NCBI RefSeq assembly: GCF_019139815.1
Contig: NZ_CP077079.1
Span: 5,835,001 to 5,899,000 of the forward strand
Length of the DNA: 64,000 nt
Direction of reading: 5' to 3'
Origin: Pseudomonas asgharzadehiana
GTDB taxonomy: Bacteria; Pseudomonadota; Gammaproteobacteria; Pseudomonadales; Pseudomonadaceae
Positions 1 through 64,000 of the stretch are shown here, piece after piece. How positions within the stretch are numbered: the stretch's first letter is position 1; every line of letters starts with the position of its first letter. Under the pieces are notes generated by a model that was given only the letters and a program-made list of their open reading frames with translations, was not told the origin of the DNA and did no database searches. A program made the translations under genes and the position numbers.

Positions 1-1774
1 CCTCCTCCATCTCGATGCGCACGCCAATGCAACGCTTGGATTTACCCAGCAGCGTCTGCACATCCTGCCCTTGCTCACGCAACGCAGTCGCGGCCTCTTC
101 CAGCGCCGGCGTCACGTGTTTGTCCATAAAGCGTTGCACGGTGGCCTGGCTCGGTTGCAGGTCCAGGGCGGTCAAGCGCTCGCTGAAACCACGGCGCCCA
201 CGTTCAGCCAATTGCGCCTGCTCCTGTTCGATGGCCACATCCTGGCGCATGGCCTTGTGCAAACCGAACATAAAGCAAATCAACACCACCGAGAACGGCA
301 GCCCCGCCAGCACCACCATGGTCTGCATGGCTTCGAAGTTACCGGCAAACAACAGGCCGATGGTCACCAGGGTGATCACCGCCGACCAGAAGATCCGCAG
401 CCAGTGCGGCGCATCTTCGTCTACGTTGCCGCCTTTGCAGGAAAGGTTGGCCATCATCACCGCGCCGGAATCCGCCGGGGTCAGGAACAGCACAAAGCCC
501 ACGAAGATCGACACACCGATAACAATGTTCGACGCCGGGTAATGTTCCAGCAGTTGGTAGATCGCCATGGAGGGTTGTTCCAGGGCGGTCTTGCCCAACG
601 CCACCGCACCCTGGTTCAGCACCAGGTCCAGCGCCGAGTTACCGAAGATCGACAGCCACGCCAGGGTGAAGCCCAGCGGGATCAGCAGTACGCCGGCCAC
701 CAGTTCACGTACCGTGCGGCCACGGGAAATACGCGCGATGAACATGCCCACGAACGGTGCCCAGGAAATCCACCAGGCCCAGTAAAACAGGGTCCACAGG
801 CCCATCCAGCGCTCGGTTTTGTCGCCATCGCCTGCGTACACATACAGGTCGAAGGTTTTCAGCACGATGCCGTTGAGGTAGTCACCGGTGTTCTGCACCA
901 GGCCGTTGAGCAAGTGCAGGGTGGGGCCGAACAACAGCACAAAGATCAGCAAACCGCTGAACAGCACGATGTTGAGGTTGGACAAGCGACGAATGCCGTT
1001 CTCCACCCCCGACACGGCGGCGATGGTCGCCACGGTGCTCATCACGATGATCACGATCAACAGGTTGGTGTTGTTGTGCTGCATGCCGAACAGGTTTTCC
1101 AGCCCGGACGACACCTGCATCGCGCCGATCCCCAGGTTGGTCACCAGGCCCAGCAGGGTTACGAACATGCCGAAACCGTCCACCGCGTGGCCGGCCGCGC
1201 CCTTCACCCACCGCTCGCCCACCAGCGGGTACAGCGCCGAACGCAAGGCCAGCGGCTGGTTGTGGCGGTACGCAAAGTACGCCACGGCCAGGCCGACCAG
1301 GGCGTAGATCGCCCAGCCATGCAGGCCCCAATGCAGGAAGGTCAGTTGCAATGCCTGGCGTGCCGCGCCATTGCTGGCCGCCGCGCCTTCGGGCGGGTTG
1401 AAGTAGTGGTCCAACGGTTCGGACGCACCGAAGTACAGCAGCGAAATGCCGATGCCCGACGAAAACAGCATCCCGGCCCAGGCGCCGTAGCTGAAGTCCG
1501 GGGTGTCGTCCTTGCTGCCCAATTTCAACTTGCCGTAGGACGAAAACGCCAGGCCGACCACGAACACCAGGTAAGCGGCGATCACCACCATGTAGTACCA
1601 GCCGAAGCTTTTGGAAAGCCAGGCCTGGGCGACGCCGAGCATGCGCCCGGCCTCCTGCGGGGCGATGATCAGGATGGCGGTCAACAACAGAATCAGCGCG
1701 GTGGAGGTGTAGAACACCCAACCGTTGACCCGCACCTTTTCCGGCGGGGTCTTTATTAGAGAGGCAGAACTCAT
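1..1774 (-). CDS. betT: BCCT-family choline transporter BetT (3' end cut by window edge)
   Basis: High-capacity choline importer of the betaine/carnitine/choline transporter family in the inner membrane. It feeds the bet dehydrogenases encoded just to the right. About 590 codons are present from ATG at 1774, and the C-terminus lies outside the window. The first hydrophobic segment (GWVFYTSTALILLLTAILII) starts near residue 17. The BCCT core signature is seen as FYWAWWISWAPFVGMFIARI near residue 320, followed by the LVAGVLLIPLGFTLAWL helix. After the last membrane segment (about residue 500) a long hydrophilic tail begins (QDVAIEQEQAQLAERG...). This matches long BetT proteins with an osmosensing cytoplasmic C-terminus rather than short BetP/CaiT forms. 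It is transcribed divergently from betI. BetI control through the operator at 2006-2025 is inferred. Confidence 0.93.
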   Translation of the reverse strand, partial: MSSASLIKTPPEKVRVNGWVFYTSTALILLLTAILIIAPQEAGRMLGVAQAWLSKSFGWYYMVVIAAYLVFVVGLAFSSYGKLKLGSKDDTPDFSYGAWAGMLFSSGIGISLLYFGASEPLDHYFNPPEGAAASNGAARQALQLTFLHWGLHGWAIYALVGLAVAYFAYRHNQPLALRSALYPLVGERWVKGAAGHAVDGFGMFVTLLGLVTNLGIGAMQVSSGLENLFGMQHNNTNLLIVIIVMSTVATIAAVSGVENGIRRLSNLNIVLFSGLLIFVLLFGPTLHLLNGLVQNTGDYLNGIVLKTFDLYVYAGDGDKTERWMGLWTLFYWAWWISWAPFVGMFIARISRGRTVRELVAGVLLIPLGFTLAWLSIFGNSALDLVLNQGAVALGKTALEQPSMAIYQLLEHYPASNIVIGVSIFVGFVLFLTPADSGAVMMANLSCKGGNVDEDAPHWLRIFWSAVITLVTIGLLFAGNFEAMQTMVVLAGLPFSVVLICFMFGLHKAMRQDVAIEQEQAQLAERGRRGFSERLTALDLQPSQATVQRFMDKHVTPALEEAATALREQGQDVQTLLGKSKRCIGVRIEMEE

Positions 1775-2005
1775 GGCGCAGATGCTCCAGGCAGTGCGAG
1801 AGAGAAACACAAGGCAACGGTTATCCCGCGCCATCGATTTTTCGGCAGTCGACGGACGGGTGTTATAAAGACAGCCCGAAAATCCCTGCCCCCGCCGAGG
1901 CGGTGCATAGGGCGTTTGCGGGGTTTTCCAGGTGTCAGATGTCGCTGTCTTTCAAGTAGGAAATACCTGCCAGCAGCGACGATTTGTCGCAGAGCTTATT
2001 CTTTG

Positions 2006-2025
2006 TTGATTGAACGTTCAATCAA
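2006..2025. promoter_or_regulatory. Perfect palindromic BetI-type operator
   Basis: TTGATTGAACGTTCAATCAA is a perfect 20-bp palindrome in the betT-betI intergenic region, 70 bp before the betI start. BetI is a TetR-family repressor released by choline, and its known targets are palindromes of this size in bet promoters. Assignment to BetI is inferred from position and symmetry. Confidence 0.8.
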
Positions 2026-2094
2026 AACAAAATAGACTGGCCTTCAAGCCGATGGACGTGATCGCCCGTCGGCAGGCCTAAGGAGAGGTGCTAC

Positions 2095-2688
2095 ATGCCC
2101 AAGGTCGGTATGCAACCCATACGCCGCCAGCAATTGATCGAAGCCACGATGACGGCCATCGATCAGGTCGGGATGGGAGATGCCAGCATTGCGTTGATCG
2201 CCCGTTTGGCCGGCGTTTCGAACGGCATCATCAGTCACTACTTTCGGGACAAGAACGGCCTGATCGCAGCGACGATGCAGTACTTGATGAGCGTGCTGAT
2301 GGAAAACATCCACGCCCGTCGACAGGCGTTGAAAGACGACAGCCCACGCGCTCACCTCCAGGTGATCGTCGCCGGCAACTTCGACGCCAGCCAGGTCAAC
2401 GGCCCGGCAATGAAAACCTGGCTGGCCTTCTGGGCCTCCAGCATGCATCACCCGTCTTTGCACAGGTTGCAGCGGATCAACGATCAGCGTCTGTATTCCA
2501 ACCTGTGCTGCCAGTTCCGCCGCACGCTGCCGTTGCCCGAGGCACGCAGCGCAGCCCGAGGCCTGGCGGCCCTGATCGACGGTTTGTGGTTGCGCGGTGC
2601 CCTGTCGGGAGACGCTTTCGATACGGAGCAGGCGCAACGCATCGCTCACGAATACATGGATTTCCAATTGGCCAAGCAGGTGAGTTAG
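2095..2688 (+). CDS. betI: TetR-family choline-responsive repressor BetI
   Basis: Repressor of the choline oxidation genes, expected to dissociate from DNA on binding choline. It has 197 residues, the usual BetI length. The N-terminal TetR helix-turn-helix reads [26 protein letters not shown] (about residues 31-57). The C-terminal ligand-binding half ([34 protein letters not shown]) is BetI-like. The ATG at 2095 follows an AAGGAG ribosome binding site at about 2080. It is the first gene of betI-betB-betA, divergent from betT. An 86-bp gap with a 7-bp-stem hairpin separates it from betB, so the downstream genes may have their own expression level. Confidence 0.95.
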
Positions 2689-2718
2689 AGCACCTATAAC
2701 CGCTCAACCCCTGAACGT

Positions 2719-2739
2719 CCGCCGCCCCTTGTGCGGCGG
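2719..2739 (+). terminator. Small GC hairpin between betI and betB
   Basis: CCGCCGC and GCGGCGG form a 7-bp stem around a 7-nt loop, with no U-run following. It could be an RNA stability element or a weak attenuator that sets the betI to betB ratio. It is not a classical terminator. Confidence 0.35.
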
Positions 2740-2774
2740 GTAACGCCAACCACTTATGCACTTGCGAGGACTTT

Positions 2775-4247
2775 ATGGCCCGTTTCGACCTGCAAAAACT
2801 CTACATTGACGGCGGCTACAGCGACGCTGGCAGCGATGCCACCTTCGAAGCCATCAACCCGGCTAACGGTGAAGTTCTCGCCCAAGTGCAACGCGCCACC
2901 AAAGACGACGTTGAACGTGCCGTGGTCAGCGCCGAAAAAGGCCAGAAAATCTGGGCCGCCATGACCGCCATGGAGCGTTCGCGCATCCTGCGTCGTGCCG
3001 TCGACATCCTGCGCGAGCGCAACGATGAACTGGCCGCCCTGGAAACCCTGGACACCGGTAAAGCCTTCTCCGAAACCAAGTACGTCGACATCGTCACCGG
3101 CGCCGACGTGCTGGAATACTACGCAGGCCTGGTGCCGGCCATCGAAGGCGAGCAGATCCCGCTGCGCGACACCGCCTTCGTCTACACCCGCCGCGAGCCA
3201 CTGGGCGTGGTCGCCGGTATCGGCGCGTGGAACTACCCGATCCAGATCGCCCTGTGGAAATCCGCACCGGCGCTGGCGGCCGGTAACGCGATGATCTTCA
3301 AGCCCAGCGAAGTCACCTCGCTGACAACCCTGAAACTGGCCGAGATTTACACCGAAGCCGGCGTACCGGCGGGCGTGTTCAACGTGCTGACCGGCAGCGG
3401 CCGTGAAGTCGGCACCTGGCTGACCGAGCATCCGCGCATCGAGAAAGTCTCGTTCACCGGCGGCACCGACACCGGCAAGAAAGTCATGGCCAGCGCGTCG
3501 AGTTCGTCGCTCAAGGACGTGACCATGGAGCTGGGCGGCAAGTCCCCGCTGATCATTTTCGACGATGCCGACCTCGACCGCGCCGCCGACACCGCGATGA
3601 TGGCCAACTTCTACAGCTCCGGCCAGGTCTGCACCAACGGCACCCGCGTGTTCGTGCCCAAGCATTTGCAAGCGGCGTTCGAAGCCAAGATCGTCGAGCG
3701 CGTGGCGCGCATTCGCATCGGCAACCCGCAAGACGAAAACACCAACTTCGGCCCGCTGGTCAGCTTTGCCCATATGGAAAGCGTGCTGGGCTATATCGCC
3801 AAGGGCAAAGAGCAAGGCGCCCGCCTGCTGTGCGGCGGCGACCGCCTGACCGAGGGCGACCTGGCCAAAGGCGCATTCGTGGCACCGACCGTGTTCACCG
3901 ACTGCACCGACGACATGGTGATCGTGCGCGAAGAAATCTTCGGCCCGGTGATGAGCATCCTCACCTACGAGACTGAAGAAGAAGTGATCCGCCGCGCCAA
4001 CGACACCGACTTCGGCCTGGCCGCCGGCCTGGTCACCAAGGACCTGAACCGCGCCCACCGCGTGATTCATCAGTTGGAAGCGGGTATCTGCTGGATCAAC
4101 GCCTGGGGCGAGTCCGACGCGAAGATGCCGGTGGGTGGCTACAAGCAGTCGGGCGTGGGCCGTGAGAACGGCATCAGCTCGCTGAACAACTTCACTCGCA
4201 TCAAATCGGTACAGGTTGAGCTGGGCGACTACGCCTCGGTGTTCTAA
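2775..4247 (+). CDS. betB: Betaine aldehyde dehydrogenase BetB
   Basis: NAD(P)-dependent oxidation of betaine aldehyde to glycine betaine in the cytoplasm, the second step of choline catabolism. It has 490 residues, typical of BetB. Aldehyde dehydrogenase landmarks are intact: the cofactor-site run [13 protein letters not shown] near residue 153, the general base Glu in [10 protein letters not shown] (about 252), the catalytic Cys in [13 protein letters not shown] (about 286), and [11 protein letters not shown] near 390. The C-terminal [15 protein letters not shown] run is typical of BADH. It lies between betI and betA on the same strand. A REPIN separates it from betA. Confidence 0.96.
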
Positions 4248-4279
4248 CACCCGAGATTTGTAGTGCCTTTGAGGCCGCC

Positions 4280-4351
4280 ATCGGGGGCAAGCCCCCTCCC
4301 ACACTTTGATTTGTGAACACATTCCAAATGTGGGAGGGGCTTGCCCCCGAT
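4280..4351. repeat. REPIN (paired REP sequences), GGGGGC type
   Basis: Two inverted copies of GTGGGAGGGGCTTGCCCCCGAT-like sequence face each other across about 27 bp in the betB-betA gap. Together they can fold into one long hairpin. This is the REP doublet (REPIN) architecture known in P. fluorescens, mobilised by a RAYT transposase encoded elsewhere. Confidence 0.85.
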
Positions 4352-4390
4352 GAGGCCCGACCTGACCCCACCTCAAAGAGGGTGCATCCA

Positions 4391-6085
4391 ATGTCCCAAG
4401 AATACGATTACATCATTGTGGGTGCCGGCTCCGCCGGTAACACCCTGGCGACCCGTCTGACCGAAGACGAAGGCGTCACCGTCCTGTTGCTGGAAGCCGG
4501 TGGCCCGGACTACCGCCTCGACTTCCGTACCCAGATGCCTGCCGCCCTGGCGTTCCCCCTGCAAGGCCGTCGCTACAACTGGGCCTACGAAACCGATCCG
4601 GAGCCGCACATGGACGGCCGCCGGATGGAATGCGGTCGCGGCAAGGGCCTGGGTGGCTCTTCGCTGATCAACGGCATGTGCTACATCCGTGGCAACGCCA
4701 TGGACTACGACAACTGGTCGAAACTGCCGGGCCTGGAAGACTGGACCTACCTCGACTGCCTGCCGTATTTCCGCAAGGCCGAAACCCGCGACATCGGCCC
4801 CAACGATTGGCACGGCGGCGATGGCCCGGTCAGCGTGACCACGCCTAAAGCCGGCAATAACCCGCTGTTTCACGCCATGGTCGAAGCCGGCGTGCAGGCC
4901 GGTTACCCGCGTACCGAAGACTTGAACGGCTACCAGCAGGAAGGTTTCGGCCCGATGGACCGTACCGTCACGCCCAACGGCCGTCGCGCCAGCACCGCAC
5001 GCGGGTACCTGGACACGGCTAAAAAGCGCTCGACCCTGACCATCGTCACCCACGCCCTCACCGATAAGGTGTTGTTCGAAGGCAAGCGCGCGGTGGGCGT
5101 GCGTTACCTGATCGGCGCCGCCGAAGAGCGCGTTGAAGCCCGTGCACGCAAGGAAGTACTAGTGTGCAGCGGCGCCATCGCTTCGCCGCAATTGCTGCAA
5201 CGCTCCGGCGTGGGCCCGGCCAAATTGCTGGAAAGCCTCGACATCCCGGTGGTTCACGACCTGCCCGGCGTGGGTGAAAACCTGCAGGACCACCTTGAGC
5301 TGTACCTGCAATATGCGTGCACCCAGCCGGTGTCGCTGTACCCGTCGCTGCTCTGGTACAACCAGCCGGCCATCGGTGCCGAATGGCTGTTCAACGGTAC
5401 CGGTATCGGCGCCAGCAACCAGTTCGAGGCGGGCGGTTTTATCCGTACCCGTGAAGAATTCGAATGGCCGAATATCCAGTACCACTTCCTGCCGGTAGCG
5501 ATTAACTACAACGGCAGCAATGGTGTGAAAGAGCACGGGTTCCAGGCGCACATGGGCTCCATGCGTTCGCCGAGCCGTGGCCGTATCCAGCTGAAGTCGA
5601 AGAACCCACGGGACTACCCGAGCATCCTCTTCAACTACATGGCCACCGAACAGGACTGGCAGGAATTTCGCGATGGCATCCGCCTGACCCGTGAAATCAT
5701 GCAGCAACCGGCACTGGACCCGTACCGTGGCCGCGAAATCAGCCCCGGTATCGAGGTGCAAACCGATGAGCAACTGGACAGGTTCATCCGCGAGCACGCC
5801 GAGACTGCGTTCCACCCTTCGTGCTCGTGCAAGATGGGCACCGACGAGATGGCCGTGGTGGATGGCGAAGGTCGCGTGCATGGCATGCAAGGCCTGCGTG
5901 TGGTCGATGCGTCGATCATGCCGATCATCACCACCGGCAACCTGAACGCGCCGACGATCATGATCGCCGAGAAAATCGCCGACAAGATTCGTGGGCGCAA
6001 GCCACTGCCGCGCAGCACCGCCGACTACTACGTGGCGGGCGATGCGCCGGTGCGTGGCAAGCCGTTGCGTGAGATTGCGCAGTAA
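4391..6085 (+). CDS. betA: Choline dehydrogenase BetA
   Basis: Membrane-associated FAD-dependent GMC oxidoreductase that oxidises choline to betaine aldehyde and can carry on to betaine. It has 564 residues. The N-terminal dinucleotide-binding motif is [14 protein letters not shown] (residues 7-20). The GMC signatures are [15 protein letters not shown] near 80 and [16 protein letters not shown] near 258. The catalytic His region [12 protein letters not shown] is near 470, and the C-terminal flavin-contacting stretch is [19 protein letters not shown]. The reading frame is open to 4313, but the upstream part runs through the REPIN. The ATG at 4391, after AAAGAGGG at about 4375, gives the normal [13 protein letters not shown] terminus. 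Confidence 0.96.
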
Positions 6086-6106
6086 CTGATACACCGTGGC
6101 GCCGCT

Positions 6107-6195
6107 ATCGGGAGCAAGCCCCCTCCCACACTGACTGTGTTCACCCATTCAGATGTGTAAACACAGTCAAATGTGGGAGGGGGCTTGCCCCCGAT
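6107..6195. repeat. REPIN downstream of betA
   Basis: ATCGGGAGCAAGCCCCCTCCCACA and its inverted partner flank a spacer that itself contains the inverted ACTGTGTT...AACACAGT. It is a full REP doublet of the same family as 4280-4351. It probably forms the 3' boundary of the betIBA message. Confidence 0.85.
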
Positions 6196-6305
6196 GAGGC
6201 CCGACCAGAAACCACACCCCTGCCTTTACACTTTCCTTGATCAGCCCCCAGCCCAGGCCTACTCTGTTTGCCTGCCCGCGCTGAGCCGCCCACAAGGAAG
6301 GCCCC

Positions 6306-7748
6306 ATGTTCGACCACCACGCCACACTCAAAAAACACTTCAGTGCCCTGCGCACCGCCGCCGAATTTTTCTCCCTGCGCTACGTCCGCGAATCCGGCCA
6401 CTACCTGTCGGTACGCAAGAACGTCGCCGAACCGCCGCACCTGAGCCACGACGAAGGCGCCATGCTCACCGTGCGCCTTAACGGGGTTGAAGCCTACGCC
6501 GCGACCAACGATATCTCGCTTGCCGGCCTGCAAGCCGCCCTCGAGCGCGCCGAGCAGCAGGCCCGGCGCATCAAACCCCACGCGTTGCTCGACCTGCGCG
6601 AGCAACAGGTGTCCAGCGACGTCGCCGATTACCTGTCGCCCGACCTCGGCCAGCCCTTCCCGTCCTTGAGCGATTGCTACCAGTTGCTGGGCGACGCGTC
6701 GGCCGCCGTGCCCAGGGACGAGCGCCTGGTGAGCTGGGACGTGAGCCTGGGCATGACCCACGTCGAGCAGATCTACCTGAACACCGCCGGCGCCGAACTG
6801 CGCCAGGCCCAGCGTTTTGTTTTCCCAGGCGTCAACGTCACCGCCTTTGATGGCAGCGACAGCCAGACCCGCACCCTCGGCGGCACCAACTTCGGCCAGC
6901 AGGGCGGCTTTGATGTGATCAACCGCTTCGACCTGGTCGGTGCGGCGCCACGGGTGGCCGACGAAGCCCTGCAACTGCTGCTGGCGCCGAACACACCCCA
7001 GGGCCCGCGCGACCTGCTGCTGATGCCCGACCAGATGATCCTGCAGATCCACGAATCCATCGGCCACCCGCTGGAACTGGACCGCATTCTTGGTGACGAG
7101 CGCAACTACGCCGGCACCAGCTTTGTGAAGGCCAGCGACTTCGGCCATCTGCAATACGGCTCCAAGCTGCTCAACGTGACCTTCGACCCGGACATTCCCG
7201 AGCAGCTCGCCAGCTACAGCCACGACGACGACGGCACCCGCGCCAGCAAGCAATTCCTGATCCGCGAGGGGCTGCTGCTCAAGCCGCTGGGTGGGGCGTT
7301 GTCGCAATTTCGCGCCGGGCTGGGCGGCGTGGCCAACAGCCGTGCGAGCAGTTGGAACCGCCCGCCGATCGACCGTATGGCCAACCTGAATATCGAAGCG
7401 GGCGACAAGAGCCTGGCACAACTGGTGGGCGGCATCGAAAACGGCATCCTGATGTCGACCAACCGCTCATGGTCCATTGATGACGCACGCAACAAGTTCC
7501 AATTCGGCTGCGAATGGGGCCAGTTGATCGAAAACGGCGAGTTCAAGGGTGTGGTGAAGAACCCCAACTACCGCGCCATTTCCGCGCAGTTCTGGCGCAA
7601 GCTCAGCGCCGTGGGCGACGCCAGCACCTTCAAGGTGTTGGGCACGCCAAATTGCGGCAAGGGCGAGCCCAACCAGGTGATCCGCGTCGGCCATGCATCG
7701 CCGGCCTGTGTATTCAGCAATGTCGACGTATTTGGGGGAGATGCCTGA
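6306..7748 (+). CDS. TldD-type metalloprotease subunit (TldD/PmbA family)
   Basis: Likely the metal-bearing subunit of a TldD/TldE-like heterodimeric peptidase. It has 480 residues. The zinc-site motif HESIGHPLELD (HExxxH, near residue 243) corresponds to HEAVGHGLEGD of classical TldD. The family C-terminus GTPNCGKGEPNQVIRVGHASP is also visible. The sequence between these motifs departs strongly from canonical TldD, for example a shortened region after the metal site and the SYSHDDDGTRAS segment. It therefore looks like a second, specialised paralog rather than the housekeeping tldD of Pseudomonas. Canonical TldD/TldE digests unfolded peptides and matures microcins or CcdA; the substrate here is unknown. 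It overlaps the next gene by ATGA, indicating translational coupling. Confidence 0.85.
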   Translation: MFDHHATLKKHFSALRTAAEFFSLRYVRESGHYLSVRKNVAEPPHLSHDEGAMLTVRLNGVEAYAATNDISLAGLQAALERAEQQARRIKPHALLDLREQQVSSDVADYLSPDLGQPFPSLSDCYQLLGDASAAVPRDERLVSWDVSLGMTHVEQIYLNTAGAELRQAQRFVFPGVNVTAFDGSDSQTRTLGGTNFGQQGGFDVINRFDLVGAAPRVADEALQLLLAPNTPQGPRDLLLMPDQMILQIHESIGHPLELDRILGDERNYAGTSFVKASDFGHLQYGSKLLNVTFDPDIPEQLASYSHDDDGTRASKQFLIREGLLLKPLGGALSQFRAGLGGVANSRASSWNRPPIDRMANLNIEAGDKSLAQLVGGIENGILMSTNRSWSIDDARNKFQFGCEWGQLIENGEFKGVVKNPNYRAISAQFWRKLSAVGDASTFKVLGTPNCGKGEPNQVIRVGHASPACVFSNVDVFGGDA

Positions 7749-9064
7749 TGAATGATTTCAAGGCGCTGGTGGAGTGGCTCAAACAGGCCGTCACCGACAA
7801 GGAACAATTTCACCTCGGCTACGCGGCGGAAGCCTCTGAGTTCGTGCGCTTCAACCATGCCAAGGTACGCCAGGCCGGCCAGGTGCAGCAGGCCAGCCTC
7901 AACCTGAAACTGATCAATAACGGCCGGCATGCCGACCTGGGCATTACCCTGGCCGGCGAGCCGCAACTGGACCGCCAACGCCTCGCCGAGGGCTTGCAGC
8001 AACTGCGCGAAACCTTGCCGTTGTTGCCGCCGGACCCGTACCTGTTGCTCAACCACAACGCCTGGCAAAGCAGCAATGAACAGGCGCGGCCACTGCCCCA
8101 ACTGGCGCAGGTGTTGGAAGACATCAGCCAGGCCGCCGCCGGCGTAGACCTGGTCGGCATCTACGCCGCCGGCCCGATCAGCCGTGGCTTTGCCAGCTCC
8201 GACGGCGCGTTCGGCTGGCACCAGGCCAATAGCTTCAACTTCGATTTCAGCCTGTTCCATGCCAATGGCGAAGCGGTCAAAGCCAGCTACGCCGGGCACA
8301 CCTGGGACAGCGCCGAGTTCACCGCGCGCTTGCAGCAGGCGCGCGAGCAATTGGTGTTCCTCGACCGCCCACTGCACCCATTGCCGCCCGGAGAGTACCG
8401 CGCCTATCTGGCGCCGGCCGCGCTGGAAGAAATCATCGGCATCATCACCTGGGGTGGGTTCTCCGCCCAAGCCATCGCCAGCAAGGGCAGCTCATTGCAA
8501 CGACTGTATGCCGGTGAGCAGCACCTGAGCCCGCTGGTGACCGTGAATGAACAGATCAGCGGCTCCCTGAGCCAGGCGTTCTCCACGGAAGGCTACCCGC
8601 GCAGCGATGTGACCCTGATTAACGCCGGCAAGGCCGACGGCCGACTGGTCAATTCGCGCAGCGCCGCCGAGTATGGCCTGAGCGCCAACGGCGCCAGCAG
8701 CGACGAAGCCCCCAGCGCCTTGCAGATGGCGGCGGGCAGCCTGGCCCAGGCCGATATCCTCAAACAGTTGGGCACCGGGCTGTACATCAGCAACCTGTGG
8801 TACCTCAATTACTCCGACCTGCCGGCGGCGCGCCTGACCGGCATGACGCGCTTCGCCACATTCTGGGTAGAAGACGGCAAAATCAAGGCGCCGATCAGCA
8901 CCATGCGCTTTGATGACAGCGTCTACAGCTTGCTGGGTTCGCAATTGGAAGCGCTGACGGCGGAACGCGAGCTGCTGCTGTCGGCCAGCACCTATGGGCA
9001 GCGCAATACTTCATCCAATCTGCTTCCCGGTGCCTTGATCAAGCGCCTGACCCTGACCCTTTAA
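7748..9064 (+). CDS. PmbA/TldE-type partner subunit
   Basis: Second subunit of the putative TldD/TldE heterodimer, 438 residues. It starts at the ATG inside ATGA, where the upstream gene's TGA ends, which fixes the start. It lacks HExxxH, as PmbA/TldE subunits do. It keeps the family fold signatures FVRFNHAKVRQAG (near 35), GIYAAGPISRGFASSDG (near 138), YRAYLAPAALEEIIG (near 217) and the C-terminal GALIKRLTLTL. Co-encoding and strict coupling suggest a dedicated 1:1 complex. No peptide substrate gene is evident nearby. Confidence 0.83.
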   Translation: MNDFKALVEWLKQAVTDKEQFHLGYAAEASEFVRFNHAKVRQAGQVQQASLNLKLINNGRHADLGITLAGEPQLDRQRLAEGLQQLRETLPLLPPDPYLLLNHNAWQSSNEQARPLPQLAQVLEDISQAAAGVDLVGIYAAGPISRGFASSDGAFGWHQANSFNFDFSLFHANGEAVKASYAGHTWDSAEFTARLQQAREQLVFLDRPLHPLPPGEYRAYLAPAALEEIIGIITWGGFSAQAIASKGSSLQRLYAGEQHLSPLVTVNEQISGSLSQAFSTEGYPRSDVTLINAGKADGRLVNSRSAAEYGLSANGASSDEAPSALQMAAGSLAQADILKQLGTGLYISNLWYLNYSDLPAARLTGMTRFATFWVEDGKIKAPISTMRFDDSVYSLLGSQLEALTAERELLLSASTYGQRNTSSNLLPGALIKRLTLTL

Positions 9065-9078
9065 ACACCAAAAATCCC

Positions 9079-9110
9079 TGTGGGAGGGGGCTTGCTCTCC
9101 CTCCCACACC
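9079..9110. repeat. Single degenerate REP hairpin
   Basis: CTGTGGGAGGGGGCTTGCTC followed by TCCCTCCCACA folds into one short stem-loop just after the PmbA-type gene. It looks like a collapsed REPIN and may act as a 3' mRNA end. Confidence 0.6.
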
Positions 9111-9192
9111 GTATTGCGTTAATTTCAGACAGCTCGGTTTCGGCCCTTCCTTCAGTCAATTCTCTTCCCCCCCCGCGTGCATGGGCGGCCTG

Positions 9193-9220
9193 TTGTCGCC
9201 TGCAAAAAACCTCGTTATAA
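9193..9220 (+). promoter_or_regulatory. Putative sigma-70 promoter of the rhlA-like gene
   Basis: TTGTCG (9193-9198) and TTATAA (9215-9220) are separated by 16 bp and lie 40 bp before the start codon. I see no clear lux-type box in the preceding 120 bp. Confidence 0.4.
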
Positions 9221-9259
9221 GGGTTAATGGCATACCGCCACACCACAGGGAGTGCTGCG

Positions 9260-10150
9260 ATGAACCATGGAAGTTTGGTCATACAAAAGTTGTTCAAACA
9301 CTACAACGTCCACGTCGAACAACTCGGCAACGACCCGCACAAGAAGACCGTGCTGATGGTCAACGGCGCACTGTCGACCACGCGCTCCTTCGCCCGCACC
9401 AGCAAATGCCTGGCGGAGCATTTCAATGTGCTGCTGTTTGATCTGCCGTTCTCCGGCTATTCGCGTGAGTACAACACCGACCTGGACCTGGTAACCAAGG
9501 ACGACGAAGTGCAGATGCTGCGCGCCCTGGTCGAGCGTTTTGAGGTCAACCACCTGGTGTCGGCCTCGTGGGGCGGCATCTCGACGCTGCTGACCCTGGC
9601 GCATAACCCGCCCTCCATCGAAAGCTCGGTGGTGATGGCCCTGGCGCCCAACCTCAACCCGGCGATGCTCGACTATGTGGAGCGCGTGCGCGTGCTGATC
9701 GAGGCCGATGACAAATCCGCCGTCGGCCACTTGCTCAACGAGACGGTGGGCCAATACCTGTCGCCGCGTCTCAAGCGCAACAACCATCGTCACCTGGCGA
9801 ACATGGCCACCACCGAGTACCGCCAGGCGCGCTTTCATATCCATCAGGTGCTGGCGTTGGGGGATGGCAACTACTTGCCAGCACTCAGGCAGATTGAAAC
9901 GCCGGTGCATTTCCTCAATGGCGCGCTGGATCAATACACGCCGGCCGCCGATGCCCGGTTGTTCAAGCAGTACGTGGGGCGCAGCAGCTTCGCCGTCGCC
10001 GAGCACACTGGCCACTTGCTTGATCTGGAGTCCCGCGAAGCCGCGTTGGCGGTGCATCGTGCGCTGTTGAATTTTTTGGTGGGCGAGCACGCGGCGTTGT
10101 CGGACTTAGACGAACCGCCAGTGGGAAAAGCAGAGGCGGATGGCGCATAA
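9260..10150 (+). CDS. rhlA: RhlA-like 3-(3-hydroxyalkanoyloxy)alkanoate synthase
   Basis: Alpha/beta-hydrolase close to P. aeruginosa RhlA, which joins two 3-hydroxyacyl chains to make HAA, the lipid part of rhamnolipids. The 296 residues match RhlA length. Shared stretches include [28 protein letters not shown]-like [27 protein letters not shown] and [15 protein letters not shown]. The catalytic triad is visible as Ser in SASWGG, Asp in NGALDQYT and His in TGHLLDLE. The related transacylase PhaG is the main alternative, but the SASWGGIST and DDKS motifs favour RhlA. The ATG at 9260 follows AGGGAG at 9247-9252; an earlier in-frame ATG at 9227 lacks a ribosome binding site. No rhlB or rhlC is nearby; an MFS exporter follows. 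Confidence 0.75.
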
Positions 10151-10185
10151 TCGCCGACACATAGCCTGCTAACAAAAGGGATCCC

Positions 10186-11613
10186 ATGCCGAATCGCGCC
10201 CCTCTCGATGCCAAGACCGCCCGCTGGCTCCCCTGGGTGGTAGCGATCGCCTTCTTCATGCAGTCGCTGGACGGGACGATTCTGAACACGGCGCTGCCGG
10301 CCATGGCCCGAGACCTGGCGGAAAACCCGCTGCGCATGCAAGGCGTGGTGATCGCCTACATGCTCACCGTCGCGTTGCTGATCCCGGCATCGGGCTGGAT
10401 CGCCGACCGCTTCGGCACCAAGAAAATCTTCTTTGGCGCGATCATGCTGTTCAGCATCGGCTCCTTGCTGTGCGCCTTGTCCAGCAGCCTGACCATGTTG
10501 GTGGGTGCACGGGTGGTGCAGGGTCTGGGCGGTGCGTTGATGCTGCCGGTCGGGCGGCTGGTGGTGTTACGCGCCTACCCCCGCTCCGAACTGGTGCGAA
10601 TCATGGGCTTCATTACCATCCCCGGCCTGCTCGGCCCCCTGCTCGGCCCGACCATGGGCGGCTGGATGGTGCAATACCTGACCTGGCACTGGATCTTCCT
10701 GATCAACCTGCCGGTGGGCATGATCGGCTGCTACGCCGTGTGGAAATTCATCCCCGACTTGCGCGGCAGCGAGCGCACACGCTTCGACGGCGCGGGCTTT
10801 TTGCTGTTTGGCGCGGCGATGGTGCTGATCACCATCGCCATGGAAGGCCTGGGCGAACTGCACCTGCCGCACCTGCGGGTGATGTTACTGCTGTTCGGCG
10901 GGCTGGCGTGCCTGGCGGCGTATTGGCTGCGCGCCGGGCATATCGACAATGCGCTGTTCTCGCCGGTGCTGTTCAAGACGCGCACTTTCGCGGTGGGCAT
11001 CCTGGGCAACCTGTTCGCACGGTTGGGCAGTGGTGCGCTGCCGTTCCTGGTGCCGCTGCTGTTGCAAGTGGCGCTGGGTTATTCGCCGTCGCAGGCCGGC
11101 ATGAGCATGTTGCCTCTGGCGGCGGCGGCGATGTTTGCCAAGTCCATCGCCCGCCCGCTGATCGAGCGCCTGGGTTACCGCGTGGTGCTCACCGGCAACA
11201 CCCTGGCGTTGGGGATCATGTTGGCCAGCATGGGGCTGGTTACGGAGCACACGCCCTACCCGTTGCTGCTGGGCATGCTGGCGGTTTTGGGGGCCATCAA
11301 CTCGCTGCAATTTACCGCGATGAATACCGTCACCCTGATCGACCTCGACGACGCCCAGGCCAGCAGCGGCAACAGTTTGCTGTCGGTCGTGGCGCAACTG
11401 TCCCTGAGCCTCGGCGTGGCATGCGCCGGCGCGTTGCTCGGCGGTTTTACCGCAGAAACCGGCAACGACGGCGTGAGCACGGTGCTCGGCGCGTTCCAGT
11501 TGACCTTCCTCACCGTGGGCATCATGGCGATGCTGGCCGCGGGGATCTTCCTGCAACTGTCGCCAACAGACGGCAAACGCGCGGCCAGCCCAGAGCAGCA
11601 TATCGAGCATTGA
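10186..11613 (+). CDS. DHA2-family (14-TM) MFS exporter, MdtD/EmrB-like
   Basis: Proton-driven drug or metabolite exporter in the inner membrane, 475 residues with about 14 hydrophobic segments. The DHA2 motifs are WVVAIAFFMQSLDGTILNTALP in helix 1, the motif-A loop GWIADRFGTKKIFF, VVQGLGGALMLPVGRLVVL, and the motif-C-like PGLLGPLLGPTMGGWM in helix 5. The overall sequence resembles E. coli MdtD, but no RND pump genes are near. It begins 35 bp after the rhlA-like gene, after AAAGGGA, so the two are probably co-transcribed. DHA2 transporters also accompany rhamnolipid genes in Burkholderia and rhlC in P. aeruginosa, so export of the RhlA product is a reasonable inference. Confidence 0.8.
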   Translation: MPNRAPLDAKTARWLPWVVAIAFFMQSLDGTILNTALPAMARDLAENPLRMQGVVIAYMLTVALLIPASGWIADRFGTKKIFFGAIMLFSIGSLLCALSSSLTMLVGARVVQGLGGALMLPVGRLVVLRAYPRSELVRIMGFITIPGLLGPLLGPTMGGWMVQYLTWHWIFLINLPVGMIGCYAVWKFIPDLRGSERTRFDGAGFLLFGAAMVLITIAMEGLGELHLPHLRVMLLLFGGLACLAAYWLRAGHIDNALFSPVLFKTRTFAVGILGNLFARLGSGALPFLVPLLLQVALGYSPSQAGMSMLPLAAAAMFAKSIARPLIERLGYRVVLTGNTLALGIMLASMGLVTEHTPYPLLLGMLAVLGAINSLQFTAMNTVTLIDLDDAQASSGNSLLSVVAQLSLSLGVACAGALLGGFTAETGNDGVSTVLGAFQLTFLTVGIMAMLAAGIFLQLSPTDGKRAASPEQHIEH

Positions 11614-11695
11614 CCGGCGTCTCGTCTAGAACTTGCAGGGAAATTCCCACAGGGCTGGTACACTGCGCGACATTTTGTTTTGCAGAGCCAGCCCC

Positions 11696-13081
<1,386 letters not shown>

Positions 13082-13110
13082 CACGGACCTCCAAATTTAT
13101 CGGAGATCCA

Positions 13111-13202
13111 ATGTGGGAGGGGGCTTGCCCCCGATAGCAGTGTGTCAGTCAGTACATCTGTTACTGATACATCGCAATCGGGAGCAAGCCCCCTCCCACA
13201 TT
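13111..13202. repeat. REPIN between dbpA and the flavoprotein gene
   Basis: ATGTGGGAGGGGGCTTGCCC and its inverted copy GGGAGCAAGCCCCCTCCCAC are separated by about 45 bp. It is a full REP doublet in the intergenic gap. Confidence 0.85.
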
Positions 13203-13242
13203 TGACTGTATTTCACATCAGAATTTGTATGAGGACATTGCT

Positions 13243-14421
13243 GTGCGCTCGACCGAAGTTGTGATCATTGGCGCCGGCGCCGCAGGCTTGATGTGCGCGC
13301 TGACCGCCGCCGGGCGTGGACGCAAGGTGATGCTGATCGACCACGCCAACAAGGCCGGCAAAAAGATCCTGATGTCCGGCGGTGGCCGCTGCAATTTCAC
13401 CAACCTGTACACCGAGCCGGCCAACTTTCTCTCGCACAACGCGCACTTCTGCAAATCCGCGCTGGCCCGCTACACCCAGTGGGACTTTATCGGGCTGGTG
13501 GCCAAGCACGGCGTGCCGTACCACGAGAAAAAGCTCGGCCAGCTGTTCTGCGATAACAAGTCCAGCGACATCCTCGGCATGTTGCTCGATGAGTGCATCC
13601 AGACCGGCGTCAGCCTGCACCTGGACACCTCCATCGAGGAAATTGCCAGGCTCGACAGCGGCTACCAATTGCAGACCACCTTGGGCGAGCTGCGGTGTGA
13701 ATCCCTGGTGATCGCCACCGGCGGTTTGTCGATCCCAACCCTGGGCGCGACCGGTTTCGGTTACCAGGTGGCCAGGCAATTCAGCCATGAACTGCTGCCC
13801 ACCCGCGCGGGGCTGGTGCCGTTCACCATCACCGATCAGCTCAAGGAGTTGTGCGCAGAGCTGTCGGGCACCTCCGTGGACTGCCTGGTCAGTTGCAACA
13901 ACGAGAGCTTTCGCGAAAACATCCTGTTCACCCACCGTGGCCTGAGCGGGCCGGCGATCCTGCAGATTTCGTCCTACTGGGAACCCGGCGACACCGTAGA
14001 GATTAACCTGCTGCCCGACCACGACGCCCACACCTGGCTGCAACAGCAACAAGCCGAGCGCCCGGACAGCGAGCTGAAAACCTTGCTGGGTGAAATCTTC
14101 ACCAAGAAGATGGCCAACCTGCTGGCGCAAACCTGGTTCGTGTCCAAGCCGATGAAGCAATACACCCACGCCGAAATTGCCGACATCGCGCAAAAACTGG
14201 GGAGCTGGCAGCTGGTGCCGGCGGGTACCGAAGGCTATCGCACCGCCGAGGTGACGCTGGGTGGGGTGGATACGCGGGAAGTGTCGTCCAAGACCATGGA
14301 GTCGCTGAAAAGCCCGGGGCTGTATTTTATCGGCGAGGTGCTGGACGTGACCGGTCACCTGGGCGGGTTCAATTTCCAGTGGGCGTGGGCTTCGGGCTAC
14401 GCGGCCGCGCAATACGTCTGA
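13243..14421 (+). CDS. HI0933/YhiN-type NAD(P)/FAD-dependent oxidoreductase
   Basis: Flavoprotein of the HI0933 family, biochemical role not established; 392 residues. The N-terminal Rossmann motif VVIIGAGAAGLMCAL is followed by the family-specific run AGKKILMSGGGRCNFTN (about residues 37-53). A central IATGGLSIPTLGATGFGYQVA and the C-terminal GEVLDVTGHLGGFNFQWAWASGYAAA are also family hallmarks. The frame opens with a TTG at 13225, but GTG at 13243 lies 7 bp after GAGGA (13231-13235) and gives the usual terminus, so I chose it. It is probably monocistronic, bounded by a REPIN upstream and a REP hairpin downstream. Confidence 0.85.
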   Translation: MRSTEVVIIGAGAAGLMCALTAAGRGRKVMLIDHANKAGKKILMSGGGRCNFTNLYTEPANFLSHNAHFCKSALARYTQWDFIGLVAKHGVPYHEKKLGQLFCDNKSSDILGMLLDECIQTGVSLHLDTSIEEIARLDSGYQLQTTLGELRCESLVIATGGLSIPTLGATGFGYQVARQFSHELLPTRAGLVPFTITDQLKELCAELSGTSVDCLVSCNNESFRENILFTHRGLSGPAILQISSYWEPGDTVEINLLPDHDAHTWLQQQQAERPDSELKTLLGEIFTKKMANLLAQTWFVSKPMKQYTHAEIADIAQKLGSWQLVPAGTEGYRTAEVTLGGVDTREVSSKTMESLKSPGLYFIGEVLDVTGHLGGFNFQWAWASGYAAAQYV

Positions 14422-14437
14422 CACAGCACGGTAAAAC

Positions 14438-14469
14438 ATGTGGGAGGGGGCTTGCCCCCTCCCACATTT
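14438..14469. repeat. Compact REP hairpin with CTTG loop
   Basis: ATGTGGGAGGGGG and CCCCCTCCCACAT flank a CTTG loop. This is a 13-bp perfect stem, a collapsed form of the REPIN seen at 13111. It may end the preceding transcript. Confidence 0.7.
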
Positions 14470-14580
14470 TGATTTGCGGCGTGCCTGGGAAATATTTGCG
14501 CGGGGATGTGATCGCCACCCTTGCCGTGGCGTCCTTGATAGCTCAATTTAGCGGCATCGCTCCGGAAGACTCCAGACTTC

Positions 14581-16764
14581 ATGTCATCGACCTCGTTCAA
14601 GCAGTCCATGCGGCGCCTGTGGGCGCTGGATAAATTCAGTTACAGCATTCGGGTATTCATCGCCCTTACCGGCAGTATGGCGCTGTGCTGGTACCAGGAT
14701 GAAATGACCCTGCTGATCCCACTGTTCCTGGGGATTATCGCCAGCGCCCTGGCCGAGACCGACGACAGCTGGCAAGGCCGCCTCAATGCCCTGGCGGTGA
14801 CGCTGGTGTGTTTCAGCATCGCCGCGCTGTCGGTGGAGTTGCTGTTCCCCTACCCGTGGATTTTCGCCATTTCCCTGGCCCTGGCGACGTTCGGCCTGAC
14901 CATGCTCGGCGCCTTGGGCGAACGTTATGGGGCGATTGCATCGGCCACGCTGATTCTGTCGGTGTACACCATGATCGGTGTGGACCAGCGCGGTGGTGCC
15001 GTGAATGATTTCTGGCACGAGCCACTGCTGTTGGTGGCGGGTGCCGCCTGGTACGGCGCGTTGTCGGTGCTGTGGCAGGCGCTGTTTTCCAACCAGCCGG
15101 TGCAGCAGAGCCTGGCGCGGTTGTTCCGCGAGTTGGGGCGTTACCTCAAGCTCAAATCGTCGTTGTTCGAACCGATCCGCCAACTGGATGTGGAAGCACG
15201 GCGCCTGGAACTGGCCCAGCAAAACGGCCGAGTCGTGGCTGCGCTGAATGCCGCGAAGGAAATCATCCTGCACCGCGTGGGCAATGGTCGACCGGGCTCG
15301 AAGGTCAGTCGCTACCTCAAACTGTACTTCCTGGCCCAGGACATCCACGAACGCGCCAGCTCATCCCATTACCCTTACAACGCCCTGGCCGAAGCGTTCT
15401 TCCACAGCGATGTGCTGTTCCGCTGCCAGCGCCTGTTGCGTCAGCAAGGCAAGGCCTGCCAGGCCCTGGCCGAGTCGATCCAGTTGCGCCAGCCGTTCAT
15501 CTATGACGACAGCTTCGCCGAGGCCCTCAGTGACCTGAACGCCTCGCTGGAACACCTGCGCATCCAGAGCAACCCGGCCTGGCGCGGCCTGCTGCGCTCG
15601 CTGCGGGCGCTGGCGGCCAACCTGTCGACGCTCGACCGCCTGCTCGGCGACGCCAGCAACCCCGACGCCCTGGCCGACGCCACCGATAGCAACCTGCTGG
15701 ACCGCGCCCCGCGCAACCTCAAGGAAATGTGGACGCGCCTGCGCACGCAGCTCACGCCGACGTCGCTGCTGTTTCGCCATGCCCTGCGCCTGTCCCTGGC
15801 GCTGAGCATCGGCTACGGCACCTTGCATGTCATTCACGCGTCCCAGGGTTACTGGATCATCCTGACCACCCTGTTTGTGTGCCAGCCGAACTACGGTGCG
15901 ACCCGGCGCAAGCTTGGCCAGCGGATCATCGGTACCGCCATCGGCCTCACCGTGGCCTGGGCGCTGTTCGACCTGTTCCCCAGCCCGCTGGTGCAATCGA
16001 TGTTCGCCATCGCCGCAGGCCTGGTGTTCTTTATCAACCGCACCACGCGCTACACCCTCGCGACCGCGGCCATTACCTTGATGGTGCTGTTCTGCTTCAA
16101 TCAGGTGGGCGATGGCTACGGGCTGTTTTTGCCACGGTTGCTCGACACGTTGCTCGGCAGCCTGATCGCCGGCCTGGCGGTGTTCCTGTTCCTGCCGGAC
16201 TGGCAGGGCCGCCGCCTGAACAAAGTGCTGGCCAACACCCTGACCTGCAACAGCATCTACCTGCGCCAGATCATGCAGCAATATGCCGCCGGCAAGAGCG
16301 ACGACCTGGCTTATCGCCTGGCCCGGCGCAACGCGCACAACGCCGACGCGGCACTGTCGACCACCCTGGCCAATATGTTGATGGAGCCGGGGCATTTCCG
16401 TAAGGAAGCGGACGTGGGTTTCCGTTTCCTGGTGCTGTCCCATACCTTGCTCAGCTACTTGTCAGGGCTCGGCGCGCACCGCGACACGCAACTGCCGGCC
16501 GAGGTGCACGAACACCTGATCGACGGCGCGGGCAAGACCCTCGCGGCGAGCATCGATGAGATCGCCACGGGGCTGGCCAACAAGCAACCCATTGCGATCC
16601 AGAGCGATGCCGAGGAAGCCCTGGCCGCGGACCTGGAGCAGATGCCGGATGAGATAGATGAAGGGCAGCGACTGGTGCAGACGCAGTTGGCGTTGATCTG
16701 CCGGCAGTTGGGGCCGCTGCGTACGTTGGCGGCGCATTTGATCAAGGACACCAGCGCGGCTTAG
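14581..16764 (+). CDS. yccS: YccS/FUSC-family inner-membrane protein
   Basis: Large membrane protein of the YccS (TIGR01666) family; molecular function unknown, distantly related to fusaric acid and aromatic-acid efflux pumps. It has 727 residues with the characteristic duplicated layout. The N-terminal membrane block (about residues 20-160, FIALTGSMALCWYQ ... ILSVYTMIGV) precedes a long hydrophilic region (about 170-400). A second membrane block follows (about 405-535, LFRHALRLSLALSIGYG ... LIAGLAVFLFLPDW), then a cytoplasmic tail rich in charged helices. The ATG at 14581 has no strong ribosome binding site. It ends 4 bp before the convergent binding-protein gene. Confidence 0.85.
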   Translation: MSSTSFKQSMRRLWALDKFSYSIRVFIALTGSMALCWYQDEMTLLIPLFLGIIASALAETDDSWQGRLNALAVTLVCFSIAALSVELLFPYPWIFAISLALATFGLTMLGALGERYGAIASATLILSVYTMIGVDQRGGAVNDFWHEPLLLVAGAAWYGALSVLWQALFSNQPVQQSLARLFRELGRYLKLKSSLFEPIRQLDVEARRLELAQQNGRVVAALNAAKEIILHRVGNGRPGSKVSRYLKLYFLAQDIHERASSSHYPYNALAEAFFHSDVLFRCQRLLRQQGKACQALAESIQLRQPFIYDDSFAEALSDLNASLEHLRIQSNPAWRGLLRSLRALAANLSTLDRLLGDASNPDALADATDSNLLDRAPRNLKEMWTRLRTQLTPTSLLFRHALRLSLALSIGYGTLHVIHASQGYWIILTTLFVCQPNYGATRRKLGQRIIGTAIGLTVAWALFDLFPSPLVQSMFAIAAGLVFFINRTTRYTLATAAITLMVLFCFNQVGDGYGLFLPRLLDTLLGSLIAGLAVFLFLPDWQGRRLNKVLANTLTCNSIYLRQIMQQYAAGKSDDLAYRLARRNAHNADAALSTTLANMLMEPGHFRKEADVGFRFLVLSHTLLSYLSGLGAHRDTQLPAEVHEHLIDGAGKTLAASIDEIATGLANKQPIAIQSDAEEALAADLEQMPDEIDEGQRLVQTQLALICRQLGPLRTLAAHLIKDTSAA

Positions 16765-16768
16765 GCCG

Positions 16769-17512
16769 CTACATCCCATGTGCACTCATCAACCGTGCAT
16801 AGCTGCCATCGGCCTTCATCCTGGCAATCTCCCGATCAAACCCGGCCACGATCTGCGCGTGCTCGGGGTGCTTGAGGCTTACCAGGATATGCAGACTGTT
16901 TTCACTCAGCGGCTTGGGCAGGAACTCCACCGCATTGCGCACTTTGGGCGATTCGCGGGACAAGTAATAGCGCGCGACATATTCATCCTCCACCGTCAGC
17001 CGCACCCGCTGCGCCGCCAGCATGCGCACGGCCATGGCGAAGTTATGCACCGGGACTTTCTGTAACTGCGTATCCCCATCGAACGCTGCTGAATACGCAT
17101 ACCCCCGCACCACGGCGACGGGGTAGTCGTGCAATTGTTCAAGGTTCTGATACTCGATGGGGTCGTCGCGACGCTTGATAAACCGCACGCGGTTGACCAG
17201 GTACTCGCCGGAGAACTCTCCCAGGTGCGTGCGGGCATCGTCGTACCAGGCGTTGATCAGCACGTCATAGCGCCCGTCGCCCACGCCCATCAGCGCCCGA
17301 GCCCACGGCACCTGTTCAAACTCACTGGCATAACCCGCACGGGCCAGGGCGGTGCTGACGATATCGGTCGCCAGCCCGCCGTTGATCAACGTGGCATCGG
17401 TAAAGGGGGGCCAGGCATCTGCAACCAAACGCAGGCGCAGACGCTCTGCAAACGCAGGCGCCGCCAGCAACAACACTCCAATCAACGCAACGGCACGAGA
17501 GAGTCGCAGCAT
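16769..17512 (-). CDS. Orphan periplasmic solute-binding protein (family 3)
   Basis: Secreted extracellular solute-binding protein of the amino-acid type, about 247 residues. The N-terminal signal peptide MLRLSRAVALIGVLLLAAPAFA is followed by LRLVADAWPPFTD, the typical opening of SBP_bac_3 domains. The ATG at 17512 is placed 8 bp after AAGGA; a TTG two codons earlier is too close to that site. No ABC permease or ATPase is adjacent, so it may serve a transporter encoded elsewhere or act as a sensor-like binding protein. It is convergent with yccS. Ligand not predictable. Confidence 0.8.
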   Translation of the reverse strand: MLRLSRAVALIGVLLLAAPAFAERLRLRLVADAWPPFTDATLINGGLATDIVSTALARAGYASEFEQVPWARALMGVGDGRYDVLINAWYDDARTHLGEFSGEYLVNRVRFIKRRDDPIEYQNLEQLHDYPVAVVRGYAYSAAFDGDTQLQKVPVHNFAMAVRMLAAQRVRLTVEDEYVARYYLSRESPKVRNAVEFLPKPLSENSLHILVSLKHPEHAQIVAGFDREIARMKADGSYARLMSAHGM

Positions 17513-17713
17513 GCTCAAAGTCCTTGGCGGGCAGGCAATGGCCTTGGTTCAGGCAATGCCTGAGGCTCTAACATTAGCTCAGATTACACAAAGAAACGGC
17601 CGGTGAACGCACTCAATGATGGCAAATTGATTTCATTCACAAAAATAGTTGATTTAGACACCGCCGCCCACCGCGCTTACTATCCAGCACAGACATTTAC
17701 GTGAGACCACACC

Positions 17714-18166
17714 ATGACAGTCGATTGGGTTTGCAAACATCACAGCGACCTGGGCAAGGAGCAGCTGTATGCCATCCTGCGTTTGCGCAGCGAAGTCTTC
17801 GTTGTCGAGCAGAAGTGCGTTTATCAGGACATCGACGGGCAGGACCTGGCTGGCGATACCCACCACTTGATGGCCTGGAAAAATGATGAGTTGGTGGCCT
17901 ACCTGCGCCTGCTGGACCCGGAATCCCAGGGCGGTGACGTAGTGGTCGGCCGGGTGATCGTTGCGCCAGCGGCACGCGGTACTGGTTTGGGGCACCAGAT
18001 GATGGAAGAAACTCTGCGTCAGATCAAAGAGATCTGGCCCGAAACGCCGATTTTTCTGTCAGCCCAGGCGCATTTGCAGGGGTATTACGGGAAGTACGGG
18101 TTTGTGGTGGCGGGTGAGGAATACCTTGAGGATGACATCCCTCATATCGGTATGCGGCGCGCTTGA
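17714..18166 (+). CDS. elaA: ElaA-family GNAT N-acetyltransferase
   Basis: Cytoplasmic acetyl-CoA-dependent N-acetyltransferase of the ElaA family, substrate unknown; 150 residues. ElaA hallmarks are LRLRSEVFVVEQKCVYQDID near residue 21 and HLMAWKNDELVAYLRLL near 50. The acetyl-CoA loop is VGRVIVAPAARGTGLGHQMM (R/Q-x-x-G-x-G/A variant, near 78-97). The C-terminal strand region is AQAHLQGYYGKYGFV. It is divergent from the binding-protein gene across a 200-bp intergenic region and is probably monocistronic. Confidence 0.88.
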   Translation: MTVDWVCKHHSDLGKEQLYAILRLRSEVFVVEQKCVYQDIDGQDLAGDTHHLMAWKNDELVAYLRLLDPESQGGDVVVGRVIVAPAARGTGLGHQMMEETLRQIKEIWPETPIFLSAQAHLQGYYGKYGFVVAGEEYLEDDIPHIGMRRA

Positions 18167-18186
18167 GGGGCCACATCTCCCCCCTC

Positions 18187-18212
18187 ACATGTGGAAGGGG
18201 GCTTGCTCCCGA
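18187..18212. repeat. Degenerate single REP sequence
   Basis: CACATGTGGAAGGGGGCTTG followed by CTCCCGAT is one arm of the REP family with several changes. A weak partner (CATCTCCCCCCTCACAT) lies just upstream. Confidence 0.5.
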
Positions 18213-18239
18213 TGGCGCCAGCCGGTTCAGCGCAAAACG

Positions 18240-18536
18240 TCAGGGATAACCCAAAACCTGTTTGATGGCCGCCAGATTACCCTCGATCCAACGCCGATCA
18301 ATCGCCCCCCAATCACGAATCCGATACTGCCCGGCATGGTTGCGGGCACCTTCCTCCTGCTCGAATTCACACACGATATCCAGATCGGCCAACGCCGCAA
18401 TCGTGTCCTGCGCCGTGCGTCGGGGCATGCCGGTGACGTCGGTCAACGCCGGGACGCTGCTGGCCAGCCCACTGTCGATCAGGTACGCCACGTACAGACG
18501 GCGATAGAAACTGCTTTTGGTCTTGCTCACTTCCAT
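18240..18536 (-). CDS. Small winged-helix-type DNA-binding protein
   Basis: 98-residue protein with no membrane segment. The central part (LASSVPALTDVTGMPRRTAQDTIAALADLDIVCEF, about residues 24-58) reads as a winged helix-turn-helix: a helix, a turn with GMPRRTAQ as recognition helix, then a beta wing. The C-terminus (QYRIRDWGAIDRRWIEGNLAAIKQVLGY) is conserved among Pseudomonas proteins annotated only as helix-turn-helix proteins. It lies 19 bp after the metalloprotease gene on the same strand, so the two are probably co-transcribed. Its target is unknown. Confidence 0.7.
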   Translation of the reverse strand: MEVSKTKSSFYRRLYVAYLIDSGLASSVPALTDVTGMPRRTAQDTIAALADLDIVCEFEQEEGARNHAGQYRIRDWGAIDRRWIEGNLAAIKQVLGYP

Positions 18537-18555
18537 GGTGGGTCGCCTTGTGCGG

Positions 18556-19056
18556 TCAGGGTTTGCCCTGCAGGTCGCGATACGTGAGGTACACGCGCAG
18601 GTCGAATTCCACCTGGTGGTAGCCTGGCATCATGTAGTCGCAGAGTTTGTAGAACGCCTTGTTGTGGTCCGATTCCTTGAAGTGCGCCAGCTCATGTACC
18701 ACGATCATGCGCAGGAATTGCGGTGCCGCCTCTTTGAACAGCGCGGCAATGCGGATCTCTTTCTTGGCCTTCAGGTTGCCGCCCTGCACCCGCGAAATCG
18801 TGGTGTGCAGGCCGAGGGCGCGGTGGGTCAGGTCCAGGCGGTTATCGAACAGCACTTTGTCGATGGCGGGGGCGTTGCGCAGGTGCTCCTGCTTCAAGGC
18901 CAAGGCGTAGGCGTACAGGGCCTTATCGCTCTGTACGGCATGGCGTTCGGGGTAACGCTGGTCCAGATAGGCACCCAACTGGTCCTTGGCGATCAGTTGG
19001 CGCACTTGTTCCTGAAGAGCGGGCGGGTAGGCCTGGAGGTATTTCAGCGCGGTCAT
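18556..19056 (-). CDS. YgjP-type zinc metallopeptidase (M48/WLM-like)
   Basis: Putative cytoplasmic zinc protease of the YgjP-like family, about 166 residues. The active-site motif is MIVVHELAHFKESDHNKAFY (HExxH plus a downstream His, near residue 125-144), the gluzincin pattern of YgjP/SprT-like enzymes. No signal peptide or membrane segment is present. The start at 19056 (MTALKYLQAYP) is chosen over an upstream TTG at 19071; neither has a strong ribosome binding site. It probably forms an operon with the small wHTH gene downstream. Substrate unknown. Confidence 0.82.
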   Translation of the reverse strand: MTALKYLQAYPPALQEQVRQLIAKDQLGAYLDQRYPERHAVQSDKALYAYALALKQEHLRNAPAIDKVLFDNRLDLTHRALGLHTTISRVQGGNLKAKKEIRIAALFKEAAPQFLRMIVVHELAHFKESDHNKAFYKLCDYMMPGYHQVEFDLRVYLTYRDLQGKP

Positions 19057-19099
19057 TGAGGTCTGCAACAAGGTTCGAATGGCCGTCAGTGTAGCGAAT

Positions 19100-21205
19100 T
19101 CAACGCAGGCGGGCGCGCGCCCAGTCGGCTACTTCCGAGGCCATCAGCGGTGGCGCCGCCCATGCCCCCTGGACAAACGGGCAACCCTGGGCCTTGAGCC
19201 AGTTGGCTTGCTCCTGGGTTTCCACGCCCTCGGCCACCACCAGCACCTCAAAATGCGCGCACAGCTCGATAATGCTGCGCGCCATCGCCGCGTCGCGGGC
19301 CGAGCCGGGCAGGCGCGCGACCAATTGCGGGTCGAGCTTGAGGGTGTCGAACGCCAGGTCGCGCAGGTGGGCCAGGGAACAGCTGCCCGAACCGAAGTCA
19401 TCCAGGGCGATGCGCACGCCGATTTGGCGCAGCAACTTGAGCTGCTTGGCAGATGCTTCCAGGTTGCTCATCAAGCTGTCTTCGCTGATTTGCACCTCCA
19501 ACTGACGCCCCTGTAACCCATGTCGCTCCAGCACCTGCTGCAGTTGCGTCACCAGGTTGGGCATATTGAACTGGTTGCTGCTCAGGCTCACGCTCAACAC
19601 CAGGTCATCGTCGAAGGTGGCTTGCCACGCCTGACGCTGGGCAGCGGCCTGTTGGTAGATCCATGCGCTTAATTGGCTGATCAGCCGCGCTTCTTCCAGC
19701 AACGGCAAGAACAACCCCGGCGGCACATCGCCGACACTGGGGTGCTGCCACCGCAACAGCGCCTCAACCCCGCGCAAACGCCCGTCCGCCAGGGAAACCT
19801 GGGGCTGGTAGACCAGGACGAAATCCTTGTTTTGAATGGCCGTGCGCACGCTGTCTTCAAGCATCAGGCGGGAGCGGGCGCGGCCGTTCATTTCCTGATC
19901 GTAATAGCGATATTGCTGACGCCCCGCACGCTTGGCTTCGTACATGGCGATGTCGGCGGCACGCAACAGGCCGTTCAAATCCGCGCCGCAATCGGGGTAG
20001 GTTGCGATGCCAATGCTCACGCCGAGCATCACATCCAAACCGTCGACCTGATGGCACACGGACACCCGTTCGATCAACTTTTCCGAAATTTTCGCGGCCT
20101 GCTCCGGGAACTCCAACTCCAGCAACGCGGTAAATTCATCCCCCCCCATGCGGCCAATAATGTCGTAGGAACGCAGACACCCCTGCAGTTGCTCGGAAAC
20201 CCAACGCAGTACACGGTCGCCGGCATCATGGCCCAGGGAGTCGTTGACCCGCTTGAAGCCATCCAGGTCCAGGTACAACAACACCAGGGACTGCTCGGCC
20301 CGCTCGACGCGCAACAGGGTATTTTCTACCGCCTGGTAGAAACCACGCCGGTTCAGCAACCCGGTCAGCGGGTCGGTCACGGCCTGGAACTCCAACTGCT
20401 GGTGCAAATGGCGCACTTCAGACATGTCCAACACCGTCACCACCATGGCCTTCTGCTCCGCGGGTAACGGCGCGCAGGACAAGGCCACCGACACTTGCTG
20501 ACCGCGCCCGGTACGCAGGATCGCATCATGCAGGCGCCAGGTTTCGCCCTTGCGGTAACCGGCGTGCATTTGCGAGTCCGACCAGACCGGCACGTGTGGC
20601 TTTTGCAGGAAGCTCAGGAACTCCTGGCCTTGCAACTCGTGGATCGTGGCATTGAGCAGGCGCGAAATCGCCGGGTTGGCGTACGCAATCACGCCCTCCT
20701 CACTGACGACCAGGATGCCTTCGGCGGCGTTGTCCAATACCGAGGCATTGAAGGCGCGGGCGGATTCCAGGTCATGGCTCAGGCGCTGCAACGCCCGGCG
20801 ATTACGCTGATGCTCCAGCAAAGCCTGGACCTTGGGCTTGAGGATATGCGGGTCGAAGGGCTTGAACAGGTAATCAATGGCGCCGCTGGCATAGCCTTCC
20901 AGCACCGCCGCGGGTGACTGGGCGTTGGCACTCAAAAAGATGATCGGCGTCATGCGCGTTCGCTGGCTGCCGCGCATCAAGCGGGCGACTTCGAAGCCGT
21001 CCATGCCGGGCATCATCACATCCAGCAATACCAGGTCGACTTCGTGGGACAACAACAACTCTAGGGCTTCCACGCCGGACGCTGCGGTGACCACCTGCCA
21101 GTCATCACATTGCAAGAGTGCGCGCATGCTGATCAGGTTTTCCGGGTAGTCATCGACCACCAGAAGAACCGAACTGCCATCGCCGTGATGTGGAGCGCAT
21201 TCCAT
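19100..21205 (-). CDS. Response regulator with PAS, GGDEF and EAL domains
   Basis: Cytoplasmic c-di-GMP turnover protein of about 701 residues. An N-terminal receiver domain (phosphoacceptor Asp in LVLLDVMMPGMDG, near residue 61) is followed by a PAS domain (about 140-265). The GGDEF domain has an intact catalytic motif (GRMGGDEFTALL), and the C-terminal EAL domain keeps EALLRW, DDFGSG, LKLD and AEGVET. The conserved metal-binding Asn of the VNLS motif is replaced by Ser (VLSVSLSSNQF), so phosphodiesterase activity may be reduced. The ATG at 21205 lies 9 bp after AAGGAAG; a GTG at 21238 would be a longer alternative. No cognate kinase is adjacent. Confidence 0.9.
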   Translation of the reverse strand: MECAPHHGDGSSVLLVVDDYPENLISMRALLQCDDWQVVTAASGVEALELLLSHEVDLVLLDVMMPGMDGFEVARLMRGSQRTRMTPIIFLSANAQSPAAVLEGYASGAIDYLFKPFDPHILKPKVQALLEHQRNRRALQRLSHDLESARAFNASVLDNAAEGILVVSEEGVIAYANPAISRLLNATIHELQGQEFLSFLQKPHVPVWSDSQMHAGYRKGETWRLHDAILRTGRGQQVSVALSCAPLPAEQKAMVVTVLDMSEVRHLHQQLEFQAVTDPLTGLLNRRGFYQAVENTLLRVERAEQSLVLLYLDLDGFKRVNDSLGHDAGDRVLRWVSEQLQGCLRSYDIIGRMGGDEFTALLELEFPEQAAKISEKLIERVSVCHQVDGLDVMLGVSIGIATYPDCGADLNGLLRAADIAMYEAKRAGRQQYRYYDQEMNGRARSRLMLEDSVRTAIQNKDFVLVYQPQVSLADGRLRGVEALLRWQHPSVGDVPPGLFLPLLEEARLISQLSAWIYQQAAAQRQAWQATFDDDLVLSVSLSSNQFNMPNLVTQLQQVLERHGLQGRQLEVQISEDSLMSNLEASAKQLKLLRQIGVRIALDDFGSGSCSLAHLRDLAFDTLKLDPQLVARLPGSARDAAMARSIIELCAHFEVLVVAEGVETQEQANWLKAQGCPFVQGAWAAPPLMASEVADWARARLR

Positions 21206-21513
21206 GCTGGGACTCTTCCTTAGGTCTACTCCGGTCACTTCTGACAGAAAACCCGGACAAACATCAAGGCCTCACTCTAGCCCTGGATCCTGAAAATCAG
21301 AAGTGACGTGGATGCCATCATTGCGCCAAAGTTCAGTCAGCCGACTAACGGTCACCCTCTACAAGCCACGATTCATGGGAAACATGGCTTTTTGGCATTC
21401 CCTTGGCGCCAATAAATTGCCAGTAAATGTTTAACAACTGGTTGACCACCGCCTATAAAGAACCTGTAAGGCCCTCGGGCCAAAGCCTTCACCCCCTGTA
21501 TAAGGCCAACACC

Positions 21514-22179
21514 ATGATCGACCTCTCCACTTGGAACCTGAGCATTCCGGTCGGCTCGCCCCCCGCGACTATCGAAACACCGAAACTGCTCAGCGGCTTC
21601 AACGACCAGTACTTCCAGGCCGAAGGCAGCAACGTGCAATTCTGGACCCCCGTCACCGGCACCCGCACCGAAAACGCCATCTACCCGCGCAGCGAACTGC
21701 GCGAAACCTACGCTGACGGGCGTCTGCGCAACTGGACCTACCCCGAAGCCGACAACTTCCTGCGCGCCACCCTGGCGGTCAACCAAGTGCCCTCCAGCGG
21801 CAAGATCGTCATCGGGCAGATCCACGCCTACGACAGCCAAAGGCCACTGATCAAGCTCGAATACCAGTTCAAGGAAAAGACTCAGACCGGCAATATCGTC
21901 GCCAAAGTGCGCATGCGCCCGGATGAAGACACCAGTCGCGTGATCATCGTCGCCTCCAATGTGCCACTGGAGAAAAGCTTCACCTATGTAATCAACCTCA
22001 ACAAAGCCGGGCTGCTCAGCGTGTACGCCGCCGACAGCGAATGGAACGAGCGCATCGGCGCGGCGTGGGGCGACAAACCGCTGTACTTCAAGGCGGGCGC
22101 GTATGTGCAGGACAACAGTGGGGACAGCAAGGAAGGCGCGAAGGTGGTATTTGAAAAGTTGGATATTGATCACGAATAA
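21514..22179 (+). CDS. Polysaccharide lyase family 7 alginate lyase
   Basis: Beta-elimination of alginate or related polyuronates; 221 residues, one PL7 jelly-roll domain and nothing else. The three PL7 motifs are present: YPRSELRET (near residue 50), IGQIHAY (QIH, near 100) and YFKAGAYVQDNS (near 193), which contain the catalytic Arg, His and Tyr. No signal peptide is visible when started at ATG 21514, which follows TAAGG. An upstream frame to 21427 adds no plausible signal peptide either. It resembles the leaderless P. aeruginosa PL7 enzyme PA1167, so it would act on internalised oligomers or be released by another route. Confidence 0.88.
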   Translation: MIDLSTWNLSIPVGSPPATIETPKLLSGFNDQYFQAEGSNVQFWTPVTGTRTENAIYPRSELRETYADGRLRNWTYPEADNFLRATLAVNQVPSSGKIVIGQIHAYDSQRPLIKLEYQFKEKTQTGNIVAKVRMRPDEDTSRVIIVASNVPLEKSFTYVINLNKAGLLSVYAADSEWNERIGAAWGDKPLYFKAGAYVQDNSGDSKEGAKVVFEKLDIDHE

Positions 22180-22660
22180 ACGCCGTCCCCTGTAAACGGA
22201 ACTCAATGCAACCAGAGAACCCAGCGCCTATCCCTTTGAGCGTGGCTTTGCAGGCGCGCGAGGAACCGGCGCTGAGGCTTTGGGCGTTATCGGCATTAGC
22301 TCGGGCTCGCGTGGCGGGGGAAACCGACCCGGTGGTGGCCACATTGGAGCGACCGGTTTGCGAGTGCTCATGCACTATCGCTCCCGTCAGTGATGCTTTA
22401 CCGCCTTAGCATCGCGCGCCTATCGCCATAAACAACTGTGAGAACTAACAGTGGACTATAGTTTTTGGCGATTAAAACAGGTGACGTTTGTGCGGTTGGG
22501 TATTGATCTTGCGTGAATTGTCCCGGTAGTCCCAAGGACGATTCGCAAATAATCGCCGACATCTTAAACACACCATTCAACCCCTGTGGGAGCCATCGCG
22601 GACAAGCGCGGTTCCCACAGTTGATCTACTTTGCCTGAAGACGCTGCGCTCGTCCTACAC
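22180..22660. other. Gene-poor intergenic stretch
   Basis: No convincing gene. A 67-codon frame at 22206-22409 and overlapping minus-strand frames lack a ribosome binding site and any recognisable domain. Apart from the REP-like hairpin at 22584-22620 I see no organised structure. Confidence 0.5.
22584..22620. repeat. REP-like hairpin
   Basis: CTGTGGGAGCC and GGTTCCCACAG form an imperfect stem around an ATCGCGGACAAGCGC loop that has its own small stem. It is related to the REP families but divergent. Confidence 0.5.
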
Positions 22661-22665
22661 GACCG

Positions 22666-22694
22666 TTGCGGCATGCCAAGTCGACGCTTATAGT
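22666..22694 (+). promoter_or_regulatory. Sigma-70 promoter of the DUF3077 leader transcript
   Basis: TTGCGG (22666-22671) and TATAGT (22689-22694) are separated by exactly 17 bp. Transcription from about 22701 would give a 240-nt 5' leader before the DUF3077 start codon. Confidence 0.55.
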
Positions 22695-22764
22695 TCGCCC
22701 CGTCGCCGGCATTGAATGGCGATAGGGTTTCGCAGCCCTAACGATACGTGTGTAACCAAGCATC

Positions 22765-22914
22765 ATGAATACAATGACGAGTGCATCTGCGCCCGACGTC
22801 TGTTTTATGGTGGCTGTGTGTGGGAGACCTTCGGGTCTGCCGGGTTCCTCGTATCCTCGGTCTGCGAACCCGCACACAGCTACCACCCATTCGTTTCGCA
22901 GCGAACGGCGGTAG
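22765..22914 (+). CDS. Possible 49-codon upstream reading frame inside the leader
   Basis: ATG at 22765 opens a 49-codon frame that runs through the whole structured leader and ends at TAG 22912-22914, 27 nt before the DUF3077 start. The product would be Ser/Arg/Pro-rich with no recognisable domain. No ribosome binding site precedes it. It could be a translated leader peptide, or a chance frame in a structured RNA. The hairpins around it suggest the RNA is what is under selection. Confidence 0.25.
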   Translation: MNTMTSASAPDVCFMVAVCGRPSGLPGSSYPRSANPHTATTHSFRSERR

Positions 22915-22933
22915 TCCTTTTAGATACGAGGAA
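22804..22933 (+). ncRNA. Structured 5' leader with anti-Shine-Dalgarno loop
   Basis: An outer stem joins GGTGG+CTGTGTG (22809-22820) to CACACAG+CCACC (22873-22879, 22883-22887). It encloses two hairpins. AGACC-UUCG-GGTCT (22825-22838) has a C(UUCG)G tetraloop. CGGGTTC/GAACCCG (22841-22847 / 22866-22872) has an 18-nt loop. In and beside that loop TTCCTCGTATC (22845-22855) is the exact complement of GATACGAGGAA (22923-22933), which holds the ribosome binding site of the next gene. A competing stem CTACC/GGTAG (22880-22884 / 22910-22914) would break the outer stem. Together these look like a cis-acting switch on translation. I do not recognise the class. Confidence 0.6.
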
Positions 22934-22941
22934 TATTTGCC

Positions 22942-23235
22942 ATGGTTCAACAACTCCCACCCCGCCGCTTCACGCCCTGCACCGAAACCGCCACCGATTA
23001 CCCAGTGCTCCTCATCGACAGCGACGCCCCATTGCTCGACCTCCACGCCTGCCTGCGCGAACGCCTCAACGCCGCCCTCGAACACCTCAACCTGATGGCC
23101 TGCTCCAGCCTGCCGGACTTTGCAGAGTGCGACTTGAATAACGTGGCCAATACCGCGCGCATTCTGGTGCAGGATGTGAGTGATGTGTTTCGGGTGGTTG
23201 AACAGCGAGGGTTCGATACTTCACCGCCAAGCTGA
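22942..23235 (+). CDS. Small DUF3077-type protein
   Basis: 97-residue cytoplasmic protein of unknown function that matches the pattern of the Pseudomonas DUF3077 family. After a Pro/Thr-rich start, residues 20-50 (PVLLIDSDAPLLDLHACLRERLNAALEHL) form a strand plus amphipathic helix. Residues 60-88 (AECDLNNVANTARILVQDVSDVFRVVEQ) form a second helix. It has no signal peptide or membrane segment. The ribosome binding site GAGGAA (22928-22933) sits 8 nt before ATG and can be masked by the upstream leader loop. It is monocistronic and ends at the strong bidirectional terminator before fba. Confidence 0.7.
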   Translation: MVQQLPPRRFTPCTETATDYPVLLIDSDAPLLDLHACLRERLNAALEHLNLMACSSLPDFAECDLNNVANTARILVQDVSDVFRVVEQRGFDTSPPS

Positions 23236-23250
23236 TCAAAATCCGGCCAC

Positions 23251-23285
23251 AAAAAGAAGCCCGCATCGCTGCGGGCTTCTTTTTA
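23251..23285. terminator. Bidirectional rho-independent terminator
   Basis: AAAAAGAAGCCCGCA, TCGC loop, TGCGGGCTTCTTTTT: a long stem with A-run and T-run on both sides. It serves the DUF3077 gene on the plus strand and fba on the minus strand. Confidence 0.92.
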
Positions 23286-23297
23286 AACACCTGAGGC

Positions 23298-24362
23298 TCA
23301 GTTCACCTTAGCGTTCAACTCACCTTTCAAATAACGCTGGTACATCGCTTCCAGCGAGATCGGCTTGATCTTCGAGGCATTGCCGGCAGTACCAAACGCT
23401 TCATAGCGTGCGATACACACATCACGCATCGCGGTCACGGTAGCACCGAAGAATTTACGTGGGTCGAATTCGCTCGGGTTGGTGGCCATCAGGCGACGCA
23501 TGGCACCGGTGGAGGCCAAACGCAGGTCGGTGTCGATGTTGACCTTACGCACGCCATGCTTGATGCCTTCGACGATTTCTTCAACCGGTACGCCGTAGGT
23601 TTCTTTGATGTCGCCGCCGTACTGGTTGATGATCGCCAGCCACTCTTGCGGTACCGATGAAGAGCCGTGCATCACCAGGTGGGTGTTGGGGATGCGTTTG
23701 TGGATTTCCTTGATGCGGTCGATGGCCAGTACGTCGCCGGTGGGCGGCTTGGTGAACTTGTAGGCGCCGTGGCTGGTGCCGATGGCGATGGCCAGGGCGT
23801 CGACCTGGGTTTTCTTGACGAAGTCCGCAGCTTCTTCCGGGTCGGTCAGCATTTGGCTGTGATCCAGCACACCTTCGGCGCCGATGCCGTCTTCTTCGCC
23901 GGCCATGCCGGTTTCCAGGGAGCCCAGGCAACCCAGCTCGCCTTCAACCGAAACGCCGCAGGCGTGAGCCATGGCTACGGTTTGTTGGGTCACGCGTACG
24001 TTGTATTCGTAGTCGGTGGGGGTCTTGCCGTCTTCGCCGAGGGAGCCGTCCATCATGACCGAGCTGAAGCCCAGTTGGATGGAGCGCTGGCACACGTCAG
24101 GGCTGGTGCCGTGGTCTTGGTGCATGCACACCGGGATGTGCGGGAATTCTTCAATCGCGGCGAGGATCAGGTGACGCAGGAACGGGGCACCGGCGTATTT
24201 GCGCGCACCGGCCGAAGCCTGGACGATCACTGGGGAGTCGGTCTTGTCAGCGGCTTCCATGATGGCGCGCATCTGCTCAAGGTTGTTGACGTTAAAGGCT
24301 GGGACGCCGTAGCCGAACTCGGCTGCGTGGTCCAGCATTTGACGCATGCTGATAAGTGCCAT
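23298..24362 (-). CDS. fba: Class II fructose-1,6-bisphosphate aldolase (Calvin subtype)
   Basis: Zinc-dependent cleavage and formation of fructose 1,6-bisphosphate in glycolysis and gluconeogenesis; 354 residues, the normal length for the proteobacterial class II Calvin-type enzyme. Visible motifs are [16 protein letters not shown] (near 20), the zinc and catalytic region [10 protein letters not shown] (about 78-87), [13 protein letters not shown] (about 137-149), GTSHGAYKF (near 196) and the phosphate-binding [10 protein letters not shown] plus [11 protein letters not shown] near the C-terminus. It is the last gene of the minus-strand block that also carries pgk, epd and tkt, as in other pseudomonads. 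It probably has its own promoter in the 210-bp gap upstream. Confidence 0.96.
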
Positions 24363-24520
24363 TGTGTTGTCTCTCCCGGTCGAGGGTCGTTAATCGTGCA
24401 AGCCTGCCGTAGCGGCGGCTGCTATTCAAGTTATTGCCGGTCAGGTTTTGCATGCCTGGCCCGCTGAATCGTTATTGCAGTGTCCGGCCCACCACCTATG
24501 CCACTTTGGAACCGGATTTA

Positions 24521-24556
24521 ATGTAGGAAGGGGCAAGCCCCTCCCACATTTGGATT
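24521..24556. repeat. Imperfect REP hairpin
   Basis: AATGTAGGAAGGGG / CCCCTCCCACATT around a small CAAG loop. It is a collapsed REP element between the MliC-like gene and fba. Confidence 0.55.
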
Positions 24557-24573
24557 TCATCAAATTTGAAATC

Positions 24574-24906
24574 TTATTGGGCCTTGCAGCCACGCCCGAT
24601 CAAATCGTCGGTGGCAACCCAGTAAACCAGGCCTTCCTCACCTTTTGTGTGAAACGCCAACTGGTCGTTGCTGTACAGCACGCCCGAGGCGGCAACGTCC
24701 TGTTTAAGACGGTAAACCTGGTCGGAACCGCCGAGGCGTACATCCACCTCGGAACGGGCCTGGTTGGCAAAACGCCAGTTGACCTCGGCCTTGCTGTCGC
24801 AGGTCCAGGTGGTCCACTTATCGGCAGGTTCTGCCTTATTGAACATGTTCATGCTGCTGCAACCAGCCAGTAGGGCCAGTGCCGCCAGGGCGAAAACGCC
24901 TTTCAT
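24574..24906 (-). CDS. MliC-like lipoprotein (putative C-type lysozyme inhibitor)
   Basis: 110-residue lipoprotein: signal peptide MKGVFALAALALLAG with lipobox LLAGC. The mature part resembles the MliC domain, an eight-stranded barrel in the outer membrane that blocks host lysozyme. It has an early Cys (WTTWTCDSKAEVNWRF), then the diagnostic SGVLYSNDQLAFHTKGEEGLVY near residue 75 and a second Cys near the C-terminus (IGRGCKAQ). The inhibitor loop of true MliC is only partly conserved, so the lysozyme target is uncertain. The ATG at 24906 follows GAGGA by 6 nt. Confidence 0.72.
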   Translation of the reverse strand: MKGVFALAALALLAGCSSMNMFNKAEPADKWTTWTCDSKAEVNWRFANQARSEVDVRLGGSDQVYRLKQDVAASGVLYSNDQLAFHTKGEEGLVYWVATDDLIGRGCKAQ

Positions 24907-24967
24907 TGCCAATCCTCGAACGACGGCCCAAAGGCCGCCACTGCTGTCGGTTAGTTGATCAGACCCG

Positions 24968-25195
24968 TCAAGGGCAACCCTGTTCCTGACCGTTGGGCGC
25001 AGAGTCGTATTTCTCCAGCCGTTCGTTGCCGATGCGCTTGTTGATCACCGGCATGGTCTCGGCTTGCCAGTCAGCCTGATAGCAGTTTTTATCCTGTGCG
25101 GGCGCAGGCTTGCTCGCCTCCTGCGCCGCGCTTGGCGTGCTGCCACAGCCGGCCAACACGCCCGCTGCAATCACCAGTGCCAACGACTTGATCAT
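24968..25195 (-). CDS. Small lipoprotein of unknown function
   Basis: 75-residue predicted lipoprotein. The signal peptide MIKSLALVIAAGVLAGC ends in lipobox VLAGC. A short low-complexity linker (STPSAAQEASKPAPAQ) leads to a small domain with two Cys (KNCYQADWQAETMP ... GQEQGCP) that could form a disulfide. The residues after the lipobox do not give a clear Lol-avoidance Asp. It follows AAGGAG at a good distance and starts 30 bp after pgk on the same strand. I recognise no known family. Confidence 0.75.
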   Translation of the reverse strand: MIKSLALVIAAGVLAGCGSTPSAAQEASKPAPAQDKNCYQADWQAETMPVINKRIGNERLEKYDSAPNGQEQGCP

Positions 25196-25224
25196 GGGAA
25201 TGCTCCTTTTCCTGATCACGTGCC

Positions 25225-26388
25225 TTAACCTTTGGCTCGGGTTTCCAGCATTTGCACCGCAGGCAGGACCTTGCCTTCGACGAATTCTAGAAACGCGCCG
25301 CCACCGGTAGAAATGTAGGAGATCTGGTCAGCCACGCCATATTTGTCGATGGCCGCCAGGGTGTCACCACCGCCGGCGATGGAGAAGGCCGAGCTTTCGG
25401 CAATCGCCTTGGCCAGCACTTTGGTGCCGTTGCCGAACTGGTCGAACTCGAATACGCCGACCGGGCCGTTCCACAGGATGGTCTGGGAGGCTTTCAGCAG
25501 TTCAGCGAAGTTGGCCGCGGTTTGCGGGCCGATGTCCAGGATCATGTCGTCGTCGGCTACGTCAGCGATCAGCTTGACGGTGGCGGCGGCGCTTTCAGCG
25601 AATTCCTTGGCAACAACCACATCGACCGGCAATGGCACGCTGACCTTGGCGGCGATGGCGCGGGCGGTGTCGAGCAGGTCCGGTTCGTACAGCGACTTGC
25701 CCACCGGGTGACCGGCTGCGGCCAGGAACGTATTGGCAATGCCGCCGCCGACGATCAGTTGGTTGCAGATCTGGCTCAGGCTGTTAAGCACGTCCAGCTT
25801 GGTCGACACCTTGGAGCCGGCCACGATGGCGGCCATCGGTTGCGCCGGTGCGCCCAGGGCTTTGCCCAGTGCGTCCAGTTCAGCGGCCAGCAGTGGGCCG
25901 GCTGCCGCAACCTTGGCGAACTTGGCCACGCCGTGGGTCGAGCCTTCGGCACGGTGAGCGGTACCGAAAGCGTCCATCACGAATACGTCGCACAGGGCCG
26001 CGTATTGCTGGGCCAGTTCGTCGCTGTTCTTTTTCTCGCCTTTGTTGAAGCGCACGTTTTCGAACAGCACGATATCGCCGGCCTTCACGTCCACGCCGCC
26101 CAGGTAATCAGCCACCAGCGGCACGTCGCGGCCCAGGGCACGGCTGAGGTAGTCGGCCACCGGCTTGAGGCTGTTTTCGGCGGAGAACTCACCTTCGGTC
26201 GGGCGACCCAGGTGGGAGCAGACCATCACGGCCGCGCCTTTTTCCAGGGCCAGCTTGATGGTCGGCAGCGAGGCCAGGATTCGCGCATCGCTGGTGACTA
26301 CACCGTCCTTGACTGGGACGTTGAGGTCTTCGCGAATCAGTACGCGCTTACCTTGCAGATCGAGGTCGGTCATCTTCAACACGGTCAT
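25225..26388 (-). CDS. pgk: Phosphoglycerate kinase
   Basis: Reversible phosphate transfer from 1,3-bisphosphoglycerate to ADP; 387 residues as usual. PGK motifs are [11 protein letters not shown] near 14 (substrate Arg and Asp), [13 protein letters not shown] near 55, [13 protein letters not shown] near 107, [17 protein letters not shown] near 138, the hinge and ATP site [14 protein letters not shown] near 190, and the C-terminal [13 protein letters not shown] with [13 protein letters not shown]. It is downstream of epd with 17 bp between, so one operon is likely. Confidence 0.97.
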
Positions 26389-26405
26389 GGGTCGCAGTTC
26401 CTGAA

Positions 26406-27461
26406 TTACTGTTGAGGTTGTTTAGAGGCGATATGCAGATAATGTTCCGCAACGTCGAGCATTCGGTTGGCAAAACCCCATTCGTTGTCGAACCAGGCCA
26501 GGATGTTCACCAGCCTCGGGCCGGAAACACGGGTCTGGCTGGCATCGACGATCGCCGAATGCGGGTCATGGTTGAAATCACAACTGGCGTGGGGCAACTC
26601 GGTATAGGCCAGCAGGCCTTTGAGCGGGCCGCTGGTAGCGGCGTCGCGCAGGATCCGGTTGACCTCCACGGCATCGGTGTCGCTGACGGTTTGCAAGGTG
26701 ATATCCAGGCAGGAGACGTTCACCGTCGGCACCCGTACGGCTTTGGCCTGGATTCGCCCGGCAAGTTCCGGCAGCAGACGTTCGATGCCACGGGCCAGGC
26801 CGGTGGACACCGGGATCACCGACTGGAACGCCGAGCGTGTGCGGCGCAGGTCTTCATGGTGATAGGCGTCGATCACCGGCTGGTCGTTCATCGCCGAGTG
26901 AATCGTGGTGATCGACACGTAATCAATACCAATCGACTGATCCAGCAGGCGCAACAGCGGCACGCTGCAGTTGGTGGTGCAGGAAGCGTTGGACACCAGC
27001 AGCTCACTGCCGGTCAGGCAATCCTGGTTAATGCCATAGACGATGGTGGCGTCGACATCCGCCTCGCTGGCCATCGGCTGGGAAAACAACACACGCGGTG
27101 CTCCGGCGTCGAGAAAACGCTGGCCATCGGCACGGGTGTTGTAGGCACCTGAGCATTCCAATACCAGGTCGACGCCTAGCGCCGCCCAGTCGATGCCCTC
27201 GGGGGTGGCACTGCGCAGTACTTTCACGCAGTTGCCGTTGATATGCAGACAATCGCCGTCAACCCGCACTTCGCCGGGAAAGCGGCCGTGGGTGGAGTCA
27301 AAGCGTGTCAGGTATTCGATGCTGGCCATGTCGGCCAAATCGTTGATCGCAACAATTTCAAACCCGGCGGCGCCCCCTCGCTCGAACAGAGCACGCAAGA
27401 CGCAACGACCAATGCGGCCGTAGCCGTTGAGTGCAACTTTGTAGGGACGCGGTTGGGGCAT
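26406..27461 (-). CDS. epd: D-erythrose-4-phosphate dehydrogenase
   Basis: GAPDH-fold enzyme that oxidises erythrose 4-phosphate to 4-phosphoerythronate for pyridoxal phosphate synthesis. It has 351 residues from ATG 27461 ([21 protein letters not shown]). The catalytic Cys lies in [15 protein letters not shown] (Epd has CTTN as in GAPDH). The GAPDH-specific residues near the NAD site are altered and the sequence reads [19 protein letters not shown], in line with Epd. The upstream frame to 27545 runs into the REPIN. Gene order tkt-epd-pgk is the classical gammaproteobacterial arrangement and supports Epd over GapA. Confidence 0.93.
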
Positions 27462-27505
27462 GGGGTTCTCGATCAACTTGGGTGAAGGGGTGAATGTGCC
27501 ACCAC

Positions 27506-27597
27506 CTTCGCGAGCAAGCCCGCTCCCACACTTGAATGGGTTCACAATTGCAACTGTGTGAACCCGATCAAATGTGGGAGCGGGCTTGTTCGCGAAG
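27506..27597. repeat. REPIN, GAGCGGGC type (second family)
   Basis: CTTCGCGAGCAAGCCCGCTC and inverted GAGCGGGCTTGTTCGCGAAG surround a 50-bp centre with TGGGTTCACA / TGTGTGAACCC complementarity. It differs from the GGGGGC-type elements and matches the copy at 40441. Confidence 0.85.
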
Positions 27598-27627
27598 AGG
27601 CCAGCACAGCCACCTCAATCTACAGCC

Positions 27628-29625
27628 TTAGTCTTCCAGCAGTTCTTCAGCCTGGCCCAGGATGTTTTCCAGGGTGAAACCGAACTCTTCGAACAACGCT
27701 GGCGCCGGCGCCGACTCACCGTAGGTGGTCATGCCGATGACGCGGCCTTCCAGGCCCACGTACTTGTACCAGTAGTCGGCATGTGCCGCTTCGATGGCGA
27801 TACGCGCGCTGACCTGCAACGGCAGCACCGATTGCTTGTAGTCGGCGTCCTGGGCTTCGAACACGCTGGTGCACGGCATGGACACCACACGCACGTTGCG
27901 GCCCTGGGCGGTCAGCTTGTCGTAAGCCTGAACGGTCAGGCCCACTTCGGAACCGGTGGAGATCAGGATCAACTCCGGCTCGCCGATGCAATCCTTGAGC
28001 ACGTAGCCACCGCGGCTGATGTCAGCGATCTGCGCGTCGGTGCGCACCTGATGTTGCAGGTTCTGACGCGAGAAGATCAGCGCCGACGGGCCGTCCTTGC
28101 GCTCGATGGCGTGCTTCCAGGCCACGGCGGATTCCACCGCGTCGGCTGGGCGCCAGCAGTCCAGGTTCGGCGTGGTGCGCAGGCTGGTCAGTTGCTCGAC
28201 CGGCTGGTGCGTCGGGCCGTCTTCGCCCAGGCCGATGGAGTCGTGGGTGTACACATGGATCACACGCTTCTTCATCAGCGCGGCCATGCGTACGGCGTTA
28301 CGTGCGTACTCCATGAACATCAGGAAGGTCGCGCCGTAAGGCACCAGGCCGCCGTGCAGGGACACGCCGTTCATGATGGCGCTCATGCCGAACTCGCGCA
28401 CGCCGTAGTACATGTAATTGCCGCTGGCGTCTTCGGCCGAGACACCTTTGCAGCCCTTCCACAGGGTCAGGTTGGAACCGGCCAGGTCGGCCGAACCGCC
28501 GAGGAACTCAGGCAGCAGCGGGCCAAAAGCGTTCAGGGTGTTCTGGCTGGCTTTACGGCTGGCGATGGTTTCGCCCTTGGCCGCGACTTCGGCGATGTAG
28601 GCCGAGGCTTTTTCCGAGAAGTCGGCAGGCAGGTCGCCTGCCAGGCGGCGGACCAGTTCGTTGGCAAGCTCAGGGAATTCGGCGGAGTAGGCCGCGAAAC
28701 GCTGGTCCCACTCGGCTTCGGTGGCCAGGCCTTTTTCTTTGGCGTCCCATTCGGCGTAGATGTCGGCCGGGATTTCGAACGGGCCGTGATTCCACTTCAG
28801 CGCTTCGCGGGTCAGGGCGATTTCCGCGTCACCCAGTGGAGCGCCGTGACAGTCTTCCTTGCCTTGCTTGTTCGGTGAACCGAAACCGATGGTGGTCTTG
28901 CAGCAGATCAGGGTCGGCTGCGCGCTCTTGCGGGCGGTGTCGATGGCAGTCTTGATCTCTTCCGGATCGTGGCCGTCGACATTGCGGATCACCTGCCAGT
29001 TGTAGGCTTCGAAACGCTTTGGCGTGTCGTCGGTGAACCAGCCTTCGACTTCGCCATCAATGGAGATGCCGTTGTCATCGTAGAAGGCGATCAGCTTGCC
29101 CAGGCCCAAGGTACCGGCCAGGGAGGCGACTTCGTGGGAGATGCCTTCCATCATGCAGCCATCACCCAGGAACACGTAGGTGTGGTGGTCGACGATATCG
29201 TGGCCAGGGCGGTTGAACTGCGCGCCCAGCACTTTTTCCGCCAGCGCGAAGCCAACCGCGTTGGCCAGGCCTTGGCCCAGGGGACCGGTGGTGGTCTCGA
29301 CGCCTGGGGTGTAGCCGAACTCCGGGTGGCCCGGGGTGCGGCTGTGCAACTGGCGGAAGCTCTTGAGGTCGTCGATGGTGACGTCGTAGCCGGTCAGGTG
29401 CAGCAGCGAGTAGATCAGCATCGAACCGTGGCCGTTGGACAGCACGAAGCGGTCGCGGTCGGCGAACGACGGATTGCTCGGGTTGTGTTTCAGGTAATCA
29501 CGCCAAAGTACCTCGGCGATATCCGCCATGCCCATCGGGGCACCGGGATGGCCGCTGTTGGCTTTTTGCACGGCATCCATGCTGAGGGCACGAATGGCGT
29601 TGGCACGCTCACGACGGCTGGGCAT
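27628..29625 (-). CDS. tktA: Transketolase
   Basis: Thiamine-diphosphate enzyme moving two-carbon units in the pentose phosphate pathway; 665 residues as expected. Motifs are [19 protein letters not shown] (near 23-41), the ThDP-binding [20 protein letters not shown] (GDG(X)n, near 153-172), and GHDPEEI. The C-terminal half carries the pyrimidine-domain run [18 protein letters not shown] near 405 and the substrate loop [22 protein letters not shown] near 460. It is the first gene of the tkt-epd-pgk block. A divergent regulator-metK transcript starts 260 bp upstream, so the intergenic palindrome at 29819 could also influence this gene. Confidence 0.97.
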
Positions 29626-29818
29626 CGCTGATCTCCTGGGGGCTTGAATAAAGAAACGGAAAAAAGGACCGGCATTTTCCCTCAGCCACCGCCTGCGGGC
29701 AATGACAGATAGTCACTTGAGGGTGTTTTTCCTGCGGTTTACCCGGCATTCCCTTGCAGAAACCGGACACCCGTTCGTCTAGAGGGTATAGCGGCTGCTT
29801 ATAACCGCCACTTATCGA

Positions 29819-29844
29819 TCAATATCAAAACTTTTTGATATTGA
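29819..29844. promoter_or_regulatory. 26-bp perfect inverted repeat, probable SahR-type operator
   Basis: Arms TCAATATCAAAA and TTTTGATATTGA (12 bp each) with a 2-bp centre, 41 bp before the ArsR-methyltransferase gene and 194 bp before tkt. ArsR-family SAH-responsive regulators (SahR) bind palindromes at SAM-cycle promoters. Assignment to the adjacent regulator is inferred. Confidence 0.75.
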
Positions 29845-29884
29845 CCTTGCGGGTATGCCCGCCCGTCACTAGACTGCTGGCCTT

Positions 29885-30880
29885 ATGAACCTACCCGTGC
29901 CCTCACTACGTCCAGACGACGGCGATGAACTGGCAGCCCTGTGCAAGGCCGCTGGAGACCCGCTGCGCTTGAACGTTTTACGCGCACTGGCCAATGACTC
30001 CTTCGGCGTATTGGAACTGGCGAAGATCTTCGCCATCGGCCAATCGGGCATGAGCCACCATTTGAAGGTGCTGTCCCAGGCCGACCTGGTGGCCACTCGC
30101 CGCGAGGGCAATGCAATTTTCTACCGCCGCGCCCTGCCCCATACCGACTTGCTCGGCGGCAAGCTGCATGCCGCGTTGCTTGAAGAAGTCGACAACCTGA
30201 GCCTGCCCGGCGACGTACAGTCGCGCATCAGCCAGGTCCATGGGCAGCGCGCAGCGGCGAGCCAAGACTTTTTCGCACGGGTGGCCGAGAAATTTCGCGC
30301 CCAGCAAGACCTGATTGCCGGTCTTGCCCAATACCGCGACAGCGTACTGGCACTGCTGGACAAGCTGAGCTTCAGTGAAGGGGCAACTGCCTTGGAAGTC
30401 GGCCCAGGGGATGGCGGTTTCCTGCCGGAACTGGCGCGCCGCTTCCAGCAGGTCACTGCGCTGGATAACAGCCCGGCCATGCTCGAACTGGCGCGCCAGC
30501 TGTGCGAACGCGAGGCACTGGGCAACGTCAGCCTGCAGTTGGCTGACGCGCTCAACAGCACGACGATCAAGGCCGACTGCGTGGTGCTGAACATGGTCTT
30601 GCACCATTTCGCCGCCCCTGCCGACGCGCTCAAGCAAATGGCCGGGTTGCTGCACCCCGGCGGTAGCCTGCTGGTTACGGATTTATGCAGCCACAACCAG
30701 AATTGGGCCAGGGAGGCCTGCGGTGATCTCTGGTTGGGATTTGAACAGGACGATCTGGCCCGTTGGGCCACCGCTGCGGGGCTCGTTCCCGGGGAAAGCC
30801 TCTATATAGGCTTACGTAATGGTTTCCAGATCCAGGTCCGCCACTTTCAGCGACCGGCTGGCGACACTCACCATCGGTAA
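29885..30880 (+). CDS. ArsR-family regulator fused to a SAM-dependent methyltransferase domain (SahR-like)
   Basis: 331-residue two-domain protein. Residues 10-90 are an ArsR winged helix (LCKAAGDPLRLNVLRALANDSFGVLELAKIF ... GQSGMSHHLKVLSQADLVATRREGNAIFYR), lacking the CxC metal site of arsenic sensors. Residues 140-325 are a class I methyltransferase fold with the SAM/SAH-binding loop ALEVGPGDGGFLPELA (motif I), VTALDNSPAMLELA and NMVLHHFAAPADALKQMAGLL. ArsR proteins of the SahR type control methionine and SAH recycling. Here the fused domain probably serves as the SAM or SAH sensor. It starts 18 bp before metK, so the two form one operon under the palindrome at 29819. Confidence 0.85.
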   Translation: MNLPVPSLRPDDGDELAALCKAAGDPLRLNVLRALANDSFGVLELAKIFAIGQSGMSHHLKVLSQADLVATRREGNAIFYRRALPHTDLLGGKLHAALLEEVDNLSLPGDVQSRISQVHGQRAAASQDFFARVAEKFRAQQDLIAGLAQYRDSVLALLDKLSFSEGATALEVGPGDGGFLPELARRFQQVTALDNSPAMLELARQLCEREALGNVSLQLADALNSTTIKADCVVLNMVLHHFAAPADALKQMAGLLHPGGSLLVTDLCSHNQNWAREACGDLWLGFEQDDLARWATAAGLVPGESLYIGLRNGFQIQVRHFQRPAGDTHHR

Positions 30881-30898
30881 TATCAGGAAAACATCGAG

Positions 30899-32089
<1,191 letters not shown>

Positions 32090-32105
32090 TCGCTCGCCGC
32101 ACCCC

Positions 32106-32139
32106 AAAGCCCCGCCGGGTTCGCCCGGCGGGGCTTTTT
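32106..32139 (+). terminator. Rho-independent terminator of metK
   Basis: AAAGCCCCGCCGGG, TTCG loop, CCCGGCGGGGCTTTTT: a 14-bp stem followed by T5, 17 bp after the metK stop. Confidence 0.95.
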
Positions 32140-32310
32140 ATTGCCCGGTGTTTCGCGGTGATGTTCACATTTTTTGGATCCAAACCTTGCAGGCTAAATA
32201 ATGGCCCACTAGAATCCGCGCCCTCTCGGGCCCCTTAACCTAATTTGGATATTGCGCTGCGCCCGCCCGGGACTCATCAGCGTGCAGGCAATCGAACATT
32301 GAGGTTTTTC

Positions 32311-32661
32311 ATGCGCATCTCCACGCTCGCCCCCGCCGCCCTTTTGCTCAGCCTGTTCGCCCTGCCGGCCCACGCCGCTGACCTGAGCGCACTGAGCGGC
32401 GCCCTGACTTCCCAGTTGGGTGGCGGCAATTCCGGCGACTGCCAGAAACAATCCGCAGACCTGCAAACCAAGATCGATGCGGCCGAAGCCAGCAAAGACA
32501 CCTTGAAAGTGAAGGCCTTCAAAGCAGCGCAAGACCAGATCAACAAAGGTTGTGACAAACTCGCCGAAGCCCAGGCCAAGGCCGACGCCAAGCAGCAAAC
32601 CCAGGAAGCCAAGGCTGATAAGCCGGATGCCGTGAAAGCCCTGGGCGGTCTGTTCAAGTAA
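32311..32661 (+). CDS. Small secreted helical protein (DUF1090/YqjC-like pattern)
   Basis: 116-residue protein. A signal peptide (MRISTLAPAALLLSLFALPAHA) is followed by a short Gly-rich stretch and a long charged alpha-helix with two Cys (SGDCQKQSADLQTKI ... DQINKGCDKLAEAQAKA). The Cys-helix-Cys layout resembles DUF1090 periplasmic proteins such as YqjC and the gene at 34487. The C-terminus is Lys/Ala-rich (AKADAKQQTQEAKADK). The ATG at 32311 follows GAGG by 6 nt. It is flanked by terminators on both sides, so it is monocistronic. Function unknown. Confidence 0.7.
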   Translation: MRISTLAPAALLLSLFALPAHAADLSALSGALTSQLGGGNSGDCQKQSADLQTKIDAAEASKDTLKVKAFKAAQDQINKGCDKLAEAQAKADAKQQTQEAKADKPDAVKALGGLFK

Positions 32662-32676
32662 GCAGAAACACCTCGC

Positions 32677-32705
32677 AAAAAGCCCCGCACTGCCGGGGCT
32701 TTTTT
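32677..32705 (+). terminator. Rho-independent terminator
   Basis: AAAAAGCCCCG, CACTG loop, CCGGGGCTTTTTT directly after the small secreted protein gene. Confidence 0.93.
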
Positions 32706-32726
32706 ATGCCTGAGGAGTTCATTTAG

Positions 32727-34421
<1,695 letters not shown>

Positions 34422-34486
34422 CCGCACCCAGCCACCTTCAAACCACGGCAGAATTCACCCTGCCATTTACGACCCCGGAGCCCCAC

Positions 34487-34882
34487 ATGAAATGTCTAGC
34501 CCCTTTTGCCCTACTGACCGTCGCAAGCTTTATGGCCACCCCTCTGCTGGCAGCCGAGGAAGCTTCCCCACTCACTGGCTGTGCCGCCAAGCGCCAAGCC
34601 ATCACCACCCAGATCGAACAAGCCAAGGCTCACGGCAACAGCGAACAACAGGCAGGCCTGGAAACAGCCCTGAGCGAAGTCACCGCCCACTGCACCGACG
34701 CCTCCTTGAAAAAGGAGCGGGAAAACAAGGTGCTCGACGCCAAGCATGAAGTCAGCCGCCGCCAGGCCGACCTCGACAAGGCGATGAAAAAGGGCGATGC
34801 CGACAAGATCAACAAACGCAAAGACAAACTCGCCGAGTCCCGCAAAGCACTGCAGGACGCCGTGGAAGAACTCGACCAGTAA
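34487..34882 (+). CDS. DUF1090 periplasmic helical protein (YqjC-like)
   Basis: 131-residue secreted protein. The signal peptide ends near LAAEEA, followed by a DUF1090 domain: TGCAAKRQAITTQIEQAKAHGNSEQQAGLETALSEVTAHC, with two Cys at the ends of a helical hairpin, then a long highly charged helix (KKERENKVLDAKHEVSRRQADLDKAMKKGDADKI). Probably periplasmic; function unknown in the family. The ribosome binding site GGAG is 6 nt before ATG. It starts 65 bp after ligB on the same strand and ends 6 bp before a convergent gene. Confidence 0.82.
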   Translation: MKCLAPFALLTVASFMATPLLAAEEASPLTGCAAKRQAITTQIEQAKAHGNSEQQAGLETALSEVTAHCTDASLKKERENKVLDAKHEVSRRQADLDKAMKKGDADKINKRKDKLAESRKALQDAVEELDQ

Positions 34883-34888
34883 ACCCGG

Positions 34889-35338
34889 TCAATGGTCTCG
34901 AAATTGTTTATGGCAAGCGCTGCACGCATCTTCGACTTTCTGTATGGCAGGCGAAAGGTTACTGGCCTTGTAGGGCTGAACTTGGCTGGCGATCACCAAT
35001 TCACCGGTGGCCGCTTCCAGGTCGCGGGCCAGTTGCTGGAACTGCGCCTGTTTTTGCCACACGTCGTCCTTGGCGCTGGTGTGATCTTCTTCTCGTACGC
35101 TCGGGAAGTGCTGCCACGGTTCATGGGACAGCGCGTCAAGCTTGACCGCGCCTTCGGCGAATTTCGCGCCATCGAACGGGATGCGCCCGCGCAGCATGCC
35201 GCCCAGGTCTTCAGCGGTCTTGAGCATTTGCTTGAAGATCGCCTTGCGCTGGCCCAGCGGCGAATTCGGATCAACGCCGCCACAGGCAGACAATGCCAGG
35301 CAGGCCAGCAGTACAACCGTCATTTTTTTACAAGTCAT
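34889..35338 (-). CDS. Cytochrome c'-type lipoprotein
   Basis: 149-residue class II cytochrome c. The N-terminal signal ends in a lipobox-like LSACGG, so the protein may be anchored as a lipoprotein, unusual for soluble cytochrome c'. The four-helix-bundle domain has the single heme-binding motif CSACHKQF near the C-terminus (about 139-146), the class II position. MLKTAEDLGGMLRGRIPFD resembles cytochrome c' helix A. The family binds NO or CO or carries electrons; the role here is unknown. It is convergent with the DUF1090 gene and divergent from mltA. Confidence 0.82.
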   Translation of the reverse strand: MTCKKMTVVLLACLALSACGGVDPNSPLGQRKAIFKQMLKTAEDLGGMLRGRIPFDGAKFAEGAVKLDALSHEPWQHFPSVREEDHTSAKDDVWQKQAQFQQLARDLEAATGELVIASQVQPYKASNLSPAIQKVEDACSACHKQFRDH

Positions 35339-35466
35339 GGTGGCTCAGGGTCACGGGAAACGGTGGCCAGTATCCCCGCCCCGTCCGTAAACACCAATAG
35401 CCCTATTAATAATAAGGGTCGCCCCTCGGCGCTACGGCGCGGGCAACCACTTCAGGAATCGCTTGC

Positions 35467-36663
35467 ATGAACCTCTCGTTGAACCCCTGGAGCCGCCGCC
35501 TGGCGTGGGCTCTGCCGATGATCGCACTGCTGGCCGGCTGCGACGCGGGCAAGGATAGCGGTAAACAACCCCCCTCTGTTGAACCCGCCAAACCCCACGC
35601 CGTCGCCACCTATGTGAGCGCGGTATGGGAGGCCCTGCCGGCGGTGTCCGACAGCGACCTGCTAGCGGGTTTTGAATCCTGGCGCAGTGCCTGCCAGCGC
35701 CTCAAGGCCGACCCTGTATGGGGCGCGACCTGCGCGGCGGCGGCCACGGTGCCGGGCAATGCGCCAGCCGTGCGGGGTTTTCTCAAGGAGCGCCTGGATG
35801 TGTTCGGCCTGCGCTCGGCCGACGATACCCCGAACGGCTTGATCACCGGCTACTACGAACCGGTCTATCCCGGCAGCCTGACCAAGACCGCCACAGCAAA
35901 TGTGCCGGTGTACGGCGTGCCGGACGACCTGATCATCGTCAACCTGGAAAGCATCTACCCCGAACTCAAGGGTAAACGCCTGCGTGGCCGCCTGGAGGGC
36001 CGTGTACTCAAACCTTATGACGACGCCGGCGCCATCAACGGCCAAGGCTCCACCGCCAAACCGATCGCCTGGCTGACCAACCCGATGGACCTGCAGTTCC
36101 TGCAGATCCAGGGTTCCGGCCGCATTCAGCTCAAGGGTGGGCGTCAACTGCGCGTCGGGTATGGCGACCAGAACGGCTACCCGTATCGTCCTATCGGCCG
36201 CTGGCTGGTGGAACAAGGCGAGCTGAAGAAAGAAGACGTGACCATGGGCGCGATCAGCGCCTGGGCCACGGCGCATCCGGAGCGAATTACGCAGTTGCTG
36301 GCCAGCAACCCCAGCTACGTATTCTTCAGCGCTCGCCCTGACAGCAACGAAGGCCCGCGCGGTTCGCTGAACGTGCCACTCACCGCCGGCTACAGCGTGG
36401 CGGTGGACCGCAAGGTGATTCCGCTGGGCAGCCTGTTGTGGCTGTCGACTACCAAGCCCGACGGCACGCCACTGGCACGCCCTGTCGCCGCGCAAGATAC
36501 CGGCGGTGCAATCACCGGCGAAGTACGCGCGGATTTGTTCTGGGGCACCGGCGAAGCCGCGGGTGAACTGGCGGGGAACATGAAGCAGCAGGGGCAAATC
36601 TGGATGCTGTGGCCTAAAGGCGCGGCGTTGCCGCAGGTGCCGGATGCACCCGCCGGGAGCTGA
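35467..36663 (+). CDS. mltA: Membrane-bound lytic murein transglycosylase A
   Basis: Outer-membrane lipoprotein that cleaves peptidoglycan glycan strands with 1,6-anhydro formation; 398 residues. Lipobox LLAGC with the lipidated Cys at 25. The MltA domain is evident from GLITGYYEPVYPG near 131, LQIQGSGRIQLKGG near 216 and YGDQNGYPYRPIGRWL near 235. The C-terminal 3D domain carries the catalytic Asp in PVAAQDTGGAITGEVRADLFWG (near 342). It is probably monocistronic, ending at the 36690 hairpin. Confidence 0.95.
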   Translation: MNLSLNPWSRRLAWALPMIALLAGCDAGKDSGKQPPSVEPAKPHAVATYVSAVWEALPAVSDSDLLAGFESWRSACQRLKADPVWGATCAAAATVPGNAPAVRGFLKERLDVFGLRSADDTPNGLITGYYEPVYPGSLTKTATANVPVYGVPDDLIIVNLESIYPELKGKRLRGRLEGRVLKPYDDAGAINGQGSTAKPIAWLTNPMDLQFLQIQGSGRIQLKGGRQLRVGYGDQNGYPYRPIGRWLVEQGELKKEDVTMGAISAWATAHPERITQLLASNPSYVFFSARPDSNEGPRGSLNVPLTAGYSVAVDRKVIPLGSLLWLSTTKPDGTPLARPVAAQDTGGAITGEVRADLFWGTGEAAGELAGNMKQQGQIWMLWPKGAALPQVPDAPAGS

Positions 36664-36689
36664 CAGACACTGAAAGTCAAAATGTGAAG

Positions 36690-36728
36690 CAGGCCCAGTG
36701 TGGTGAGCGGGCTCCCACACTGGGCCTG
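36690..36728. terminator. Long hairpin between convergent mltA and MAPEG genes
   Basis: CAGGCCCAGTGTGG / CCCACACTGGGCCTG with a TGAGCGGGCT loop: a 14-bp stem usable from both sides. There is no T-run. The loop recalls the GAGCGGGC REP core, so it may be REP-derived. Confidence 0.6.
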
Positions 36729-36737
36729 CATCAGACC

Positions 36738-37124
36738 TTAGATCGAGACAAAGAAGAAACTCGCAATCAAGGCCATGCCCACCGTCCACACCAGCGAACG
36801 CAATATCGCCCAGTCGGCCAGGTAGCAAATGATGTACAGCAGGCGGCTGGTGATAAACAGCACGGCCAACACGTTGATGGTCACCAGTTCGGCGGTGCCG
36901 GCCAGGTGGGCGATAATCACCGCCGCCGCGAACGCCGGCGTCACTTCAAAGCTGTTGAGCTGTGCGCTGTGGGCACGTTTGGCAACCCCTTCGAGGTTGT
37001 CCAGAAAAGCCCGAGGGTCGTGGTTATCACGCGCGCCGAATTTGCCGTCACTGAACTTGGCCACACCTGTACACAGGTAAGGCAGAAAAATGGCGATTAA
37101 CACACACCAGAAAGCAACCGTCAT
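36738..37124 (-). CDS. MAPEG-family membrane protein
   Basis: 128-residue integral membrane protein with four hydrophobic segments (MTVAFWCVLIAIFLPYLCTG, the AFAAAVIIAHLAG region, VLAVLFITSRLLYIICYLA, LVWTVGMALIASFFFVS). The FEVTPAFAAAVI and SRLLYIICY segments are MAPEG family signatures (membrane-associated eicosanoid/glutathione metabolism). Bacterial members are largely uncharacterised. The start ATG 37124 follows AAGGA by 7 nt; a GTG one codon earlier is too close. Confidence 0.82.
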   Translation of the reverse strand: MTVAFWCVLIAIFLPYLCTGVAKFSDGKFGARDNHDPRAFLDNLEGVAKRAHSAQLNSFEVTPAFAAAVIIAHLAGTAELVTINVLAVLFITSRLLYIICYLADWAILRSLVWTVGMALIASFFFVSI

Positions 37125-37281
37125 CACTCATTCCTTATGTAGTTTTATGCAGCAATTAGAGTTCTAGCACTAAACATCAGACATCGCACCTACCCGCTAG
37201 GAGCCGTGGCGCGCCGAAAGGTTCGATCGCGCGCATGAGGGTCAAGCGCACAACCGGACCGCCCCGGGCCACGCCTGACAT

Positions 37282-38169
37282 TCACTGGTTCTTGTCAATC
37301 TGCTGCGGATGCCTCGGGTCTGCAGCCTTCTTGCCCGGCAGGCTGCCTTCGCTGCGGATCTGCGCGTGGCTGATCAGGGCAAAGATAAAGCTGCCGCCGA
37401 TGATATTGCCCGCCAGTGTCGGGCCGGCAAACACCAGCCAGAAATCCTTCCACGGCAGTTCGCCGGCAAACACCAGGTAGGACACTTCCGCTGAACCCAC
37501 CACGATATGGGTGAAGTCGCCCAAGGCCATCAGGTAAGTGATCAGAATGATGATCCACATCTTGGCGCTTTCCATCGACGGGATCATCCACACCATGGTC
37601 GCGATCATCCAACCGGAGACGATGCCTTTGGCGAACATCTGGCCAGGATGGTTTTCCATGACCTTGCGCCCGATCTCGAGGAAGGCCAGGTCGGTCTTGG
37701 TATCGAAGATCGGCAGGTGCAGCATCACGTAAGCGACCAACAGTGTGCCGCACAGGTTGCCCACCAAGACCACCGTCCATAGCCGCAACAGGCGCCCGAA
37801 GTTGGCCAGCGTGGGTTTGCTCATCACGGGCAGCACGGCGGTGAGGGTGTTTTCGGTAAACAGTTGCTGACGCGCCAGGATCACCGCCAAAAAGCCCGCG
37901 CAATAGCCAAAGCTGGCGATGACCTTGAAGCCTTCCGCGTCCGGCAGGCGTGAGTTGAGCAGCCCCATGGCCATCAACGACAGGCCCATGGTAAGACCCG
38001 CCGCCAATGCCGACCACCATAGGGCGGCGACATTGCGCTCAAGCTCCTGGTCGCCCTGGGTACGGATGATTTCATGCAGCACCGCTGCCCGAGGCGGCTG
38101 GCTCTTGTCCACGTCCTGCTGCTCTTCCTGCGACAGGTTGGGGGTGTTGCCGTCTTCGTGTGTGGCCAT
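37282..38169 (-). CDS. Formate/nitrite transporter family channel (YfdC-like)
   Basis: 295-residue inner-membrane protein of the FNT family. After a hydrophilic N-terminal tail of about 50 residues come six hydrophobic segments. FNT landmarks are GFKVIASFGYCAGFLAVILARQQLFTENT near 95-123, GNLCGTLLVAYVML near 158, and GDFTHIVVGSAEVSYLVFAG near 230. The re-entrant FTENT signature and the G-D-F-x-H region match the YfdC branch, whose substrate is uncertain, rather than FocA. The ATG 38169 gives a normal YfdC-like terminus; the frame extends upstream without a ribosome binding site. Confidence 0.85.
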   Translation of the reverse strand: MATHEDGNTPNLSQEEQQDVDKSQPPRAAVLHEIIRTQGDQELERNVAALWWSALAAGLTMGLSLMAMGLLNSRLPDAEGFKVIASFGYCAGFLAVILARQQLFTENTLTAVLPVMSKPTLANFGRLLRLWTVVLVGNLCGTLLVAYVMLHLPIFDTKTDLAFLEIGRKVMENHPGQMFAKGIVSGWMIATMVWMIPSMESAKMWIIILITYLMALGDFTHIVVGSAEVSYLVFAGELPWKDFWLVFAGPTLAGNIIGGSFIFALISHAQIRSEGSLPGKKAADPRHPQQIDKNQ

Positions 38170-38283
38170 GAGGTCCAGAATCCAAGGGGTGCCTGTAGCT
38201 ACGACACGCCCCAGCGATGGCTGTTCAGTGGCCAGGTAATTTCCATGCGCAATGATTCGGCAAACAATCAACGCGCGATGGGG

Positions 38284-38673
38284 TTATTCCTGAAACTGGT
38301 CTTTGACGTACTTGATTTCGGTACGCCCATGAGGTGCCGGCAAACCGTCTTCGCCGAGGTTGACGAAGACCATTTTCTCAACCGTCAGGATGCTTTTGCG
38401 GGTGATCTTGTTGCGCACTTCACAGGTAAGCGTGATGGAGGTGCGACCAAATTCGGTGGCGGTGATGCCCAACTCGATGATGTCGCCCTGGCGCGAGGCG
38501 CTGACGAAGTTGATTTCGGAGATGTACTTGGTCACCACACGTTGGTTGCCCAACTGGACAATGGCGTAGATCGCCGCTTCTTCGTCGATCCAGCGCAGCA
38601 GGCTGCCACCGAACAGGGTGCCGTTGGGGTTGAGGTCTTCAGGTTTTACCCATTTGCGGGTGTGGAAGTTCAT
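38284..38673 (-). CDS. Hotdog-fold acyl-CoA thioesterase
   Basis: 129-residue acyl-CoA hydrolase of the YciA/cytosolic thioesterase type. The active-site region is KPEDLNPNGTLFGGSLLRWIDEEAAIYA (N-x-N-G-T-L-F-G-G, near 11-38), with INFVSASRQGDIIELG and SITLTCEVRNK typical of the fold. ATG 38673 follows GGAG by 5 nt. It is divergent from ahcY, and its start lies 120 bp from the ahcY promoter. Substrate chain length not predictable. Confidence 0.87.
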   Translation of the reverse strand: MNFHTRKWVKPEDLNPNGTLFGGSLLRWIDEEAAIYAIVQLGNQRVVTKYISEINFVSASRQGDIIELGITATEFGRTSITLTCEVRNKITRKSILTVEKMVFVNLGEDGLPAPHGRTEIKYVKDQFQE

Positions 38674-38792
38674 GGTCACTCCAAAGCGTCTTGCGAAATG
38701 ATGGGCAACATCATGGCAGAGCCCAGGCCCAAGCTCTATGAGCCATTGCCTATCAAGCCCATGAGCGATCTTCATGCCGCCGACAGAAAGGC

Positions 38793-38821
38793 TTGGGAAG
38801 TCCGGCGCACACAGCTATAAT
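38793..38821 (+). promoter_or_regulatory. Sigma-70 promoter of ahcY
   Basis: TTGGGA (38793-38798), 17-bp spacer and a consensus TATAAT (38816-38821). It places the SAH riboswitch inside a leader of about 170 nt. Confidence 0.7.
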
Positions 38822-38854
38822 CGCCACCGCTTCAAAACGGTCATCTTCAATTGA

Positions 38855-40408
<1,554 letters not shown>

Positions 40409-40440
40409 GTAGCCCGCTCTCTCCCTGTCGGAGCGAGCTT

Positions 40441-40532
40441 GTGTGGGAGCGGGCTTGCTCGCGAAGGCGGAGTGTCAGTTGTTAATTTATGTCGACTGAC
40501 ACGACCCTTCGCGAGCAAGCCCGCTCCCACAT
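40441..40532. repeat. REPIN, GAGCGGGC type, between ahcY and metF
   Basis: GTGTGGGAGCGGGCTTGCTC plus GCGAAG, and its inverted partner CTTCGCGAGCAAGCCCGCTC, separated by a spacer containing GTCAGT / ACTGAC complementarity. It may set the relative level of metF within the ahcY-metF transcript. Confidence 0.85.
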
Positions 40533-40578
40533 TGACGGTGAACACTTTCCGGTTTTTTGAGTTTCCAAGGATACGACC

Positions 40579-41424
40579 ATGTCCCAAGACCGTCGCTACA
40601 GCTTCGAGTTCTTCCCGACCAAGACCGATGCTGGGCATGAAAAACTGATGGCGACTGCCAAGCAGTTGGCCAGCTACCAACCCGACTTCTTTTCCTGCAC
40701 CTACGGCGCCGGCGGTTCGACCCGTGACCGCACGATCAACACCGTGTTGCAGTTGGAAAGCGAAGTCAAAGTTCCCGCCGCTCCGCATTTATCCTGCGTG
40801 GGCGACAGCAAGGCCGACCTGCGCGGCCTGCTGACTCAATACAAGGCAGCCGGCATCAAGCGCATCGTCGCCCTGCGTGGCGACCTGCCGTCCGGCATGG
40901 GCATGGCCAGCGGCGAGTTGCGCTACGCCAATGACCTGGTGAGCTTCATCCGCGAAGAAAGCGGCGACCACTTTCATATCGAAGTAGCAGCCTATCCGGA
41001 GATGCATCCCCAGGCGCGTAACTTCGAAGAAGACCTGAAGAATTTCGTGCGCAAGGCCAACGCCGGCGCCGACAGTGCGATCACGCAGTACTTCTTCAAC
41101 GCCGACAGTTACTTCTATTTCGTCGAGCGTGTGCGGGCACTGGGTGTGAATATCCCGATCGTGCCGGGCATCATGCCAATCACCAACTACAGCAAGCTGG
41201 CACGTTTTTCCGATGCCTGCGGCGCCGAAATCCCACGCTGGGTACGCAAGCAACTGGAAGCCTACGGCGACGACGTCAAGAGCATCCAGGCATTCGGCGA
41301 ACAGGTCATCAGCGAAATGTGCGAGCGCCTGCTGCAAGGCGGCGCGCCAGGGTTGCACTTTTATACCCTGAACCAGGCTGAGCCGAGCCTTGCTATCTGG
41401 AACAACCTCAAGCTGCCCCGCTGA
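40579..41424 (+). CDS. metF: 5,10-methylenetetrahydrofolate reductase
   Basis: FAD-dependent reduction of methylene-THF to methyl-THF, the methyl donor for methionine synthesis; 281 residues. Family motifs are RYSFEFFPTKTDAGHEKL (near 6), FFSCTYGAGGSTRDRT (near 38), HLSCVGDSKADLRGLL (near 75), IVALRGDLPSG (near 97) and ITQYFFNADSYFYFVERV (near 170). Its position after ahcY links homocysteine regeneration to methyl supply. It ends at a clear terminator. Confidence 0.96.
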   Translation: MSQDRRYSFEFFPTKTDAGHEKLMATAKQLASYQPDFFSCTYGAGGSTRDRTINTVLQLESEVKVPAAPHLSCVGDSKADLRGLLTQYKAAGIKRIVALRGDLPSGMGMASGELRYANDLVSFIREESGDHFHIEVAAYPEMHPQARNFEEDLKNFVRKANAGADSAITQYFFNADSYFYFVERVRALGVNIPIVPGIMPITNYSKLARFSDACGAEIPRWVRKQLEAYGDDVKSIQAFGEQVISEMCERLLQGGAPGLHFYTLNQAEPSLAIWNNLKLPR

Positions 41425-41444
41425 GGCTTGCCCTGCGGTACCCG

Positions 41445-41472
41445 GGCCCTCGTCAATACGAGGGCCTTTTTA
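41445..41472 (+). terminator. Rho-independent terminator of metF
   Basis: GGCCCTCGT, CAAT loop, ACGAGGGCC followed by T5. Confidence 0.92.
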
Positions 41473-41543
41473 TTTGCGCGCCCTCGCCCGCACAGGCGTG
41501 CGCCAGAGCTTCTCTTTAGCGCAGCGGCGTCGTAACCTCAGGC

Positions 41544-42335
41544 ATGCCCGTCATCCTGAAGTTATTGACCGCTGCCCTTTTCACTTGCCTGAGCCTGGCC
41601 GCTTATGGCGAGAAATTGCGCATTGTCACCGAGCCCTGGGCGCCGTATGTGTATGACGAGCAGGGCGTCATGCATGGGCTGGACTATGAAGCCACGGTGA
41701 TCGTGTTCCAGCGCCTTGGCGTAGAGGTGCAATGGCAATTCCTTCCCTGGAAGCGTTGCCTGGCCATGCTTGAGCAAGGCCAGGCCGACGGCGCGCTGGA
41801 TATTTTCCACAGCCACGACCGCGACGCTTTGTTGCTGTACCCCAGCGAACCGCTGTCAGAGGTCGAGTTTGTGCTGTTCTATGCCAACGCGCGCCCTCAC
41901 CTGGCCCGCCGCCTCGACGACCTGCAAGGCCTGTCGGTGGGCACCTCGCCGGGCTACCTGTATGGCGCGCCTTTCAGCGATTCCACATTGTTCAAGCGTG
42001 AGCCGGCACCCAGTCACGAGGCGAACTTCGGCAAATTGCTGCTGGGGCGCATTGACCTGGTCATTACCGACCGGCGGGTCGGCCAGCATGTGATCAAGGC
42101 CATGGGCCTGGAGGGTATGGTCAGCCAGGCGCCGATCGTTATCAGCCGCCAGCAGCAATACCTCGCCGTGCGCCGTGGCGCGGGCATGGACCTGCTGGCG
42201 CAACGCTTCGCCGCCGAACTCAAACGCTTTAAACAGGAACCGGCCTACGCCATCTTGAGTGAAAAATATGGCGCAATCCCCGATATTACGGCCTCAGGAC
42301 ACACCGTTGAGCAGCAGGAAAGCAGCGCACAGTGA
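41544..42335 (+). CDS. Orphan periplasmic solute-binding protein (family 3)
   Basis: 263-residue secreted binding protein. The signal peptide MPVILKLLTAALFTCLSLAAYG precedes LRIVTEPWAPYVYDEQG, the characteristic start of SBP_bac_3 domains. GLDYEATVIVFQRLGVEVQWQFLPWKRCLAML and the mid-domain RIDLVITDRRVGQHVI segment resemble the amino-acid-like group. It has no permease or ATPase neighbours. It is distinct in sequence from the orphan at 16769. Ligand unknown. Confidence 0.8.
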   Translation: MPVILKLLTAALFTCLSLAAYGEKLRIVTEPWAPYVYDEQGVMHGLDYEATVIVFQRLGVEVQWQFLPWKRCLAMLEQGQADGALDIFHSHDRDALLLYPSEPLSEVEFVLFYANARPHLARRLDDLQGLSVGTSPGYLYGAPFSDSTLFKREPAPSHEANFGKLLLGRIDLVITDRRVGQHVIKAMGLEGMVSQAPIVISRQQQYLAVRRGAGMDLLAQRFAAELKRFKQEPAYAILSEKYGAIPDITASGHTVEQQESSAQ

Positions 42336-42339
42336 TTGC

Positions 42340-42556
42340 TCTGTTATACTCCGGCCTTTCCGCCAGGCTCACGCCCGGCCGCTGAGGTCTTGAAAAAGGC
42401 ACCCAACCCCGCTACAGCGCAGCTTTCAGCCCGCGCGAGCCGGTGGAGTGCCCGCCAGGCGCAGCAGGACCGGACGGGGTTGCGCTCCCCTAAGCGCCAT
42501 TCACGCCCGGCAAGATTATCCCTTTGGGCCAAGCCCTAACTAAAACAGGATTACTC
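42340..42556 (+). promoter_or_regulatory. rhlE promoter and long structured leader
   Basis: A TTATACT -10-like element lies at about 42350. The roughly 190-nt leader that follows is GC-rich and foldable; CAACCCCG (42404-42411) pairs perfectly with CGGGGTTG (42475-42482) across 63 nt. The ribosome binding site CAGGA is 6 nt before ATG 42557. Long structured leaders on DEAD-box helicase mRNAs are often sites of autoregulation or cold induction. Confidence 0.5.
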
Positions 42557-44443
42557 ATGTCCTTTGCTTCCCTCGGTCTCTCCGAGGCTTTAGTCCGCGC
42601 CATCGAGGCAGCGGGCTATACCGAGCCTACTCCGGTGCAACAGCGGGCCATTCCCGCCGTGTTGCAAGGTCGCGACCTCATGGTTGCGGCTCAGACAGGT
42701 ACTGGTAAAACCGGCGGTTTCGCCCTCCCGATCCTGGAGCGGTTGTTCCCCAACGGTCACCCGGACAAATCCCAGCGTCACGGCCCGCGCCAACCGCGCG
42801 TACTGGTCCTGACCCCAACCCGCGAACTGGCCGCCCAGGTGCATGACAGCTTCAAGCTGTACGCCCGCGACTTGAAGTTCGTCAGCGCCTGCATATTCGG
42901 CGGCGTCGGCATGAACCCGCAGGTTCAGGCCATGTCCCGTGGTGTTGACGTGCTGGTAGCGTGCCCCGGTCGTTTGCTCGACCTGTGCGGCCAAGGCAGC
43001 GTCGATTTGTCCCACGTGGAAATCCTCGTGCTGGACGAAGCCGACCGCATGCTCGACATGGGCTTTGTCCATGACGTGAAAAAGGTCCTCGCCCGCCTGC
43101 CGGCCAAACGTCAGAACCTGCTGTTCTCGGCAACGTTCTCCCAGGACATCACCGCCCTGGCCGGCAAGCTGCTGCACAACCCGGAACGCATCGAAGTCAC
43201 GCCGCCGAACACCACGGTCGAGCGTATCGAACAACGCGTCTTCCGCCTGGCCGCCAGCCACAAGCGCTCGTTGCTGGCCCACCTGATTACCCATGGCGCG
43301 TGGGAGCAGGTATTGGTGTTCACCCGCACCAAGCACGGCGCCAACCGCCTGGCCGAATACCTGGACAAACACGGCCTCACCGCCGTCGCCATCCACGGCA
43401 ACAAGAGCCAGAACGCACGCACCAAAGCCCTCGCCGACTTCAAGGCCGGTTCCGTGCGTATCCTGGTGGCCACCGACATCGCCGCCCGCGGCCTGGATAT
43501 CGACCAGCTGCCGCACGTGGTCAACTTCGAGCTGCCGAACGTCGATGAAGACTATGTGCACCGTATCGGCCGTACCGGCCGTGCCGGTCGTTCGGGTGAA
43601 GCCATCTCCCTGGTAGCCCCGGACGAAGAAAAACTGCTCAAAAGCATCGAGCGCATGACCAAGCAGAAAATCGCCGACGGCGACCTGATGGGCTTCGATG
43701 CCAGCGCGGTAGAGGCCGAGAAGCCTGAAGTACGCGAGCGTCCCGATGTGCGTAACCCACGCAACCCACGCGGTCCGAAGGGCGATGGCCCGAACGGCGG
43801 CGGTGGTGGCGGTGGTCGTCGCGACAAGGGCAAAGACAAGGGCGGCAAAGACAAAGCGCCAACCAACGGCCGTGGCGAACGCCCAGCCCGTGAGCAGAAA
43901 CCACGCGAAGGCACCCCGGCACGCGAACAGCGCCAGCCGAGCCAGCCGCCACGCGCAGCCGCCGACCGCGCGCCGGACGAGTTCCTCGACGACGACGTGG
44001 ATAACTTCGGTAACCGCGTTGACTACGTGCCCCAGGCCAAACCGGCACAGGGCCGTGGTCGTCGTCCAGGCGCACCGGCACAGGGCGCAGGCGCCGCGGC
44101 ACCACGCAGCGGCCAGCCTCAGGGCGCTCGTCAGAACGGCCCACGCAACAGCAGCGGCGGCACCACCGGTACGCCACCTGCCAAACGCAGCGGCCCGCGT
44201 AACGGCGCACCGCGTGACGGCCAGGCTCGTCGCGAAGATTCGCGCAGCAACAACCGCCGTCCGGCCCGTGACGACCAGCCTCGTTCGTCCGAGCCAGCGG
44301 TGCAGAACCCGCGCGGCGGCCCAGCCCCCAAAATCATCCACAAGGAGTCGAAAGCCGACCGATTCCCGACACCCGAGCAACTGGATCAGTTGCCAGGCCG
44401 TCCTCGTGGTGAAAAACCAGCGCTGCTGACCCGCAACCGCTGA
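42557..44443 (+). CDS. rhlE: DEAD-box RNA helicase RhlE with long RG-rich tail
   Basis: ATP-dependent RNA helicase of the RhlE group, 628 residues. The core (1-375) has the Q motif ([14 protein letters not shown]), [26 protein letters not shown] in [22 protein letters not shown] and [15 protein letters not shown]. Residues about 400-600 form a low-complexity, very basic tail rich in Gly, Arg, Pro and Asn ([18 protein letters not shown]). It ends in the conserved [19 protein letters not shown] patch. Such tails bind RNA and promote condensates. The start is the ATG at 42557, not the earlier in-frame codon at 42524. Confidence 0.93.
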
Positions 44444-44453
44444 GTTTTTCCAT

Positions 44454-44487
44454 ACAAAAAACGCCCCGACTGTTTGGGGCGTTTTTG
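44454..44487. terminator. Bidirectional terminator after rhlE
   Basis: ACAAAAAACGCCCC, GACTGTTT loop, GGGGCGTTTTTGT. It serves rhlE on plus and the NTF2-like gene on minus. Confidence 0.92.
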
Positions 44488-44505
44488 TATGCGGCGCTTG
44501 GCTTA

Positions 44506-44877
44506 TTAAGCCGTTACTTCACCGGCCTTGTGAAAGAGTTTGGCAAAGATCATCCAGCGCCCCTCCACTTTCATCAAGTTCAAGTAGTCCACCATCAGGT
44601 TATTGAACAAGCGCAAACGTACTTTGACCATGGCCATTTCCGGCGACATCACGTCAATCATCAACACTTCATCAAGTTGCGGAAAACCGCCGGCCCGCGG
44701 CGATTCACGCCCCTCAACCATGCTCCGGTATTCCTCGAACGGTCGAACCACCACCACTGAATTCTGCGCGCTGTATAACACGCAGCCACGATGGAATACG
44801 TGATCGAACTTTTTCAAGTCCTGGGTTTGTAAGACATTAAAGTAGTCTTTCAGAAACGCTTGAATTTCCTCAATCAT
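44506..44877 (-). CDS. NTF2-like fold protein
   Basis: 123-residue soluble protein of the nuclear transport factor 2-like superfamily. The N-terminal helices IEEIQAFLKDYFNVLQTQDLKKFDHVFH are followed by strands (CVLYSAQNSVVVVRPFEEYRSMV, EVLMIDVMSPEMAMVKVRLRLF, MVDYLNLMKVEGRWMIFAKLFHK), the cone fold of SnoaL/limonene-epoxide-hydrolase relatives. No catalytic set is evident. ATG 44877 is 8 nt after GGAG; the GTG at 44883 is too close to that site. Function unknown. Confidence 0.78.
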   Translation of the reverse strand: MIEEIQAFLKDYFNVLQTQDLKKFDHVFHRGCVLYSAQNSVVVVRPFEEYRSMVEGRESPRAGGFPQLDEVLMIDVMSPEMAMVKVRLRLFNNLMVDYLNLMKVEGRWMIFAKLFHKAGEVTA

Positions 44878-44994
44878 GAGCACAACTCCGAGAACGGTGT
44901 TAGTTGAATAAATAACTTCGCGCCATTATCGGTAGCCCACTCGTTTCAGGTATAGCGGCTATTATTAGGCTTTTACGTGAAAGGAATTCACCTA

Positions 44995-45942
44995 TTGAAA
45001 CTCCCTCCCCTCGCGGCGTTACGTGCCTTCGAGGCCTTGGCCAGGCTGGGCAAGGTGAACCTGGCCGCGCTCGAACTGCACGTCACCCACAGTGCCGTCA
45101 GCCATCAAATCCGCTCGCTTGAAGAGTATTTGGGCCTGGCGCTGGTCATTCGCAGCAAACGCTCGCTGACGTTGACTGATGAGGGCCGCGTGTATGCCTA
45201 CCAGATCAGACAGGCACTGGGCGAGATCGCCGGGGTAACCGAAAAGTTATTGGCGAAAACCAAACACCCGCAGTTAACCGTTTCAGTATTGCCCTCCTAT
45301 GCCATGCATTGGTTACTCCCGCGTTTACATGACTTCAGGGCCGCTCACCCCGAGTTGCACCTGAGACTGGATTCAAGCATGGAGTTCAGCCATTTCGGGC
45401 AAGGCCCACTCGATGGCGCGATCCGCTTCGGCCACGGCCAGTGGCCGGATGTGCATTGCGAGGCTTTGATGGGGGATTCGTTGCTGGTGGTCGCCGCGCG
45501 CGACTTCAACCACGGCGTCCTGCCGGACACGGCGCAAGCCGTCCTCGAGCTGCCGCTGTTGCACGCCAGTGAAAGTTGGCCCATCTGGCTTGGCGCCGCT
45601 GGCGTGGAAGGGGTACGCCCTCACGCTTCGCTGGAGTTCACCGACTCCACGTTAATGCTCGAAGCCGTCAGGCTTGGGCACGGCGTCGCACTGACCCGAC
45701 GCTCGATTGCCCATGGGCTGCTTCAACGCGGGGAGTTGGTCAAGCTGACAGAGGTCGAGCCGGCGCACGCCTCACGCTACTACCTGGTGTGGCCTACCGG
45801 CCGCAAACCTTCGGCAGCGCTGAGCGATCTGCATCACTGGCTCAAGGACCAGATCGCCCTCTATCAAGACAGCCTGGCATCCTGCACACAGCAAAACGCC
45901 GACCCTGAGGTCGGCGCTTTGACAGTAACGCAGAGAAGCTGA
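44995..45942 (+). CDS. LysR-family regulator (GcvA-like)
   Basis: 315-residue regulator. It begins with the GcvA/AmpR-type terminus KLPPLAALRAFEALARLGKVNLAALELHVTHSAVSHQIRSLEEYLG, the LysR helix-turn-helix. The effector domain shows the usual LTVSVLPSYAMHWLLPRLHDFRAAHPELHLRL. I chose TTG 44995 because AAGGA lies 9 nt upstream and the product then starts exactly like GcvA relatives; GTG 44977 is the longer alternative. It is divergent from the NTF2-like gene. Its last codons contain the terminator of the opposing yceI gene. Confidence 0.85.
   Translation: MKLPPLAALRAFEALARLGKVNLAALELHVTHSAVSHQIRSLEEYLGLALVIRSKRSLTLTDEGRVYAYQIRQALGEIAGVTEKLLAKTKHPQLTVSVLPSYAMHWLLPRLHDFRAAHPELHLRLDSSMEFSHFGQGPLDGAIRFGHGQWPDVHCEALMGDSLLVVAARDFNHGVLPDTAQAVLELPLLHASESWPIWLGAAGVEGVRPHASLEFTDSTLMLEAVRLGHGVALTRRSIAHGLLQRGELVKLTEVEPAHASRYYLVWPTGRKPSAALSDLHHWLKDQIALYQDSLASCTQQNADPEVGALTVTQRS
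45897..45916. terminator. Terminator-like hairpin inside the 3' end of the LysR gene
   Basis: CGCCGACC-CTGA-GGTCGGCG forms an 8-bp perfect stem with AAAA before it and TTTG after it, inside the last 15 codons of the LysR gene. On the minus strand it sits 27 nt past the yceI stop and is followed by TTTTG, so it is probably the yceJ-yceI terminator. Confidence 0.7.
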
Positions 45943-46521
45943 TTACTTCTGCTTCACGCCTTCCAGCGAGATGTCCAGGTCAACGGTCTGCGAAGACGGG
46001 CCTGGGCCTTTGATGCCGAAGTCGTTCAAGTTAACGGTCGCCTTGGCATTGAAGCCGGCACGTTCGCCGCCCCATGGATCCTTGCCTTCACCGTTGAAGG
46101 TGGCCTTGAAGACCACTGGCTTGGTGACGCCGTGGAAGGTCAGGTCGCCGGTCACGTCAGCAGTTTTCTCACCGGTGGATTTAACCGCGGTGGATACGAA
46201 CTTGGCGTCAGCGAACTTGGCGACGTCCAGGAAATCCTTGCTGGCGATGTGCTTGTCACGTTCTGCGTGGTTGGACCACAGGCTGGCAGTCTTCACATCG
46301 ACAGCGATTTTGCTGGCTTCAGGCTTGGCGGCATCCCAGCTGAAGGTGCCATCCCAATCCTTGAAGGTACCGTGGATGTAGCTGTAGCCCAGGTGGCTGA
46401 TTTTCCAGTCGATGAAGGCGTGCTGGCCTTCTTTGTCGATCTTGTAGTCAGCGGCCATTACCTGGCCTGCCGACAGCAGCGCGGTACCGATTGCCAGAGC
46501 AGCGAGGGTCTTTTTCAACAT
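45943..46521 (-). CDS. yceI: YceI-family periplasmic lipocalin-like protein
   Basis: 192-residue secreted protein. The signal peptide [23 protein letters not shown] is followed by the YceI domain ([29 protein letters not shown], then [36 protein letters not shown]). YceI proteins are beta-barrels that bind isoprenoid lipids, often co-encoded with a cytochrome b561, as here. The start at 46521 is 9 nt after AAGGA. The gene ends directly against the LysR stop codon with no gap. The role suggested is isoprenoid or quinone handling at the membrane. Confidence 0.93.
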
Positions 46522-46553
46522 GCTTTCTATTCCTTGTGAGTCGAGGTTGAACA

Positions 46554-47105
46554 TCAGGCTTTGCGCCCCAGCATTCGCGTAAGGGTCGCATCGCGATCGA
46601 TAAAGTGGTGTTTCAACGCAGCCACGCCGTGCAAGCCGGCGAAGACCACCAACACCCAGGCGAGATACAAATGCACCACGCCGGCGGTGTCTGCCTGGTC
46701 CGGTAGACCGGAAACCACGGCGGGAATTTCAAACAAGCCAAACACCGGGATACCGACACCGTCTGCGGTGGAAATCAGGTAACCGGCAATCATCACTGCA
46801 AACAGCCCGAGGTACAGGAACCCATGGCCGAATGCCGCGCCGATCCGGGTCAAGCGACTGTAGCTGGCCAATGGCGGCGGCGGTGGGCTGACCAGCCGCC
46901 AGACAATGCGCACCAGCATGATCGCAAACAGCGTAATGCCGATGCTCTTGTGCAGGTCCGGCGCGTCTTTGCGCCAGGCGCTGTAGTAGTCCAGGCCAAC
47001 CATCCACAGGCCCAGGGCAAACAGGCCAACCACCACCAGGGCCACGCCCCAGTGCAAAACCATACTGACCCAGCCATAGCGGGCCGGTGAATTGCGTAAC
47101 TGCAT
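46554..47105 (-). CDS. yceJ: Cytochrome b561 (YceJ/CybB type)
   Basis: 183-residue di-heme cytochrome b with four membrane segments. The N-terminal [27 protein letters not shown] carries the first His of the heme ligand set. [20 protein letters not shown] (near 52) and the C-terminal [29 protein letters not shown] (near 145-173) complete the His pattern of cytochrome b561. It is upstream of yceI with 32 bp between; the yceJ-yceI pair is conserved. It likely passes electrons to the quinone pool or superoxide. Confidence 0.93.
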
Positions 47106-47377
47106 GAACTTAATCCCGAAAGAGCTGCGCCAAGACTAGCGGTTTACCTATCGAATTAAAGCGGAAAATTTCGCTTTGAAATATCGAGAAATGTGATCTT
47201 GAGGGTATGAACAGTAAATTAACCAATGATTAAGGACTATCCAGAAGAAACGTGACAGTCCGTCCTGTGTTTACCGCCAATTCATGCGTAATGGGTTGTG
47301 ACACAGCCGTCCATTGCATAGGCTTGCGCGATTGTTTCACCTGCGCCGCCCGCAGGACCGCTTCGAGGAGATCACCG

Positions 47378-48784
47378 ATGGGCTTGAACAACCAGTGGAT
47401 GCAACGCGACCTCGCGGTGCTGTGGCATCCCTGCACCCAGATGAAAGACCACCAGCAACTGCCGCTGATCCCGATCAAGCGCGGCGAAGGCGTCTGGCTG
47501 GAAGACTTCGAAGGCAAGCGCTACCTCGATGCCGTCAGTTCCTGGTGGGTCAACGTCTTCGGGCATGCCAACCCGCGCATCAACCAGCGCATCAAGGACC
47601 AGGTCGACCAACTGGAACACGTGATCCTCGCCGGCTTCAGCCACCAACCGGTGATCGAGTTGTCCGAACGCCTGGTCGCGATGACCCCCGAGGGCCTGAC
47701 CCGCTGCTTCTATGCCGATAACGGCTCGTCGTGCATCGAAGTCGCGCTGAAGATGAGCTTCCACTACTGGCTCAACCGCGGCCTGCCGAACAAAAAGCGC
47801 TTCGTCACGTTAACCAACAGCTACCACGGCGAAACCATCGCCGCGATGTCGGTGGGTGACGTGCCGCTGTTTACCGAGACCTACAAGGCGCTGCTGCTCG
47901 ACACCATTAAAGTGCCGAGCCCCGATTGCTACCTGCGCCCCGAAGGCGTGAGCTGGGAAGAACATTCGCGCACCCTGTTCCAGGCCATGGAACAGACCCT
48001 GGCGGACAACCACGACAGCGTCGCCGCCGTGATCGTCGAACCGCTGATCCAGGGCGCCGGTGGCATGCGCATGTACCACCCGGTGTACCTCAAGCTGCTG
48101 CGCGAAGCCTGCGACCGCTACGGCGTGCACCTGATCCACGACGAAATCGCCGTAGGCTTCGGCCGCACCGGCAGCATGTTCGCCTGTGAACAGGCCGGTA
48201 TTCGTCCGGACTTCCTGTGCCTGTCCAAGGCCCTGACGGGCGGCTACTTGCCACTGGCGGCGGTGGTTACCACCGATGATGTCTACGACGCGTTCTACGA
48301 CGACTACCCAACCCTGCGCGCCTTCCTGCATTCCCACAGCTACACCGGCAACCCGCTGGCGTGCGCGGCGGCTTTGGCGACCCTGGATATTTTCGAAGAA
48401 GACAACGTCATCGAAAACAACAAGGCCCTGGCCCAGCGCATGGCCACGGCCACCGCGCATCTGGTCGATCATCCGCATGTGTCTGAAGTGCGCCAGACCG
48501 GCATGGTGCTGGCCATCGAGATGGTCCAGGACAAGGCCACCAAGGCCGCCTACCCATGGCAGGAACGCCGTGGCCTCAAGGTGTTCGAGCATGCCTTGGA
48601 GCGCGGCGCCCTGTTGCGCCCGTTGGGCAGCGTGGTGTATTTCCTGCCGCCGTATGTGATTACGCCGGAGCAGATCGACTTCTTGGCGCAAGTTGCCAGT
48701 GAAGGCATCGATATCGCGACCAACAGCAAGGTCAGCGTCGCCGTGCCAAAAGACTTCCACCCGGGCTATCGCGACCCAGGCTGA
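47378..48784 (+). CDS. bioA: Adenosylmethionine-8-amino-7-oxononanoate aminotransferase
   Basis: PLP-dependent conversion of KAPA to DAPA in biotin synthesis, using SAM as amino donor. It has 468 residues, longer than the roughly 430 of E. coli BioA, like other pseudomonad forms. Motifs are AVLWHPCTQMKDH near 13, YLDAVSSWWVNVFGHANPRIN near 47, HDEIAVGFGRTGSMFACEQAG near 258, and the PLP lysine in LCLSKALTGGYLPLAAV near 286. GAGGAG is 7 nt before ATG 47378; the frame is open further upstream without a ribosome binding site. It is followed by rsmE in one transcript. It is another SAM consumer in a SAM-rich window. Confidence 0.94.
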   Translation: MGLNNQWMQRDLAVLWHPCTQMKDHQQLPLIPIKRGEGVWLEDFEGKRYLDAVSSWWVNVFGHANPRINQRIKDQVDQLEHVILAGFSHQPVIELSERLVAMTPEGLTRCFYADNGSSCIEVALKMSFHYWLNRGLPNKKRFVTLTNSYHGETIAAMSVGDVPLFTETYKALLLDTIKVPSPDCYLRPEGVSWEEHSRTLFQAMEQTLADNHDSVAAVIVEPLIQGAGGMRMYHPVYLKLLREACDRYGVHLIHDEIAVGFGRTGSMFACEQAGIRPDFLCLSKALTGGYLPLAAVVTTDDVYDAFYDDYPTLRAFLHSHSYTGNPLACAAALATLDIFEEDNVIENNKALAQRMATATAHLVDHPHVSEVRQTGMVLAIEMVQDKATKAAYPWQERRGLKVFEHALERGALLRPLGSVVYFLPPYVITPEQIDFLAQVASEGIDIATNSKVSVAVPKDFHPGYRDPG

Positions 48785-48816
48785 TCGCTCCTACCTGAAT
48801 TTTGCAGAGAACCGAC

Positions 48817-49536
48817 ATGAGACTGTCCCGTTTTTTCACCGACACCCCGCTGAGCCTCGGCGACGTTGAACTGCCCGAAGCCCAGGCGCATTACATCAGC
48901 CGCGTGCTGCGCATGGGCGAAGGTGACGCCGTGCAATTGTTTGACGGCTCCGGGCAAGAGTTTTGCGGCACGTTGCTGGAGGTCGGTAAAAAACGCGTCA
49001 CCGTGCAACTGACGGAACACTTCGCAGGCCAGACCGAATCGCCGCTGCACATCCACCTCGGCCAGGGCCTGTCCAGGGGCGAGCGCATGGATTGGGCGAT
49101 CCAGAAAGCCACGGAACTGGGCGTCAACGCGATTACGCCGATTTTCAGCGAGCGCTGCGAAGTGCGCCTCAAGGACGAACGCGCCGACAAACGCCTGCTG
49201 CACTGGCGCCAGGTGGCGATCAGCGCGTGCGAGCAATGCGGGCGTTCGACGGTGCCGGTGATTCACCCGCCGCTGTTGCTGGCGGACTGGCTGAAGCAGA
49301 CCGAGGCCGACCTCAAGCTGGTGCTGCACCCGGTGGCCGAGCCGATGGTCAGCCATGCCAAGCCTTCGAGCCTGGCGTTCCTGATCGGTCCCGAGGGTGG
49401 GCTGACCGATAATGAAGTCCAAACCGCTCAAGACGCCGGCTACCATGCTGCTCGCCTCGGCCCGCGCGTGTTGCGCACCGAGACCGCGCCGGTAGTTGCG
49501 CTGGCAGTCGCGCAACAACTGTGGGGCGACTTCTAA
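48817..49536 (+). CDS. rsmE: 16S rRNA (uracil1498-N3)-methyltransferase
   Basis: SPOUT-fold SAM-dependent methyltransferase modifying U1498 of 16S rRNA; 239 residues. It has an N-terminal PUA-like domain (HYISRVLRMGEGDAVQLFDGSG) and a trefoil-knot domain with GQGLSRGERMDWAIQKATELGV, SERCEVRLKDERADKRLLHW, the SAM loop LAFLIGPEGGLTDNEV and LGPRVLRTETAPVVAL. It starts 32 bp after bioA. An in-frame TTG at 48802 is less likely than ATG 48817. Confidence 0.95.
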   Translation: MRLSRFFTDTPLSLGDVELPEAQAHYISRVLRMGEGDAVQLFDGSGQEFCGTLLEVGKKRVTVQLTEHFAGQTESPLHIHLGQGLSRGERMDWAIQKATELGVNAITPIFSERCEVRLKDERADKRLLHWRQVAISACEQCGRSTVPVIHPPLLLADWLKQTEADLKLVLHPVAEPMVSHAKPSSLAFLIGPEGGLTDNEVQTAQDAGYHAARLGPRVLRTETAPVVALAVAQQLWGDF

Positions 49537-49559
49537 CCGCGCGCTGTAAACCCAATCCA

Positions 49560-49587
49560 AATGTGGGAGGGGGCCCCCTCCCACATT
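49560..49587. repeat. Perfect loopless REP palindrome
   Basis: AATGTGGGAGGGGG joined directly to CCCCCTCCCACATT: a 28-bp perfect palindrome with no loop. It consists of the outer arms of the REPIN fused without the CTTGCCCC core. It lies between convergent rsmE and the binding-protein gene. Confidence 0.8.
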
Positions 49588-49604
49588 GATCGGGTTACCA
49601 CTTC

Positions 49605-50507
49605 TTACTCCACCGGATCACTGACCGGCTTGGCAATAATTGCCTTCAACTCGCTGGTCATCGGGAATTCCAGGTTCAAGCCCTTGGGCGGAATCGGCTG
49701 TTCAAACCAGCGCTGGTAAATCCCGTTGATTTCACCGCTGCGGTACAGCTCACCGAGGGTCTCGTTGACCACCGCGAGAAACTGCGGGTCGTCCTTGCGC
49801 ACCATGCAGCTGTAGATCTCGCGCGATTGCTCCTCGCCCACCACCACCCAGTGGTGCGGGTCCCTGGCCTTGGCGCGCTCGCCGTAGAGCAGTGCGTCGT
49901 CCATATAGAACGCCACCGCGCGGCCCGTCTCCAGCATCTTGAACGCCTCGCCATGGTCCTTGGCACTGATCACAAACATATTGGCCTTGTGCTCGGCGTT
50001 GTAGCTCTTGAGGAAACGTTCGTTGGTGGTCCCCGCCGTGGTCACCACGTTCTTGCCCACCAGGTCGGCAAAGCCCTTGATGCCGCTGTCCCTGGCCGTG
50101 AGCAATTGGCCCTTCACGTAAATAAAACCGTAGGAAAACGCCACCTGCTTCTGCCGCTCGGCTGTCACGCCGGTAGAGCCGCATTCCAGATCCACGGTGC
50201 CGTTCTGCACCAGCGGGATGCGGGTCTGGGAGGTCACCAGGGTGTAGTTCACCTTAAGGTTCGCAACCCCGGTTTTCTGCTGGATACGCTCGACAATCCT
50301 GCTCGCCAGGTCAACCGAATACCCCATGGGTTTGCCGCTGCTATCGCCCACATAGGAAAACGGCACCGACGCATCGCGATAACCCAGGGTGATGGACTGG
50401 GTGTTGGCTATCTTGCTCAACGTACCGTCCAGCGCCGGTTCATTCGCATGTGCCTGCGCGCCCAGCAAAAGCCCCAGGGTGCAGCCGGTCAACAGGATCT
50501 TTTTCAT
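49605..50507 (-). CDS. Glutamate/aspartate-type periplasmic binding protein (GltI-like)
   Basis: 300-residue secreted binding protein. The signal peptide ends near AHA, and the domain begins LSKIANTQSITLGYRDASVPFSYVG. The GltI/DEBP pattern continues with GYSVDLASRIVERIQ, VNYTLVTSQTRIPLVQNGTVDLECGSTGVTAERQ (near 95-128) and RKDDPQFLAVVNETLGELYRSG. It resembles GltI of the Asp/Glu ABC system, but no permease or ATPase follows. It is the last gene of a cluster with RidA and a D-amino-acid dehydrogenase homolog, so it probably captures an amino acid that these process. Confidence 0.87.
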   Translation of the reverse strand: MKKILLTGCTLGLLLGAQAHANEPALDGTLSKIANTQSITLGYRDASVPFSYVGDSSGKPMGYSVDLASRIVERIQQKTGVANLKVNYTLVTSQTRIPLVQNGTVDLECGSTGVTAERQKQVAFSYGFIYVKGQLLTARDSGIKGFADLVGKNVVTTAGTTNERFLKSYNAEHKANMFVISAKDHGEAFKMLETGRAVAFYMDDALLYGERAKARDPHHWVVVGEEQSREIYSCMVRKDDPQFLAVVNETLGELYRSGEINGIYQRWFEQPIPPKGLNLEFPMTSELKAIIAKPVSDPVE

Positions 50508-50532
50508 TGTTATTCTCCGTGGCTCTGTGAAG

Positions 50533-50883
50533 TTATTTACGTACGGCAATCACGCTGATTTCCACCAGCACGCTGGGTCGCGCCAGCTCGGCTTGCAGGG
50601 TGGTCCGTGTGGGCGCCATCCCCGGTGTCAGCCATGCGGACCACGCTTCGTTCATCGGCGCGAAACCGCTGCCGATGTCCTTCAGGTAAATGGTCGCATT
50701 GAGCAGGTGATCCTTGTCGCTGCCCGCCTCGGCCAGCAGTGCATCGATCTTGGCCAGCACTTCGCGGGTCTGGGTCGCCATGTCCTGGCCCTCGCCCGGT
50801 ACTTGGCCCGACAGGAACACCAGATCCTTGAAGGTGACGGCACCGCTGAGACGTTCATTGCTGCTGATTCGGGTAATGCTCAT
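50533..50883 (-). CDS. RidA-family reactive imine/enamine deaminase
   Basis: 116-residue YjgF/YER057c/UK114 protein. The fold markers are LVFLSGQVPGEGQDMATQTREVLAKIDALLAEAGSDKDHLLNATIYLKD (residues about 22-70) and the C-terminal PTRTTLQAELARPSVLVEISVIAVRK. It contains the Arg that contacts the imine carboxylate in RidA (TRTTLQ). It would hydrolyse imino acids released by the neighbouring FAD amino-acid dehydrogenase. It lies between that gene (10 bp) and the binding-protein gene (25 bp). Confidence 0.9.
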   Translation of the reverse strand: MSITRISSNERLSGAVTFKDLVFLSGQVPGEGQDMATQTREVLAKIDALLAEAGSDKDHLLNATIYLKDIGSGFAPMNEAWSAWLTPGMAPTRTTLQAELARPSVLVEISVIAVRK

Positions 50884-50893
50884 GGGGGCATCC

Positions 50894-52135
50894 TCAAGCG
50901 GCGCGGGGCGTCAGGCCCTGCATATCAATGGAAGGATTGCGCTGGCCAATCAGTTCGGCGAGCAACTGGCCGCTGCCGCAGGCCAGGGTAAAACCCAAGG
51001 CGCCGTGGCCGAGGTTCAGCCACAGGTTGCGATAGTGGCTGGCGCCGATCAGCGGCACACCGGTTGGCGTGGCCGGGCGCATACCGGCCCATTCCACTGC
51101 ATGGTCATAGTCACCAGCCGTAGGAAAGGTCTCTAGAGCCTGACGTTTGATCAGCGCCAGGCGCTTGGGCTCAAGGCCGGCGTCGAAGCCGACGATATCC
51201 ACCATGGCCGCGATCCGCAGTTGTTCACCGATGCGCGCGTAGACGACCTTGCGGTCGTAGTCGGTGATGCTCACGCTCGGCGCCTGGTGCCGCGCGCCGA
51301 TCGGCACGCTCAGGCTGTAGCCCTTGAGCGGGTAAAGCGGCAGCGCCAGGCCCGGCAGCCGCAGTTCGGCGCTGCGATGCCCCGCCGCCAATACCAGGTG
51401 CTCGACCGGCATCACCTCGTCGCCCAGCTCGATGGCCTGTACCAGCCCCCCTGCATGGCGAACACCGGTGACCTTGCGCGCCAACACAAAGCGACAGCGC
51501 CCGGACGCCTCCAGCCGCGCCGCCAAACGCTGGCAGAAGGCATGGCAATCGGCGACTTCCTCGTTTGGCGTATAAATCCCGCCGACAAACCCACTGCCCG
51601 CCAACGCCGGCTCCAGGCGTGTGCAATCGGCGGCCGAGAGCACCTGCTGCTGCAGGATATCGGTGACTTTGCTGCGTGCATGTTTAAAGCTGCCGGCGTT
51701 GCGAAAGGTCACCAACTTGCCGTTGCGGCGCCAGTCGAAGCCGTCTAGGCAGTCGTCCTCGCGCCATTGCTGCAAAGTGCTTTGGCTCAGGGACGCCAGG
51801 CGCAGCAGGTGGCCCGCATTGCGTTGGTTCACCGAACTGCGGCAGGCACCCATGAAGGCCGCCATCCAACGCCATTGCTGCGGGTCGAGCCGTGGACGCA
51901 GCTTCAATGGCGAGTCACCGCGCAGCAGCCAGCCAAGCGCTTGCAGCGGCACGCCGGCATCCGCCAACGGCGCGACATAGCGGTAGGACAGTTGCCCGCC
52001 ATTGGCGAAGCTGGTTTCGCTGCCCAGCGTGTCGCGTGCGTCGATCACCGTCACCTCATGGCCGGCCCGCACCAGCGCATACGCACTGGCCAAGCCGATA
52101 ACCCCACCACCAATGATGCAAACCTGCCTGGCCAT
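50894..52135 (-). CDS. FAD-dependent D-amino-acid dehydrogenase (DadA-like)
   Basis: 413-residue DAO-superfamily flavoprotein. The N-terminal Rossmann motif is VCIIGGGVIGLASAYALVRAGHEVTVID (residues 5-32), followed by SFANGGQLSYRYVAPLADAG, the DadA-type GGxxS segment. The C-terminal FAD contact is AVEWAGMRPATPTGVPLIGASHYRNLWLNLGHGALGFTLACGSG. The enzyme would oxidise a D-amino acid (or related amine) to the imino acid. DadA is usually partnered with DadX racemase; here the partners are RidA and a binding protein, so the substrate may differ from D-alanine. It is divergent from a LysR regulator. Confidence 0.88.
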   Translation of the reverse strand: MARQVCIIGGGVIGLASAYALVRAGHEVTVIDARDTLGSETSFANGGQLSYRYVAPLADAGVPLQALGWLLRGDSPLKLRPRLDPQQWRWMAAFMGACRSSVNQRNAGHLLRLASLSQSTLQQWREDDCLDGFDWRRNGKLVTFRNAGSFKHARSKVTDILQQQVLSAADCTRLEPALAGSGFVGGIYTPNEEVADCHAFCQRLAARLEASGRCRFVLARKVTGVRHAGGLVQAIELGDEVMPVEHLVLAAGHRSAELRLPGLALPLYPLKGYSLSVPIGARHQAPSVSITDYDRKVVYARIGEQLRIAAMVDIVGFDAGLEPKRLALIKRQALETFPTAGDYDHAVEWAGMRPATPTGVPLIGASHYRNLWLNLGHGALGFTLACGSGQLLAELIGQRNPSIDMQGLTPRAA

Positions 52136-52243
52136 CCCAGCCCCCAGCCGTTGATTGAAGAGAAGCCAAGCGTAGGCCCAGGTGACAGGACCCCGACAAT
52201 CAATAAAGATGGGCCACCTATAAACAAAGGTTATGGACTCGCC

Positions 52244-53146
52244 ATGCGCTTGCGTCATATCGAAATCTTCCAGGCCATACGCCAGACCGGCTCCATCAGC
52301 GCCGCCGCGCAGTTGTTGCACGTGTCGCAACCGGCGGTGACCAAGGTGCTGCAACACGCCGAGCTGCAGCTGGGCTTCCCGTTGTTTTTGCGCGTGCGTG
52401 GCAAATTGCAGCCCACCCCGGAAGCCCTGGCGCTGGAAGGTGAAGTGGAGAAAGTCACCGCGAGCCTGCAAGGCGTGCGGCGCCTGGCCAAGAGCTTGCG
52501 CCGCGCACCGGGGCAAAGTGTGCGCATTGGGGCAACCCCGGCGTTGGCCCTGTCGCTGCTGCCGCCGGCGATACTGGAGTGGAAACGCGATTACCCGGAC
52601 ATGGCCTGCGAGTTGTCCAGCGACCATAGCCGCGAGTTGGTGCAAAAGTTGTTGATGCGCGAGATCGACCTGGCGTTGACCCTCAACTTTTCCGGTCATC
52701 CGGGGCTTACCACCCAAACACTGGCCAACGGCGTGCTCGTGGCGCTGGCCTCCAAAGGCTATTGGCCAGACGCCGAGCTGCATCAGCCGTTGCCATTGGC
52801 CGACCTGGCGGGGGCGCCGCTGATAGGCCTGTCCAGCGCCGACCCGCTGGCGGCGAAACTCGACAGCTACCTGGAAAGTGTTGAGCCGGCGCCGAGGGTG
52901 ACGATCTCGGTACAAACCTATTCGTTGGCGCGGGCGATGGTGGAGTCCGGTGCCGGTTTAACGGTGATCGACCCATTCACCGCGTTGGGCGCCTCGACGG
53001 CCACCACCTGCATCCGCCCACTCACCCCGCCGCTGCCGATCACCTTGTATGCCCTGACCCGCGCCAACGAGCCGCCGCCGCATATGTTGGCCAAGTTGCT
53101 GGAAATCTTCGGTAAGCGGGCGTGTGAGTTATTGGAGCGCCTCTAA
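52244..53146 (+). CDS. LysR-family regulator of the DadA-like/RidA cluster
   Basis: 300-residue LysR regulator. The N-terminal HTH is RHIEIFQAIRQTGSISAAAQLLHVSQPAVTKVLQHAELQLGFPLF. The effector domain starts RIGATPALALSLLPPAILEWKRDYP. It is divergent from the dehydrogenase gene with only 108 bp between the starts, so it is the probable regulator of that cluster; the effector is presumably the amino acid. ATG 52244 lies 13 nt after AAGG, so translation initiation may be weak. Confidence 0.85.
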   Translation: MRLRHIEIFQAIRQTGSISAAAQLLHVSQPAVTKVLQHAELQLGFPLFLRVRGKLQPTPEALALEGEVEKVTASLQGVRRLAKSLRRAPGQSVRIGATPALALSLLPPAILEWKRDYPDMACELSSDHSRELVQKLLMREIDLALTLNFSGHPGLTTQTLANGVLVALASKGYWPDAELHQPLPLADLAGAPLIGLSSADPLAAKLDSYLESVEPAPRVTISVQTYSLARAMVESGAGLTVIDPFTALGASTATTCIRPLTPPLPITLYALTRANEPPPHMLAKLLEIFGKRACELLERL

Positions 53147-53161
53147 GGACACCGTAGATCG

Positions 53162-53187
53162 GTGGGAGGGGGTTTGCTCCCTCCCAC
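53162..53187. repeat. Compact REP hairpin
   Basis: GTGGGAGGG / CCCTCCCAC around GGTTTGCT. It lies between convergent LysR and hemolysin III genes and may be a shared 3' end. Confidence 0.6.
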
Positions 53188-53189
53188 AC

Positions 53190-53807
53190 TTAAAGCACGT
53201 AATGCATGATCGCCACAAAATGCAGCAGGCTGCCGCCGATCACAAACAAATGCCAGATCCCATGGGAATGCCGCAGGCGATCCTCCAAGGCAAAAAAAAT
53301 GATACCGACGGTGTACAGCACACCACCCGCCGCCAGCCATGTGAACCCTGCCATACCCAGCCCGGCGATCAGCGGCTTGACCGCCACCAGCACGATCCAG
53401 CCCATCACCGCGTAAATCACGATGGACAAGATACGCGCCTCGGAGCGCGGCTTGATCTCCTGCAAAATCCCGATCACCGCCAGCCCCCACACAATGCCGA
53501 ACAACGTCCAGCCCCACGGACCACGCAACGTCACCAGGCAAAACGGTGTGTAACTGCCGGCGATCAACAGGTAGATCGAAAAGTGATCGACCTTTTGCAT
53601 AATCTCTTTTCGCCGCCCGCGCACGCTGTGGTACACGGTCGACGCGCTGTACAGCACCATCAGCGTACAGCCATAGATCACCACGCTGACGATCTTCCAG
53701 GGGCTGCCATCCAGGCTCGCCACCACCAGCATCCACACAGCGCCAATGCACGCCGCGACTGCACCGAGCAAATGGCTCCAGGCGTTGAAGCGTTCCCCGT
53801 GATACAT
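53190..53807 (-). CDS. Hemolysin III / TrhA (YqfA) family membrane protein
   Basis: 205-residue protein with seven hydrophobic segments, a prokaryotic PAQR relative. Landmarks are ERFNAWSHLLGAVAACIGAVW at the start, YSASTVYHSVRGRRKEIMQKVDHFSIYLLIAGSYTPFCLVTL (about 54-95, with the SxxxH and D-H-x(3)-Y-x(2)-I-A-G-S-Y-T-P signatures), and the C-terminal HGIWHLFVIGGSLLHFVAIMHY (HxxxH-type metal ligands). The name is historical; TrhA members influence membrane lipid homeostasis. It is divergent from mdcR. Confidence 0.9.
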   Translation of the reverse strand: MYHGERFNAWSHLLGAVAACIGAVWMLVVASLDGSPWKIVSVVIYGCTLMVLYSASTVYHSVRGRRKEIMQKVDHFSIYLLIAGSYTPFCLVTLRGPWGWTLFGIVWGLAVIGILQEIKPRSEARILSIVIYAVMGWIVLVAVKPLIAGLGMAGFTWLAAGGVLYTVGIIFFALEDRLRHSHGIWHLFVIGGSLLHFVAIMHYVL

Positions 53808-53951
53808 GTGTCACTGACCTCCTGTAACCGTTGACGGCTGGCGGCAAGCCTCCAGCCTTGCGCATCAGAGTGCAAGCGCCGTGTGACGTTCCGGCGACGC
53901 CGCACGGTTTTGCGGGCACAATCGACCGCATTCGAACAAGAGCCCACGGCC

Positions 53952-54872
53952 ATGCTGATCGACGAAGAATTCACCCTCAAAAAGCTCGAGATCTTCCTGG
54001 CGTTCATGCGCACCGGCAACCTGGCCCGCGCCGCCGCCGAGCTGCAGACCAGCAATGTCAGCGTGCACCGCGCCATTCATTCGCTGGAAAACGCCCTGCG
54101 TTGCCCGCTGTTCAAACATGAAGGGCGTAACCTCACCCCGCTCGAAAGCGCCTACGTGCTCGAAGAGCGCGCGCAGAAACTGGTGGCCGATGTGGTCGAC
54201 AGCGTGCGCCTCACTCGCGAAGCCGCTGGTTTCTCGGCTGAACGCTTCAAACTCGGCTCGCTGTATTCGCTGACGGTCAAGACCGTGCCGCAACTGATCA
54301 TGGGCCTGAAGATTCGCCGCAGCGAGCTCAACATCGACCTGATCCTGGGCTCCAATTTCGACCTGCTCTATAAGCTCAAGAACATGGAAGTCGACGCGAT
54401 CCTCATCTCCCTTGACGAACATGCCAACGACCCCGATTGCGAGCAGATCGCACTGTTTAGCGATGACATCTTCCTCGCCACGCCGGCCGACTCGCCCTTG
54501 GACCGCACCCAGGAAATCGATCTGGCCGAGGTGCGCGACGCCACCTTCATTACCCTCACCCAAGGCTTCGCCACCCACCAGGACGGCAACCGGGTGTTCA
54601 AGCAAGCGGGGTTCGAGCCGAAGGTGGCGATGCAGGTCAATGACATCTTCACGCTGTTGAGCATGGTCAGTTCGGGGGTGGGTTATGCACTGCTGCCGGG
54701 GCGGATTGCGGCGGTGTATGAGAACCGCGTAAAGCTGATACCGCTGCAAGCCAGGTATCGGTTGCAGCAGCATATTGGCGTGGTGTTCTTGAAGGCCAAG
54801 GAGCGTGACCCGAACTTGCTGGCGTTGTTGGCGGAGTGCCGGATGTATGCCAATCGGCAGGTGCCAGCCTGA
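53952..54872 (+). CDS. mdcR: LysR-family regulator of malonate utilisation, MdcR
   Basis: 306-residue LysR protein. HTH: LEIFLAFMRTGNLARAAAELQTSNVSVHRAIHSLENALRCPLF (residues about 12-54). The effector domain opens FKLGSLYSLTVKTVPQLIMGL. It ends 30 bp from the convergent madM gene at the distal end of the mdc operon, the place occupied by mdcR in other pseudomonads. It is expected to activate mdcA-madM in response to malonate by binding upstream of mdcA, 7 kb away. Assignment rests on position and the MdcR-like terminus MLIDEEFTLKKLEIFLAFM. Confidence 0.85.
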   Translation: MLIDEEFTLKKLEIFLAFMRTGNLARAAAELQTSNVSVHRAIHSLENALRCPLFKHEGRNLTPLESAYVLEERAQKLVADVVDSVRLTREAAGFSAERFKLGSLYSLTVKTVPQLIMGLKIRRSELNIDLILGSNFDLLYKLKNMEVDAILISLDEHANDPDCEQIALFSDDIFLATPADSPLDRTQEIDLAEVRDATFITLTQGFATHQDGNRVFKQAGFEPKVAMQVNDIFTLLSMVSSGVGYALLPGRIAAVYENRVKLIPLQARYRLQQHIGVVFLKAKERDPNLLALLAECRMYANRQVPA

Positions 54873-54901
54873 GACTCCGCCATCGGGAGCAAGCCCCGAG
54901 G

Positions 54902-55666
54902 TCAGCCCACCAACCCCCGCATCAGCAGAAACAACAACGACGGCCCCAGCAGACAGCCCAGCGCCGTATAAAACGCCGCCGTCAAACAGCCATATGGCAC
55001 CAGCTTCGGATCGGTCGCCGCCAGCCCGCCCGCCACACCGCTGGAGGTGCCCATCAACCCGCCGAAAATCACCGCGCTGCGCGGGTTGTTGAGCCCAATC
55101 AGCGGCGCCACGAACGGGGTCATCACCATCACCAGAATGGCCTTGATCAACCCCGCCGCAATCGACAACGCCATCACTTCGGAACTGGCGCCAATCGCCG
55201 CGCCCGTCACCGGGCCGACGATGTAGGTGACGGCGCCCGCACCAATGGTGGTGAGGCTCACGGCATCGGTGTAACCGAACGCCATGGCCACGCCGACACC
55301 CGCCACAAACGATGAGCCAACGCCGACGAACAGCGCCAGCACCCCCACGTAGCCCGCGCGCTTGAGTTCATCGACACTGACCCCAAACGCCGTGGCGACG
55401 ATGGCGAAGTCCCGCAGCATCGCGCCGCCCAACAGGCCGATACCCGACAGCAACGGAATATCCACCACACCCTTGGAGCCACCGGTAAAGGCCCCGCCCA
55501 CATACGACAGCACCAGGCCCAGCAGAATGGCGATGGCCGAACCGTGCAGGCGGCCTTTGGTGAAGGTGTCGGAGATCCAGTAGGACACCCACATGGTCAG
55601 GCCGATCACCGCAAAACCGCTGATCAGGCCGTAGCCGGTGATCACTTTCATCATGGATTCGTACAT
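54902..55666 (-). CDS. madM: Malonate transporter subunit MadM
   Basis: Large membrane subunit of the MadLM sodium-dependent malonate importer; 254 residues, about eight hydrophobic segments. The family runs RLHGSAIAILLGLVLSYVGGAFTGGSKG (near 43) and GGAMLRDFAIVATAFGVSVDELKRAG (near 82) are followed by TTIGAGAVTYIVGPVTGAAIGASSEVMALSIAAGLIKAILVMV and GGLMGTSSGVAGGLAATD. The start is ATG 55666; a GTG at 55675 overlaps the madL stop as GTGA and is an alternative. Its partner MadL is disrupted in this sequence. Confidence 0.92.
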   Translation of the reverse strand: MYESMMKVITGYGLISGFAVIGLTMWVSYWISDTFTKGRLHGSAIAILLGLVLSYVGGAFTGGSKGVVDIPLLSGIGLLGGAMLRDFAIVATAFGVSVDELKRAGYVGVLALFVGVGSSFVAGVGVAMAFGYTDAVSLTTIGAGAVTYIVGPVTGAAIGASSEVMALSIAAGLIKAILVMVMTPFVAPLIGLNNPRSAVIFGGLMGTSSGVAGGLAATDPKLVPYGCLTAAFYTALGCLLGPSLLFLLMRGLVG

Positions 55667-55671
55667 GGCGA

Positions 55672-56065
55672 TCACCCGGCGTCTTTGGTGGGAACAGCTG
55701 CACTCGGCTCACGATTGCCGATGCGCGACAGCACCGGCACCAGGGCAAAGCCCAGCACTACCGCAAGCGTACCGGCCAGAATCGCCATGGGCCCGCCGCT
55801 GATGGCGCCATACACGTTCTGCTGGGCAGCCATGGCCACCACAATCGGGATATAAATCGCGGCCCAGAAGCTCACGCCTTGCTCCGACTTACCGGTAAAC
55901 AGCCCCCCGTTTGGCCAGATAACTGCCCAGCCCGATCAACAGCAACATGGCGATACCTACCCCGCCGACGTTGGCCGGAATGCCCATCCATTTACCCAGC
56001 AGCTCACCAATAAACAGGCCGAACAATGTGCAAAGCGCCAAAAATGCCACACCGTAAATAATCAT
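55672..56065 (-). pseudogene. madL: Malonate transporter subunit MadL, frameshifted at a G6 run
   Basis: Small membrane subunit of MadLM, broken into two frames. The 5' part from ATG 56065 encodes MIIYGVAFLALCTLFGLFIGELLGKWMGIPANVGG and stops after AKRGAVYR. The 3' part encodes GVSFWAAIYIPIVVAMAAQQNVYGAISGGPMAILAG to the stop at 55672. Removing one G from the six-G run (plus-strand C6 at 55903-55908) restores a continuous AKRGLFTGKSEQGVSFWAAIYIP and a protein of about 130 residues, the normal MadL size. It may be a sequencing error, a real null mutation or a slippage site. GAGGA lies 8 nt before the start. Confidence 0.88.
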
Positions 56066-56132
56066 TGTTGTTGTCCTCAAAGTGCTCGATCGAAATTGTT
56101 GTTTTTGTGCTTCGAAAGCCTCGGGTGATGCT

Positions 56133-57032
56133 TTATCGGTGGCGGCGCTCCTCCTCTTGCAGCAGGGCCTGCAAGGTGTCCAGGCGCGCGCCTTCGCAGG
56201 CGATCACCGTACCTTGTTCAAATACGCGCCGTGACAAACCAGTGAGCACGGCGCCCGGGGGCAGTTCGATTTGCAGGCGCACGCCGCGCTCGTAAGCGCT
56301 TTGCACGGTGCCGCGCCAGTCGACGATGCGGCACATGTTGAAGGCCAGGTCGTCGCGCAATTGCTCGGGGTTGTGGATCGGCCGCGCACGGGTACTGCTC
56401 AGGTAGGTGATGCGCGGCGTCTTGAGCGCGACGAACGCTCGGGCCAGTGCCTGGGCCGGTTGCTCCAACAGTGCGCAATGGGATGGCACGCTGACAGCCA
56501 GGCGCTTGGCGATGCCGTTACCCTTGATGCGCTGGGCGACACGTGCCATGGCGGCGTCGCTGCCGGCGATCACGGTCTGGTTATCGGCATTGATATTGGC
56601 CAGGTATACCGGCGTTTGCGCGCTGTGGACGTCGGCGAGCAGCTGTTCGACCGTGGATAACTGCGGGCCGATAAGCGCGGTCATGCCGTAGCCCTGCGGA
56701 TAAGCCTGTTGCATCAGTTCACCGCGCAGGCTGACCAGTTTGACCGCATCGACGAAGTCCAGCGCACCGGCGATCACCGCCGCCGGGTAGGCGCCGATGG
56801 ACAGGCCCGCCACATAGTCCGGCGTGTGTTGCAGCAGGCGCGCATGGGCGACGCCGGCGATCAACAGGCACAGCTGAACCGCGCGGGTCGACGCCAGGGC
56901 CTGTGCGTCATCGAGCCGGCGAACGTCCTCGCCCAAGGCCTGGCTGGCTTCATCCAACACCTGGGCAGGCAATGACCGGAGCATGCCCGGCCGTTGCGCG
57001 CCCTGCCCTGGGAAGACCAGCAGGCTGCTCAT
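56133..57032 (-). CDS. mdcH: Malonyl-CoA:ACP transacylase MdcH
   Basis: Epsilon-type subunit that loads malonyl onto the thiol of the MdcC carrier protein; 299 residues. FabD-like landmarks are LLVFPGQGAQRPGML (residues 4-18), the nucleophile Ser in YVAGLSIGAYPAAVIAG (GxSxG, near 89), YLANINADNQTVIAG near 150, and the catalytic His in AVSVPSHCALL near 190. The ATG overlaps the mdcG stop as ATGA. It is followed by a 67-bp gap before madL. Confidence 0.93.
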   Translation of the reverse strand: MSSLLVFPGQGAQRPGMLRSLPAQVLDEASQALGEDVRRLDDAQALASTRAVQLCLLIAGVAHARLLQHTPDYVAGLSIGAYPAAVIAGALDFVDAVKLVSLRGELMQQAYPQGYGMTALIGPQLSTVEQLLADVHSAQTPVYLANINADNQTVIAGSDAAMARVAQRIKGNGIAKRLAVSVPSHCALLEQPAQALARAFVALKTPRITYLSSTRARPIHNPEQLRDDLAFNMCRIVDWRGTVQSAYERGVRLQIELPPGAVLTGLSRRVFEQGTVIACEGARLDTLQALLQEEERRHR

Positions 57033-57625
57033 GCCACCGCCTGCCAGGGGTCGAGCACAAGGTGCGCGCCGCCGGCGGTCTTGAGCAGCACCCGCCGCGA
57101 GGGGCCAGCCCACTCACGCAAGGCCACCGCGCCAAACGGGGTTTGCAGTTGCAGGTCGACCGCGCATACCGACTTGTCCAACCTCGCCAGCAGGTCTCGG
57201 GCGCTGTCGCGCGCCAGCGGCTCGGGGGCGCGCAGGATCAAATCCAGGTCACTCGAGGCATGCAGCGCTTCAATGCCGGTGGCCAGCTCAAAACCGGCGC
57301 TGCCGCTGACACCCCAGTTGGCCTGCGCCAGAACCGGCCGCAGTTGCTCCAGCGCCTGCAATGCGGGCAAAACACGGGGCGAGATCACGCCGCGCAGCGC
57401 TTCGGGCACCACACGCCGACGCACGGCGGCAATTGGCATGTGGGCGGCAAACCGCTGCTCGCGCAAACGCCCGCGCACACCCACCGCCACCTGGCCCGGC
57501 TCGGCGAGGGCGCGACGCACCACCACCGGTTGCCCGGCGCTGATCGCGTCCACCGCCCAGGCCGGAGCATCGGCGGGCAGGTGCGCCGGGGTCATGCCCC
57601 AGAGCAGGTCATGGGCGTTCACCAT
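57029..57625 (-). CDS. mdcG: Phosphoribosyl-dephospho-CoA transferase MdcG
   Basis: Transfers the triphosphoribosyl-dephospho-CoA prosthetic group to apo-MdcC; 198 residues. It begins MVNAHDLLWG, and has a nucleotidyltransferase-like core: FELATGIEALHASSDLDLILRAPEP (GSSDLD-like metal-binding Asp pair, near 128-140). The ATG 57625 lies inside the end of mdcE (7-bp overlap), so the upstream part of the frame is not used. The neighbouring mdcB and mdcC are its substrate supplier and target. Confidence 0.9.
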   Translation of the reverse strand: MVNAHDLLWGMTPAHLPADAPAWAVDAISAGQPVVVRRALAEPGQVAVGVRGRLREQRFAAHMPIAAVRRRVVPEALRGVISPRVLPALQALEQLRPVLAQANWGVSGSAGFELATGIEALHASSDLDLILRAPEPLARDSARDLLARLDKSVCAVDLQLQTPFGAVALREWAGPSRRVLLKTAGGAHLVLDPWQAVA

Positions 57626-58377
57626 TGCTCCCGCAACAGCTGGCGCACGTGGCTGGAGGCGGCGCGATGAGGTGCGCCAAGGCGCCCGCTCAAATCGGTA
57701 GCGGTAATATCCTTGATCGCCGCCGCCAGGCACTCGCGGACCCGCGCCACATCCTCCGGCGTCGGTTGTTCAATCCGGCTCACCGATAAGGTCTCCCACA
57801 ACAAACCTAGGCTGGCATAGCTGTCGATGTCATAGGCCATCGGCGGCACGCTGGCGGCCAGGGTTTCCAACTCTTCGACACTGCGCAAAGTCACCCGCGC
57901 GGCCGAGGCCTTGCCCATGGCGTGTACCATCACGCCGGGGTCACGCAGGGCAATCAGGCGGTTGGCCTGGTAGCCGTGGGCGAGGAACGCACCGGACATA
58001 GCCTTGCCCACCAACAGCGCAATCACCGGGTGCCCGGCCAAGCGCGCGCGAGCGTAGGCATCGGCGGCGGCGGCCAGGGCTTGATGGATACCGAGGGCTT
58101 CTTCGCGACGGCCATAGGCTTGGCTCGGCACATCGACGATCGCGATGATCGGGCGCTTGTCGCCACGGGCAATGGCTTCATCCACCGCTTTGGCCAGGCC
58201 CCAGCCTTCCAGCAAGCCGACTTCGCCATTACGTGCGCGGGGGAACCGATTGTGCTCATCCGTGACCACCGCGATAAAACGTCCTGCCTGGCCATCGGCG
58301 ACTCTCAGCGAAGCCGGCAACCCTTCGACAGGCGTCGCTCCAGCGCTCAATGCGTTGAACCACTGCAAACCTCTCAT
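57619..58377 (-). CDS. mdcE: Malonate decarboxylase gamma subunit MdcE
   Basis: Second half of the malonyl-carrier decarboxylase, a carboxyltransferase-like crotonase-fold subunit; 252 residues. Recognisable stretches are DEHNRFPRARNGEVGLLEGWGLAKAVDEAI (near 41), IVDVPSQAYGRREEALGIHQALAAAADAYARARLAGHPVIALLVGKAMSGAFLAHGYQANRLIAL (near 80-140), and VMVHAMGKASAARVT. It overlaps mdcD by ATGA. It works as a complex with MdcD. Confidence 0.93.
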   Translation of the reverse strand: MRGLQWFNALSAGATPVEGLPASLRVADGQAGRFIAVVTDEHNRFPRARNGEVGLLEGWGLAKAVDEAIARGDKRPIIAIVDVPSQAYGRREEALGIHQALAAAADAYARARLAGHPVIALLVGKAMSGAFLAHGYQANRLIALRDPGVMVHAMGKASAARVTLRSVEELETLAASVPPMAYDIDSYASLGLLWETLSVSRIEQPTPEDVARVRECLAAAIKDITATDLSGRLGAPHRAASSHVRQLLREQW

Positions 58378-59216
58378 GAGCGTTCTCCCTGATACAGGTC
58401 GCGAACCGTCGCCGGATCGATTTGCGCCGTGGCGTCCAATTCGGCCAGGCGCGCGAGGTACAAGTCGGCCTGCCGGCTGCGCTGCTGGGCAGGCAAGCCT
58501 TCGTGCAGCAGCGCGGTGACGGTCTGTTGGATCTGTGCCACATCGTCGGCCACATAACGGTCGGCCAGGCCACTGTTGAAGCGCTGCTCGCCGCCGGTAA
58601 GGCTCCAGATAAACGGCCGGTCACGGGAGTCGTATTCTTGCAGCCCGGCTTCCTGCTCGATCACTTGCGGGCCGTTGAGGCCCAGGCGCGCTTCGCGGGT
58701 CACCACCAGATAGCTGCATAACCCGGCCGCGATGGACATGCCGCCAAAGCAGCCAACGCTGCCCGCCACCACGCCGATCACCGGCTGGTACTGGCGCAGG
58801 TCGACAATCGCCGCATGAATATCGGCAATCGCGGCCAGGCCCAGGTTGGCTTCCTGCAAGCGCACGCCGCCGGTTTCCAGCAGCAGCACGGCGCGGGTCG
58901 GGATACCGTTGCGGTTGTCTTCGGCCGCCAGTTCCAGTGCACCGGCGATTTTGGCGCCACCCACCTCACCCAGGCTGCCGCCCTGGAAGTTACCTTCGAT
59001 GGCCGCCACCACCACCGGCAAGCCGTCGATGTTGCCTTTGGCGATGATCACCCCGTCGTCAGCCTGGGGCACCACGCCCTGGCGGCTGAGCCAGGGCGAC
59101 ATGACGCGTTGGAACGGGTCGAGCAGTTCACGGTAGGAACCGGCGTCCAGCAAGGCCTTGGCCCGCTGGCGCGCACCGAGTTCGACAAAGCTATGTTTGG
59201 CGAGCAAGTCAGTCAT
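58374..59216 (-). CDS. mdcD: Malonate decarboxylase beta subunit MdcD
   Basis: Catalytic decarboxylase subunit acting on malonyl-S-MdcC, related to acetyl-CoA carboxylase beta; 280 residues. It shows FVELGARQRAKALLDAGSYRELLDPFQR (near 10), GVIIAKGNIDGLPVVVAAIEGNFQGGSLGEVGGAKIAGALELA (near 55-97), VLLLETGGVRLQEANLGLAA, GVVAGSVGCFGGMSIAAGLCSYLVVT (oxyanion region) and GLNGPQVIEQEAG. The ATG 59216 lies inside the end of mdcC (8-bp overlap). Confidence 0.93.
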   Translation of the reverse strand: MTDLLAKHSFVELGARQRAKALLDAGSYRELLDPFQRVMSPWLSRQGVVPQADDGVIIAKGNIDGLPVVVAAIEGNFQGGSLGEVGGAKIAGALELAAEDNRNGIPTRAVLLLETGGVRLQEANLGLAAIADIHAAIVDLRQYQPVIGVVAGSVGCFGGMSIAAGLCSYLVVTREARLGLNGPQVIEQEAGLQEYDSRDRPFIWSLTGGEQRFNSGLADRYVADDVAQIQQTVTALLHEGLPAQQRSRQADLYLARLAELDATAQIDPATVRDLYQGERS

Positions 59217-59508
59217 GGCCGATCTCCTCGAAACCCTGCTCCAGGCGCAAGCGCACCACGCCGGGGGTGGCGCCGAAATCGTGGATATCAATGTTCAATG
59301 CCGGTGGCGTCTGCTCCTGGAAAATCCGTTCGAACAGGTGCTGCCAGCGTTGCTGCGCGCCGTTCACCGAGGTCTGTACCTGGATGGTCAGCGTGCCGGG
59401 CGTGCCCGGCTCCAGCAGCACTTCCAGGTCGCCCGAGCCGACGCAACCCACCAGCGCACGGCCTTTGGGCGGTTGCCCGGCGGGGAATTCAAAGGACAAG
59501 GTTTCCAT
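59209..59508 (-). CDS. mdcC: Malonate decarboxylase acyl carrier protein MdcC
   Basis: Delta subunit, 99 residues. It carries the 2'-(5''-triphosphoribosyl)-3'-dephospho-CoA arm. The attachment serine is visible as S25 in GCVGSGDLEVLLEP, the same number as in the characterised Klebsiella protein. The remainder is a small alpha/beta domain (GTLTIQVQTSVNGAQQRWQHLFERIF). ATG 59508 overlaps the mdcB stop by one base (TGATG) and follows GGAG by 7 nt. A GTG one codon earlier is less well placed. Confidence 0.93.
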   Translation of the reverse strand: METLSFEFPAGQPPKGRALVGCVGSGDLEVLLEPGTPGTLTIQVQTSVNGAQQRWQHLFERIFQEQTPPALNIDIHDFGATPGVVRLRLEQGFEEIGHD

Positions 59509-60341
59509 CACAACGCTCCGTCGAGGCGGTCGATAAACAGGCAGGCGGCCAACAGGTCGGCGGCGCCACCGGGGGAGGCATTCAGGGCCAAGAGTTGGTT
59601 GTCGAGTTCGTGCAACTGGCGGCGACCGGCCAGGGTCGCGCTGCCGCCGGCGTCGAGCACCGCTTGAGCGCCGTGTTGCATCGCCCGCAGGCCGTCGGTG
59701 CCGGCGCGGTAAAGCACGCAGGTGTCGGCCAGCTCGGTCATGATCGCCAGCAAGGCGTCGAGGCGAGCGTTCTGTTCACCGACGTTTTGGCGGCGGCTTT
59801 TGTGCAGTTGCGGCAGGCCGCGTTGCGTCACGGCGGGGAAGCCCAATTGCGCTTCTTCACGGGCACCGCGTGCGCCGTAGCGTTGCGCGACCTGGGCGCC
59901 GTGGCTCATTGGTTGGGGCGCGTGCCGGTCGTTGAGCAGGGCTAATCTGGCGGCATTCAGCGTTATGGCGCGCGGTTGCAGGGCTGCCGCGGCGGTCAGC
60001 AGGCCAAGTGCCCAGATCGCGCCGCGATGGGTGTTCACGCCTTGGGTGGTGGTGAGCATCGCCTGCTCGCCTTCACGACCGATGCGGCCGAGGGCTTCGC
60101 GCAGCGGCAAACCGACCTCGCCGAATTCAATGGCCGCCTCGGCCATTTCCTTGAACATCGGCCATAGCGACAGCGCCGAGGCGTGCATCAGGCCCAAGTG
60201 CAAATCGCTGTGGGCGCCGTTGCCGCGACGATCCACCAGGGCGGGTTTGGGCGACAGGTCGGCTTCGTCAATCAGTGCATCGACGGCCATATCCGCCAGG
60301 CGCTCGGCGAGGCTCAGTGAGTGCAGTTTGAGGGCGCGCAT
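59508..60341 (-). CDS. mdcB: Triphosphoribosyl-dephospho-CoA synthase MdcB
   Basis: Makes the prosthetic-group precursor from ATP and dephospho-CoA; 277 residues of the CitG/MdcB family. Motifs are [38 protein letters not shown] (near 26-63, S-P-K-P-x-L-V-D-x-x-x-x-G-x-H-x-D) and [24 protein letters not shown] (near 97). The C-terminal segment [19 protein letters not shown] is typical. It abuts mdcA directly (stop of mdcA at 60342). Confidence 0.95.
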
Positions 60342-62012
60342 TTACCAGCTCCTGAATTTGGCGGGCGGGTTGTACAAGCCACCGGACCATTCCACCAGGT
60401 CGGCCACGCTCTTGGCGGCCAGCAACTCGCGGGTGGCGTCGGTGCGGCGGATGCCGAGGTCTTCGGGCAAGGCGATCAAGCCTTCGCGGCGCATGCGTGC
60501 GGTGTCCTTGGGGTTGTGGCGCAGGCCGATGGCGGTCACTCCGGCAACGGCGGCAATCATCGCCTGGCGCTCTTCCAGGGAGCGCGCCTTGTACAGGTAA
60601 GCGATGCCTTCTTCGGTCAGCAGGTGGGTCACGTCGTCGCCGTAGATCATGATCGGCGCCAGGGGCATGCCGCTTTTGCGCGCCACTTCGACCGCATCCA
60701 GAGTGTCGACGAAGGTGGGTTTGCCGCCTTCCTGGAAGGTTTCGACCATCTGCACCACGAGTTTTTTGCCGCGTTCGAGCAGGGCTTCGGGCGCATCGTC
60801 GTGGCGCATGTCCAGCCAGGCCGGGGTGCCGTGGCGACGGCCGCGCGGGTCGTGGCCCATGTTCGGCGCCCCCCCGAAACCGGCAAGACGGCCACGGGTC
60901 ACGGTGCTGGAATGACCGTCGCCGTCGACTTGCAGGGTGGCGCCGATAAACAGGTCCACCGCGTACTGGCCGGCCAGTTGGCAAAACATGCGGTTGGAGC
61001 GCATCGAGCCGTCGCGACCGGTAAAGAACACATCCGGCCGGGCGGCGATGTAGTTTTCCATGCCCAGTTCAGTGCCGAAACAATGCACGCTTTGCACCCA
61101 ACCGCTTTCAATCGCCGGGATCAGCGTGGGGTGCGGGTTGAGGGTCCAGTTGCGGCAGATCTTGCCCTTCAGGCCCAGGGACTCGCCGTAGGTGGGCAGG
61201 ATCAACTCAATGGCGGCAGTGTTGAAGCCGATGCCATGGTTGAGCGATTGCACATTGTGTTTTTCGTAGATGCCACGGATCGCCATCATCGCCATCAACA
61301 CGTGCACCGGTTTGATATGGCGTGGGTCACGGGTGAACAGCGGCTCGATGTAGAACGGCTTGTCGGCCACCACCACAAAATCCACCCAACTGGCGGGGAT
61401 GTCGACGCGCGGCAAGTCGCTGACGTCGTCCACCAACTGGTTGACCTGCACGATGACGATGCCATCGCTGAAGGCCGCCGGCTCGATCAGCGCGGGCGAA
61501 TCTTCCGTGCTGGCGCCGGTGTAGATATTGCCGGCGCGGTCGGCCATGAAACCGGCGGAAAGTACGACGTTGGGGATCAGGTCCACCACCAGGCGGGCAT
61601 AGAGTTCGATGTAGGTATGGATCGCGCCGATTTCCAGCATGCCGTCTTCCAGCAACTGGCTGATGCGCAGGGATTGGGTGCCGGCGAAGGAAAAGTCCAG
61701 CTTGCGCGCGATGCCCTTTTCAAACAGGTCCAGATGCTCGGAACGCCCGACGCTGGGCATGATCATGTGCAAATCATGGAGCTTGGCGGGGTCGGCCTTG
61801 GCCAGGGAGCGAGAGAGGAAGTCGGCCTGCTTCTGGTTGTTGCCTTCCAGCACCACACGGTCGCCGGGCAGGATCAGCGCCTCAAGCGCTTCGACGATCC
61901 TGTCGCTGGGCAACACCGCGCCCTCTGCGTATTGTTTGACCAGCCCGAGCCGCCGCTGCTTCTCGTCGCGCCGCCGCGTCCAGCGCGAGTCGGGGTTTAT
62001 TGTTGTTGTCAT
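60342..62012 (-). CDS. mdcA: Malonate decarboxylase alpha subunit MdcA
   Basis: Acetyl-S-ACP:malonate ACP transferase, which swaps malonate for acetate on the carrier; 556 residues. Motifs are RWTRRRDEKQRRLG (near 11), VVLEGNNQKQADFLSR, HDLHMIMPSVGRSEHLDLFEKGIA, DFSFAGTQSLR, IHTYIELYARLVVDLIPNVVL, FYIEPLFTRDPRHIKPVHVLMAMMAIRGIYE and FGGAPNMGHDPRGRRHGTPAWLD. ATG 62012 is 5 nt after GGAG; a GTG two codons earlier is the alternative. First gene of the operon mdcABCDEGH-madLM. Confidence 0.96.
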   Translation of the reverse strand: MTTTINPDSRWTRRRDEKQRRLGLVKQYAEGAVLPSDRIVEALEALILPGDRVVLEGNNQKQADFLSRSLAKADPAKLHDLHMIMPSVGRSEHLDLFEKGIARKLDFSFAGTQSLRISQLLEDGMLEIGAIHTYIELYARLVVDLIPNVVLSAGFMADRAGNIYTGASTEDSPALIEPAAFSDGIVIVQVNQLVDDVSDLPRVDIPASWVDFVVVADKPFYIEPLFTRDPRHIKPVHVLMAMMAIRGIYEKHNVQSLNHGIGFNTAAIELILPTYGESLGLKGKICRNWTLNPHPTLIPAIESGWVQSVHCFGTELGMENYIAARPDVFFTGRDGSMRSNRMFCQLAGQYAVDLFIGATLQVDGDGHSSTVTRGRLAGFGGAPNMGHDPRGRRHGTPAWLDMRHDDAPEALLERGKKLVVQMVETFQEGGKPTFVDTLDAVEVARKSGMPLAPIMIYGDDVTHLLTEEGIAYLYKARSLEERQAMIAAVAGVTAIGLRHNPKDTARMRREGLIALPEDLGIRRTDATRELLAAKSVADLVEWSGGLYNPPAKFRSW

Positions 62013-62121
62013 GGTCACTCCACGGGGTTTGCTGTCGTGGGGCTTACCTTAGGAGTGATTCAGGGGGCCATCAATCAAGCTCAGTAGCAGACCGTTACGC
62101 CTGGAGTAACGAAGATCGAAT

Positions 62122-62213
62122 TGTGGGAGGGGGCTTGCTCCCGATGCCGGTGAGTCAGTCACTACATCTGGTGGCTGATCCACTGTTATCGGGAGCGAGC
62201 TCCCTCCCACATT
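62122..62213. repeat. REPIN upstream of mdcA
   Basis: TGTGGGAGGGGGCTTGCTCC plus CGAT and inverted ATCGGGAGCGAGCTCCCTCC plus CACA, separated by about 42 bp. It sits between the divergent-facing ends of mdcA (5' side) and the XRE gene (3' side). The rest of this 324-bp gap shows no other element I can name; the mdcA promoter and MdcR site should be between 62013 and 62110. Confidence 0.85.
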
Positions 62214-62336
62214 TTGCTCAGTGGTGTTGGTGGGATAGCGGTCCCAAAGAGGGAATGATCAGCCCCTGTTCGGGACCTTTTGCGGCGAAGGGCTGACCTG
62301 CTCCAGAGCGCTATGCACCAACACTGTCCGCAACGT

Positions 62337-63029
62337 TCAACGCGCCATAACGTTGACCAACACATGCAAAATGAACGCAGGCCCATAGCAAGGTTTTCCC
62401 TGCGCATCCTCAATTCTCCAGATTGAAGCCAACGTGCAGGTTTCCCTGGGGGCCGCAAACTCCACACTGATATGCACGGGCTGCCCCGGCAGCGTATCGG
62501 CAATGGGGAGTTCGCTGTGCAAGCTACGCAGGTGAGTGTCCAGCACGACCTCCAACTGACCTTGTGCATCAGCCCGGCGAGCAATCACATATTCCCCGTC
62601 CACACGCACCAGTCGTCGCCCGCGCCATGGGCGTGTGCCCAGGTTCTGAATCTCCCAGGTTTTCTGAAACACCTCCCCTGGCATTACGACAGTTTGATCA
62701 GGCATCGTGACATCGGCATTGAACACTGCGACGTCCTGCGGATCATGAACACCAATGGCTCGATTGGTCATAGCCATCGAGCAAGCATTTGCGGGCGCAC
62801 CTGTCAGGTCAGCAAAGTAGCGAAACAGCAACAGAGGAGAAACTTGCAATGCCTTGGCCAGCTTGATCAGCGTGCGTACCGACGGGTCTTTGGACGCCCC
62901 ATTCGCCAGACCGTACAGGTAGGTCCTGGAGATCCCCGCCTCCTTGGCCAACCTCGTCAGGGGCTTGCCCAACTCTCGGCCGCGCCGCGCAATCAGTGAC
63001 TTGAGGGTATCTCGCGTTTTTATGTTCAT
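62337..63029 (-). CDS. XRE-family regulator with C-terminal NBR1-like Ig domain
   Basis: 230-residue two-domain protein. Residues 5-75 are an XRE/Cro helix-turn-helix (LKSLIARRGRELGKPLTRLAKEAGISRTYLYGLANGASKDPSVRTLIKLAKALQVSP). Residues about 110-228 match the Ig-like domain first seen in the autophagy receptor NBR1. The markers are GEVFQKTWEIQNLGTRPWRGRRLVRVDGE, LPGQPVHISVEFAAP and CTLASIWRIEDAQGKPCYGPAFILHVLV, i.e. the K-x-W-x-I-x-N-x-G-T-x-x-W and x-S-x-W-R pattern. The domain probably mediates protein or ligand contact. It is divergent from the oxygenase gene and likely controls it through the shared 231-bp region. Confidence 0.75.
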   Translation of the reverse strand: MNIKTRDTLKSLIARRGRELGKPLTRLAKEAGISRTYLYGLANGASKDPSVRTLIKLAKALQVSPLLLFRYFADLTGAPANACSMAMTNRAIGVHDPQDVAVFNADVTMPDQTVVMPGEVFQKTWEIQNLGTRPWRGRRLVRVDGEYVIARRADAQGQLEVVLDTHLRSLHSELPIADTLPGQPVHISVEFAAPRETCTLASIWRIEDAQGKPCYGPAFILHVLVNVMAR

Positions 63030-63072
63030 GCGCAGTTTTCAGTTCCCACTCTTTGGGTGAACGTGATGTCTT

Positions 63073-63144
63073 TGTCCGCCAAAAAAGACAACCTGTCCGC
63101 CGCCACGTGTTTTGAGTCATGCACAATCGCCATCTGCTGGCGAT
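63073..63144. promoter_or_regulatory. Direct repeats and palindrome between the XRE and oxygenase genes
   Basis: TGTCCGCC occurs at 63073-63080 and again at 63094-63101, 21 bp (two helical turns) apart. A separate inverted repeat ATCGCCA-TCTGC-TGGCGAT (63126-63144) is extended by CACA/TGTG on the outside. Either could be an operator for the XRE protein; no binding data are implied. Confidence 0.4.
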
Positions 63145-63260
63145 GTTGTGAAGGACATGGATGGGTCCCTTTTAATCGGTCATATCCAGTGTCGTAGTTT
63201 CTCGCATGCTTGCGAACCTAGTGTTTGTTGCATTCCTTTACATCTACCTTGGATATAGCC

Positions 63261-64000
63261 ATGACCCACATCAAAGCGTGCTGTGAATCCATTGTTCGAA
63301 CAGGCTTCGGCAGCCTGCAAATATCAGAAGCCATGCTGCAGAATTACAAAAAAATCGTTGATGAATACTCCGCAATATCGACAGCCACCAAGACCTCGTT
63401 TTCCCTCGCAAAAGACACCGACGGATTTTTCCCCTTTGGCGCCGAGTACTCGAGCATTGAGGATCAGCCAGATCTGTGTGAGCGATTTTGTTACTGGCCT
63501 GCGCATTCATCAAAACGAAAGGCTTTTGAGTTCATACGAAGTGAGTTTTTTGCTGCCGTTGATGCTTTTGAACGTCAGATCAGCGAGCTAGCACAGGAAC
63601 TGATGGACGGAGTTTGCGCGGAGTTCGGGGCCACTCCGTTGTCTTCCTTGCGTGCAGCGTCCTACCTGCAACTGTGTGTCTATGGAGCCAACACCGGATC
63701 CGATGAGCGCCGGTTTGCTCAGGACCCTCACGAAGATGGACATTTGCTGTCGTTTATCAAGCCGACTCGTGACGGCCTCGTTCTGGTTCGAGGCAGCTCA
63801 CTGGAGCCAGTACGCCTCCTAGAGAACGAGATTGCAATCCTGGCCGGATCGTTACTGACCGAGCTCTCAGACTACGCGATTCCCGCTGCATACCACGCGG
63901 TTCTGACGCCTCGAACATCAACGGCACGCAGCTCTCTTATTTACTTCGTCAACCCTGATGCGGAGCAGGAACTGACAGGTTTTTTCCGCCATCAGCCGAT
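63261..64000 (+). CDS. 2-oxoglutarate/Fe(II) or isopenicillin-N-synthase-like oxygenase (3' end cut by window edge)
   Basis: At least 246 residues of a non-heme iron oxygenase; the C-terminus lies outside the window. The metal triad is visible as His and Asp in DPHEDGHLLSFIKP and the distal His in YHAVLTPRTSTARSSLIYF. The Arg and Ser downstream (TSTARSSLIYFVNP) correspond to the RxS co-substrate motif. GLVLVRGSS recalls the GLQV turn of the isopenicillin-N-synthase/DAOCS family. The N-terminal part (FGSLQISEAMLQNYKKIVDEY, GFFPFGAEYS) also follows that family. GC content is visibly lower than its neighbours in the first 350 bp, so acquisition by transfer is possible. Substrate unknown. Confidence 0.78.
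   Translation, partial: MTHIKACCESIVRTGFGSLQISEAMLQNYKKIVDEYSAISTATKTSFSLAKDTDGFFPFGAEYSSIEDQPDLCERFCYWPAHSSKRKAFEFIRSEFFAAVDAFERQISELAQELMDGVCAEFGATPLSSLRAASYLQLCVYGANTGSDERRFAQDPHEDGHLLSFIKPTRDGLVLVRGSSLEPVRLLENEIAILAGSLLTELSDYAIPAAYHAVLTPRTSTARSSLIYFVNPDAEQELTGFFRHQP

Follow-up and report, generated by a model that had tools for sequence, protein, structure and literature searches.

The leader of a small gene of Pseudomonas asgharzadehiana is very probably a C4-type antisense unit with the layout of the immI operon of phages P1 and P7, in which the C4 RNA would silence its target in trans and an upstream copy of that target, a1/b1, would compete for it. The unit lies on the forward strand (+) of the window, the whole stretch of 64,000 nt of DNA that was analysed, in front of a 97-aa open reading frame (ORF) at 22942-23235. 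C4 antisense RNA is an already known class; what is new, as far as the open-access papers searched show, is its multiplication on the chromosome with matched targets, together with the presence of two specificity types at one locus.

Identification of the leader as C4 antisense RNA

An Rfam search of the 64-kb window gives a covariance-model match to C4 antisense RNA (RF01695) at 22803-22890, with 83.1 bits against a curated cut-off of 45 (E 8.1e-15). The match covers the model end to end (model positions 1-87), and phage P1's own C4 scores 68.8 bits against the same model. Two features of the family are found in the leader: three stems (P1, P2 and P3) with covarying pairs, and two antisense segments, a' and b', complementary (7/7 and 11/11) to a2 and b2 downstream on the same strand, with b2 at the ribosome-binding site. 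We regard the identity of the leader as a C4 unit as close to certain. A sequence-only reading of this DNA had described a structured leader with a loop, TTCCTCGTATC (22845-22855), that is exactly complementary to the Shine-Dalgarno region, GATACGAGGAA (22923-22933), and whose pairing would mask translation. These elements are found where it placed them, and the 6.1-Mb genome, counting both strands, holds the 11-mer TTCCTCGTATC four times, two of the occurrences being the b'/b2 pair of the window.

The class that this reading did not recognise is a known one. C4 and c4-a1b1 have been described as families (PMC2864571), and C4 in Pseudomonadales was predicted by Weinberg (2010), as cited in PMC5320573. 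The riboswitch, thermometer or protein-binding leader that it had suggested gave way to the C4 match, as nothing in the leader points to a ligand-binding or protein-binding site or to a thermometer; the Rfam scan of the leader lists C4 above and c4-a1b1 below the cut-off and no described riboswitch or RNA thermometer class. Matches above the Rfam cut-offs number two in the 64-kb window, C4 being one of them. A SAH riboswitch aptamer (RF01057) is present at 38872-38977 (+), with 65.7 bits for a cut-off of 37.

Architecture of the unit and comparison with P1 immI

The unit starts with a sigma-70-like promoter (-35 TTGCGG, 22666-22671; -10 TATAGT, 22689-22694), in agreement with the promoter of 17-nt spacing reported earlier, and transcription would begin near 22701-22703. 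The promoter block TTATAGTTC is kept in an alignment of 21 orthologous leaders, and the TATAGT -10 is common to the window promoter and P1's promoter P1c4. The a1b1 region (22688-22748) is like Rfam c4-a1b1 (RF03163) and consists of two hairpins, the second of which (GGG...CCC) carries a1 in its loop; the match itself (22688-22743) is sub-threshold, with 24.0 bits where the cut-off is 46.7 (E 5e-4 in 401 bases). Here a1 (TTCGCAG, 22729-22735) is a 7/7 complement of a', and b1 (GATACG, 22743-22748) complements 6 nt of b'.

The C4 RNA follows. Judged from the ends of P1's C4, the mature RNA would extend from about 22809 to 22887. A GGW rule has been given for the start of C4 processing (PMC5320573), and the window C4 has a GGU at 22809-22811, as in P1, which is a candidate RNase P 5' end; processing of this kind would yield an RNA of about 77 nt that begins with GG. 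In the predicted fold the 5' strand of stem P1 (22808-22824) forms 17 bp with its 3' strand (22869-22885), in which CTACC (22880-22884) can alternatively pair with GGTAG (22910-22914). Stem P1 encloses P2 (22825-22838), a hairpin with a UUCG loop, and P3 (22839-22861), a hairpin with an 11-nt loop. The unpaired letters of this fold are exactly the antisense segments: the loop of P3 (22845-22855) is b', the complement of the ribosome-binding site, and the 7-nt linker between P3 and P1, CTGCGAA (22862-22868), is a', which complements both a1 and a2. The hairpins drawn in the sequence-only reading are there as elements, but the letters of its CGGGTTC/GAACCCG hairpin belong partly to P3 and partly to the innermost part of the outer stem P1, and its 11-mer is the P3 loop. 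That reading did not contain the a'/a2 pair or a1/b1. Downstream, a2 (TTCGCAG, 22895-22901) lies in the loop of a small hairpin and b2 (22923-22933) forms the Shine-Dalgarno region of the 97-aa ORF. Behind the ORF lies a GC-rich inverted repeat (23250-23285) bordered by runs of A and T, which is likely to serve as terminator both for the unit and for fba, the convergent gene; on each strand the repeat also gives Rfam leader matches that stay below threshold.

This arrangement is that of P1/P7 immI (c4-icd-ant; RF01695, RF03163), which likewise has a three-stem RNA with a 7-nt a' and a loop b', one promoter, a1b1 upstream and a2b2 downstream at the ribosome-binding site. The order in the annotated P1 record is promoter, a1, b1, C4, a2, b2, icd, ant. 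The spacing is also similar: start to start, a1 and b1 are 14 nt apart in both P1 and the window, b1 and the GG of C4 are 74 nt apart in P1 and 66 nt in the window, and a2 and b2 are 29 and 28 nt apart, while the distance from the end of b2 to the base before the start codon is 10 nt in P1 and 8 nt in the window. Unlike P1/P7 immI, the target in the window is a small chromosomal gene that is not in a P1-like phage, the place of icd and ant behind a2b2 being taken by the 97-aa ORF and then fba; there are many units per genome, and c4-a1b1 is sub-threshold at the window.

Pairing specificity across C4 units

Complementarity was compared over a set of 179 loci, made up of all matches of three genomes (12, 55 and 42) and mostly top-scoring matches of others, and so an uneven sample. 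All could be parsed except L123 and L136, which lie below the cut-off and have no P3 motif, leaving 177 units. These two are identical C4-like stretches from two genomes (39.8 bits) that keep the outer stem and lack the usual P3, perhaps representing a different loop design. A perfect complement of the 7-nt a' was found within 40 nt behind C4 in 149/177 units, against 192/4425 draws (4%) when targets were taken from other units. The corresponding figures for a1 upstream are 152/177 and 245/4425, and both a1 and a2 are perfect in 144 of the 177. Counting each of the 45 distinct a' 7-mers once, a perfect a2 is present in at least one unit for 33 and both a1 and a2 for 31; the same tests with units of another a' give rates of 0.4% (a2) and 1.0%. 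At a' position 3 the pairs are GC in 86 units, AT in 53, TA in 25 and CG in nine, so that double changes are common. In stem P1, 97.4% of the cells are paired over the 177 units, with several pair types at most positions.

The b' segment behaves similarly and is weaker than a'. Its longest complement averages 7.47 nt downstream in the own unit against 4.78 nt with other units, and 6.63 against 5.10 nt upstream (177 units); in 51 of the 177 it falls short of 7 nt. Among relatives of the window unit (80 loci, of which 70 were parsed and 67 used, L228, L242 and L245 being dropped for low scores) it reaches 7 nt in only 49 of the 67. The pairing of loop and ribosome-binding site covaries among homologous leaders, the very observation whose absence the earlier reading had named as grounds for giving it up. 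The window b' forms its duplex with its own target (-19.4) as the first-ranked of all 177 targets. As the other-unit controls fall far below own-unit pairing, chance complementarity was rejected. In addition, a2 lies between arms of at least 4 bp in 114 of the 149 units with a perfect a2, compared with 74/885 random positions.

Specificity was also examined within genomes, with the rule that both segments must fit (six or more for a', seven or more for b'). In the three genomes taken in full, 8/12, 35/54 and 26/41 units fit their own target, against 1/132, 6/2862 and 7/1640 cross pairs; the units within each set are therefore largely insulated from one another, with one third of the units failing the both-segment rule even with their own target. 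One genome has three tandem C4 units within 1.8 kb (G005:C1:3628832-3630617), of which L093 and L094 have a common a' and b' and L129 differs. The window's own genome (G000:C1) contains TTCGCAGATGGATACG five times, at 1933362, 2888196, 3110824, 3702719 and 5609408; it is an a-b-like pair whose halves are 3 nt apart, perhaps within a repeated gene.

Two specificity types at one locus

The first 21 of the 80 relative loci (L180-L200) are flanked by the alginate lyase gene, by the aldolase gene or by both. In all 21 and in the window (22 genomes) a' is identical and a1 and a2 are perfect complements of it. The b segments fall into two types: type 1, with b' CTTAACTC and b1/b2 GAGTTAA(G), at 13 loci, and type 2, the GATACG type, at eight loci and in the window. 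At this fba locus b1, b' and b2 switch together between the two types, whereas a1, a' and a2 are fixed. Complementarity follows the type, b' matching b2 over 8-11 nt within its own type and 4-6 nt in the other, and b1 over 6-7 nt and 3-6 nt respectively.

Letters of the P1 stem and of the a2-b2 spacer also vary with type, and the leader therefore seems to move as a cassette. Seven changes of type are needed on the best flank tree, against a mean of 7.2-7.3 for shuffled labels; four of the 19 inner branches of this tree are well supported and these force only one change of type, the ORF tree forcing two. The loci of P. salomonii (L196) and P. edaphica (L197) are paired in the ORF tree (96/93) and have different types. 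We read the two types, from sequence comparison, as a probable sign of recurrent exchange of a specificity cassette, independent change being less likely.

Alternative folds of the leader

When the window leader is folded from 22702, the minimum free energy (MFE) structure has the outer stem open, b' paired with the ribosome-binding site in cis (11/11) and CTACC with GGTAG (5/5), at 2.4 kcal below the fold in which C4 is kept. The competing stems of the sequence-only reading are thus present; the second stem, however, carries no covariation specific to the unit (5.59 nt in the own unit, 4.24 shuffled and 5.24 in other units). It was rejected as a conserved switch, standing above the shuffles without being unit-specific. 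The cis b':b2 fold is the MFE structure in only two of the 21 orthologous leaders (L185 and L192). When C4 is folded with the RNA downstream of it, stem P1 is kept in 166/177 units and b' pairs downstream in three. For leaders taken from a1 onward, C4 (P1) is kept in only 74/152 units, with b' paired upstream in 67/152 and downstream in 6/152; among the orthologous leaders, again with the upstream part, C4 is kept in 6/21. Sequestration of the ribosome-binding site in cis as a general state was rejected on these downstream counts. Forcing C4 in leaders with the upstream part has a median cost of 1.1 kcal, and nested folding of C4 with a separate target predicts no gain (-58.7 against -58.7) because loop pairing lies outside that model.

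Since the alternative folds of the whole leader are nearly equal in energy, a cis switch may be possible. A leader that senses a ligand or temperature in cis would draw on the same near-equality, but the C4 match, the layout of P1 and the fact that three distant segments change in concert while no aptamer-type loop is conserved make such a sensor highly improbable. The fold energies are too close to decide between the structures and, as modelled, fit a competition among three partners (b1, C4 and b2), as in IsrK and P4 CI.

The first of these, IsrK of Salmonella Gifsy-1 (PMC4825925), resembles the window in that an upstream RNA and a read-through mRNA with complementary parts come from one promoter; in Gifsy-1 the stable RNA STnc1160 is processed from the read-through mRNA. 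As that paper describes it, short IsrK activates its own silent read-through mRNA, and by analogy the window mRNA could be silent in cis and be switched on in trans by a short a1b1 RNA that the same promoter makes, a1b1 taking up C4 or the sequestering segment and C4 being mainly a part of the mRNA fold and not a free repressor. The cis-silent MFE of the window leader and the upstream pairing of b' in many units would suit this, as would Rfam isrK (RF01394) matches that overlap a1b1 in four of the 15 sources scanned; a terminator after a1b1 (T5 or longer), which would give rise to a distinct a1b1 RNA, is found in 46/177 units against 17/885 shuffles. At the window itself, by contrast, the Rfam scan gives no isrK match, the terminator after a1b1 is weak and the cargo is another, and the cis-silent fold is rare among the orthologues. 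We consider an activator of this kind rather unlikely as the main mode of action, although it shares its parts with the C4-repressor model and both may hold. The CI RNA of P4, with seqA and seqC, is like the C4 model in that a processed antisense RNA lies between two of its own targets; unlike the C4 model it is described as acting on transcription termination (PMC4825925).

Distribution of C4 and of the genes behind it

The genome of the window has 12 C4 copies. In the genus, C4 is present at E<=0.001 in 54 of 59 Pseudomonas genomes (own included; 53 over the cut-off, none in five), and 37 of the 59 have ten or more copies, with up to 55 in one genome; another has 42. C4 is found in 66/99 genomes and 17/19 genera of a family-level sample and in 7/185 genomes of a class-level sample, the seven including the own genome and a second member of its family; C4 is absent from all 14 control genomes. 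Stricter filters were applied in C4 searches over 40 genomes.

Of 157 distinct ORFs behind C4, seven were excluded by eye as spurious ahead of the family scans; 12 of the 177 units have no ORF by the rule used. This rule favours starts about 8 nt behind b2, and the peak in spacing (110/140 at 5-11 nt) is therefore biased. Among the 150 ORFs, matches at E<=0.01 are to DUF6124 (96), DUF3077 (14) and Bro-N (8), and the PHROGs antirepressor families match seven or eight of the members each. Seen from the gene side, with C4 at most 500 nt upstream on the same strand in three genomes, 7/8, 35/41 and 26/32 DUF6124 genes (68/81 in sum) and 2/3, 5/6 and 5/6 DUF3077 genes (12/15) stand directly behind C4, some genes matching both models. 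Conversely, 79 of the 109 C4 copies in these genomes are followed by a DUF6124 or DUF3077 gene. By eye, the L103 and L127 proteins behind C4 have a DUF6124-like TPNPP start joined to a Bro-N-like part, a fusion that is a possible link between antirepressors and DUF6124-like families.

Chromosomal multiplication has a parallel in the Group 1 C4-like sRNAs of A. baumannii, which are also many per chromosome with variable a'/b' and are reported to be expressed and apparently processed (PMC5320573). The Pseudomonas units differ in having adjacent matched targets from recurrent gene families, which the consulted part of PMC5320573 does not describe for A. baumannii. For the Acinetobacter RNAs superinfection immunity has been suggested (PMC5320573), whereby a chromosomal C4 silences the antirepressor mRNAs of incoming phages and the neighbouring gene is a by-product. 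The Bro-N/antirepressor genes behind C4 in 8/150 units, C4-like DNA in 27 Pseudomonas phage records (partial matches) and the two types at one locus could be taken in this sense. We hold it to be quite improbable here, as C4 matches its own adjacent gene and its commonest target, DUF6124, appears in one of 50,697 phage records with one representative as query.

The target protein and its neighbours

The gene had been called DUF3077 from its sequence, which did not survive comparison with the databases: the 97-aa ORF (22942-23235) matches no Pfam family at E<=1, DUF3077 (PF11275) included, nor any family of NCBIfam or PHROG. At E<=0.001 the search gives 218 relatives, and among the best 120 of them many are named fructose-bisphosphate aldolase. 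The gene after the unit is a class II aldolase (the convergent fba) and the gene before it an alginate lyase; the small protein has no aldolase domain, and its name has surely been taken from the neighbouring gene. An unannotated 7.4-kb 'Bacteriophage sp.' record of faecal origin, MT837218.1, is 85% identical to the window ORF over its positions 745-1006.

The protein is modelled as a helical hairpin of two helices. Two models (mean pLDDT 80.8 and 79.3) have no PDB match at E<=0.001, the likeness of SrfA (7xnj) to the model being only the common helical-hairpin shape, and profile searches of PDB sequences with the target family gave nothing credible. A profile comparison with DUF6124 is weak (probability 3.6%), and the two families are therefore not called homologous.

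Small proteins in many copies per genome, with some units decayed to the point of having no ORF, might also suggest a toxin-antitoxin-like arrangement, with a protein that is harmful to the cell and C4 as the RNA antitoxin; in P1 the gene under C4 control, icd, is annotated as a cell-division inhibitor. Against this, the proteins have no fold or family match and many species have the window gene at the same chromosomal place, whereas most addiction modules are not known to keep one fixed place across species. Such a function is unlikely.

Proposed mechanism and implications

RNase P processing of C4 and the heteroimmunity of P1 and P7 have been described (partly in PMC5320573 and PMC12197685). 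By homology, repression in trans by C4 is likely in the window. One promoter would transcribe the whole unit, from a1b1 through C4 and a2b2 to the gene, and the C4 part would fold into its three stems and probably be excised by RNase P. The b' and a' of the processed RNA would then pair in trans with b2, at the ribosome-binding site, and a2 of the read-through mRNA, which would stop translation of the 97-aa protein. As a second, upstream copy of the target, a1/b1 may occupy C4, so that expression would be set by the balance of a1b1, C4 and a2b2.

A broader view is possible, if on the unlikely side, and is offered tentatively. Pseudomonas chromosomes may carry many mutually insulated units of the P1 immI type, with C4 as the usual control element of host families (DUF6124, DUF3077, Bro-N-like and unnamed ones). 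The three-part types would pass from one species to another at fixed loci, in the manner of types of immunity or self-recognition, like units being silenced and unlike ones being active, for example on entry of DNA from another strain. The two types at the fba locus raise the question of why the type of specificity switches at an otherwise fixed locus.

No papers on DUF6124 were found in the open-access literature searched, and DUF3077 is represented there by one paper (PMC9630843). A link of C4 with DUF6124 or DUF3077 genes was not found described in the open-access papers searched, subscription papers being mostly outside the search. The target gene is an example of a database name, fructose-bisphosphate aldolase, spreading to a small protein through its neighbour alone. 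The dozens of insulated antisense pairs in one cell form a natural set of such pairs. In a well-studied genus, a known phage immunity RNA appears to have become the regulator of large gene families that are uncharacterised, and the DUF6124 and DUF3077 families thereby gain a testable regulator.
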